Of a stretch of DNA of 37,124 nt, positions 1 to 37,124 are shown piece after piece. Source of the DNA: Nonlabens antarcticus. Its GTDB lineage: Bacteria > Bacteroidota > Bacteroidia > Flavobacteriales > Flavobacteriaceae. Location of the stretch: the NCBI RefSeq assembly GCF_015356755.1, contig NZ_JADFCO010000055.1, positions 1 to 37,124 on the forward strand, read 5' to 3'. The position numbers and the translations under genes are program-made. Under the pieces are notes generated by a model. The model ran no database searches. It saw nothing but the letters and a program-made list of their open reading frames with translations, and was not told the DNA's origin. Numbering within the stretch: the stretch's first letter is position 1; each line of letters begins with the position of its first letter.

Positions 1-36
1 ACAGAATAAACTCAAAAGAAAACAGTACAAATCAAA

Positions 37-68
37 AAAGCTCAACGATGCTAGCATCGTTGAGCTTT
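37..68. terminator. Perfect 32-bp palindrome, terminator-like hairpin
   Basis: A perfect inverted repeat with 16-bp arms (left arm AAAGCTCAACGATGCT). It is preceded by a run of six A at 34-39, so on the minus strand it is a stem followed by a T run, as in a rho-independent terminator. On the plus strand it is followed only by TTTAAGTAAT. No minus-strand gene lies to its right, so it more likely ends a plus-strand gene left of the window or works in both directions. Confidence 0.6.
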
Positions 69-183
69 AAGTAATAAATTTAATCCTTCAATAATCTGTA
101 TCGGTTATTTAGGACGAGACATTTATTATGATATCAATTTGTGTGTTTCGGCAGGCTTTTTATTTGATTTTGATTTTAATCTG

Positions 184-317
184 GGCGTTTCCACAAGCTT
201 TCGCTTTCGCTTAAGTTTGTGGTCGGGCTCTACGCTACAATCTTTATAATGTAAAACCCGTTGCACTCGATTTACATTATAAAGGATTTTCACTGCGATC
301 CCTAACGCAAATGATAC
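184..317. repeat. Structured interspersed repeat
   Basis: Non-coding block that starts GGGCGTT and ends CCCTAACGC, so its ends can pair (GCGTT with AACGC). Inside are a hairpin CCACAAGCTT / AAGTTTGTGG (one mismatch) and a long hairpin CTTTATAATGTAAA / TTTACATTATAAAG around 240-285, followed by GGATTTTCACTGCGATCCC. From memory, very similar blocks with variable internal arms recur between genes in other Flavobacteriia; that recollection is not checked here. Function unknown; could be a MITE-like repeat or a structured RNA. Confidence 0.55.
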
Positions 318-420
318 GCTCTTGAATTGAGAAAGTATTCAGATGTTTTCTGTAAACCTTCCCTCCTAAATACTTCAGAGAAGCCCCAGTGTTCATGCAG
401 ACAAAGGGTTTTTCTTCACT

Positions 421-443
421 AGCGGTCACTGAGCGCAGTCGAA
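421..443. repeat. GAGCGCAGTCGA interspersed motif
   Basis: The block GGTCACTGAGCGCAGTCGAA contains GAGCGCAGTCGA. Its reverse complement TCGACTGCGCTC recurs at about 34238-34249. From memory, the sequence TTCGACTGCGCTCAGTGACC is a dispersed motif in several bacterial phyla. Here it abuts the pyrR promoter. Confidence 0.5.
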
Positions 444-447
444 GTGT

Positions 448-455
448 TATCTTTG
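448..455 (+). promoter_or_regulatory. Bacteroidota -7 box for pyrR
   Basis: TATCTTTG matches the TAnnTTTG consensus of the Bacteroidota housekeeping sigma factor and lies 18 nt before the pyrR ATG, giving a very short leader. I found no TTG at the expected -33 position, so this rests on the -7 box alone. Confidence 0.55.
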
Positions 456-473
456 CGTTCATTAGAACCGTTA

Positions 474-1019
474 ATGAGCCAGAAAATTCTTCTCAACGCC
501 GCCCAACTGGATATGATATTGCACCGGCTGGCTTGCCAATTGATAGAGAATCACAGCGATTTCAAGAACACCGTACTCATAGGTGTTCAACCGCGAGGCG
601 CCTTTCTTCTCAGACGCTTAGAAAAAGTGCTTAAGGAACATTATCAAATTCAGAATCTGCAAACAGGTTTGCTGGATATAACCTTTTATAGGGATGATTT
701 TAGACGTGGGGAAGAGCCATTGAAAGCAAACAGTACAGAGATCCATTTTATTATAGAAAACAAAGACGTGGTTATTGTAGACGACGTTTTATATACAGGT
801 CGCAGTATCAACGCTGCTTTGACGGCTTTGCAATCCTTCGGACGGCCTAAAACTGTGGAACTGCTGACTCTAATTGACCGCCGTTTTTCTAGACATCTCC
901 CTATACAACCCGATTACAATGGACGTCAAGTAGATGCTATAGGCAACCAAAAAGTAAAAGTACACTGGAAGGAAAATGCAGATGAAGACGCCGTTTACCT
1001 TTTAAAATCTGAAGATTAA
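474..1019 (+). CDS. pyrR: PyrR-type uracil phosphoribosyltransferase / pyrimidine regulator
   Basis: Type I phosphoribosyltransferase of the PyrR family, 181 residues. The PRPP-binding loop VVIVDDVLYTGRS is at about residues 99-111. The DITFYRDDFRR segment (68-78) and LIDRRFSRHLPIQPD (133-147) are typical PyrR blocks. In Firmicutes PyrR attenuates the pyr operon by binding mRNA and also makes UMP from uracil and PRPP; whether the flavobacterial form regulates is unknown, and I see no obvious anti-terminator here. I chose the ATG that gives MSQKILL: the longer GTG frame from 444 would start upstream of the -7 box. The stop overlaps the pyrB start by one base (TAATG), so the two are translationally coupled. 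Confidence 0.93.
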   Translation: MSQKILLNAAQLDMILHRLACQLIENHSDFKNTVLIGVQPRGAFLLRRLEKVLKEHYQIQNLQTGLLDITFYRDDFRRGEEPLKANSTEIHFIIENKDVVIVDDVLYTGRSINAALTALQSFGRPKTVELLTLIDRRFSRHLPIQPDYNGRQVDAIGNQKVKVHWKENADEDAVYLLKSED

Positions 1020-1957
1020 TGAGTCAATTGAGCGTCGATCATCTACTGGGAATCAAAGAGCTTACAAAAGAGGATATTCAATTGATCCTCACGACTGCAG
1101 ATCAGTTCAAAGAAGTCATCAATAGACCGATTAAAAAAGTTCCATCACTACGAGATATTACCATCGCTAACCTTTTCTTTGAGAACTCCACTAGAACAAA
1201 ACTATCCTTTGAACTTGCCGAAAAACGCCTGAGTGCAGATGTAATCAATTTCAGTTCGGCTCAAAGTTCAGTTAAGAAGGGAGAAACATTAATTGATACC
1301 GTTAATAATATACTCGCGATGAAAGTGGATATCGTGGTAATGCGTCATCCTAATCCTGGTGCTGGAGTATTTTTATCTAAGCACGTCAATGCCAGAATTG
1401 TTAACGCTGGTGATGGTGCTCATGAACATCCTACACAAGCCTTGCTCGATAGTTATTCCATTCGGGAAAAGTTAGGTTCTCTGGATGGAAAGAAAGTGGT
1501 GATAGTAGGCGATATCCTGCACAGTCGGGTAGCGCTTTCAAATATTTACTGCCTCAAGAAATTGGGCGCTGAGGTTATGGTTTGTGGACCAGCAACATTG
1601 ATCCCGCGTCACATTGCAGATCTAGGGGTAAAAGTAGAGCTGAATCTTAAAAAGGCATTGCAATGGTGCGACGTGGCAAATATGCTGCGTGTACAGAATG
1701 AAAGAATGGATATTTCTTATTTCCCCAGCGTGCGAGAATATGTACAGCAATACGGAGTGAATCAGGAAATCCTGGACAGTCTAGATAAAGAAATTGTGAT
1801 CATGCATCCCGGACCTATCAATCGCGGTGTAGAAATCACCAGTGAGGTAGCGGACTCCGGGCAGGCAATAATATTAAATCAAGTAGAAAATGGGGTTGCC
1901 ATACGCATGGCGGTATTATATCTGATAGCCTCAAAAATTCAACATAATGACCAGTAA
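1019..1957 (+). CDS. pyrB: Aspartate carbamoyltransferase catalytic subunit
   Basis: Catalyses carbamoyl phosphate + L-aspartate to N-carbamoyl-L-aspartate, the committed step of pyrimidine synthesis, in the cytosol. 312 residues, normal for the family. Carbamoyl-phosphate-binding motif STRTKLSF at about residues 57-64 (STRTR in many homologues), HEHPTQALLD near 138-147, and HPGPINRGVEI near 268-278. It starts on the last base of pyrR and its stop lies inside the start of the next small ORF, so pyrR-pyrB-ORF form one tight operon. No pyrI regulatory subunit is seen nearby. The carbamoyl phosphate would come from CarB encoded further along (5213-8065). Confidence 0.96.
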   Translation: MSQLSVDHLLGIKELTKEDIQLILTTADQFKEVINRPIKKVPSLRDITIANLFFENSTRTKLSFELAEKRLSADVINFSSAQSSVKKGETLIDTVNNILAMKVDIVVMRHPNPGAGVFLSKHVNARIVNAGDGAHEHPTQALLDSYSIREKLGSLDGKKVVIVGDILHSRVALSNIYCLKKLGAEVMVCGPATLIPRHIADLGVKVELNLKKALQWCDVANMLRVQNERMDISYFPSVREYVQQYGVNQEILDSLDKEIVIMHPGPINRGVEITSEVADSGQAIILNQVENGVAIRMAVLYLIASKIQHNDQ

Positions 1958-2279
1958 AATATTCGAAAAATACACTTTGTTGCAAGACGATCAAGATGAT
2001 GTTTGCGATTTTGCCAACTTCCTTACTCGCATCCATGATAAGTTCAACGAGGTAAACATCGTTATTGATATTTTGAAATACGATACAATGAGCCTACAGG
2101 ACTTGCTCTGCTTTTTAACGTTGAGCAATACACACAGAGCACTCAAAAAATCTTTAGTTATCGTAACTTCTGCTATCTCTCCAGACGATATTCCCGATGA
2201 ATTATTAGTAGTTCCCACAATACAGGAGGCGGAAGATATTATTGACATGGAAGAGATTGAGCGAGACCTAGGCTTTTAA
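1947..2279 (+). CDS. Conserved small acidic protein between pyrB and ribonuclease Z
   Basis: 110 residues, strongly acidic, no signal peptide or membrane segment. The centre (NIVIDILKYDTMSLQDLLCFL...SNTHRALKKSLVIV) has the beta-alpha rhythm of STAS/anti-sigma-antagonist folds, and it ends EEIERDLGF. I recall similar ORFs beside the ribonuclease Z gene in other flavobacteria, so the position seems conserved, but I cannot assign a function. The ATG at 1947 overlaps pyrB by 11 nt, which implies coupled translation. The STAS similarity is an inference from pattern only; a profile-profile search would decide. Confidence 0.75.
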   Translation: MTSKIFEKYTLLQDDQDDVCDFANFLTRIHDKFNEVNIVIDILKYDTMSLQDLLCFLTLSNTHRALKKSLVIVTSAISPDDIPDELLVVPTIQEAEDIIDMEEIERDLGF

Positions 2280-2592
2280 AAAGATTTTCAGGGACAGTGT
2301 TTAGCTAATTTAAAATATGCCTTAAGTCTAAAGCTTAAAAACCATCAAATAATAATGATTGTGATTTTTCTGAATTGAATGATAGATCAGATTTTTTATT
2401 TTGCTTCAACTTCTTTAATGATTGGAGCATTTTTTTGAAGTAAAGAAGTAGAGACTGCACCTAATTTTGTCCATATCTTCTTGTGTAGGTCAACTCTAAA
2501 TCTTCATTTATTCTAGTGTCGCTTACTGTCTAGGTAAGGTCAGTAGTAAACTTACGATCATTACCACGTCTAATAATAAGATAAAAACCAAT
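2280..2592. other. Intergenic region, possible gene remnant on minus strand
   Basis: 313 bp with no intact gene. On the minus strand, 2503-2396 reads in one frame as about 35 residues containing HKKIWTKLGAVSTSLLQ and ending KEVEAK before a stop. It has no start codon and a TGA lies directly upstream. It looks protein-like and could be the tail of a decayed gene. No clear promoter for the ribonuclease Z gene was found. Confidence 0.3.
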
Positions 2593-3498
2593 TTGAAACT
2601 AACTATATTAGGTTGTCATAGCGCAACACCTCGTGATAATGCGCGTCCCACAGCACAAATACTGGAGGTAAGAGGCCATTTGTTTCTTATCGATTGCGGT
2701 GAAGGAACACAAATGGCAATGCGTCGCAACAATGTAAAATTTGCTCGTATCAAACATATCTTCATTTCGCATTTACATGGCGATCATGTGTATGGATTGA
2801 TAGGGCTCATTTCGACATTTTGTTTGTTAGGTCGTGATAAACCATTACATATTTATGGACCAAAAGGCATTAGGGAGATGATCGAATTACAGTTGCGCTT
2901 AGGAAATAGTTTCATGCCTTTTGAACTATATTTCACCGAATTAGAGGAAACAGTTGCGACTCAGATTTTTGAAGATGAAACAGTAAGCGTGACAACAATT
3001 CCACTCATTCATCGAGTGTACACAAACGGGTTCCTAATCCGCGAGAAGCCGGGTGACTTAAGCCTAGACATCATTGCTTGTGAAGAGCTGGATGTTGAAA
3101 AAGCATATTATCGAAAAATCAAACAAGGCTCCGATTATGTCAGAGAAAATGGCGATATAATCGAGAATTCTAGATTGACGACCGCTGGTAACCCGCCTAA
3201 AAGCTATGCCTTCTGTAGTGATACTATGTATAAGGAAAATATGGTTGCTCAGATCAAGGAAGTAACCGCTCTTTACCATGAGAGCACTTTTCTTAAACCA
3301 CATGAATATCTTTGTAAGAAAACAAAGCACAGTACCGCCGCACAGGCAGCAACTATTGCACAAAAAGCTGATGTTGGAATGCTGATTTTAGGCCACTATT
3401 CCTCTCGATACAAATCGTACGACATGTTTACGGATGAGGCACGGCCTATATTTGAAAATTCACACTGTGCGCTAGATGGGAAGGTTTTCGAATTGTGA
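2593..3498 (+). CDS. rnz: Ribonuclease Z (tRNA 3'-endonuclease)
   Basis: Metallo-beta-lactamase-fold nuclease that trims tRNA 3' trailers using two zinc ions. 301 residues. The metal motif HLHGDH is at residues 60-65, with an LIDCGEGTQ block before it (about 32-40) and SDTMYKENM, ALYHESTF and GHYSSRY blocks in the C-terminal half, as expected for RNase Z. The reading frame opens with TTG; no in-frame ATG or GTG precedes it and the protein begins MKLTILGCHSATPR, which fits family N termini, so TTG is the likely start. It follows the pyrB operon after a 313-bp gap, so it may have its own promoter. Confidence 0.93.
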   Translation: MKLTILGCHSATPRDNARPTAQILEVRGHLFLIDCGEGTQMAMRRNNVKFARIKHIFISHLHGDHVYGLIGLISTFCLLGRDKPLHIYGPKGIREMIELQLRLGNSFMPFELYFTELEETVATQIFEDETVSVTTIPLIHRVYTNGFLIREKPGDLSLDIIACEELDVEKAYYRKIKQGSDYVRENGDIIENSRLTTAGNPPKSYAFCSDTMYKENMVAQIKEVTALYHESTFLKPHEYLCKKTKHSTAAQAATIAQKADVGMLILGHYSSRYKSYDMFTDEARPIFENSHCALDGKVFEL

Positions 3499-4038
3499 AT
3501 TAAGAATGATGAATCCGAAATCATAAAAGGAACGTAGTTTCTGAAATGCGTTACGCGACGTACTCCAAAACATCAAAAAGCTCCATTTTATAAACCAGAT
3601 CTAGCTCCCTCTCCGTTGGAGAGGTCTGGGGTGAGGTGTTGTGAGTATTTGAAATTATATCTGGATTCACTTTAGATTTCGGGTTTTGTAAATCTTCAAC
3701 CCATCCGTCTCACGCATGGCTATCGCCATCGCGTGATCCACCTTCCCTCATCTCATCTGAGGTAAGGAGTTTTTAAACCTGCAATTAAGAGCAAAATTGG
3801 TAATCGGCAAGCAAAATTTGCTATTGCCTGAAAGGAGTCGAAGGCAGCAAATTGAGAATTGGTAATGTTGCTAGAAAACTATTCTTGAACGGCCTGTAGT
3901 AGAAGGGTTGAACTCTATCTGGCATTTGAAAAGTCTTTTCTCTTTAGTCTAGCTTCTTAATTCGTCATTAAGTCAATTGTCTATCTTCAAGAAGTCAGCC
4001 GTCTGCTGTCAACAAGTCGACAAGTCAACTGTCAATAA
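3499..4038. other. Intergenic region with a degenerate repeat element
   Basis: 540 bp without a gene. It holds the palindromic element at 3605-3774 and, at about 3940-4030, an AT-rich stretch with recurring AAGTCA and GTCAAC words, apparently low-complexity. No RNA gene recognised. Confidence 0.6.
3605..3774 (+). repeat. Degenerate palindromic element (E0), variant left half
   Basis: The right half, about 3691-3774, matches the right half of the elements at 8973-10000 and 36263-37062: CTTCAACC-type start, ATCCGTC, a hairpin CACGCATGGC / GCCATCGCGTG (one bulge), ATCCACC, a second hairpin and AAGGAGTTTTT. The left half is different: a CCTCTCC-GTT-GGAGAGG hairpin followed by TCTGGGGTGAGG. It is either a sister subfamily or a recombinant. 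No gene lies between the halves. Confidence 0.6.
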
Positions 4039-4554
4039 CTATATTTTCTTCATCTGCTGCTTCATCATTTTTACCTGATCAGCTAGCATGCCGTGTTTGT
4101 CTAGTTTTTTCGCTTCTGTTAAAAGAGTTGTAGCCTCGCGTTTACGTCTTTTTGTCATTGCGATTCCGGCTAAGTTCAATTTCGCGACAGCGAGATCTTG
4201 ATCCATATTTAAACCCAATTTAATCGCTCTGCGAAAATATTTTTCAGCCTGCGTCATATTAGTTTGTGAGATCATCAATCCTTGTAGGTAGTTGTAATAA
4301 CCTTGTTGTTTAGTGACAAGTGCTGCTTCTGGATTTTTAATTTTGGAGAGCCATTTTTGAGCTCCTGGAAAATCTTGCTTTCTCAATCTCAAAAAAGCCA
4401 GCAAAATAATTTCGTTCTTGAAGTATAGAAATATGAATATTCCCGAAAGTAATATCAGCATTATCCCTGTAAGAATCTCGTTTTTAGTGAACTGAAATAC
4501 TGCAAGAGCTACAATTAAAGCAGCAAGTACTAATTTGATATTTTTATTAAACAT
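4039..4554 (-). CDS. Membrane-anchored TPR-like protein
   Basis: 171 residues from the chosen ATG (MFNKNIKLVL). Two hydrophobic helices lie near residues 7-23 and 29-47, followed by a helical region with TPR-like pairs (GYYNYLQGLMISQTNMTQAE, then YFRRAIKLG and LNLAGIAMTKRRKREATTLL) and a basic C terminus. Probably an inner-membrane scaffold with a cytoplasmic helical repeat; the partner is unknown. The frame extends to 4611, but a -7 box (TATATTTG on the minus strand, 4582-4575) lies inside that extension, so the internal start is preferred. Stand-alone gene; convergent with nothing nearby. Confidence 0.8.
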   Translation of the reverse strand: MFNKNIKLVLAALIVALAVFQFTKNEILTGIMLILLSGIFIFLYFKNEIILLAFLRLRKQDFPGAQKWLSKIKNPEAALVTKQQGYYNYLQGLMISQTNMTQAEKYFRRAIKLGLNMDQDLAVAKLNLAGIAMTKRRKREATTLLTEAKKLDKHGMLADQVKMMKQQMKKI

Positions 4555-4574
4555 GAATATTTTCGTTTGGGTTG

Positions 4575-4582
4575 CAAATATA
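4575..4582 (-). promoter_or_regulatory. -7 box for the TPR-like gene
   Basis: TATATTTG on the minus strand matches TAnnTTTG and lies 21 nt upstream of the chosen ATG at 4554. No TTG at -33 spacing. It supports the shorter start. Confidence 0.5.
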
Positions 4583-4868
4583 AGTAACGTCAGAGATATC
4601 CTAAGACTCAAAGAGTTCTTAATGAAGTTTCAGAACTTAATATACCTCTTATAAAAAACAGCTATTGCCATAATCTTATCATTAGAACAGTAAGCTGACC
4701 CTTGCAAGTGGTGGGTGCACTTAAGGCTTCCTTTTAATAATAGTTATTTTACGCTGTTATGGCACCTAGACAGATGGTGAATATTACAGTGATAAGCTTA
4801 GTTTTACACTTTATGGAGAGCAATGTTGATAAGCAGTTGATTTTCCTAATAAATATTATACGTAAACG

Positions 4869-4898
4869 TTGTGTAGTCTCAAAGACTTTCTATCTTTG
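4869..4898 (+). promoter_or_regulatory. Promoter of rpmH
   Basis: TTG (4869-4871), 19 nt, then TATCTTTG (4891-4898): both elements of the Bacteroidota consensus with ideal spacing. It lies about 50 nt before the rpmH ATG. This is the best promoter in the window. The rest of the 4612-4868 gap holds nothing I recognise. Confidence 0.85.
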
Positions 4899-4948
4899 CA
4901 CCCGATTAAAAACTAAGCTACTACCCTTTATTATTATATAATTACACG

Positions 4949-5113
4949 ATGGCACAAAAGAGAACATACCAACCTAGTAAGAGAAAGAGAAGAAACAAAC
5001 ACGGTTTCAGAGAGCGCATGGCTTCTGCAAATGGTCGTAAAGTTATCGCTCGTCGTAGAGCAAAGGGTCGTAAGAAATTATCAGTTTCTACAGAAAGAAG
5101 ACACAAGAGATAA
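4949..5113 (+). CDS. rpmH: 50S ribosomal protein L34
   Basis: 54 residues, very basic: begins [20 protein letters not shown], continues with [20 protein letters not shown] and ends TERRHKR. This is the diagnostic L34 sequence. Structural protein of the large ribosomal subunit. It has its own strong promoter (TTG-N19-TATCTTTG) and a strong terminator 22 nt after the stop, so it is a single-gene transcript. In many bacteria rpmH precedes rnpA; here carB follows instead. Confidence 0.97.
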
Positions 5114-5135
5114 TGACTCTTTTTTAATAAATAAT

Positions 5136-5169
5136 AGGCGTTACTTTTTTAGAAGTAACGCCTTTTTTT
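5136..5169 (+). terminator. Rho-independent terminator of rpmH
   Basis: Stem AGGCGTTACT / AGTAACGCCT (10 bp) with a short loop, followed by seven T. Confidence 0.9.
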
Positions 5170-5212
5170 GTACCCTAAAGCGAATTCCCATAACCTTTAA
5201 GTAACCAGACAA

Positions 5213-8065
5213 ATGCCGAAAAGAAAAGATCTCAAATCCATATTATTAATAGGCAGCGGCCCGATCATTATAGGTCAAGCATGTGAATTTGACTATGCAG
5301 GCTCCCAAGCGCTGCGCTCGCTCACTGAGGAAGGAATAGAAACTATTCTTATCAATTCAAACCCGGCAACCATCATGACAGATCCATCGATGGCAGATCA
5401 TGTGTATTTGTTGCCATTGACGACTAAATCGTTAAGAAAAATCCTTGCAGAACACCCACAGATTGATGCAGTATTGCCCACCATGGGAGGTCAAACAGCA
5501 TTAAATTTATGTATTGAAGCAGACGAGAAAGGAATCTGGGAAGATAATAATGTAGAGATTATAGGAGTCGATATTGACGCGATTAATATCACAGAAGATC
5601 GGGACAAGTTCAAAGGTTTAATGCATAAAATAGGGGTGCCAGTGGCACCTGCAAATACGGCAAATTCATTTTTGAAAGGAAAAGAAATTGCACAGGAGTT
5701 TGGTTTTCCATTAGTAATTCGACCATCGTTCACATTGGGAGGTTTCGGCGCAAGTTTTGTCCACAACGAGGAGGAGTTTGAAGAATTATTGACCCGTGGT
5801 CTAGAAGCATCGCCCATTCATGAAGTCTTGATTGATAAAGCTTTATTGGGATGGAAGGAATATGAACTGGAATTGTTACGGGATGATAACGACAACGTTG
5901 TGATCATTTGTACGATAGAAAATATGGATCCCATGGGAATCCATACTGGTGATTCTATAACCGTTGCGCCAGCGATGACATTATCAGATCGTACCTACCA
6001 AAAAATGCGTGATATGGCGATTCACATGATGCGCAGTATCGGTGAGTTTGCGGGTGGTTGTAATGTTCAATTTGCCGTTAGTCCTGACGAGAATGAGGAT
6101 ATTATTGCCATTGAAATCAATCCTCGAGTGTCGCGTTCTAGCGCATTAGCCTCAAAAGCGACAGGTTATCCTATTGCTAAAATAGCTTCAAAACTAGCTA
6201 TAGGATATACGCTGGATGAGCTGGACAATCAAATTACAAAATCGACCAGCGCTCTTTTTGAACCAACTTTAGACTATGTAATTGTTAAGATTCCGCGATG
6301 GAATTTTGATAAGTTTGAGGGGTCAGACCGTAAACTGGGATTACAGATGAAGTCTGTAGGAGAAGTGATGGGAATAGGCCGTTCCTTTCAAGAAGCACTA
6401 CATAAAGCCACCCAATCTCTAGAGATTAAACGCAATGGACTGGGCGCAGATGGTAAAAGTTATACCGATTACAATCAGGTGATCGAGAAGTTGACCCATG
6501 CAAGTTGGGATCGCGTTTTCGCACTGTATGATGCTGTTGCCATGGGAATCTCATTGTCGAGAATCCACGAGATCACGCGCATCGACATGTGGTATTTGAA
6601 ACAATTTGAGGAGCTTTATGAACTTGAAGTAGAAATAGGGAAGTTTGAAATAAGTTCGCTTTCGCGAAAGCTGCTCCTAGAAGCAAAACAAAAAGGATTT
6701 GCTGATCGACAAATAGCACACATGTTGGGCTGTAAAGAGTCTGAGGTTCATGACAAGCGTGATGAAATGAACATCAATCGCGTTTATAAACTTGTAGACA
6801 CCTGTGCGGCAGAATTTAAGGCAGAAACGCCTTACTACTACAGTACGTTTGAAGCAGATGTTGAAACACCAGATGGCGTGAGGTCTGCGCAGAACGAAAG
6901 TATTGTAAGTGACAAGAAAAAAGTGATCGTTTTAGGTTCTGGACCAAACAGAATTGGACAGGGAATCGAGTTTGATTACTGTTGTGTTCATGGCGTTTAT
7001 GCCGCTCAGGAATGTGGCTATGAAGCGATTATGATCAACTGTAATCCAGAAACCGTTTCTACCGATTTTGACACAGCAGACAAACTTTATTTTGAGCCTG
7101 TTTTCTGGGAACATATTTATGACATTATTCGTCATGAAAAGCCAGAAGGTGTGATCGTACAATTGGGCGGACAAACAGCCTTAAAGCTAGCCGAAAAACT
7201 ACACCGTTACGGCATCAAGATTATAGGAACGAGTTATGATGCGCTGGATCTTGCAGAAGATCGCGGACGTTTTTCAAAATTATTACAGGACATTGATATT
7301 CCTTTTCCAGAATTTGATATTGCGACCACTCCAGATGAGGCATTGAGAGTTTCTGATAAGCTGGACTTCCCGATTTTGGTAAGGCCATCCTACGTTCTAG
7401 GTGGTCAGGGAATGAAGATTGTAATCAATAAACAGGAACTTGAAGAACACGTTGTGGACATCCTACGCAAGATTCCAAACAACGTTTTGTTACTTGATCA
7501 TTATCTTGATGGTGCGATAGAAGCAGAAGCAGATGCTATCTGTGATGGAGAAAATGTGTACATCATAGGAATTATGGAACACATCGAACCATGTGGTGTT
7601 CACTCTGGAGATTCTAATGCGTTGTTACCACCATTTACTTTGGGCGATTTGGTAATGCAGCAAATAAAGGATCATACCAAGAAAATCGCACTTGCACTCA
7701 AAACGGTTGGGTTGATCAATATACAATTTGCAATTAAGGATGATATCGTTTATATCATAGAGGCAAATCCGCGAGCGTCTAGAACGGTTCCTTTTATTGC
7801 CAAGGCTTATGGCGAGCCGTACGTGAATTATGCTACCAAAGTAATGCTAGGTGTAAATAAGGTAACCGACTTTAATTTCAACCCACAATTAAAGGGTTAT
7901 GCGATCAAGCAACCCGTTTTCTCCTTTAATAAATTCCCGAATGTCGACAAACGATTGGGACCAGAGATGAAATCCACCGGAGAAAGCATTTTGTTTATTG
8001 ACGACTTAAAAGACGATGAATTCTACGAACTGTATGCTAGACGTAGGATGTATTTGAGTAAGTAA
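5213..8065 (+). CDS. carB: Carbamoyl phosphate synthase large subunit, without MGS domain
   Basis: Makes carbamoyl phosphate from bicarbonate, ATP and ammonia delivered by CarA; feeds PyrB and arginine synthesis. Two homologous ATP-grasp halves are visible. The first opens with ILLIGSGPIIIGQACEFDYA and TMGGQTALN; the second, from about residue 565, has VIVLGSGPNRIGQGIEFDYC and QLGGQTALK, with INPRVSRSSALASKATG in the first and EANPRASRTVPFIAKAYG in the second. It is 950 residues against about 1070 in E. coli: it stops at FYELYARRRMYLSK, so the C-terminal allosteric MGS-like domain that binds UMP/ornithine is missing. I recall this shortened form in other flavobacteria. A CTTTCGCGAAAG palindrome lies in the coding region at 6658-6671. 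No carA in the window. Confidence 0.96.
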   Translation: MPKRKDLKSILLIGSGPIIIGQACEFDYAGSQALRSLTEEGIETILINSNPATIMTDPSMADHVYLLPLTTKSLRKILAEHPQIDAVLPTMGGQTALNLCIEADEKGIWEDNNVEIIGVDIDAINITEDRDKFKGLMHKIGVPVAPANTANSFLKGKEIAQEFGFPLVIRPSFTLGGFGASFVHNEEEFEELLTRGLEASPIHEVLIDKALLGWKEYELELLRDDNDNVVIICTIENMDPMGIHTGDSITVAPAMTLSDRTYQKMRDMAIHMMRSIGEFAGGCNVQFAVSPDENEDIIAIEINPRVSRSSALASKATGYPIAKIASKLAIGYTLDELDNQITKSTSALFEPTLDYVIVKIPRWNFDKFEGSDRKLGLQMKSVGEVMGIGRSFQEALHKATQSLEIKRNGLGADGKSYTDYNQVIEKLTHASWDRVFALYDAVAMGISLSRIHEITRIDMWYLKQFEELYELEVEIGKFEISSLSRKLLLEAKQKGFADRQIAHMLGCKESEVHDKRDEMNINRVYKLVDTCAAEFKAETPYYYSTFEADVETPDGVRSAQNESIVSDKKKVIVLGSGPNRIGQGIEFDYCCVHGVYAAQECGYEAIMINCNPETVSTDFDTADKLYFEPVFWEHIYDIIRHEKPEGVIVQLGGQTALKLAEKLHRYGIKIIGTSYDALDLAEDRGRFSKLLQDIDIPFPEFDIATTPDEALRVSDKLDFPILVRPSYVLGGQGMKIVINKQELEEHVVDILRKIPNNVLLLDHYLDGAIEAEADAICDGENVYIIGIMEHIEPCGVHSGDSNALLPPFTLGDLVMQQIKDHTKKIALALKTVGLINIQFAIKDDIVYIIEANPRASRTVPFIAKAYGEPYVNYATKVMLGVNKVTDFNFNPQLKGYAIKQPVFSFNKFPNVDKRLGPEMKSTGESILFIDDLKDDEFYELYARRRMYLSK
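6658..6671. repeat. CTTTCGCGAAAG palindrome inside carB
   Basis: GCTTTCGCGAAAGC, 14-bp perfect palindrome in the coding sequence (reads SLSRKLL). Confidence 0.9.
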
Positions 8066-8144
8066 TTCTAGTTAGCGAGTCTTTGAGTTTGTGAGCTATG
8101 AGTTCAGAATACAATTGAACGTTAGGTCAAAAGATAAAGAAGTA

Positions 8145-8390
8145 ATGGAAGAATCAAATTTAGATACGAAAAACACCTTGAATGACGCTTTTATGTTTAA
8201 CCCATCGTTGAAGGTGCTAATGGTATTTATATTTGTTTGGGTGATATCAAATATTCTTTTGGTTTTAAGTCTAACTGACTTGTTTACGGAAAGCTTTTTT
8301 CAAAAGCAGTATGTTATGATGTATTTTTTAATGATAGGATCTACCATAGCTACTATGAAGGTTGCATTCAATTATTTCAAGAAAAGATAA
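8145..8390 (+). CDS. Small two-helix membrane protein
   Basis: 81 residues from ATG at 8145 (MEESNLDTKNTLNDAFMFNP); a longer frame from a GTG at 8091 adds an unconvincing 18 residues. Two hydrophobic helices, LKVLMVFIFVWVISNILLVL and VMMYFLMIGSTIATMKVAF, separated by a short polar loop and ending KKR. Unknown function. It sits 79 nt after carB on the same strand and could be read through from it. Existence is moderately likely from the clean open frame and membrane pattern. Confidence 0.55.
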   Translation: MEESNLDTKNTLNDAFMFNPSLKVLMVFIFVWVISNILLVLSLTDLFTESFFQKQYVMMYFLMIGSTIATMKVAFNYFKKR

Positions 8391-8498
8391 TTTTCACTTA
8401 ATTCCATTTTTAGAATCAAATTACACTGACTGGTAATCACTAACTAATGTAGCGACAAAATCAAACCTGGTTTTGAAGAGATTTTGTATATTCCTTTA

Positions 8499-8861
8499 AT
8501 GGAGATTAACCACAAATCAGTTTATAGTCACGTAAGACTAATACGATGGATTACAGTTGTCTTTACTGTAACTATTCTCACATTCATCTTTACAGCTTGG
8601 TTTTTTAAGGCTGGCTATGAAAGTGTCTTTGGAGATTATAACGCGTTTGAACTGTTGTTTATTCCTGGAATATTTATTATGGCTTATGCTATGTGGATCA
8701 CTTGGACTAAACTTGTCAAATCTAAATCCCAAAAAAGGAATGATACTTTTTGTCTTTTACTTTTAGGCGTTTTTGGTGTATGGATGTGGATGCCATCAAA
8801 GGACGGGATAAAAGCCCAATTCAAAAGAAGGGAAAATCCGTTTTTTGGTAAATTTGATTAA
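8499..8861 (+). CDS. Small membrane protein, three hydrophobic segments
   Basis: 120 residues from ATG at 8499 (MEINHKSVYSHVRLIRW); a TTG five codons earlier is less likely. Hydrophobic segments at about residues 17-38, 48-66 and 85-97, with basic stretches KLVKSKSQKR and KAQFKRRENP after the second and third. No family recognised. It follows another small membrane protein by 108 nt, same strand. Confidence 0.55.
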   Translation: MEINHKSVYSHVRLIRWITVVFTVTILTFIFTAWFFKAGYESVFGDYNAFELLFIPGIFIMAYAMWITWTKLVKSKSQKRNDTFCLLLLGVFGVWMWMPSKDGIKAQFKRRENPFFGKFD

Positions 8862-8972
8862 TAATAATGAGCTTGTTTATTTTGAGAATAATTAGGTTTC
8901 TTATCACGGTTCCTATTTTCCAATTGGTTTTATTCAGTAAACTTTTTTAACTCTTTTACCAACGCGCTGATG

Positions 8973-9168
8973 ACTCCTCGCCTAGAAAAAGGCGAGAACA
9001 GATTGTTTTGGCCGTTCATGGCAAAGCGATCAGGAGTGGTTGAAGTTGTAGTAAGGATTATTATAATTGAGAACTAGGCTCTAGTTTACTGCAACTTCAA
9101 CCTATCCGACCAAAGTCAGCTATCGCTTACTTTGCCCACCTTTCCGTTTTCTCGGAAAGGAGTTTTTT
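8973..9168 (+). repeat. Palindromic element E1 (short form)
   Basis: 196 bp. Left half: ACTCCT, hairpin CTCGCC-loop-GGCGAG, a second arm GATTG...GATC, then AGGAGTGGTTGAAGTT. Right half: AACTTCAACCTATCCG, hairpin CAAAGTCAGC-TATC-GCTTACTTTG (one mismatch), CCCACC, hairpin CTTTCC...GGAAAG, AGGAGTTTTTT. GGTTGAAGTT of the left half is complementary to AACTTCAACC of the right half; ACTCCT at the start is complementary to AGGAGT at both later positions. Confidence 0.8.
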
Positions 9169-9222
9169 GGGAGAATGTATTTGAAAATGGATCGGTTTAA
9201 TTTACATCTGATATAAATCCAA

Positions 9223-9294
9223 CTAGTCCAACTCCACATTATAATTCTTTAACTGCTACACAAATTCATCTGAATTAAAGTAGGTTACTTTCAT
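9223..9294 (-). pseudogene. Thioesterase 3'-end copy 1 (with internal stop)
   Basis: On the minus strand it reads MKVTYFNSDEFV, a TAG stop, then QLKNYNVELD and TAG. The real thioesterase ends NFSTDEFVEQLKNYNVELD. So this is a 24-codon fragment of the gene's 3' end, already broken by GAG to TAG. Confidence 0.85.
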
Positions 9295-9398
9295 TTCATC
9301 CATTAGAGAATAAGTGGGATGATTCTCATGGTTTACATTTTCGATTCGGTTTTTATTCACAACTACGTTTGAGTTTTTTTATTCGCTAAGCGCTTGGA

Positions 9399-9594
9399 AC
9401 TCCTCGCCTAGAAAAAGGCGAGGACAGATTGTCTTTGCCTTTCCCGGCAAAGCAATCAGGAGTGGTTGAAGTTGCAGCAAAAATTATTTGCAATTGATAG
9501 TTAGAGTTAAGTTCACTGGAACTTCAACCTATCCGACCAAAGTTTGCTATCGCTTACTTGCCCACCTTTCCGTTTTCTCGGAAAGGAGTTTTTT
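9399..9594 (+). repeat. Palindromic element E2 (short form)
   Basis: 196 bp, same plan as the copy at 8973. Here the second left arm is perfectly paired, CTTTGCC-TTTCCC-GGCAAAG flanked by GATTG / CAATC. The right-half arm is CAAAGTTTGC-TATC-GCTTACTTG. The spacer between halves is about 45 nt and carries no gene. Confidence 0.8.
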
Positions 9595-9625
9595 AGAGGA
9601 ATAACTTTTATTCTGTGAACTCCAA

Positions 9626-9697
9626 CTAGTCCAACTCGACATTATAATTCTTTAATTGCTCCACAAATTCATCTGAATTAAAGTAGGTTACTTTCAT
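9626..9697 (-). pseudogene. Thioesterase 3'-end copy 2
   Basis: Minus strand reads MKVTYFNSDEFVEQLKN then YNVELD and TAG, with no internal stop. Homologous to the last 24 codons of the thioesterase at 10050-10592. Too short to be a functional enzyme. Confidence 0.85.
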
Positions 9698-9798
9698 TTT
9701 ACCAATGTCAGAATAAGTAGATCTCTTGTTATAGTTGTTATTTTCGGATTGGTTTTTTTGCATAAATATTTTTGATGTTTTATAGCAAAGTGCTTATA

Positions 9799-9994
9799 AC
9801 TCCTCGCCTAGAAAAAGGCGAGGACAGATTGTCTTGGCCGTTCATGGCAAAGCGATCAGGAGTGGTTGAAGTTACAGCAATTCTTATTTGCAATTGATAG
9901 TTAGAGTTAAGTTCACTGGAACTTCAACCTATCCGACCAAAATCAGCTATCGCTAACTTTGCCCACCTTTCCGTTTTCTCGGAAAGGAGTTTTT
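9799..9994 (+). repeat. Palindromic element E3 (short form)
   Basis: 196 bp, closest to the copy at 8973 in its left half (TGGCCGTTCATGGCA arm) and to the copy at 9399 in its spacer. Right-half arm CAAAATCAGC-TATC-GCTAACTTTG. It lies 55 nt beyond the stop of the thioesterase gene, so it may also form the end of that transcript. Confidence 0.8.
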
Positions 9995-10049
9995 AGGTGA
10001 GTGGATTTTAAAAAAAGACTGGTTTAACTTTTGCCCTATAAAACTCCAA

Positions 10050-10592
10050 CTAGTCCAACTCCACATTATAATTCTTTAATTGCTCCACAAATTCATCTGT
10101 AGAAAAGTTAGTGGCTTGCATCTCTCTTGCGGACTCTCTTTTTAAAGCTTTACGACGTATCTCCCTTGCAAAACGTCTGATATGGGTTTCGCTTGTTAGT
10201 TTCAATCCAGGTACCGCCACAGTTTTTCCGTTCTCATCTTTGGCAACCATCGTCACATAACTGGAATTACAATGCTTTTTTGCTCCTGACTTGATGTCCT
10301 CTGCATCCACGCGTATTCCTATAACCATGGAAGTATTTCCCGCATAATTGACGGTCGCTTTGAGGGTGACCATTTCGCCCACATCAATGGGTGCTAGAAA
10401 ATCAACGACGTCCACGCTTGCTGTTACACAGTAGTTGTTACTGTGTTTTGAGGCGCAGGCAAAAGCAATCTGGTCAACCAATGATAATATGTGCCCACCG
10501 TGGATTTTGCCAGAGAAATTGGCGTGTGACGGTAACATCAACATGGATATCACAACTCTTGATTCTTCGGGTGTTTTGAATTTTATGGGCAT
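10050..10592 (-). CDS. Acyl-CoA thioesterase, hotdog fold (YciA-like)
   Basis: Cytosolic acyl-CoA thioester hydrolase, 180 residues. The hotdog core is at about residues 8-125: ESRVVISMLMLPSHANFSGK, then the active-site segment HGGHILSLVDQIAFACASKHS with the usual Asp, then VTASVDVVDFLAPIDVGEMV. The C-terminal 50 residues are charged and helical (IRRFAREIRRKALKRESARE) and end NYNVELD. This tail is the part that is copied twice downstream in the repeat array. Physiological substrate cannot be told; YciA-type enzymes act on short to medium acyl-CoAs. Start at MPIKFKTPEESR fits family N termini. Confidence 0.9.
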   Translation of the reverse strand: MPIKFKTPEESRVVISMLMLPSHANFSGKIHGGHILSLVDQIAFACASKHSNNYCVTASVDVVDFLAPIDVGEMVTLKATVNYAGNTSMVIGIRVDAEDIKSGAKKHCNSSYVTMVAKDENGKTVAVPGLKLTSETHIRRFAREIRRKALKRESAREMQATNFSTDEFVEQLKNYNVELD

Positions 10593-10646
10593 GGGTTTGT
10601 GTAGGTTTTTGGGACTATGAGTCGTGAGGGAGGTTTATATGTATTC

Positions 10647-10662
10647 CGCTTTCGCGAAAGCG
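10647..10662. repeat. CTTTCGCGAAAG palindrome
   Basis: Perfect 16-bp palindrome CGCTTTCGCGAAAGCG in the gap between the minus-strand 122-residue gene and the thioesterase. One of nine copies in the window. Confidence 0.9.
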
Positions 10663-10721
10663 AACTAAACTAAAAATGATAGCGCACTGACTGGAACCCG
10701 GAACTTTTTACTGGAAACTGG

Positions 10722-11090
10722 CTAATTGCGATTGAAATGCGGCGATTGATCCAGTGTGACCTCGGTAATGAAATATTTAGTATCTCCCCAAAAGAAAAGA
10801 GTTCCAAATCGTTCTTCATACTCGAGTTTTACATACTGACCCTGATACTCTTTTAATTTATCAATTACTTCTTTCTCTTCATCCAGAACCGAAAAAGAAA
10901 ATATCTGTGCACCGCTTATTCCTTGGGATATTTCACCTTCCCAGGTTTTTACAATATATCCCTTGCTAGTGAACTTGATCAATTCCCCACTGCGGAAACC
11001 ATCAGAATAGGTTGCGAAATATAAAAAGGTGTACCATAAAATTGCCATGAGGACAATGGTAGCAAGAATGACACCTAGAATCTTTTTCAT
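10722..11090 (-). CDS. Membrane-anchored conserved hypothetical protein
   Basis: 122 residues. One N-terminal hydrophobic helix (LGVILATIVLMAILWYTFLY), then a soluble domain with SDGFRSGELIKFTSKGYIV and KTWEGEI, ending SPHFNRN. I recall flavobacterial homologues sometimes labelled 6-phosphogluconate dehydrogenase, which the sequence does not support: it is far too short and has no Rossmann motif. Probably a small anchored extracytoplasmic domain. Its ATG overlaps the stop of the DUF3307 gene by 4 nt (ATGA), so it is the last gene of the satD operon. Confidence 0.8.
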   Translation of the reverse strand: MKKILGVILATIVLMAILWYTFLYFATYSDGFRSGELIKFTSKGYIVKTWEGEISQGISGAQIFSFSVLDEEKEVIDKLKEYQGQYVKLEYEERFGTLFFWGDTKYFITEVTLDQSPHFNRN

Positions 11091-11800
11091 AATAATACGA
11101 TTTGCTGAAAGGCAAGACCGGTCAGAATAGCGATGCCAAAGCTAATCAATGTCCCGATCAATACATATTCCGTCAACTTCATGTTCTTTGCCTTGCTCAA
11201 ATCCCCAAACCTAAAAACCGATTTGGCCGTAATCAAGAACCCTACAGCTTCAAAATGTCCCATAACTACGAAAATGAAAATCAACAAGCGTTCAATCATG
11301 CCTATCCATTTTCCTGCATTTTTCAAAGATGCAACGCCAGTAACTTCTGAATCTAATTTCCAGCGTGTAAAGAAAGTCTTAAGTGCTATGGCAACTGGTG
11401 TGGTCAAAAATAAAATACATAACACTAATGCCCAGAATTGGAACGGTAATTCCTTTATCTCAAAATTTATTAAAGTTCCATCATATAATAGCCAGATTGT
11501 TATGATTACCGCTACATGCGCAACCTGATCTGTGAGATATAACCAGCGCTTGTTATTTTTATTTGTACTGTAAAGTTTAGCAGCATCAATAAGTAAGTGA
11601 CTGATGGCAATAACTAGGGCGATATACCATAGACTCAAATCCCAAAGCGCTATCAGAGCAAGTAAGCCATGTAGTAAAGCGTGGACATACAGTCTTATTG
11701 ACTTGAGTTTGTGCTTCTCCTTATGTTTGACACTTTTCTGAGTCTGGAAAACAAAGTCACCCAGTAAATGGGCAATTAACAATTTAATCAATAACGCCAT
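11087..11800 (-). CDS. DUF3307 family membrane protein
   Basis: 237 residues. The N terminus (LLIAHLLGDFVFQTQKSVKHKE) and the segment HALLHGLLALIALWD...ISHLLIDAAKLY are the diagnostic DUF3307 blocks; GDF, HALLH and SHLLIDAAK carry conserved acidic and His residues. About six to seven hydrophobic helices, inner membrane. Function of the family is unknown. It is known to be encoded beside SatD-type regulators; here its start overlaps the satD end by 17 nt, and it is followed by an overlapping small membrane protein. Confidence 0.9.
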   Translation of the reverse strand: MALLIKLLIAHLLGDFVFQTQKSVKHKEKHKLKSIRLYVHALLHGLLALIALWDLSLWYIALVIAISHLLIDAAKLYSTNKNNKRWLYLTDQVAHVAVIITIWLLYDGTLINFEIKELPFQFWALVLCILFLTTPVAIALKTFFTRWKLDSEVTGVASLKNAGKWIGMIERLLIFIFVVMGHFEAVGFLITAKSVFRFGDLSKAKNMKLTEYVLIGTLISFGIAILTGLAFQQIVLL

Positions 11801-12404
11801 GACTTACATCTTTATAGTATTGATCAAAAAGGTGCATTAATACCTTTGTTTCTTGCCAATTTGCACGATTGAGCCTGCGGCTAGCTGTAGCTTGTTTTAT
11901 CCCTAACTTTTTACCTAGTTCTTCCTGAGTATCTTCAGGAGTTTTCAGTCTTTCATTAACCATCTCAGCACTGTTGATGGACCATTGATCCATTAAAATG
12001 CCTGCGACTCTCAAGCAACCATTCATGTAAAAATCAAGATGGTGCTCGCTATTTACCATAATACGTTGACCGCTATCCTTCAATGTTTCTAAAGTTCTGC
12101 CAGACCTTATGAATGCAGATCCGTTGGATTTTTCAATAAATTCATTTTCAAATTCAACGGAACCTAAGCCTATGGACAATCGAACATCCAAACTTTTAAT
12201 TTTTTTAAGCGCTGACTTTAATTCTATGCATGCTAGCAAAGCTAATTCGGGCTGTGCTATAAGTAACTGAAAGCTATCCCCTTGAAAAACACTGTGTTTA
12301 TTTTTTTTGGCAAATTTAGGCATCCATTCTTCCAGAATAGAAAGGTACACCCGTGGCGCTACCTTGGTTGAATTGATAATATCTCCAGAAAGTACAATCT
12401 CCAT
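11784..12404 (-). CDS. satD: SatD-family regulator: cyclase-like domain plus helix-turn-helix
   Basis: 206 residues. Residues 1-125 resemble a class III nucleotide cyclase domain: SGDIINST (5-13; Asp8 at the first metal position), QGDSF (41-45; Asp43 at the second), VRLSIGLGSVEF (74-85) and SAFIRSGRTLETLKDSGQRI. Residues about 159-181 form a helix-turn-helix (TQEELGKKLGIKQATASRRL). SatD proteins are annotated as regulators next to DUF3307; the cyclase resemblance is my reading. Whether it makes or only binds a nucleotide is not shown. Three ATTAC-N8-GTAAT palindromes lie just upstream, likely its own operators. First gene of a three-gene overlapping operon. Confidence 0.85.
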   Translation of the reverse strand: MEIVLSGDIINSTKVAPRVYLSILEEWMPKFAKKNKHSVFQGDSFQLLIAQPELALLACIELKSALKKIKSLDVRLSIGLGSVEFENEFIEKSNGSAFIRSGRTLETLKDSGQRIMVNSEHHLDFYMNGCLRVAGILMDQWSINSAEMVNERLKTPEDTQEELGKKLGIKQATASRRLNRANWQETKVLMHLFDQYYKDVSHGVID

Positions 12405-12428
12405 AATACTGCTAAAATAATTAAATAT

Positions 12429-12446
12429 ATTACATATTTACGTAAT
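12429..12446. promoter_or_regulatory. Operator-like palindrome 1 upstream of satD
   Basis: ATTACATATTTACGTAAT: half-sites ATTACNTA / TANGTAAT around a 2-bp centre, perfectly symmetric at the fixed positions. Centre 33 nt before the satD ATG. Confidence 0.6.
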
Positions 12447-12456
12447 ATTCAGATTT

Positions 12457-12474
12457 ATTACTTAAATACGTAAT
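12457..12474. promoter_or_regulatory. Operator-like palindrome 2 upstream of satD
   Basis: ATTACTTAAATACGTAAT, same ATTACNTA / TANGTAAT pattern as the site at 12429. Centre-to-centre distance 28 bp. Confidence 0.6.
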
Positions 12475-12546
12475 AAGTTAAATGTATAGAGGAAATATTG
12501 AACAACCCACCTGCAATTATTACATAATAGAAGTATAAGTAAAATT

Positions 12547-12564
12547 ATTACCTTTTTAAGTAAT
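12547..12564. promoter_or_regulatory. Operator-like palindrome 3, at the rmuC stop
   Basis: ATTACCTTTTTAAGTAAT: keeps ATTAC-N8-GTAAT but one inner position of the left half-site differs. Centre 90 bp from the site at 12457. It ends 2 bp before the rmuC stop codon and overlaps a second inverted repeat TTAAGTA-A-TACTTAA (12556-12570). Confidence 0.5.
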
Positions 12565-12566
12565 AC

Positions 12567-14024
12567 TTAATCACGGATGTCTTCAGGGCTGTTTAATTCC
12601 AAATAATCCGAATCATTATCCAGCGCACGACCCACCATTTTTTCATTGAGAGCTTTGTTCGTTTTCGCTCCTAACTTCTTTAATCGTTCCACCCGACCTA
12701 TAATATTCCCTGAACCTTCACTTAGCTTATTCATGCTAGACTTGTATGTCTTTTGGACTGTATCCATTTGCTGTCCTACTTTAATGAGGTCTTCTGTCAG
12801 CCCCACAAATTTATCATAGAGTGAGCCAGCAGCTCTAGCGATGTCAAGAGCGTTTTTCTGCTGTTTCTCATTTTGCCACATCGTATCGATCGTTCGTAAA
12901 GTTGCAAGTAATGTGGTAGGGGTAACGATAATGATATTCCTATCAAAAGCATCCGTATAAATTGAGGTGTCAGCATTTAAAGCAGCTGCAAAGGCGGGCT
13001 CAATAGGAACAAACATCAACACAAAATCAGGACTTTCAATGGAATAAAGTTCGTGATAATTCTTATCTGATAAATCATTGATATGCTTGCGCAAGGCAGC
13101 GACATGTGCCTTCAAATGTTGATTAAGAAGTGTTTCATCTTCTTCATTCACCCAGCGTTCATAGGCATTTAGAGAAACCTTAGAATCAATGACCATTTTA
13201 TTTCCTCCCGGTAAGTGAACGACTACATCTGGAAAATAGGTTTTTCCCTCTTCGGTTCGTACACTTTGTTGGACTTCATATTCTGACCCTTTTTCTAGGC
13301 CTGATTTTTCTAAAACACGCTCGAGAACGAGTTCGCCCCAATTTCCACGCATTTTTGAATCTCCTTTCAAGGCTTTGGTCAGGTTGCTGGTTTCTTTGCT
13401 CATCTGCTCATTGAGTTCTTTTAAACCTATGATTTGCTGGCGCAGTGAGCTCTGGCGGTTAATTGTATCCTTGTGTGTATCTTCCACACGTTTCTCAAAA
13501 CTCTTGATCTTCTCCTGGAGCGGATTCAAAATCTGCTCAATATTGACTTTATTTTGAGTGGTGAATTTGGTGCTTTTTTCGTCTAATATTTTGTTTGCGA
13601 GATTCTCAAATTCTTTTGTAAACTTCTCATTGAGTTTCTCTAGTTCGACACGAGAATCTGCGTATTTTTCTTCAGAATTCTTGTGGATCGTCCGCAATTG
13701 AGCAAGTTGGACACTTAGGCTTTCTTTCTGCTGGTTGAGAATTGTGAAGTTTTCTTCTGTTTTAAAAAGCCGGTCGCGCAACTCTTCAATCGTTTCTTTC
13801 TTTTGCGAGATTTGTGCATTTAATGAACTTTGCTCTATAAGCAAACGATCACGATCTATAACAACCTCTTTACTTTCTAATAGAAGCAACTTCAAGCGTT
13901 CTTTCTCGTCTTTAAGAAATTCTAATGGTGTGGAAAACTTGCTTTTTGCAAAAAACCAACCCAACAAAGTACCGACCACTATACCGGCAACAAGCAACAC
14001 TACAGCAAATATATCTGGCGTCAT
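12567..14024 (-). CDS. rmuC: DNA recombination protein RmuC
   Basis: 485 residues. N-terminal membrane helix (IFAVVLLVAGIVVGTLLGWFF), a long coiled coil to about residue 215, then the RmuC domain with GNWGELVLERVLEKSGL, FPDVVVHLPGGNKMVIDSKV and SPDFVLMFVPIEPAFAAAL, a PD-(D/E)XK-like nuclease fold. RmuC proteins limit rearrangements at inverted repeats in E. coli; the molecular activity is only partly known. The family role is notable in a genome region rich in inverted repeats, but this is only an observation. Start MTPDIFAVV gives the expected anchor. Confidence 0.94.
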   Translation of the reverse strand: MTPDIFAVVLLVAGIVVGTLLGWFFAKSKFSTPLEFLKDEKERLKLLLLESKEVVIDRDRLLIEQSSLNAQISQKKETIEELRDRLFKTEENFTILNQQKESLSVQLAQLRTIHKNSEEKYADSRVELEKLNEKFTKEFENLANKILDEKSTKFTTQNKVNIEQILNPLQEKIKSFEKRVEDTHKDTINRQSSLRQQIIGLKELNEQMSKETSNLTKALKGDSKMRGNWGELVLERVLEKSGLEKGSEYEVQQSVRTEEGKTYFPDVVVHLPGGNKMVIDSKVSLNAYERWVNEEDETLLNQHLKAHVAALRKHINDLSDKNYHELYSIESPDFVLMFVPIEPAFAAALNADTSIYTDAFDRNIIIVTPTTLLATLRTIDTMWQNEKQQKNALDIARAAGSLYDKFVGLTEDLIKVGQQMDTVQKTYKSSMNKLSEGSGNIIGRVERLKKLGAKTNKALNEKMVGRALDNDSDYLELNSPEDIRD

Positions 14025-14100
14025 AAGGTTTTATTTGTGCTAAAGTTACAAAGTGATCAACGGTTGGTTTAAAAACTGCTGGCGCAGTTATGCACAATAG

Positions 14101-14862
14101 TTATTTTAACTGTTTCAAAACATATTGTCCATCCTGCCATGATAAATATGGTGACGGGAAAAGCTGCTGCAAAATATCATTCTCCTTAAATTCTGCCGCG
14201 CTTTTGAACCTGATGTACTCATCGTTAAAATAGAGTACTTGGTCTGCGAGAGCAGTTGCCATTGCAATTTCATGGCTAGAGAAAAGAATCGTTTTTCCGT
14301 ATTTCTTACAATAGCTTTTGAGTTTGATCAGTAACTCTGCCTTATGATGGATGTCTAAATGACTGGTAGGTTCATCCATCAGAATATAATCTGTTTGTTG
14401 CACGAGCGACCTTGCTATCAAGGCACGCTGCAATTGACCATCACTCAAGGTAGAGAGCTGGCGGTGCCGCAAGTCAACCAGTTCAAAATCAGTTATAATG
14501 TTATTGATAATCTCTTGATCGATCGCTGTCAAGCTCCCTAAAAAATTAGTGTAGGGCGCCCGGCTTATCTCTAATAACTGATTTACTGTAATGGATTTAC
14601 TGATGGATCGATCGGTGGTTAGGATAGAGATTTGCTGTGCTAGATCGTCAAGATTCACCTTCCTAATGGCTATCCCATTTAAAGACACGTTTCCTTCTAG
14701 CAAATGATTTCCGCTGGCCATGCATCTTAGTAAAGTCGATTTACCTACACCGTTTGCACCGATAATGGCTATGAATTTCGCTTTCGCGAAAGCGATATGA
14801 CCCACACATTTTGCAATGGTTTCATTTTCATAACCTATTTGTATATCCTGTAAAACGAGCAT
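14101..14862 (-). CDS. btuD: ABC transporter ATP-binding protein, B12/siderophore type (BtuD-like)
   Basis: 253 residues. Walker A GANGVGKST (35-43), signature LSDGQLQRA (139-147), Walker B YILMDEP (159-165), HTSHLD-type D-loop and switch His in SSHEIA. Powers uptake of cobalamin or a siderophore across the inner membrane with the BtuC-like permease, whose stop overlaps this start by one base. A CTTTCGCGAAAG palindrome lies within the gene (14779-14794) and encodes the FAKA of HIAFAKAK near residues 23-28. The adjacent cobalamin riboswitch and receptor favour B12 as substrate. Last gene of the operon. Confidence 0.88.
   Translation of the reverse strand: MLVLQDIQIGYENETIAKCVGHIAFAKAKFIAIIGANGVGKSTLLRCMASGNHLLEGNVSLNGIAIRKVNLDDLAQQISILTTDRSISKSITVNQLLEISRAPYTNFLGSLTAIDQEIINNIITDFELVDLRHRQLSTLSDGQLQRALIARSLVQQTDYILMDEPTSHLDIHHKAELLIKLKSYCKKYGKTILFSSHEIAMATALADQVLYFNDEYIRFKSAAEFKENDILQQLFPSPYLSWQDGQYVLKQLK
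14779..14794. repeat. CTTTCGCGAAAG palindrome inside the BtuD-like gene
   Basis: CGCTTTCGCGAAAGCG, encoding AFAKA on the minus strand just before the Walker A strand. Confidence 0.9.
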
Positions 14863-15860
14863 CAGAATCGAAGGTATCTTTTTTTAACGATAAGCCAAAT
14901 AACAAGTGGCGCGCCTACTAGAGATGTCACTGCATTTATGGGGAGCGAATAATTTGAAAACGGAAGTTGTGCTACAATATCGCATGCCAGTAGGAGTGAG
15001 GCTCCGATAATAATGACTAGCGGGATTAGTTTTTTGTGATCCATACTTGATAATAACATGCGAGCTATATGCGGTACGGCAAGTCCTATAAATGCAATAG
15101 GTCCTGCAAACGCCGTTATGGACCCTGCTAGCAAACAAGTGATTGCAATTATAATCCAGCGAGTTTGCTTCAAGTTAATGCCTAAACTGCGCGCATAGGT
15201 TTCTCCCAACAACAAGGCATTGAGAGGTTTGATAATTAACAACAAACCGATCAATGATAGCAAAATCAACGATGCAATAATTGCCAATTCATTCCAGGTA
15301 AGGTTTCCTAAACTACCCAGTCCCCAAAACACATAACGCCGCAACTGCTCACTGGGACTGAAATACTGTAAAATACCGACCACAGCGCTGCTTAAACTGC
15401 CTACCATTAAACCAATAATTAATAGACCCATTGTGTCCTTAATGCGCAGTGAGATTAAAATTATTAAGAGAAATACGGCTAGACTCCCAAGAATACTGGA
15501 GGCAATTAAACCGAAACCCGTTATCAAGCTAAACCCTAGAAGTGAACTCCCCATAATGGAAATAGCGACTCCTAGTCCGGCTCCTGAAGAAATTCCCAAT
15601 ACAAAGGGACCTGCCAGTGGATTCCTAAACATTGTTTGCATTAACATTCCCGCGATAGCAAGACCGGCGCCGGTTAACACTGCCATTACGGCCCTGGGTA
15701 ACCGCAACTGTGTGATAATATAATGATTTGTAGAGTCAGAATTTCCTAATACTATTGCCCATAATTCTTCAACCGAAATATAAATGGATCCCAAAGCTAC
15801 ATCTGCCACAAAAAGTAGCAGGAGTAAGGAAATTAAGAATATATAGTGTTTTACTTTCAC
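14862..15860 (-). CDS. btuC: FecCD-family ABC permease (BtuC-like)
   Basis: 332 residues, about ten hydrophobic helices. Typical FecCD blocks: QLRLPRAVMAVLTGAGLAIA, GMLMQTMFRNPLAGPFVLGI, GLAVPHIARML and GAPLVIWLI near the end. Forms the homodimeric inner-membrane channel for cobalamin or ferric siderophore. Starts 4 nt inside the binding-protein gene (ATGA overlap) and ends on the start of the ATPase gene, so binding protein, permease and ATPase are one coupled operon. Confidence 0.9.
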   Translation of the reverse strand: MKVKHYIFLISLLLLLFVADVALGSIYISVEELWAIVLGNSDSTNHYIITQLRLPRAVMAVLTGAGLAIAGMLMQTMFRNPLAGPFVLGISSGAGLGVAISIMGSSLLGFSLITGFGLIASSILGSLAVFLLIILISLRIKDTMGLLIIGLMVGSLSSAVVGILQYFSPSEQLRRYVFWGLGSLGNLTWNELAIIASLILLSLIGLLLIIKPLNALLLGETYARSLGINLKQTRWIIIAITCLLAGSITAFAGPIAFIGLAVPHIARMLLSSMDHKKLIPLVIIIGASLLLACDIVAQLPFSNYSLPINAVTSLVGAPLVIWLIVKKRYLRF

Positions 15861-16975
15861 TCTTCTAATTTGTCAAAAAAGTATAGTTTCTCAGGATTAG
15901 GATTTCCGTGAAATATGGTAATCAGATCTTTCAAAACTAAATCTGGACGCATAGAAGCTTCTTCATAGTAAATCACGCCGCCCGTAGCGCCTTGTTTAAT
16001 AGCAAACGTATATAGTTTCTTATTTTTGAAAGCATCAAACAGTTGGTAGGTTTGATTGTCTGATACCATTTTAGAATAAGTCGTGTATTGACTGGGGGCA
16101 ATCCAGAAGTCTGCTTTTTGCGCATCTTTCAGAACTTTTTCTATGTTGTAGGATAATGAGCCTGAGCCATTTGTATTCTCATATATGTAGTCTGCGCCAG
16201 CGTCTTTAATCAAAGTACCCTGCCAGGAATTACCGTAAGGTAAATACCAAATATCTTTCCAAGTGGCGCCGGCCATAACCGTTGGTTTTTGAAGATCTGC
16301 AACCGCCGCTTTAGCTTTGATATAATCATCTTCTATTTTGTTGAAGATTTCAAATGATTCCTTTTCCTTATCAAAAAGAATCCCAAAAACCTTAATCCAC
16401 TCTGCTCTTCCCAGCGGATGCGTTTCTGTCCAGTCACCGTTGTAAAGAACTGGAATACCTGCATCCATCATAGATTGATAGGTAGGATTATCCGCATCAA
16501 TTCCATAGCCCATAACTAGATCTGGCTCTAAAGAAATGGTACGCTCTAGATTTACAGTTTCATTAGCACCTAAATCTTCCACATCTCCCGCATCAATGCG
16601 TTGTCGCATCACTTTAGAACTTATGTAATCTGTGTCTGGGAAACCTATGAGTTTATTTTCTTCTCCTAAAAGAACGAGTGGTGTGATGTGAGTTGTGGAA
16701 GTCGCTATGAACTTCTCAATGGGGATTTGAACATCTCCAATAGTAGCGTCGCGACTGAATTCTAGTTGTAGGGTATCTGTAGAGCTAGGCCATGGATTAT
16801 TGATCGTTAGACGGTACCCGTTTTCTGTTGTTTCTATGTCAAATCCAGTCGCATATTTCACTTCTAGTTTGTCAAGAACTTTGATGGAAGTTGCTGGAAC
16901 TGCGGGATTTTCATTTTTACAGGATATGAAAATAACCAAGAAGCTAAAACAAGTAACAAAAACCATTTTTTTCAT
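15857..16975 (-). CDS. btuF: Periplasmic B12/siderophore-binding lipoprotein (BtuF-like)
   Basis: 372 residues. Lipoprotein signal peptide with lipobox ending at Cys19 (VIFISC-KNEN). Class III binding-protein fold: LVLLGEENKLIGFPD, then LEPDLVMGYGID and PVLYNGDWTETHPLGRAEW, ADFWIAPSQYT in the second lobe, and a long linking helix between lobes. I recall cell-envelope ABC binding proteins of this type in Bacteroidota. Substrate is inferred as cobalamin from the divergent cobalamin riboswitch; ferric siderophore remains possible. First gene of the minus-strand operon; the riboswitch is on the other strand and does not control it. Confidence 0.85.
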   Translation of the reverse strand: MKKMVFVTCFSFLVIFISCKNENPAVPATSIKVLDKLEVKYATGFDIETTENGYRLTINNPWPSSTDTLQLEFSRDATIGDVQIPIEKFIATSTTHITPLVLLGEENKLIGFPDTDYISSKVMRQRIDAGDVEDLGANETVNLERTISLEPDLVMGYGIDADNPTYQSMMDAGIPVLYNGDWTETHPLGRAEWIKVFGILFDKEKESFEIFNKIEDDYIKAKAAVADLQKPTVMAGATWKDIWYLPYGNSWQGTLIKDAGADYIYENTNGSGSLSYNIEKVLKDAQKADFWIAPSQYTTYSKMVSDNQTYQLFDAFKNKKLYTFAIKQGATGGVIYYEEASMRPDLVLKDLITIFHGNPNPEKLYFFDKLEE

Positions 16976-16980
16976 AACCC

Positions 16981-16988
16981 CAAAAATA
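16981..16988 (-). promoter_or_regulatory. Possible -7 box of the ABC operon
   Basis: TATTTTTG on the minus strand matches TAnnTTTG, 5 nt upstream of the binding-protein ATG. If real, the mRNA would be nearly leaderless. No -33 TTG at the right spacing; weak. Confidence 0.3.
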
Positions 16989-17070
16989 GAATTAATATCG
17001 GGAAGCGCTGCCCACTTTCGGTTCTAGAAATTATTTGAGGGAGTTCTATTCCCACATTAAATTATGTCAG

Positions 17071-17078
17071 TACATTTG
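17071..17078 (+). promoter_or_regulatory. -7 box ahead of the cobalamin riboswitch
   Basis: TACATTTG matches TAnnTTTG and lies about 10 nt before the first riboswitch helix. TTC, not TTG, sits at the -33 position with 19-nt spacing. Confidence 0.55.
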
Positions 17079-17084
17079 CAGCTT

Positions 17085-17325
17085 GTTAAAGGTTACACTT
17101 TGGCCCCACTCGCAACCAAATAATGGTTGTTTGTTTTTCTTTCGCGAAAGCAAAATAGGAAAAAGCCAAAGTGTATTAAAAGGGAATCTGGTGTAACTCC
17201 AGAACTGTTCCCGCAACTGTAAAGAATCGATGCTTTCACATCGCCCAGGAAACTGGGATTTTATGATACGTCACTGAGAAATCGGGAAGGCCATAAAATA
17301 TTTAAGTCAGGAGACCTGCCTCAAC
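17085..17325 (+). promoter_or_regulatory. Cobalamin riboswitch
   Basis: Recognised from the conserved core: GGGAATCTGGTG (17182-17193), CCAGAACTG, the B12-box-like CCCGCAACTGTAA (17210-17222) and GTCAGGAGACCTGCC (17306-17320). An outer helix ACACTTTGGC (17095-17104) pairs with GCCAAAGTGT (17165-17174). The peripheral arm inside that helix contains a CTTTCGCGAAAG palindrome. It precedes the BtuB-like receptor gene and should lower its expression when cobalamin is abundant. No T-run terminator follows the aptamer, so control of translation is more likely than of transcription. Confidence 0.93.
17139..17150. repeat. CTTTCGCGAAAG palindrome inside the riboswitch
   Basis: 12-bp core only (flanked by T and C), in the peripheral arm enclosed by the ACACTTTGGC / GCCAAAGTGT helix. 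Confidence 0.85.
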
Positions 17326-17443
17326 AATAATAATTGTAAAACCTTCGGGATAAAGGTGGTGCGATGGAACAGGCTGATGCAAAGTCTGTGAATGGGTGTG
17401 TTTTATTCTAAAACATATGCTATACCATCTTCTCACGTTCTCC

Positions 17444-17461
17444 CGATCTTAAACCAGATCG
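17444..17461 (+). promoter_or_regulatory. Hairpin abutting the receptor start codon
   Basis: CGATCT-TAAACC-AGATCG, 6-bp perfect stem ending on the base before the ATG at 17462. Possible expression platform of the riboswitch by hiding the ribosome-binding region. The pairing partner in the aptamer was not identified. Confidence 0.4.
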
Positions 17462-19420
17462 ATGATCAAAAACATTATTTTAGGAAGTTTTCTTGCAGCC
17501 AGCGCGGTTGTATTTGCTCAAGTAGATACCACACAAGTAAATCTTGAGGATGTGGTGGTAACTGCCGGCACTAAGTTTGAAACCAAACGAAAAGACAGCG
17601 GGAAACCTGTCATCAAGATTACAAGATCAGATATCGATAAACAAAGCGCTGCTAGTATCGCAGACTTATTGAACCAGTTTGCAGGAATTGAAATTAATGG
17701 TGCCCGCAGTAATGCAGGTCAAAATCTAGGTTACTTTATCCGTGGGGGTAATAATAGACAGGTATCGTTTTTAATTGATGGAGCGCAGGTAAGCGATGCC
17801 AGTAATATCGCAAGTGATTTTGACTTACGCCTTATCAATCTAGATCAAGTAGAAGAAATAGAAATCCTAAAGGGAGCATCAAGTTCGCTTTATGGTTCTA
17901 ATGCAAGCACCGCAGTGATCAATATCAAATTAAAGGAAGCTGCTAGGGAAAAGCTAAAAGTAACTTTGTCTTCATTTTTAGGAACTAATACCCCTTCTGA
18001 GTCTTCCATGAGTGGTGTTGATGAGTTCAATACAAATATATATGCCAGTGGTAGAGCCGCGAACGGATTTACCTATGCTGCAGGATTTTCTCATCAATCT
18101 ACCGACGGTTTGAGTGCTGCAGAGGCTACTGAAGCTGCACCAGCAAATAAATCTGACGCATTCAATCGCATAAATGTTCTGGCCCGTATAGGCTATGATA
18201 ATGAACGCAACTTCAAATTGAGCAGTTACGTCAGCTTTGACGAGTATAAAGCTGAATTTGACAATTTTGATTTGACAGATGCAGATAATGAAACGTATAG
18301 CAAGCAACTGCGTTGGGGAACTAACGTTAATTGGAAATATTCTGATAAGGGTGAGTTGGTTTATGCAGATGTGAGCACGCACACTAAACGAGATACTCGC
18401 AGTGATTTTCCTAGCATTTTCAATGCAGATGGATACTCCTTAGACCTTTATAATAAGTATGGTTTTCAATTAGGTGAAAGCAGCCAGATCAAGACTATTC
18501 TAGGTTTCAATTTCAGAACAGATCAATTTGAAAGTTTTTCAGTTCCCTTTGGTGCTAACGGGTTTGAGCAGGATGCAGATACCGATGATGTGAATGCGCA
18601 AATTTATGATCCCTATGTGAATGCTGTTTACATGAGTGATTTTGGGTTGAATTTAAATGCAGGATTGCGTTACAACAATCATAGCGAGTATGATGGTCAG
18701 CTGGTTTATAGCCTGAATCCATCATATGCATTTGAGTTGGGAGCAACCACATTGAAAGCTTACGGTAGTTATAGTACGGCCTACATTACACCTAGTTTAT
18801 TCCAATTGTTTGACACTAGTTTTGGGAATGAAGAACTACAACCTGAGGAAAATAGAACGATAGAAGTTGGAGCAGAAATATTTAGTGGCAGTAGCAGCCT
18901 TTCGGTAACGTTTTTTAATAGAAAGGAAGAAAACCTGGTAATATTTACCACTATTGATCCGGTTAATTTTATTTCACAATATCAAAATGTTGACAATGAA
19001 CTCACAGCTCGTGGTGTTGAGGTAGCTGGTCAGACCAGTTTGTTTAATAATGTTGTTCAACTTAATGGGAACTATTCATTTACAGAACGCGATAACGCAC
19101 CTTTAATCGCTAAAATTCCAAAGCACAAAGTCAATGGATCTGCCAGGGTTAATGTTTTACCTAGAACTTTTTTAACCGCCAGATATCAATATAATGAAGG
19201 TCGTGGCGATGCATTTTTCAATAACCAGACATTTGCAAATGAAGCAGTAGTTCTAAACAGCTACCAACTGGTCGATCTTGATGCCACTTATAAATTGAAG
19301 AACAAACAAGTCACCTTTTTTGGGGGAGTATCAAACCTATTGAATGATGAGTATCAGGAAATTTTTGGGTATCAAACCAGAGGGCGCAATTATAAAATAG
19401 GAGTGAGGCTGGCATTCTAA
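17462..19420 (+). CDS. btuB: TonB-dependent outer-membrane receptor, cobalamin type (BtuB-like)
   Basis: 652 residues. Signal peptide 1-20 (ends VVFA-Q), a TonB-box region NLEDVVVTAG (27-36), plug domain with ITRSDIDKQSAASIADLLNQ, GYFIRGGNNRQVSFLIDGAQ, VEEIEILKGASSSLYGSNAS, then a beta-barrel ending in the terminal Phe of KIGVRLAF. Transports a large ligand into the periplasm using TonB energy. The short length (about 650), lack of an N-terminal carboxypeptidase-like extension and the upstream cobalamin riboswitch point to vitamin B12. Divergent from the BtuFCD-like operon, which would carry the ligand across the inner membrane. Confidence 0.92.
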   Translation: MIKNIILGSFLAASAVVFAQVDTTQVNLEDVVVTAGTKFETKRKDSGKPVIKITRSDIDKQSAASIADLLNQFAGIEINGARSNAGQNLGYFIRGGNNRQVSFLIDGAQVSDASNIASDFDLRLINLDQVEEIEILKGASSSLYGSNASTAVINIKLKEAAREKLKVTLSSFLGTNTPSESSMSGVDEFNTNIYASGRAANGFTYAAGFSHQSTDGLSAAEATEAAPANKSDAFNRINVLARIGYDNERNFKLSSYVSFDEYKAEFDNFDLTDADNETYSKQLRWGTNVNWKYSDKGELVYADVSTHTKRDTRSDFPSIFNADGYSLDLYNKYGFQLGESSQIKTILGFNFRTDQFESFSVPFGANGFEQDADTDDVNAQIYDPYVNAVYMSDFGLNLNAGLRYNNHSEYDGQLVYSLNPSYAFELGATTLKAYGSYSTAYITPSLFQLFDTSFGNEELQPEENRTIEVGAEIFSGSSSLSVTFFNRKEENLVIFTTIDPVNFISQYQNVDNELTARGVEVAGQTSLFNNVVQLNGNYSFTERDNAPLIAKIPKHKVNGSARVNVLPRTFLTARYQYNEGRGDAFFNNQTFANEAVVLNSYQLVDLDATYKLKNKQVTFFGGVSNLLNDEYQEIFGYQTRGRNYKIGVRLAF

Positions 19421-19444
19421 AGGAAAACTAAAAGTGAATATTTA

Positions 19445-19475
19445 AAGACGTCGCCTTATGGTGACGTCTTTTTTG
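19445..19475 (+). terminator. Terminator of the receptor gene
   Basis: Stem AAGACGTCGCC / GGTGACGTCTT (with one G-U pair) around CTTATG... loop, followed by a T run. Confidence 0.85.
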
Positions 19476-19531
19476 TTTCTTTATTTATAAAAGGAGTGAA
19501 TAGCTGAATAGCATTTGAGTATAAGAAAGAT

Positions 19532-19557
19532 AATTTCGCTTTCGCGAAAGCGAAATT
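19532..19557. repeat. CTTTCGCGAAAG palindrome, extended to 26 bp
   Basis: The longest perfect copy in the window: the palindrome extends from the core to AATTTCG / CGAAATT on both sides. Intergenic. Confidence 0.9.
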
Positions 19558-19865
19558 CCTATTCCGATATAGAGTATTTGAAAGTTGCAGTATGATACCT
19601 CAAAACGTGACATATGAGCCAATTAGAGTTCAACTCTGTTCTTAAAATCAATAATTCTGCTAAAGTAAACCGGCAATTAAATCGATAAATAACACGTTAA
19701 ACCGTTTAAATGTAAAATGGTTTGAATTAACTAATATTTTTAAAGCATTGATATAAAGGGTTTTAAACTACTATTTTACACTTAATCGGATTTATAGGTA
19801 TTGTTAACCGATTAATGTTTTGCATATTTGGATATCGAAAGAAGCAATCTTTTAAACCTCTACAT
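19558..19865. other. Upstream region of the first lipoprotein
   Basis: AT-rich, with repeated TTAA-CGATTAA-like words (for example TTAACCGATTAA at 19803) that also occur upstream of the second lipoprotein. ATATTTGGATATCGAA at 19824 is shared, with a one-base shift, with ATATTTGGATCATCGAA at 21455. CATATTTG (19823-19830) is one mismatch from the -7 box and is a candidate promoter. Confidence 0.45.
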
Positions 19866-20885
19866 ATGAAAAATTTTACACTACCTGCCGCTTTACTTTT
19901 TAGCATGGCTGTCCTTGTGTCCTGTTCTACAGACTCTGAAGGAATCGACGACACGAGTAATCCTACCATTGGACCTAAAGTTACCCTGTTTACTGGAAGC
20001 AATACTTCTGGAAAGATAAATATGTACGACATGTCTGACATGCGCAATGTAACTAACAAATCATTTCAATCTACTAGTAGAGACAGCGGTGGTCTTAGGT
20101 TTGATCCTATTCAGGGCAATCTGGTAGAAGCATCCAGATCTGAGAACAACGTGTTAGTTTTTGAAAATATCAACAACAGTCTTGATGGATCTTCACTTGC
20201 TCCCACTTTAAGGTCTGATGTACAGGTGGAAAATCCTAGAGATATCATCATTGCAGGAAATAAAATTATCGTTTCCTCTGATGCCGCTGGTCCTAGAGAT
20301 AGTAACAAGTTTTACGTTTATGATTCTAATGGTGATTCCGTTAAACTTGTAAAAGTATTTGAGACTGGATTCCAGCACTGGGGGATCTTCCTTGCAGGAA
20401 ACACACTGTATGCTGCTATGGATAACAGTGGATCGATCGCTGTATACAACAATTTCTTAAGTAATGATTCTGGAGTGCTTACCGCAAATGATGTATTTCT
20501 AATTGAGGGAGCAAAATCTTTAAGAGGAATAACTTATGATGATATTGAAGATACTCTTTTCCTTGCGGATGTAGGTAACCCACTAGATGATAGTGATGGT
20601 GCAATTCACACTATCAAGAACTTCTCTGTAAAATATAGCGGCATGTCTTCTTATGGTACGATAGAAGCACAAGACATTAAAACAGTTCAAGGGTCAAAAA
20701 GTATGTTAGGAAACCCTATCGACTTGCAATACGATCACATAGGTAAAGTACTATACGCAGCAGAGCGCAGCACTAACGGCGGTATGGCCTTAGCATTTGA
20801 CAATTCTGATGAAGGTGGCGATGTATCTCCTATGATGCAGAAAGCTGTTTCTGGAATCTCAAGCATTCATTTAAACGTAGAGTAA
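19866..20885 (+). CDS. Propeller-like surface lipoprotein, paralogue 1
   Basis: 339 residues from ATG at 19866. Lipoprotein signal with Cys20 (AVLVSC-STDSEG); the acidic residues after Cys could serve as a surface-export signal. The body is made of repeated blade-like units: TLFTGSNTSGKINMYD, EASRSENNVLVFEN, HWGIFLAGNTLYAAMDNSG, SLRGITYDDIEDTLFLAD, NPIDLQYDHIGKVLYAAERS. This is the pattern of a beta-propeller (NHL/YVTN-like). No catalytic motif. An identically long paralogue follows at 21525. Ligand unknown; because it follows the B12 receptor, a BtuG-like role can be asked, but it has its own promoter region and no riboswitch. Confidence 0.82.
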   Translation: MKNFTLPAALLFSMAVLVSCSTDSEGIDDTSNPTIGPKVTLFTGSNTSGKINMYDMSDMRNVTNKSFQSTSRDSGGLRFDPIQGNLVEASRSENNVLVFENINNSLDGSSLAPTLRSDVQVENPRDIIIAGNKIIVSSDAAGPRDSNKFYVYDSNGDSVKLVKVFETGFQHWGIFLAGNTLYAAMDNSGSIAVYNNFLSNDSGVLTANDVFLIEGAKSLRGITYDDIEDTLFLADVGNPLDDSDGAIHTIKNFSVKYSGMSSYGTIEAQDIKTVQGSKSMLGNPIDLQYDHIGKVLYAAERSTNGGMALAFDNSDEGGDVSPMMQKAVSGISSIHLNVE

Positions 20886-20935
20886 TTATCTAAACACATT
20901 TAAAGTACAATTTGTAGAGTAGATTGTAGAAAAGG

Positions 20936-20964
20936 AGAGGCTGAGAGATCAGTCTCTTTTTTAT
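20936..20964 (+). terminator. Terminator of lipoprotein paralogue 1
   Basis: Stem AGAGGCTGA-GAGA-TCAGTCTCT (one G-U pair) then T6. The whole 3' region from about 20898 is nearly identical to that after the second paralogue, so it was duplicated with the gene. Confidence 0.85.
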
Positions 20965-21524
20965 TTTCATTTTTTAAATCATGGCTTATAGTATCTAAAG
21001 TTGGTATGTAGTACCTGTTTACTTGTCCATAATGCTGCAGGTAATTCGGTTTTTAAATTCTTCACGAGATATTGAATGTTGAGTTTATTAAATGTTTGCT
21101 GCTATTAATCACTTGATAATCATAAATCAAGCTGCGATAGATAGGTAAAGCACAGACTTTATTATCCTTCATGAATACATACGATCCACTAATTGATTGA
21201 GAGCTTTGAAATAATTAGGATTACTTAATAACTCGATTAACCATGATTTAAACCGATTTAAAGCAATTGAAATTGTAAAACAACTTCCATTAAAACATAA
21301 ACAACTTAAAACACCGCCAAAACACACGATTAATCGTTTAAAAACGCATTAATAAATCATTAACATATTTTATAAACCATTGAAAAATAGTTTTTTAGGT
21401 AATTGAAGTGCTCTTAATCGATACTATCGATTTTTAAACGGGTGAAATCATACGATATTTGGATCATCGAACAGTTTTGAACTGTTTTTTAATTCTAACA
21501 ATCTCTACTCTAAACTACTCTACA
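20965..21524. other. Intergenic region between the paralogues
   Basis: 560 bp, very AT-rich, no gene recognised. The 3' part repeats TTTAAACCGATTTAAA-, GATTAATCGTTTAA- and TCGATACTATCGA-like words that resemble the region before the first paralogue, suggesting shared regulation. GATATTTG at 21453-21460 is one mismatch from the -7 box. Confidence 0.5.
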
Positions 21525-22544
21525 ATGAAAAACTTTACCCTACCCGCGATTTTACTATTTGGCGCTGCCTCATTAGTTTCCTGTTCTACAGATTCTGAAA
21601 GTATCGATGCTACAAATGTCCCATTAAGCCTTTCCAAATCCACTTTATTTACTGGAAGTAACACTTCTGGGAAAATCAACATGTTTGATACGTCTAACAT
21701 GAACAAAGTCACAAATAAATCTTTCCAATCTTCCAGTATCGATAGCGACGGTATTCATTATGATCCTATCAACGACTGTTTATTTGAGGCATCCAGATCA
21801 GAAAACAATGTTCTCGTTTTTGAAAACTTAAACAAAACAGCAAATGGATCTGCACTTGCTCCCACCCTTAGATCAGACGTTCAAATAGAAAATCCTAGAG
21901 ATATAGTTGTTTCTGGCAATCGTATTGTTGTCTCCTCTGATGCAAAAAATCCTGGAGATAGCAATAAGTTCTTTGTTTATGAATCTACTGCTAATTCTGT
22001 GAGACTTGTAAATATTTATGAAACTGGAAATCAGCACTGGGGAATTTTTCTTCAAGGAAATACCTTATATGCTGCTATTGATAACAGTGGTAGAATTGCA
22101 GTTTACAACGACTTCTTCTCTAACGCTAGCGGTGTGCTTAACGCAGATGATATGTTACTTATAGAAGGAGCAAAATCATTGCGCGGTGTTACATATGACG
22201 CTGTTGAGGATAGATTATTCCTTGCAGATGTTGTGAACCCTTTAGATGATAGTGACGGAGCAATTCATACCATTGATAACTTCTCTGTGATTTACAGCGG
22301 GATGGAACCTTATGGAGAGATCAAGTCCAACCATATTAAAACGGTATCTGGATCTGGTACAATGCTAGGAAACCCAGTTGACCTTGCCTATGACAATGTA
22401 AATAAAATATTATATGCTGCGGAGCGCAGTACGAATGGCGGTATGGCTCTTGCCTTCAATAACTTTTCAGATGGTGGTAATATGGCTCCTAAAATGCAAC
22501 AGGCTGTTTCAGGAATCTCCAGTATTTATCTAAATGTAGAGTAA
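21525..22544 (+). CDS. Propeller-like surface lipoprotein, paralogue 2
   Basis: 339 residues, same length as the gene at 19866 and about 70% identical by eye, including TGSNTSGKIN, SRSENNVLVFEN, HWGIFLQGNTLYAAIDNSG, NPLDDSDGAIHTI and AERSTNGGMALAF. Lipobox Cys20 (ASLVSC-STDSES). I chose the ATG at 21525 because it gives the same signal peptide as its paralogue; the frame is open from 21459. Divergence is spread along the protein, so the duplication is not recent, yet the 3' untranslated region is almost unchanged. Confidence 0.82.
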   Translation: MKNFTLPAILLFGAASLVSCSTDSESIDATNVPLSLSKSTLFTGSNTSGKINMFDTSNMNKVTNKSFQSSSIDSDGIHYDPINDCLFEASRSENNVLVFENLNKTANGSALAPTLRSDVQIENPRDIVVSGNRIVVSSDAKNPGDSNKFFVYESTANSVRLVNIYETGNQHWGIFLQGNTLYAAIDNSGRIAVYNDFFSNASGVLNADDMLLIEGAKSLRGVTYDAVEDRLFLADVVNPLDDSDGAIHTIDNFSVIYSGMEPYGEIKSNHIKTVSGSGTMLGNPVDLAYDNVNKILYAAERSTNGGMALAFNNFSDGGNMAPKMQQAVSGISSIYLNVE

Positions 22545-22594
22545 TTGCGTAAACGTATTTAAAGTACAATTTGTAGAGTAGATTGTAGAAAAGG

Positions 22595-22622
22595 AGAGGC
22601 TGAGAGATCAGTCTCTTTTTTG
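22595..22622 (+). terminator. Terminator of lipoprotein paralogue 2
   Basis: Same hairpin as after paralogue 1: AGAGGCTGA-GAGA-TCAGTCTCT then six or more T. Confidence 0.85.
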
Positions 22623-22662
22623 TTGTTGGATAATTTTTAGCGATAACCGTTGTTAATGGCTG

Positions 22663-22684
22663 TTTCGCTTTCGCGAAAGCGAAA
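22663..22684. repeat. CTTTCGCGAAAG palindrome, 22 bp
   Basis: Perfect 22-bp palindrome (core extended by TTTCG / CGAAA) between the convergent lipoprotein and small membrane protein genes. Confidence 0.9.
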
Positions 22685-22701
22685 TAGTATTCTAAATACA
22701 A

Positions 22702-22977
22702 TTATAAGCCTAAGAAAATTTTAAAGTCGTAAAAGAGCGATGTTAATGTACCGTCTAAACCAAATTTAATTATCAAAAGCAATACGAAAAATGATAAAAA
22801 CCCTACTAATATCCACGGCACACCTTTGTAATTTTTGCGGTGCAATTTCTTGTCCTTGATGTACATAAATGAAATTAGGATCACAAAAGCTACAAAGAAA
22901 CAGACACCAAAAATAATCTGACCTTGAGAGAACATAGGATCTTTTAATAACAGCAAGGGCAGCGACATAGTGGTCAT
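22702..22977 (-). CDS. Small two-helix membrane protein
   Basis: 91 residues (or 88 from the internal MSLPLLLL). Two hydrophobic helices, IIFGVCFFVAFVILISFMYI and PWILVGFLSFFVLLLIIKFG, joined by a basic loop KDKKLHRKNYKG, so the loop should be cytoplasmic. I recall similar small proteins in flavobacteria but no function. Divergent from the MazG-like gene, with about 38 nt between starts. Confidence 0.65.
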   Translation of the reverse strand: MTTMSLPLLLLKDPMFSQGQIIFGVCFFVAFVILISFMYIKDKKLHRKNYKGVPWILVGFLSFFVLLLIIKFGLDGTLTSLFYDFKIFLGL

Positions 22978-23015
22978 TTTTTTGTAAAATTACAATACAA
23001 ATGCTGAATATACCC

Positions 23016-23408
23016 ATGAAGAAGAATATCAAAGCCGTACAAACATTTCACGAAGCATTCAAATTGAATGTTCAAGAGCGTCCAACCATTAATATATCAC
23101 TGGAGCGCAAGCTGTTGAGGTATGAATTGATGCGGGAAGAGAATGAAGAATATCTAGAAGCTGCAAAAAGCGACGATCTGGTAGAAGTAGCAGATGCACT
23201 GGGCGATATGTTGTATATTCTATGTGGGACAATTATAGAACATGGAATGCAAGATGTAATCGAGGATGTTTTTACTGAAATACAGCGATCTAATATGAGC
23301 AAACTAGGTGCAGATGGTGAGCCTATTTACCGGGAGGATGGAAAAGTACTCAAAGGGCCCAATTATTTCAAACCAGATTTTGGTAAGATTTTGAAAAATG
23401 CGCTGTAA
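23016..23408 (+). CDS. MazG-like nucleoside triphosphate pyrophosphohydrolase
   Basis: 130 residues from MKKNIKAVQTFHEAF; an ATG five codons earlier is possible. All-alpha NTP-PPase fold with metal-binding acidic motif REENEEYLEAA and, one helix later, LVEVADALGDMLYILCG (E..D pattern). Such enzymes hydrolyse a nucleotide or phosphoribosyl-nucleotide to monophosphate and pyrophosphate. The C terminus (YREDGKVLKGPNYFKPDF) is typical of a single-domain subgroup. Directly followed, without spacing (TAAATG), by two bPH2 membrane protein genes, so probably co-transcribed; a functional link is not evident. Confidence 0.85.
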   Translation: MKKNIKAVQTFHEAFKLNVQERPTINISLERKLLRYELMREENEEYLEAAKSDDLVEVADALGDMLYILCGTIIEHGMQDVIEDVFTEIQRSNMSKLGADGEPIYREDGKVLKGPNYFKPDFGKILKNAL

Positions 23409-23912
23409 ATGACAAATGATCAGATTCACGCTATAGATTTACCTGCTGTAGAGCTTTCAGACTTTAAACGACACCCGAAGCGTTTCCTGAAGAAAAAGCT
23501 AATTGCAAAATTTCTCTTTTTCATCCCGCTTTTAATAGCTGTTATTGTGTTAGGCTTTATAATCGAGGAGTTTTGGATATTCTGGGCAGCACTGGGCTTG
23601 TGGGTTTTTCTCTTTGCGTTAGGATTGTTTATCTCTTATAAAGAGTATTTCGTGCGCGGTTATGTGTTGCGTGAATATGACATTACTTATAGACATGGAT
23701 GGATGTTTCATCATGAAACCACCGTCCCATTCAACCGCATACAGCATACTGAAATCAAGGATGGGCCTATTGACCGGCTATTTACTCTTTGTGAATTAGA
23801 GATTTATACTGCTGGTGGGAGCGCTTCTGACTTAAACCTTTCTGGATTAGATCCAGAAGATGCTGCGAGACTCAAGGAATATATAGCAGGTAAGACCGTA
23901 CTGCATGCTTGA
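23409..23912 (+). CDS. bPH2-domain membrane protein (YdbS-like)
   Basis: 167 residues. Two hydrophobic helices (FLFFIPLLIAVIVLGFIIEE and FWIFWAALGLWVFLFALGLF), then a bacterial PH-like domain 2: YVLREYDITYRHGWMFHHET, VPFNRIQHTEIKDGPIDRLF and LEIYTAGGSASDLNL. Same family as B. subtilis YdbS. Its end overlaps the start of the following YdbT-like gene by 8 nt; the pair is the usual arrangement. Reported roles in other bacteria concern envelope or toxin resistance; role here unknown. Confidence 0.85.
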   Translation: MTNDQIHAIDLPAVELSDFKRHPKRFLKKKLIAKFLFFIPLLIAVIVLGFIIEEFWIFWAALGLWVFLFALGLFISYKEYFVRGYVLREYDITYRHGWMFHHETTVPFNRIQHTEIKDGPIDRLFTLCELEIYTAGGSASDLNLSGLDPEDAARLKEYIAGKTVLHA

Positions 23913-25416
23913 TCTTTCTACACCCACACGTCAGAGTAAAAAAAGTATTCTTCTTTACGTTTTTAAAAACGTGAAAGGACTGCTTTTGTTTTTTCTTTAT
24001 GCCATTTTTGGGATAGGAGACTTGACTGATATACGCATTATGTTAGGCTTGACCGTTGCTTTTCTATTTATAGGAGTGATTGCCCCATTTCTAAAGTATT
24101 ACTTTTTTACATTTCATGTTGAAGGCGAGGAGCTGATTATACAGCAAGGGGTTTTAAACAAAGAGCGCAAAGCGATCCCGTTAGAACGCATACAATCAGT
24201 CAACATCAATCAAAACTTGATGCAGCGCATTTTGCATTTAGTTTCGGTAGAAGTAGAAACGGCAGGAAGTAAAGCTAAAGAACTTGAAATTCCAGGACTG
24301 GATCTTGAATTTGCAGAATCTTTCAAGAATCTATTACATGATCAAGCGGCAAGTGTGGAAAATTCCATAGAAGATTCAACTGAATTTGCCGCAAGTCAGG
24401 TTGCCATGGATGAGGACAATGGTCGTGTAAATACCCATGAGCCTCTTTTATCACTTGGCATTAGCGATTTACTAAAGATAGCAATGACTCAGAACCATTT
24501 GCGCAGTGGGTTTTTAGCATTAGGTATTGTCGTGGGGTTTTGGTATAAAATTCAAGATCTTGTGGAGCGTTTCTACGGTGATGTATTTGAGAACTTTAAA
24601 TGGGAAGATATACTCAGTTATGCCAGTTTGAGTTTGGTTATCGTCGCTATACTCATTTTCGTTTTTGTATCGTTGATTGTGAGTCTTGTAAGAACCATCA
24701 ATAAATATTATGGCTTTGAATTGCGCAAATCCGGGAATTATCTAGAAGTACAAATGGGATTACTTAACAAAAAAGAAGTCAAAATCCCGATCAATAAAAT
24801 TCAGATTCTTGAGTTTCATACAAATCCATTACGCAGGTTGCTGAATTACCATACAGCCAAAATATTCCAAGCACAATCAGACGGGTCAAAATCTACTAGC
24901 GTCGATATTCCCGCCTGCAGCCCTGCAATGATGAAGGAATTACAATACATTATTTATGATCATTCCCTCCAGGAATCGCACAGTTCATTGAACTCCATAC
25001 CGTTGTCTCACGCACGACTTAATGCCTATATTTTATCGGTTCCTTTACTAGCTGCGGGAGCTGCATTCTTTTATTTTGAGATTTATATCCTTGCGGTTGT
25101 GTCGTTATTAATATTGGTTTGGACCACTTTTAATGCATATAAAGATGGTCAGAATACAAGCATTAAAACGGATAAGGAATTACTGTTGTTGCAGCATGGC
25201 TGGTTGTTTCACTGCATTATAATAACACCAGTTTTTAAGATGCAAGCGATAGAAAAATGGCGTAGTATATTTCTAGTACGCCGACAACAAATTCATTTTA
25301 AACTTCATACTGCAGCAGGTTCTCGTGGCTTGAGATATTTTAAAGAATCAGAAATCACAGCTTTAAAAAATCAGATTAACAATCAAGTGATTCTTTCTGA
25401 ACGCAGCTGGATGTAA
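23905..25416 (+). CDS. Multi-domain bPH2 membrane protein (YdbT-like)
   Basis: 503 residues. Three bPH2 modules each after a pair of membrane helices: first at about residues 70-155 (EELIIQQGVLNKERKAIPLE, RIQSVNINQNLMQRILHL), second near 270-350 (YLEVQMGLLNKKEVKIPINK, IQILEFHTNPLRRLL), third near 425-495 (LLLLQHGWLFHCII... QAIEKWRSIFLVRRQ, HTAAGSRGLRYF). Partner of the YdbS-like protein encoded just before. It ends exactly one base before the ancestral end of the convergent NTF2-like gene. Confidence 0.85.
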   Translation: MLDLSTPTRQSKKSILLYVFKNVKGLLLFFLYAIFGIGDLTDIRIMLGLTVAFLFIGVIAPFLKYYFFTFHVEGEELIIQQGVLNKERKAIPLERIQSVNINQNLMQRILHLVSVEVETAGSKAKELEIPGLDLEFAESFKNLLHDQAASVENSIEDSTEFAASQVAMDEDNGRVNTHEPLLSLGISDLLKIAMTQNHLRSGFLALGIVVGFWYKIQDLVERFYGDVFENFKWEDILSYASLSLVIVAILIFVFVSLIVSLVRTINKYYGFELRKSGNYLEVQMGLLNKKEVKIPINKIQILEFHTNPLRRLLNYHTAKIFQAQSDGSKSTSVDIPACSPAMMKELQYIIYDHSLQESHSSLNSIPLSHARLNAYILSVPLLAAGAAFFYFEIYILAVVSLLILVWTTFNAYKDGQNTSIKTDKELLLLQHGWLFHCIIITPVFKMQAIEKWRSIFLVRRQQIHFKLHTAAGSRGLRYFKESEITALKNQINNQVILSERSWM

Positions 25417-25452
25417 TTAGTAAAATCGTGTATCTGTAATCTGGCTAATTTT

Positions 25453-25890
25453 TCACTGATCGTTGATGAGAATCATGGTAAAAACATTTGTACCCTTGTG
25501 GGATTTTTTTGCATTGTAGTAGAAATTATAGCTTGCGTGAACGCTAACTATATCAGTGCTCTCTAGAATTTTAATTTCTGTAATTTCTTCCTTGAAAGAT
25601 GTTTCACTTGGGATTGTAGCGATGTTTTTCAAGAAATTGGAAACCTCAGTTTTTGAAGTGGATTTCTTGCCATTTTTGATGGAGTAAGAGATGAGGCTTG
25701 CTTGATCGATAAAGCGATTTCTCAATGATAAGGTATCTTGTGAATGAAAATCTTCAAAGAATTCTTCCACAGCTACACTAGCTGGATGTTGGTTGAGGTA
25801 CACATTGTGGCTCGCGGTGGCAGATGTTGTTTGCGAGTTCGCTTTCGCGAAAGCGAGTACTCCTATAATAACAACCACATATTTCAACAT
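25453..25890 (-). CDS. Secreted NTF2/SnoaL-like protein with premature stop
   Basis: 145 residues: signal peptide ([19 protein letters not shown]), then a cone-shaped NTF2-like domain ([40 protein letters not shown]). It stops at FTMILINDQ. The codon is TGA where family members have Trp (TGG); the next codons read in frame KISQITDTRFY and then TAA at 25417, the sequence expected after that Trp. So the gene seems to have lost its last 12 residues by a TGG to TGA change, or the base call is wrong. A CTTTCGCGAAAG palindrome inside the signal peptide encodes AFAKAN. Function unknown. Confidence 0.75.
25840..25855. repeat. CTTTCGCGAAAG palindrome in a signal peptide
   Basis: CGCTTTCGCGAAAGCG, within the NTF2-like gene; in that frame it encodes AFAKA. 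Confidence 0.9.
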
Positions 25891-25947
25891 AATCTTAGTG
25901 TTTTAGACCCGGTTAATATTACTATTTTTACAACTCAAAACGAAATT

Positions 25948-26766
25948 ATGTCTACAGCCAAGAAAGAATATAAACGCATCACGGTTAAATCGCTAACCGA
26001 AATGAAGGCGAATGGTGAGAAAATTAGCATGCTCACGGCTTATGATTACACAATGGCTAAAATTATCGACAGCGCTGGAATCGACGTAATTCTAGTGGGT
26101 GATAGCGCGAGTAATGTTATGGCGGGACATGAAACAACACTTCCTATCACTCTTGATCAAATGATTTATCATGCGAGTAGTGTGGTGCGAGGGACAGAAC
26201 GAGCACTCGTTGTAGTGGATCTACCATTTGGAAGTTATCAGAGTGATCCTAAGGAGGCTTTGAGATCTGCTATACGTATCATGAAGGAAAGTGGAGGTCA
26301 TACGATTAAACTAGAAGGTGGTAGCGAGGTAAAAGAATCAATTAAGCGCATTTTAAACGCAGGAATTCCAGTGATGGGACATTTAGGTTTAACACCGCAA
26401 TCGATCTATAAATTCGGAACTTATTCGGTTAGAGCTAAAGAAGAAGATGAAGCAGAAAAACTTAAAAAAGATGCTCTTGATATGGAGCGTTGGGGTTGTT
26501 TTGCCATTGTATTAGAAAAAGTACCTGCGGCACTTGCCAAAGAGGTAGCGGATAGTCTTTCCATCCCAGTAATAGGAATAGGCGCTGGAGGTGGTGTAGA
26601 TGGTCAGGTACTGGTTTCCCACGACATGTTCGGGATGACTTATGAATTTGAACCACGGTTTTTACGTCGCTATATGAACCTTTATGAAGATATGGGTAAT
26701 GCCGTTACTCGTTATAATGACGATGTCAAGAGCAGCGATTTTCCTAATGATAGTGAGCAGTACTAA
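25948..26766 (+). CDS. panB: 3-methyl-2-oxobutanoate hydroxymethyltransferase
   Basis: Transfers a hydroxymethyl group from methylene-tetrahydrofolate to alpha-ketoisovalerate to give ketopantoate, first step of pantothenate/CoA synthesis. 272 residues from [13 protein letters not shown]; the open frame extends upstream to 25744, but that part overlaps the divergent NTF2-like gene and is not PanB-like. Motifs: [34 protein letters not shown] (metal-binding Asp), [43 protein letters not shown] barrel, cytosolic, zinc or magnesium dependent. Single gene with its own terminator. Confidence 0.96.
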
Positions 26767-26790
26767 TAGTATTTGTTGTAATTTAAAAAA

Positions 26791-26832
26791 AATCCCCTGT
26801 ATAAAATCTACGATTTTATACAGGGGGTTTTT
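26791..26832 (+). terminator. Terminator of panB
   Basis: Perfect stem CCCCTGTATAAAATC / GATTTTATACAGGGG with a 3-nt loop, A run before and T run after. Confidence 0.92.
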
Positions 26833-27048
26833 TTATGAGAACTAGAAAGTGAAGACAGCTTATCAGAATTCTGATTTTTCTGCGTCTAATTAAATTTTCA
26901 CAATAATAAAATTGAAGGTTTACTACTACAACTCTAAGTTCATCGAATTAATTCTTACGGACTTCTAGGTAGATGGCTGTCATTTGAAGGGTCCTTTTTG
27001 CATAGGTTTTCATCTACATTTCTTAAATTTACGGAAAGAAATTCTATC

Positions 27049-27459
27049 ATGACGTTTCACATAAGTAATAAAACAGAAGTTTTAAAGGAACTGATAGCGA
27101 TGGCTTATGCTGATGGAAATTTATCCATGATAGAAATAGAGTATATCAAAGCGGTGGGAACTCGACTGAATTTTAAAGAAGGAGCGGTTAAGGAAATGCT
27201 AGAGCATCCCGATAATTCTCCTGCAAAGCCTGATAAACAATTCATGATGCGTATTGTTCATTTTTACCAATTGATGCTCATGATGCGCATTGATGGTGAA
27301 ATCAATAATAAGGAACTCCAACTGCTACATGAAATCGCGTTGCGCTACGGGATCCGCAAAATTACCGTGAACACACTTTTAGAAATTATGGACGAATATC
27401 CTGATGGAGATATTCCTTCTCTAAAATTACTAGAAATACACAATCAGGCTAATAATTAA
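27049..27459 (+). CDS. TerB-like helical protein
   Basis: 136 residues from ATG at 27049 (MTFHISNKTEVLKELIAMAY); the frame starts at 26998. Two repeats of a helical acidic motif, AYADGNLSMIEIEYIKAVG and MMRIDGEINNKELQLLHEIA, match the TerB fold (tellurite-resistance family), where such acidic positions bind metal. Cytosolic, no signal peptide. No other ter genes nearby, so a role in tellurite resistance should not be assumed. Single gene; no promoter box recognised. Confidence 0.75.
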   Translation: MTFHISNKTEVLKELIAMAYADGNLSMIEIEYIKAVGTRLNFKEGAVKEMLEHPDNSPAKPDKQFMMRIVHFYQLMLMMRIDGEINNKELQLLHEIALRYGIRKITVNTLLEIMDEYPDGDIPSLKLLEIHNQANN

Positions 27460-27737
27460 GACAGATAAAGCAGTAAGGAACCAATTAACTCGTGGTATCA
27501 CTGCATTAACAAATCTCATCAAGACATTCCCTTATAATAATTTCTAGAAAATGATGATTCATCACATTAGGCAGGAATTTTAAAAAGTAGATTATTCAGA
27601 AAGTAAGTTTCAAGAATTTCAAATACGCATTGGAATCGTGCAGGAAATGAGCCGAAGAAGTCATACCCTAATTCTTTTATTGCTATTGAGGTTCTCCATT
27701 TCATTTCTTAGCGTTTAGATCATTGATGTCAAGTGAC

Positions 27738-28997
27738 TCAGTTTTTCAAAACATTTATTATAAACCAATGCAAACCATCGCTTTGAATTGTTCTTGATCT
27801 TGCACCAGTTGATCCTGTGCTTAAAGTAAACACAGATGTAGGCGTAGAGGCTCCAGGGACTACAAAATCGTCTCCTAGTGATGTAACAACTATATTATCA
27901 GCGTTCATTCCTAAAGCTATTACATATATCTGTCCAAGGTTTGAACTTGAAGCTTTAGGAATATCAATATTTCCCGTTATCAATAAGGTATGGTCTGTCG
28001 TTAACGCAGTTCCTGAACTTATTGTTCTAATTGACTTTACAGAACTAACATCATTAAAGGTCTTCCATGAGGATTTACCAGTTCCATTTGAAGTTAAAAC
28101 CTGATCGGCATCTCCGCGATTTAACGGAAAATCATATCCCATTGTTCTTGCTACATCTCCCACGCCTAAAACACCATTAAACAGCCCTGCATAAACTTTA
28201 TCTACGGTTGTTCCATTCGCTTCACTGTAAACTCCATAAATAGGACCAGAACTGGATGCCGTCCCAATTACAGACTTGATCCCATAATTTTCTATTCCAG
28301 TTGCTGTGCCTATGACATTACCTACATTGTTAAATATCCCAATCACGGATCCACTTGAGGCCACTCCATTGTCTTTCACGTTATTTTCTATTCCAATGTG
28401 ATCTCCTGATCCTGCAGCGGAAACATCCGTACGTATACCGACTTTGTTATTGCTGGAAGCTGTTTCATTTTCAGTGAATATAGAATAACTAGCAACATTA
28501 GCACGGCTTTTATTTGCGTTGATAATCTTCATGCCAATCCTAGGCAATCCCGTTGCAGGTTCTGAGTTTAGAATTTCGATATTGAATCTTCCAGATCGAA
28601 GCGAACTCCCTACGCTTATATTACCTGATCTCTGAATATCCCCAGTAGTCGTTGTGGCAAAATCTGTAGTTCCATTATCATAAAAAGCTCCAGAAGCGAC
28701 AGCCGCATCCAGTTGAATATATTGAGTTCCATCAAAAACGTAAATGCCTCTTTCTATTGGATTGCTGGAATCTAGGTATAGTAGTAATCCCGCTTGTTCC
28801 GATTTTGGAAAAGCATCATCACCACTCATGGGTAAAGCAATAACTTTTGGAATAATAATACCATTGTAGTTATCAATTCCAGGATTAGGATTTGATACTA
28901 TTTCTAAATCAGACTTGGGTTCTGCGGTTCTGATTCCTACTTGAGCAGTGGTAATAGCAGATAATAGAACGAAACTAAGAAGTAAAATTGATTTCAT
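27738..28997 (-). CDS. Large secreted structural-type protein
   Basis: 419 residues with a signal peptide (ILLLSFVLLSAITTAQ). It starts VGIRTAEPKSDLEI, a variant of the VGIGTTNP...L.I opening of many Bacteroidota cell-surface proteins, and contains LNRGDADQVLTSNGTGKSSW, like the PLADG..QVLT.DG.G..SW block of the same group. The middle is rich in Gly, Ser, Asn and short beta repeats (GIENNVKDN, GIFNNVGNV, GIENYGIKSV, GVYSEANGT), the end is a small beta domain (SNLGQIYVIALGMNADNIVV). Probably a phage-tail-fibre-like or adhesin-type surface protein. No sorting domain at the C terminus. Confidence 0.7.
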   Translation of the reverse strand: MKSILLLSFVLLSAITTAQVGIRTAEPKSDLEIVSNPNPGIDNYNGIIIPKVIALPMSGDDAFPKSEQAGLLLYLDSSNPIERGIYVFDGTQYIQLDAAVASGAFYDNGTTDFATTTTGDIQRSGNISVGSSLRSGRFNIEILNSEPATGLPRIGMKIINANKSRANVASYSIFTENETASSNNKVGIRTDVSAAGSGDHIGIENNVKDNGVASSGSVIGIFNNVGNVIGTATGIENYGIKSVIGTASSSGPIYGVYSEANGTTVDKVYAGLFNGVLGVGDVARTMGYDFPLNRGDADQVLTSNGTGKSSWKTFNDVSSVKSIRTISSGTALTTDHTLLITGNIDIPKASSSNLGQIYVIALGMNADNIVVTSLGDDFVVPGASTPTSVFTLSTGSTGARSRTIQSDGLHWFIINVLKN

Positions 28998-29402
28998 TCC
29001 TATGGTTTAAGTGAATCGTGAGTAGCACGAATGTAACCATATTCATTTCAGGGAATTATGTCAACGTATGATAATTATCAGTAAATCAGTTGGTTGCCGT
29101 TAAAATCTGCGGCTTGGCTCAAATACACGTTGTATGTGATAGATACTCGTTTATAAGCTAAAGATTATTACAGATCAGCAATTCGTCATTAGATCAATAT
29201 GGATTAAAAGCTCAAAAAATAATAGAAATTTAAATAACTAGTTGGTTACGAACATGAAATCATTCGAGGTGTTTTTGAAACGAAGTTGATGGAAAGCATT
29301 TTTAAACCAATGTTTCACTTCAAGAATACCATTTAAATACCTATATCAAAAAGCCTTTAATAAATTGATAGAACTTTAAAGCAGACTAATGATTGAAAAT
29401 AA
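28998..29402. other. Intergenic region, nothing recognised
   Basis: 405 bp, AT-rich, between the secreted protein start and the uvrB end (both genes on the minus strand). No ORF of note, RNA, or clear terminator for uvrB. The promoter of the secreted-protein gene should be here, but no TAnnTTTG box was found with confidence. Confidence 0.5.
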
Positions 29403-31403
29403 TTATTCCTCCTTGACTTTTTCTTGCAACATTTTGATTTGATCTCTCAATCGGGCGGCTTCCATAAAGTCCAATTCTTTTGCAGCGGCTTCCATTCTCT
29501 TACGAGTATCTCGCACTTTTTGCTCCAATTGATCTTTAGACATATAGGTAGCTTCTTCCTCTGCAGCTTCTAGGTTTAGCGTCTCTTCAATGGCATAAAC
29601 CGCTTTCATTTTGCCGCTCAATGCACTATCAAGACTCTTTTTGATCGCGGTGGGTGTAAGTCCATGAAGTGTATTGTATTCTATTTGTTTAGAACGACGA
29701 TAGTCGGTTTCATCCATCGTACTTTGCATGCTTTTAGTAATTTTATCAGCATATAAAATAGCACGTCCATTGACATTTCGAGCCGCACGACCTATCGTTT
29801 GAGTCAACGATCTGTTGTTTCTTAAAAACCCTTCTTTATCGGCGTCCAGAATTGCTACCAGGGAAACTTCTGGAAGATCGAGTCCCTCGCGCAAGAGGTT
29901 GACTCCTATGAGTACATCAAAAACTCCTTTACGCAAGTCTGACATAATTTCAACGCGTTCCAGCGTGTCCACATCACTATGAATATACCTACAGCGGACG
30001 TTGATACGGGAAAGGTATTTCGTTAGTTCCTCTGCCATACGTTTTGTTAGCGTTGTTACTAGAACTCTTTCATCCCGCTCTTCACGCAAGCGGATTTCTT
30101 CCACGAGATCATCAATTTGGTTTTGGCTGGGACGTACTTCAATAATAGGATCTAATAGTCCCGTTGGACGTATGATTTGTTCTACAACAACACCTTCACT
30201 TTTCTCTAGTTCATAATCCGCCGGTGTTGCACTTACATAAATGACTTGGTTTTGCAGTGCCTCAAATTCTTCAAATTTTAAGGGTCTATTGTCCATTGCT
30301 GCTGGCAAACGAAAACCATAATCTACGAGATTTACTTTGCGTGATCTATCACCACCGTACATGGCGCCCACTTGGGGTACGCTCACGTGACTTTCATCAA
30401 TAACCATAAGGAAATCATCAGGAAAGTAATCCAGCAAACAGAATGGTCTCGTACCTGGCATTCTTCCATCCAGATACCTGCTGTAATTCTCAATACCAGA
30501 ACAATATCCTAATTCCCGAATCATTTCTAGGTCAAATTCTGTGCGCTCCTGCAGTCGTTTTGCCTCAAGTGGTTTCCCTATTTCTTTGAAATAATCGATC
30601 TGTTTTACCAGGTCTTCTTGGATCGCATGAATTGCTCCTTGAAGCTTATCTGGTGAGGTCACAAACATGTTTGCAGGATAGATGGTAATGGTTTTATACT
30701 TTTCAATCACGCGACCGTCCTCTGGATTGAATCGTTCAATTTCTTCTATTTCATCGCCGAAAAAGTGTATTCTAAATGCAGTATCTGCATAGCTGGGAAA
30801 TACGTCAAGAGTATCACCTTTAATGCGGAAATTCCCACGGTTAAATTCTGCTGTGGTTCTGGAATATAGGCTTTGTACTAATTTTTTCAGTAATTCAGTT
30901 CTTGCGATGACTTCGTCCTGATTGAGTCGTATAACATTCTTTTGAAACTCTACGGGATTCCCGATACCATACAAACAAGAAACTGACGCCACTACAATAA
31001 TATCACGACGACCAGAAAGTAGGGAAGAGGTGGTAGAAAGACGCATCTTTTCAATTTCCTCGTTAATGGAAAGATCTTTTTCAATGTAAGTTCCACTAGT
31101 CGGTATAAAAGCTTCCGGCTGATAATAATCATAGTAGGAAACAAAATATTCCACGGCATTTTCTGGAAAAAATGACTTGAATTCTGAGTAAAGCTGTGCG
31201 GCCAGTGTTTTATTGTGGCACAATACTAGTGTGGGCTTTTGAACATCTTCCACCACATTTGCAACGGTAAACGTTTTACCACTTCCTGTAACTCCCAGCA
31301 GTGTTTGATAACGCTCTTTTGCTTTTATTCCTTCAACAAGTTTTTTAATCGCTTTCGGCTGGTCGCCCGTAGGAGAAAATTCTGATTCAATCTTGAAATC
31401 CAT
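29403..31403 (-). CDS. uvrB: Excinuclease ABC subunit B
   Basis: Nucleotide excision repair helicase-like protein that takes over the lesion from UvrA and recruits UvrC. 666 residues, normal. Walker A GVTGSGKT (37-44), damage-binding beta-hairpin YYDYYQPEAFIP, DESH motif in VIDESHVSVPQVGAMYGGD, HSDVDTLERVEI and GVNLLREGLDLPEV with QTIGRAARN (helicase motifs V/VI), and a C-terminal UVR domain (KRMEAAAKELDFMEAARLRD). Single gene; a palindrome copy lies at 31433-31448, just upstream of its start. Confidence 0.97.
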   Translation of the reverse strand: MDFKIESEFSPTGDQPKAIKKLVEGIKAKERYQTLLGVTGSGKTFTVANVVEDVQKPTLVLCHNKTLAAQLYSEFKSFFPENAVEYFVSYYDYYQPEAFIPTSGTYIEKDLSINEEIEKMRLSTTSSLLSGRRDIIVVASVSCLYGIGNPVEFQKNVIRLNQDEVIARTELLKKLVQSLYSRTTAEFNRGNFRIKGDTLDVFPSYADTAFRIHFFGDEIEEIERFNPEDGRVIEKYKTITIYPANMFVTSPDKLQGAIHAIQEDLVKQIDYFKEIGKPLEAKRLQERTEFDLEMIRELGYCSGIENYSRYLDGRMPGTRPFCLLDYFPDDFLMVIDESHVSVPQVGAMYGGDRSRKVNLVDYGFRLPAAMDNRPLKFEEFEALQNQVIYVSATPADYELEKSEGVVVEQIIRPTGLLDPIIEVRPSQNQIDDLVEEIRLREERDERVLVTTLTKRMAEELTKYLSRINVRCRYIHSDVDTLERVEIMSDLRKGVFDVLIGVNLLREGLDLPEVSLVAILDADKEGFLRNNRSLTQTIGRAARNVNGRAILYADKITKSMQSTMDETDYRRSKQIEYNTLHGLTPTAIKKSLDSALSGKMKAVYAIEETLNLEAAEEEATYMSKDQLEQKVRDTRKRMEAAAKELDFMEAARLRDQIKMLQEKVKEE

Positions 31404-31432
31404 AAGATGTAAAAATAGATCGTTTGGTATTT

Positions 31433-31448
31433 CGCTTTCGCGAAAGCG
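31433..31448. repeat. CTTTCGCGAAAG palindrome upstream of uvrB
   Basis: CGCTTTCGCGAAAGCG, between the ilvE terminator and the uvrB start (30 nt before the ATG). Confidence 0.9.
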
Positions 31449-31471
31449 TCGTTAAATTAAATATGGTGCAT

Positions 31472-31497
31472 AAAAAAAGCCTCTGTAATAGAGGCTT
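31472..31497 (-). terminator. Terminator of ilvE
   Basis: On the minus strand: AAGCCTCT-ATTAC-AGAGGCTT followed by a T run (A run at 31472-31478 on plus). Confidence 0.88.
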
Positions 31498-31504
31498 CAT
31501 TCAT

Positions 31505-32566
31505 TTATATTTTAACGCGCCATCCGTGTTTGTCTTCTACACGATTGTATTGAATGTCGTTGAGTTCTTTTTTAAACCTTAAAGCATAACTATCGTCAAT
31601 TTTAGGAAGCTCATGAACAAACTCTAAGTGTTTGTAACCCTGGATGGGAACTACTACAGCTGCAGTACCACTACCGAAAATTTCTTTTAGGGTGCCTTTT
31701 CTAGCAGCATCATTAACCTCATCTATGCTTATTCGTTTTTCTTCTACGTCTATATTGAGATCCTTTGCAATCTGGATAATGCTGCGTCTTGTAACACCAT
31801 TCAAAATACGATCATTATGAGGAGCTGTAAACAATTTATCACCTATGCGAACGAATATATTCATCGTTCCTGCCTCTTCTAAATATTCATGAGTTGCTGC
31901 GTCAGTCCATATAATTTGCTGGAAGCCTTCTTCCATAGCGAGATTGTTAGGGTAGAAACTGGCTGCATAATTACCGGCCGCTTTTGCATAACCTACTCCA
32001 CCGTTTGCCGCTCTAGAAAAACTAGTGGCAATCACAACACGCACCTCACCACGATAATAAGCTCTGGCAGGTGACATGATCACCATAAACTTATATTCTG
32101 TAGAAGGAGCAGCAGCGACACCGTTCTCACTTGCGATCATAAATGGTCTCAAATAAAGAGAAAGGCCATCACCTTTACGAACCCAATCCTTATCAATTTC
32201 TACTAATTTTTTAAGGCCTGCAATAAAAACATCTTCAGGAAGCTCTGGCATAGCAAGGCGCTTTGCACTTTCATTAAAACGCTTCCAGTTATCTTCAGGA
32301 CGGAAAAGAAATACATCCTCATTTTCATCCTTAAAAGCTTTCATTCCTTCAAAAATTGCCTGACCGTAGTGAAAAACCTTACAGCTAGGCTCTACCTGGA
32401 TAGGACCGTATGGCTTGATATTTACATCATGCCACTTACCATCGCGCCAGGTACATTCTAGCATATGGTCTGTATATGTTTTACCAAAAGTTAGATTCTC
32501 AAAATCTGTGGAATCAACTTTAGATTTACGAACTTTGTCTACAACAATTTGATGTGTCTGAGTCAT
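31505..32566 (-). CDS. ilvE: Branched-chain amino acid aminotransferase
   Basis: PLP enzyme that interconverts leucine, isoleucine, valine and their 2-oxo acids; also supplies or removes alpha-ketoisovalerate, the PanB substrate. 353 residues, class IV aminotransferase of the longer type. Motifs: FHYGQAIFEGMKAFKDENED, LYLRPFMIAS, YAKAAGNYAAS (PLP lysine in GYAKAAGNY), EEAGTMNIFV, ILNGVTRRSI and GSGTAAVVVPI. Clear promoter (TTG-N18-TATCTTTG) and terminator make it a single-gene transcript. Confidence 0.95.
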   Translation of the reverse strand: MTQTHQIVVDKVRKSKVDSTDFENLTFGKTYTDHMLECTWRDGKWHDVNIKPYGPIQVEPSCKVFHYGQAIFEGMKAFKDENEDVFLFRPEDNWKRFNESAKRLAMPELPEDVFIAGLKKLVEIDKDWVRKGDGLSLYLRPFMIASENGVAAAPSTEYKFMVIMSPARAYYRGEVRVVIATSFSRAANGGVGYAKAAGNYAASFYPNNLAMEEGFQQIIWTDAATHEYLEEAGTMNIFVRIGDKLFTAPHNDRILNGVTRRSIIQIAKDLNIDVEEKRISIDEVNDAARKGTLKEIFGSGTAAVVVPIQGYKHLEFVHELPKIDDSYALRFKKELNDIQYNRVEDKHGWRVKI

Positions 32567-32584
32567 TACAATTTATGGTTTTTG

Positions 32585-32613
32585 CAAAGATAGGAGTTCT
32601 GCAACCATATCAA
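32585..32613 (-). promoter_or_regulatory. Promoter of ilvE
   Basis: On the minus strand TTG (32613-32611), 18 nt, TATCTTTG (32592-32585): full Bacteroidota consensus, 19 nt before the ATG. Confidence 0.8.
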
Positions 32614-32652
32614 ACATTATCAAATTCCTAATTATTAACCAAAAACTTAAAG

Positions 32653-33210
32653 ATGAAACATTTATTTGCTGTTATTTTAATGACATTATCATTGATAAGC
32701 TGTCGCAATACTACGGATACGGACGAAACACCGGCGTTGAATGAAGAACAACTGGAAGAAGTAGCTTATTTATCCTATGGAAATGATATAAAAGCCGAAA
32801 AAGCGATCAGTTCAGAAGAGCTTGCGGAATTGTATGCAAACCTGAAACCTAACGATACTCTTAATGTCAAAGTAAAATCTTCCATCAACGAGGTTTGTAC
32901 CAACAAAGGCTGCTGGATCAAAATTCCTGCTGGAAGTGAATCGGCTAGAGTTACTTTCAAAGATTACGGGTTTTTCCTTCCTAAAAATAGCCAAGGAAAA
33001 GAAGTGGTTTTAGAAGGAAGAGCTTTTAAAAGTGTTACCAGTATTGAAGATTTGAAACATTTTGCCATGGATGGCGGTAAGAGCAAAGAAGAAATTGATG
33101 GCATTACTAAAGAAGAAGTCACTTTGAGTTTTGAAGCTACGGGAGCATTAGTAGAGTCTTTCGAAAATCCAGATGTTTTTGAAGTAGCACCAGCTAAAAC
33201 CTCAGAGTAG
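32653..33210 (+). CDS. DUF4920 lipoprotein
   Basis: 185 residues. Lipoprotein signal with Cys17 (SLISC-RNTTD), an acidic linker, then the DUF4920 domain: AYLSYGNDIKAEKAISSEEL, VKSSINEVCTNKGCWIKIPA with two Cys and a Trp (CTNKGCW), VTFKDYGFFLPKN and VVLEGRAFKSVTS, DLKHFAMDGGKSKEEI. The Cys-x4-Cys-Trp and His could bind a metal, but the function of the family is unknown. Its stop is followed directly by mnmD, so they are probably co-transcribed; divergent from ilvE. Confidence 0.88.
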   Translation: MKHLFAVILMTLSLISCRNTTDTDETPALNEEQLEEVAYLSYGNDIKAEKAISSEELAELYANLKPNDTLNVKVKSSINEVCTNKGCWIKIPAGSESARVTFKDYGFFLPKNSQGKEVVLEGRAFKSVTSIEDLKHFAMDGGKSKEEIDGITKEEVTLSFEATGALVESFENPDVFEVAPAKTSE

Positions 33211-33882
33211 TTGAAGCGGGAAATCATGACAACAAGCGATGGTTCTAAAACCATTCACATTGCTGATCTCAACGAACAATATCATTCTAAACATGGCGCG
33301 CTTCAAGAAGCGCGTCATGTGTTTATAAAAACGGGACTGGACTATTATTTGAAGGAAATCAACCCATCAATAACGCGTCTGCGCATTTTAGAATACGGAT
33401 TTGGAACTGGGTTGAATGCATTACTCACCAGTTTATATGAAGAATCGCTACCGATAGAATATACAGGAACCGAGGCTTTTCCTATTACTAGGGAAGAAGT
33501 TGAAGCTATGGATTATGGTGCCATGCTTGATGCAGATGATATTTATCAAAAGATGCATGATGCACCTTGGGAAACCAAAACCAGTATCACAGACAGTTTT
33601 CAGCTTACAAAAAACCAACTTAAGTTCGAGGATTTGGAATATGAATCGGTATTTGATTTGATATATTTTGACGCTTTCGGACCACGCACGCAGCCAGAAC
33701 TCTGGACGCTAGATATATTTGAGTCTGCTTATAAAGCTCTCGACACTAACGGAGTACTTGTTACCTATTGTGCTGCTGGTCAAGTGCGCCGGAATCTAAT
33801 TGCTGCAGGTTTTACAGTAGAGCGATTACCGGGACCACCAGGAAAACGGGAGATGTTGAGGGGAAGGAAAGGTATCGCTTAA
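33211..33882 (+). CDS. mnmD: tRNA 5-methylaminomethyl-2-thiouridine methyltransferase, stand-alone MnmD
   Basis: SAM-dependent methyltransferase making mnm5s2U from nm5s2U at tRNA wobble position 34. 223 residues, matching MnmD without the FAD oxidase domain found in MnmC fusions. Motifs: EQYHSKHGALQEARHVFIKT, ILEYGFGTGLNALL (SAM), TGTEAFP, LIYFDAFGPRTQPELWT, LVTYCAAGQVRRNL and PGPPGKREMLRG. The frame opens with TTG right after the preceding stop and gives MKREIMTTSDGS, matching family N termini; an ATG five codons in is the alternative. Confidence 0.93.
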   Translation: MKREIMTTSDGSKTIHIADLNEQYHSKHGALQEARHVFIKTGLDYYLKEINPSITRLRILEYGFGTGLNALLTSLYEESLPIEYTGTEAFPITREEVEAMDYGAMLDADDIYQKMHDAPWETKTSITDSFQLTKNQLKFEDLEYESVFDLIYFDAFGPRTQPELWTLDIFESAYKALDTNGVLVTYCAAGQVRRNLIAAGFTVERLPGPPGKREMLRGRKGIA

Positions 33883-33889
33883 AGATCTA

Positions 33890-33952
33890 AAATCTCAAAA
33901 CCCAAATCTCAAAACCCAAATCGGAAATCGGAAATACGAAATACGAAAATTG
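33890..33952. repeat. Heptamer run, AAATCTC/AAAACCC/AAATCGG/AAATACG
   Basis: Nine consecutive 7-mers, each starting AAA: AAATCTC, AAAACCC, AAATCTC, AAAACCC, AAATCGG twice, AAATACG twice, AAAATTG. The 7-bp phase holds while the unit changes. Confidence 0.8.
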
Positions 33953-34008
33953 CCGATTATCATTTTGCTGTCGCAAAATTTGATTATTAATTGCTGATTT
34001 TTAAATTT

Positions 34009-34048
34009 TACCGCATACCGCATACCGCATACCGCATACCGCATACCG
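34009..34048. repeat. TACCGCA tandem array, 5.7 copies
   Basis: Perfect TACCGCA units, in the first copy of the long direct repeat. Confidence 0.95.
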
Positions 34049-34145
34049 AAAATCAAAATCAAAACTGAAATCTAAAAAAGAGCCATTTCAGCATTCGTTA
34101 TTCCTTGTTCGATATTCTGTGTTCAATTTGAATTATTATTTTTAC

Positions 34146-34208
34146 TTCCAACTTCCAACTTCCGGCTTCCAGTTTCCAGTTTCCAGCCTCCAGTTTCCAG
34201 TCTCCAAT
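34146..34208. repeat. TTCCAAC/TTCCAGT heptamer array
   Basis: Nine 7-mers: TTCCAAC twice, TTCCGGC, TTCCAGT twice, TTCCAGC, CTCCAGT, TTCCAGT, CTCCAAT. Variation is at set positions of the unit. Confidence 0.9.
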
Positions 34209-34340
34209 TCATTACAGATTTTTAATTCCTTAACTGTTCTCGACTGCGCTCGAACTGACATTTGTCTCTATGTCCGAGTAATAAATAAAAATAAAGGTAA
34301 AATCAAATGACATTGATGTATGGATCAGCTTTTTAAATTT

Positions 34341-34387
34341 TACCGCATACCGCATACCGCATACCGCATACCGCATACCGCATACCG
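34341..34387. repeat. TACCGCA tandem array, 6.7 copies
   Basis: Same unit as at 34009 with one more copy, in the second copy of the long direct repeat. Confidence 0.95.
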
Positions 34388-34484
34388 AAAGTCAAAATCA
34401 AAACTGAAATCTAAAAAAGAGCCATTTCAGCATTCGTCATTCCTTGATCGATATTCGGTGTTCAATTTGAATTATTATTTTTTC

Positions 34485-34533
34485 TTCCAACTTCCAACTT
34501 CCAACTTCCAACTTCCAGCCTCTAGTTTCCAAT
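34485..34533. repeat. TTCCAAC heptamer array
   Basis: TTCCAAC four times, then TTCCAGC, CTCTAGT and TTCCAAT; fewer units and a different composition from the array at 34146. Confidence 0.9.
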
Positions 34534-34590
34534 TCATTACAATTTTTTAACTCCTTAACTATTCTTTGCTAGGCCTAAATTGACATTCTT

Positions 34591-34632
34591 ACTAAATACT
34601 AAATACTAAATACTAAATACTAAATACTAAAT
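34591..34632. repeat. ACTAAAT tandem array, 6 copies
   Basis: Six perfect ACTAAAT units, 58 bp before the pepD -7 box. Confidence 0.95.
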
Positions 34633-34689
34633 CTTCAACATGCGATATTCTTTTAATATAAGGTTCACGAGCAATCCTATTCTGTGGCC

Positions 34690-34697
34690 TAACTTTG
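34690..34697 (+). promoter_or_regulatory. -7 box of pepD
   Basis: TAACTTTG matches TAnnTTTG and is 22 nt before the ATG. No TTG at ideal -33 spacing. The ACTAAAT array lies just upstream, so its copy number could change promoter spacing or curvature. Confidence 0.6.
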
Positions 34698-34719
34698 GGT
34701 AAAATTAAAAACAACCTAC

Positions 34720-36183
34720 ATGAGCGATGCTGTAAGAAAATTAGAACCTAAATCTGTTTGGAATCATTTTGCCGACTTGAACGCTGTGCCCAGACCCTCT
34801 AAGAAAGAAGAGCGAGTGCGGCAATTTATGGTTGATTTTGGGGAGAAGCTTCAGTTGGAGGTTTTGCAGGACGCCATAGGTAATGTGATTATAAAAAAGC
34901 CGGCAACTGCAGGAATGGAAGATCGCAAAAGTGTTATTCTTCAATCGCACCTCGACATGGTCCATCAGAAAAATAACGATACCCATTTTGATTTTGATAC
35001 CCAAGGTATTGAAATGCTGGTAGATGGAAATATTGTGAAGGCAAATGGTACCACTCTGGGAGCTGACAACGGTATGGGGGTCGCGGCGATTATGGCGTTG
35101 TTATCATCAGACTCTATCGCGCATCCAGCGATTGAAGCGCTTTTTACAATCGATGAAGAAACCGGAATGACAGGCGCAAAGGAGTTGGATAAAAGCATAT
35201 TGACTTCCTCCATATTGTTGAACTTAGATACTGAGGAAGATGATGAGATCGACATAGGATGTGCTGGTGGGATCGATGTGACTGGTGAAAAAACGTACGA
35301 GACTGCAGATCCCGGATCTAATTTCTTGACTAAAAAAATCACGGTCAAAGGCCTGAAAGGTGGTCATAGCGGTATGGATATACACAAAGGGCTGGGAAAT
35401 GCTAATAAAATGGCGACTCGACTTATGGATGCTATGCAGAATAATGGCACGATCCACTTGCAGGAATTTAACGGTGGAAGTTTGAGAAATGCTATTCCCA
35501 GAGAGGCGAGTGGGGTAGTCCGCTTTCGCGAAAGCGAACTCAAATCCGTGCACGATGCCTTTGATAGGTGTAAAACTGCTATTGAAAACGAGTACAAATC
35601 CATCGAGCCGAAACTTCATATTTCTATAGAAGATGCAACTGGTGAAAAAGTGCTGAGTGCCAACGATACCAAGCACCTGATCTATATGATGCTGGGGATT
35701 CCTAATGGTGTTTACCGCTGGAGCCCTGATTTTGAAGACTTAGTAGAGGCGAGTAATAATCTTGCTCGGGTGACTTTAAAAGATGGTGCATTTGAAGCTG
35801 CCTGTCTGACCAGATCATCTGTAGAAAGTGTAAAAGATGATTTGAAAGGAAGTGTAGGCGGCGTCATGGAACTTGCGGGAATGAACGTGTCGATGACGGG
35901 AGATTATCCAGGATGGGAGCCGAAACCAGACAGTGCCATTCTAAAAATAGCCAGCGCTAAATACACTGAATTGTTCTCAAAAGAACCCAGAGTCGTCGCC
36001 TGTCACGCAGGCCTTGAATGCGGAATCCTAGGCGAGCGCTATCCAGGAATGGACATGATTTCCTTTGGTCCGAATATACGAGGGCCACACAGTCCCGACG
36101 AACATGTCGAGATTGACTCAGTTCAGAAGTTTTGGAAATTGTTGCAGGAAATTTTAAAGGAGATTCCTGTGGAGAAAAAATAA
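34720..36183 (+). CDS. pepD: Cytosolic aminoacyl-histidine dipeptidase (PepD, M20 family)
   Basis: Zinc dipeptidase of broad specificity, 487 residues. Metal and catalytic motifs: SHLDMVH (His77, Asp79), GADNGMG (Asp116, bridging), DEETGMTGA (Glu146/147) and LDTEEDDE (Asp170); GGHSGMDIHKGLGNA and NAIPRE lie in the lid domain, and CHAGLECGIL with SFGPNIRGPHSPDE near the end carries the last ligand. No signal peptide, so cytosolic. A CTTTCGCGAAAG palindrome at 35521-35536 lies in frame as RFRESEL. Single gene ending in a strong terminator. Confidence 0.95.
   Translation: MSDAVRKLEPKSVWNHFADLNAVPRPSKKEERVRQFMVDFGEKLQLEVLQDAIGNVIIKKPATAGMEDRKSVILQSHLDMVHQKNNDTHFDFDTQGIEMLVDGNIVKANGTTLGADNGMGVAAIMALLSSDSIAHPAIEALFTIDEETGMTGAKELDKSILTSSILLNLDTEEDDEIDIGCAGGIDVTGEKTYETADPGSNFLTKKITVKGLKGGHSGMDIHKGLGNANKMATRLMDAMQNNGTIHLQEFNGGSLRNAIPREASGVVRFRESELKSVHDAFDRCKTAIENEYKSIEPKLHISIEDATGEKVLSANDTKHLIYMMLGIPNGVYRWSPDFEDLVEASNNLARVTLKDGAFEAACLTRSSVESVKDDLKGSVGGVMELAGMNVSMTGDYPGWEPKPDSAILKIASAKYTELFSKEPRVVACHAGLECGILGERYPGMDMISFGPNIRGPHSPDEHVEIDSVQKFWKLLQEILKEIPVEKK
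35521..35536. repeat. CTTTCGCGAAAG palindrome inside pepD
   Basis: CGCTTTCGCGAAAGCG; read here as RFRESE, a different frame from the AFAKA reading in other genes. Confidence 0.9.
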
Positions 36184-36202
36184 AAGTAAAAATAAAATTA
36201 AG

Positions 36203-36249
36203 AAGCACTGGAACTCGTTATTGTTTCAGTGCTTTTTTTTTGTTTTTGA
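36203..36249 (+). terminator. Terminator of pepD
   Basis: Stem AAGCACTGGAAC / GTTTCAGTGCTT (one G-U pair) with a long T run. Confidence 0.9.
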
Positions 36250-36262
36250 GAATGTGCTAATA

Positions 36263-36845
36263 ACTCCTCGCCTTAGAAAAGGCGAGGACAGATTGGCTTC
36301 GCCTTTTGAGGCGATGCAATCAGGAGTGGTTGAAGGTGTAGCAAATCCAAGTCCTATTCTCAATCTTTAGTAATACTGCAATGACTTTTAATGTCTGCTA
36401 TAACGTGTTGAAGTTCGGCGAAAATGTATTTGTTCTCATATCGTAAAATGGTAATTCCTAAACTTTGCAATTCTTTATCTCTTGCCTCGTCTTTTTCAAA
36501 TTGATCTGGTTCGTTATGATAATCTCCATCCAATTCAATTCCTAACTTGAACTTAGCAGAATAGAAATCAAGTATAAAATTATTGATTGAATACTGTCTT
36601 CTGAACTTAATGGCATCTATTTGACCAGATTTAATATGGCTCCATAAATAGGCCTCAGCAGGTGTCAATTTTTTCCTTAATATCTTTCTGTTTTTTTCAA
36701 GGTATTTAATATTATGAATGTGGGGGCGGCGTTCCATGTTTTGAAGATAGGTGTTTTTTAGGTTTAGCGGATCTTCAACCTATCCGTCTTTGTCGCTCGC
36801 GCGCCAAATCCACCTTTCCCTTTTCTGGGAAAGGAGTTTTTTTTT
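36263..36845. mobile_element. Palindromic element E4 carrying a DUF559 nuclease gene
   Basis: Left half at 36263-36345: ACTCCT, CTCGCC-TTAGAAAA-GGCGAG, GATTG...CAATC arm, AGGAGTGGTTGAAG. Right half at 36771-36845: CTTCAACCTATCCG, arm TTTGTCGC-TCGC-GCGCCAAA, ATCCACC, CTTTCCC-TTTTCT-GGGAAAG, GAGTTTTT. These are the same halves as in the short copies at 8973, 9399, 9799 and 36861, but the spacer of about 45 nt is replaced by about 430 bp containing one gene, a DUF559 endonuclease on the minus strand. Transcription of that gene would start in or near the right half. No transposase, target duplication or other cargo is seen. Confidence 0.7.
36360..36737 (-). CDS. DUF559 (Vsr-like) endonuclease
   Basis: 125 residues, usual length for DUF559. 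Restriction-endonuclease-like fold related to the Vsr mismatch endonuclease: LRKKLTPAEAYLWSHIKSGQ, IKFRRQYSINNFILDFYSA with the first acidic residue, LGIELDGDYHNEPDQFEKDE (E-x-D core and His), ARDKELQSLGITILRYENKY. Presumably a DNA-cutting or nicking enzyme; specificity unknown. It lies entirely between the two halves of a palindromic element, and the start is about 34 nt inside the right half's inner edge. Family members in other Bacteroidota are, as I recall, also often in multi-copy repeat settings. Confidence 0.88.
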   Translation of the reverse strand: MERRPHIHNIKYLEKNRKILRKKLTPAEAYLWSHIKSGQIDAIKFRRQYSINNFILDFYSAKFKLGIELDGDYHNEPDQFEKDEARDKELQSLGITILRYENKYIFAELQHVIADIKSHCSITKD

Positions 36846-36860
36846 GGGAATGTGCTGGTG

Positions 36861-37062
36861 ACTCCTCGCCTTAGAAAAGGAGAGGACAGATTGGCTTCGC
36901 CTTTTGAGGCGACGCAATCAGGAGTGGTTGAAGGTGTTGCGGAGTTTGATTTAATCCTTGTTGTGAAATAAGACTTGGTGGAACTTCAACCTTTCCGTCT
37001 CACAAACGGCTGTTGCCGTTTGTGATCCACCTTTCCCTTTTCTGGGAAAGGAGTTTTTTTTT
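36861..37062 (+). repeat. Palindromic element E5 (short form)
   Basis: 202 bp, directly after the DUF559-bearing copy, with a 15-nt gap. The left half has one change in the first hairpin (CTCGCC / GGAGAG). The spacer is about 42 nt with no gene. The right half has the strongest arm, CACAAACGGC-TGTT-GCCGTTTGTG, perfectly paired. Both this copy and E4 are preceded by GAATGTGCT, so the true left boundary may include it. Confidence 0.8.
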
Positions 37063-37124
37063 AGTTGGTACATAAAACAAAATTTCAATGCCAACAAAAG
37101 CATTCAAATTCAATTAAAATGCCG

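Follow-up and report, generated by a model that had tools for sequence, protein, structure and literature searches.

A DUF559 nuclease gene within a palindromic repeat of Nonlabens antarcticus: a candidate homing-like, hairpin-ended mobile element

Introduction

The 37,124-nucleotide stretch of Nonlabens antarcticus DNA analysed here (the window; contig C55 of a 66-contig, 3.27-Mb genome) contains several copies of a palindromic repeat, one of which is split by a gene encoding a DUF559 (PF04480) nuclease. Do the gene and the repeat form a single mobile unit, or has an endonuclease gene come to rest in a repeat of the host? Our preferred answer, to which we give about two chances in three, is that the DUF559 nuclease and its structured, mutually inverted ends constitute one homing-endonuclease-like mobile unit, whose nuclease-less derivatives amplify in tandem. 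A wider proposal, held only tentatively and at less than even odds, is that DUF559 proteins are the mobility enzymes of phylum-wide hairpin-ended elements that enter coding sequence in frame without splicing, with the ends becoming linkers and the nuclease becoming a domain of the host protein. The original prediction from this DNA, a nuclease-linked mobile element, is supported overall, and mobility itself remains an inference.

Repeat copies in the window

The split copy (E4; 36263–36845, forward strand) consists of a left half, the DUF559 gene in antisense orientation, and a right half. The left half (36263–36343, forward strand; profile E 1.3e-25) carries two hairpins, with ACTCCT...AGGAGT and GGTTGAAG, and the right half (36765–36841, forward strand; profile E 3.2e-18) carries CTTCAACC, a terminal CCTTTCC/GGAAAGG hairpin, and a T-run. 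The spacer had been said to hold the DUF559 gene alone, and the 421 bp between the halves indeed contain one complete gene of 125 aa (36360–36737, reverse strand). Four compact copies are oriented on the forward strand: E1 (8973–9167), E2 (9399–9593), and E3 (9799–9994), which follow each other in the same direction, and E5 (36861–37058), which lacks the gene and is arranged head-to-tail with E4. Compact copies measure ca. 195–200 bp, and each copy combines a pair of left-hand hairpins, a GGTTGAAG...CTTCAACC stem, and, on the right, a CCTTTCC...GGAAAGG hairpin with T's after it. The original prediction had listed these five copies, with ACTCCT/AGGAGT ends and GGTTGAAG/CTTCAACC in the halves. 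All five copies and both motif pairs were confirmed; the list had missed the copies in the rest of the genome and a degenerate copy at about 3579–3777 (forward strand), whose right half is clear at 3691–3774.

In BLAST, E5 matched the left half of E4 with an E value of 1.2e-31 and E2 with an E value of 5e-22, matches strong enough to exclude chance as the source of the repeat family. A single copy used as the query matched 38 places in the window's genome, where the ca. 200-bp repeat occurs many times and often in tandem.

The window contains other features of its own. A 16-bp palindrome, CGCTTTCGCGAAAGCG, occurs eight times (seven exact; 0.00 expected), at 6657, 10647, 14779, 19537, 22666, 25840, 31433, and 35521, and a query stretch containing it gave dozens of matches in four congeneric genomes. 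Imperfect intergenic repeats of ca. 187 nt with a spacing of 325 bp are located at 34009–34587. A cobalamin riboswitch (17113–17337) lies shortly upstream of a long gene at 17462 that has the appearance of a TonB-dependent receptor gene, and a Flavo-1 RNA is found at 217–313. Two neighbouring similar genes (19815–20885 and 21459–22544) contain repeat pairs with 71–75% identity over 83–300 nt.

The DUF559 protein

The window protein matched PF04480 with an E value of 6.1e-28 (97.3 bits against a gathering score of 20.6), and its nearest named DUF559 relatives are from Nonlabens (59% and 55%). The structure predicted by AlphaFold (mean pLDDT 89) has a Vsr/I-Bth0305I-like nuclease fold. When it was used as the query in Foldseek, 3hrl (E 1.7e-6) and the catalytic fold of I-Bth0305I (E 2.7e-5; TM 0.64 by query length) were matched, and Vsr was matched weakly (E 0.022). 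A profile match to I-Bth0305I (3r3p; E 4.3e-5) covered part of the core; in this alignment, E68 and D83 match, D57 and H74 are aligned with different residues, and the N-terminal E falls outside the covered part. The invariant E, D, H, and D of DUF559 follow the same order as in the EDxHD motif, and we do not claim membership of that family. The accessible part of PMC9403480 places a DUF559-containing gene in the EDxHD homing family in a discussion of inteins.

An alignment of 35 diverse relatives had eleven invariant columns. All 71 full domains, in-gene copies included, shared ten invariant residues (R, T, E, W, D, E, H, D, R, and R), and the window protein has the family's invariant residues, which, judging from the predicted fold, are inferred to be catalytic. 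The dN/dS values were 0.00–0.20 in 23 of 24 computable pairs and 0.32 in the remaining pair. In most of these pairs dS exceeded 1, and values for 15 window-family pairs and five others could not be computed because synonymous sites were saturated.

Predicted fold of the repeat

Covariation was evaluated in 19 compact copies of the window's genome over five named helices. Standard pairs occupied 89.5% of the cells, and two-sided changes were present in 26 cells compared with a mean of 9.2 after shuffling (none of 500 shuffles was as high). Counted by pairs, two-sided changes (ten pairs) were less distinctive; 13 of the 500 shuffles reached this number, and one slid version of the structure has 11. 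The covariation score was 0.145, against 0.083 for shuffles and 0.04–0.06 for slid structures. Most of this support is due to the terminal hairpin and the hairpins of the left half; the long-range helix between the halves is conserved and displays little covariation. Since Rfam gave no match to the element above the gathering score, a known structured RNA was dropped as the identity of the repeat; at E ≤ 1, two sub-threshold ribosomal-leader matches were the only ones near the window element. The suggestion that folded or cruciform ends are the substrate of the nuclease finds no support in any of the data obtained here.

The window family in congeneric genomes

In a sample of 23 congeneric genomes, a covariance model detected the repeat in 15, with 61 matches in the window's genome, 45 in G010, 39 in G003, and none in eight; these counts include opposite-strand echoes and both halves of split copies. 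A search for DUF559 gave 51 match rows in 14 of the 23 genomes, which correspond to 31 free-standing copies after fragments were merged and 17 in-gene places were set aside. Window-family halves bracket nine of the free-standing copies, a left half alone accompanies one, and the other 21 lack both. The prediction would have been refuted if DUF559 genes were not found between the halves more often than chance, and with 9 of 31 copies bracketed it was not; a binomial estimate (assumed chance 0.003, 46 genes) is not relied on.

The nine bracketed copies are distributed over seven genomes (one each in G000, G005, G006, G011, and G014, and two each in G010 and G003). Both bracketed genes of G003 are broken, and the copy with the left half only also belongs to this genome. 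All nine genes run antisense to the left-to-right orientation of their halves. When ORFs of at least 70 aa within flanks of ca. 1.5 kb were compared, the bracketed loci had no neighbour genes in common (the right flank of the window copy ends with the contig); at L047, the only resemblance was a 24% match with loci of a different family. By this comparison, window-family units occupy unrelated sites in different species.

In a 71-row tree, the full-length window-family nucleases and the left-half-only copy formed one clade of seven rows (92/75). This tree rests on few columns, and support for its metH group was only 46/81. In a 41-row tree, the window-family nucleases fell into a 12-row clade (100/100) alongside five relatives without the halves, and two changes, not one, were needed for the window-family group. 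Close nuclease relatives at L043, L044, L052, and L152 have no window-family halves.

Comparison of the copies also shows that those without the nuclease retain both ends and accumulate in tandem. Copies frequently stand head-to-tail; in G010, 12 left and 17 right halves occur within 5.6 kb. At L307, also in G010, eleven right-half units are repeated with an exact 227-bp period, and no left halves were recognised.

These distributions bear on the alternative that the host supplies the palindromes, as terminator-like repeats or repeats mobilised by other enzymes, and that DUF559, as a homing gene, invades them as a safe harbour. Compact copies far exceed nuclease copies in G000, compact copies are present in G015 (eight covariance-model matches) without any DUF559 match, and the right end, a hairpin with a T-run, resembles an intrinsic terminator. 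However, the sole window-family repeat matches of G005 and G006 adjoin the DUF559 gene, so that the ends travel with the gene there. Furthermore, distinct nuclease lineages have distinct ends, and a palindrome of the metH insert, described below, is almost limited to insert ends and missing from empty metH alleles. Host repeats are the alternative that survives best, and we still consider them unlikely.

Occupied and empty sites

A further ground for refutation would have been that element sites never vary between close strains. G022 has five sites with window-family halves, two of them with the right half only, and at the matching loci of G016 no half was recognisable by the same profile scan that was positive in G022. 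For each of four sites, the two flanks match G016 on a single contig (97/90, 88/87, 82/95, and 88/85% identity); for the fifth (L303), only one flank was matched. In the alignments, arrays were missing from G016 at L300 and L301, where the alignment was readable; it was poor at L302, and the broader claim depends on the half-profile scan. Sites do vary between relatives, as they also do at metH between G001 and G008. Comparison of genomes shows units at some sites and their lack at those sites in relatives.

Three of the five DUF559 domains of the window's genome lie in frame within other genes, identified by Pfam as those for methionine synthase (metH), leucyl-tRNA synthetase (leuS), and histidinol dehydrogenase (hisD). 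Hairpin-bearing inverted repeats flank the copies in metH (score 25) and leuS (24.5); the hisD copy scored 9.5, below the threshold, and both of its ends were recognised by eye. The reading frames of metH and leuS pass straight through the inserts. The metH site was occupied in five and empty in five of the ten genomes with the gene, and the leuS site was occupied in four and empty in 17 of 21 readable genomes. The hisD–hisC junction, read by eye in 21 genomes, was full in five, had both ends without the nuclease in one (G009), had the right end only in three (G001, G008, and G014), and displayed none of these states in 12. The predicted pairing of a full element with its internally deleted derivative was accordingly seen at one orthologous site, in this sister lineage, and not in the window family. 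As separate observations, several genomes without the DUF559 element have another small palindrome-like stretch (GATTCCGC...GCGGAATGACA) in the hisD–hisC gap (e.g., L099, L101, L105, L107, and L112), and the GMILG-to-EKMSKSK stretch of LeuS (L063–L084) is highly variable in length and in sequence across 21 congeneric genomes, which gives the impression of repeated domain replacement.

The flanks of the occupied metH site of G001 are 94.5% and 95.3% identical to those of the empty site of G008, and the empty linker of G008 has the same protein sequence as that of G006. With up to two mismatches, the metH palindrome gave 12 matches in the 23 genomes, ten of which mark the ends of the metH insert, in the five occupied genomes and no others. 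Being nearly confined to insert ends, the palindrome is part of the element and not a pre-existing repeat. At the two extra matches, in G005, the site is not spanned by an open reading frame, and no element stands out clearly. On this comparison, the metH ends belong to the unit and not to the host site. A direct CTCAGA repeat at the metH ends of G000 was not found in G001 and was rejected, as was co-conversion near the G001 insert, for which the signal was too weak (0.88–0.92 in the closest upstream windows against ca. 0.95 farther away).

Rfam at its gathering threshold gave no match in 16 in-gene loci, in which no intron was recognised, and among 13 fusions Pfam reported no intein domain at E ≤ 1e-5. 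By these searches, the DUF559 gene is not surrounded by a recognisable group I or II intron or intein.

In four of the five occupied genomes, the metH inserts and the host gene had diverged to a similar degree (0.72–0.82 and 0.76–0.82, respectively), so that the metH lineage looks old and mostly vertical. Such divergence, together with two other free DUF559 families located at orthologous sites, is what would be expected of mostly vertical, decaying relics, with a single entry of DUF559 and its ends, later inheritance and loss, and retention today for some role in the host, for instance in mismatch repair; the accessible part of PMC12907096 proposes that the Caulobacter DUF559 protein VsrA acts in this process. 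On the other hand, the leuS insert of G017 has different palindromes and groups elsewhere in the tree, which implies at least two separate entries into the leuS site. The window-family sites are unshared among seven genomes, and the repeat sites of G022 have no halves in G016. We regard vertical relics as improbable, slightly more so than host repeats.

DUF559 copies across the phylum

Of 395 genomes sampled across the phylum, 222 contain a PF04480 match. Pfam-supported fusion hosts include type ISP proteins (L159 and L143), a DNA methylase (L160), an MmeI-like methylase (L164), HsdR (L168 and L171), LeuS at a second site (L163), a PurL-like amidotransferase (L182), and a GATase protein (L141). 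More fusions to leuS, HsdR, and metH were recognised by eye, the metH ones lying at the same linker. Six of these loci (L159, L160, L164, L168, L171, and L143) have DUF559 in frame within restriction-modification-type proteins of several families. These comparisons show sister lineages in frame within housekeeping genes and restriction genes, without a recognised splicing element.

Inverted repeats scoring at least 14 flanked 42 of 69 DUF559 copies, a set from which fragments, duplicates, and copies with short flanks had been dropped. The same score was reached at 0.2% of 1000 window positions, in 7.4% of 1017 pairs that combined flanks of different copies, and at 2.2% of 1000 positions of loci L063–L139, some of which contain DUF559 inserts. 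For the named loci (78 of 80 used), inverted repeats were present at 37 of 78, compared with 0.9% of 925 controls from the same loci. In the two sets, 27 of 69 and 41 of 78 copies lacked a strong inverted repeat at their flanks by this test, and the palindromic ends differ between DUF559 lineages. In a crude look at the flanks of 16 compact copies, neither a target-site duplication nor a target consensus was visible; the flank script placed the left end in 12 of the 16 and the right end wrongly in many, and absence of a duplication is not proven. Phage records gave two weak matches in 50,697, and plasmid records gave 37 matches in 72,556, all below 60% identity.

Proposed mode of spread

Under the homing-like reading, the DUF559 nuclease would cut or nick unoccupied target DNA, and repair templated by the element-bearing copy would insert the unit. 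Both steps are inferred; neither cleavage nor transposition has been shown. The terminal hairpins may act as recognition or annealing ends. Within genes, the survivors would be in-frame insertions in tolerant linkers, the translated palindromes serving as linkers. Compact copies may be non-autonomous derivatives mobilised in trans by the nuclease, a further inference, and could have been amplified via recombination between head-to-tail copies. Copying by cutting and repair is favoured by the homing-endonuclease fold, the invariant residues, the dN/dS values, and the recurrent occupancy of fixed sites. A fast selfish cycle is disfavoured by the host-like divergence at metH, the two free families at orthologous sites, and the compact copies of G015 without DUF559.

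It is very improbable that a RAYT/IS200-type Y1 transposase moves the repeats with DUF559 as passenger cargo: REP–RAYT is a known analogue and Y1_Tnp matches occur in 17 of the 23 genomes, the window's included, but G005, G006, G015, and G020 have window-family matches and no Y1_Tnp match, the three Y1_Tnp matches of G000 lie at least ca. 43 kb from any same-contig element among the matches listed, and the nuclease is under purifying selection even within other genes.

Comparison with known systems

DUF559 with palindromic ends and in-frame DUF559 elements were not described in the accessible full-text literature, which leaves out most subscription journals, and the family looks like an undescribed one as far as the papers searched go.

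In REP and REPIN systems with RAYT, short palindromic repeats are tied to an enzyme gene between repeats, and the enzyme is a Y1 transposase. The DUF559 element likewise links short palindromes to an enzyme gene between them, but its enzyme has a Vsr fold. A Y1/HUH transposase accompanying the palindromes, which would define a REP–RAYT system, is not what the element gene encodes, and four repeat-bearing genomes have no Y1_Tnp. The predicted resemblance to RAYT holds as an analogy and goes no further. MITEs are non-autonomous copies that share both ends with autonomous partners, and nuclease-less DUF559-element copies similarly have both ends of full copies; unlike MITEs, no transposase was found at the DUF559 element, and no target-site duplication was seen.

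The EDxHD/I-Bth0305I homing endonucleases of group I introns are alike in predicted fold, with the profile match covering part of the core, and in the pattern of occupied and empty fixed sites in conserved genes. The DUF559 protein differs in being a nuclease domain only, without the extended DNA-binding region reported for the EDxHD family in the accessible part of PMC3943268. The DUF559 element differs further in having hairpin ends and nuclease-less derivatives, with no recognised intron or intein.

To our knowledge, no mobilising enzyme has been identified for the Rickettsia palindromic elements (RPE). These elements, according to the accessible part of PMC10969869, are palindromes in frame in unrelated genes, as are the ends described here; no sequence comparison was made, and the difference is that some copies of the DUF559 element carry a nuclease gene. 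The present results link an endonuclease to bacterial palindromic repeats, place an apparent mobile element in frame inside housekeeping proteins without a recognised intron or intein, and offer a concrete, testable role for DUF559, a widespread family of unknown function. If the wider proposal is true, DUF559 would provide an enzyme of the sort lacking for Rickettsia-type in-frame palindromes, and if the nuclease moves the repeats, the element would provide a model for in-frame palindromes such as RPE.
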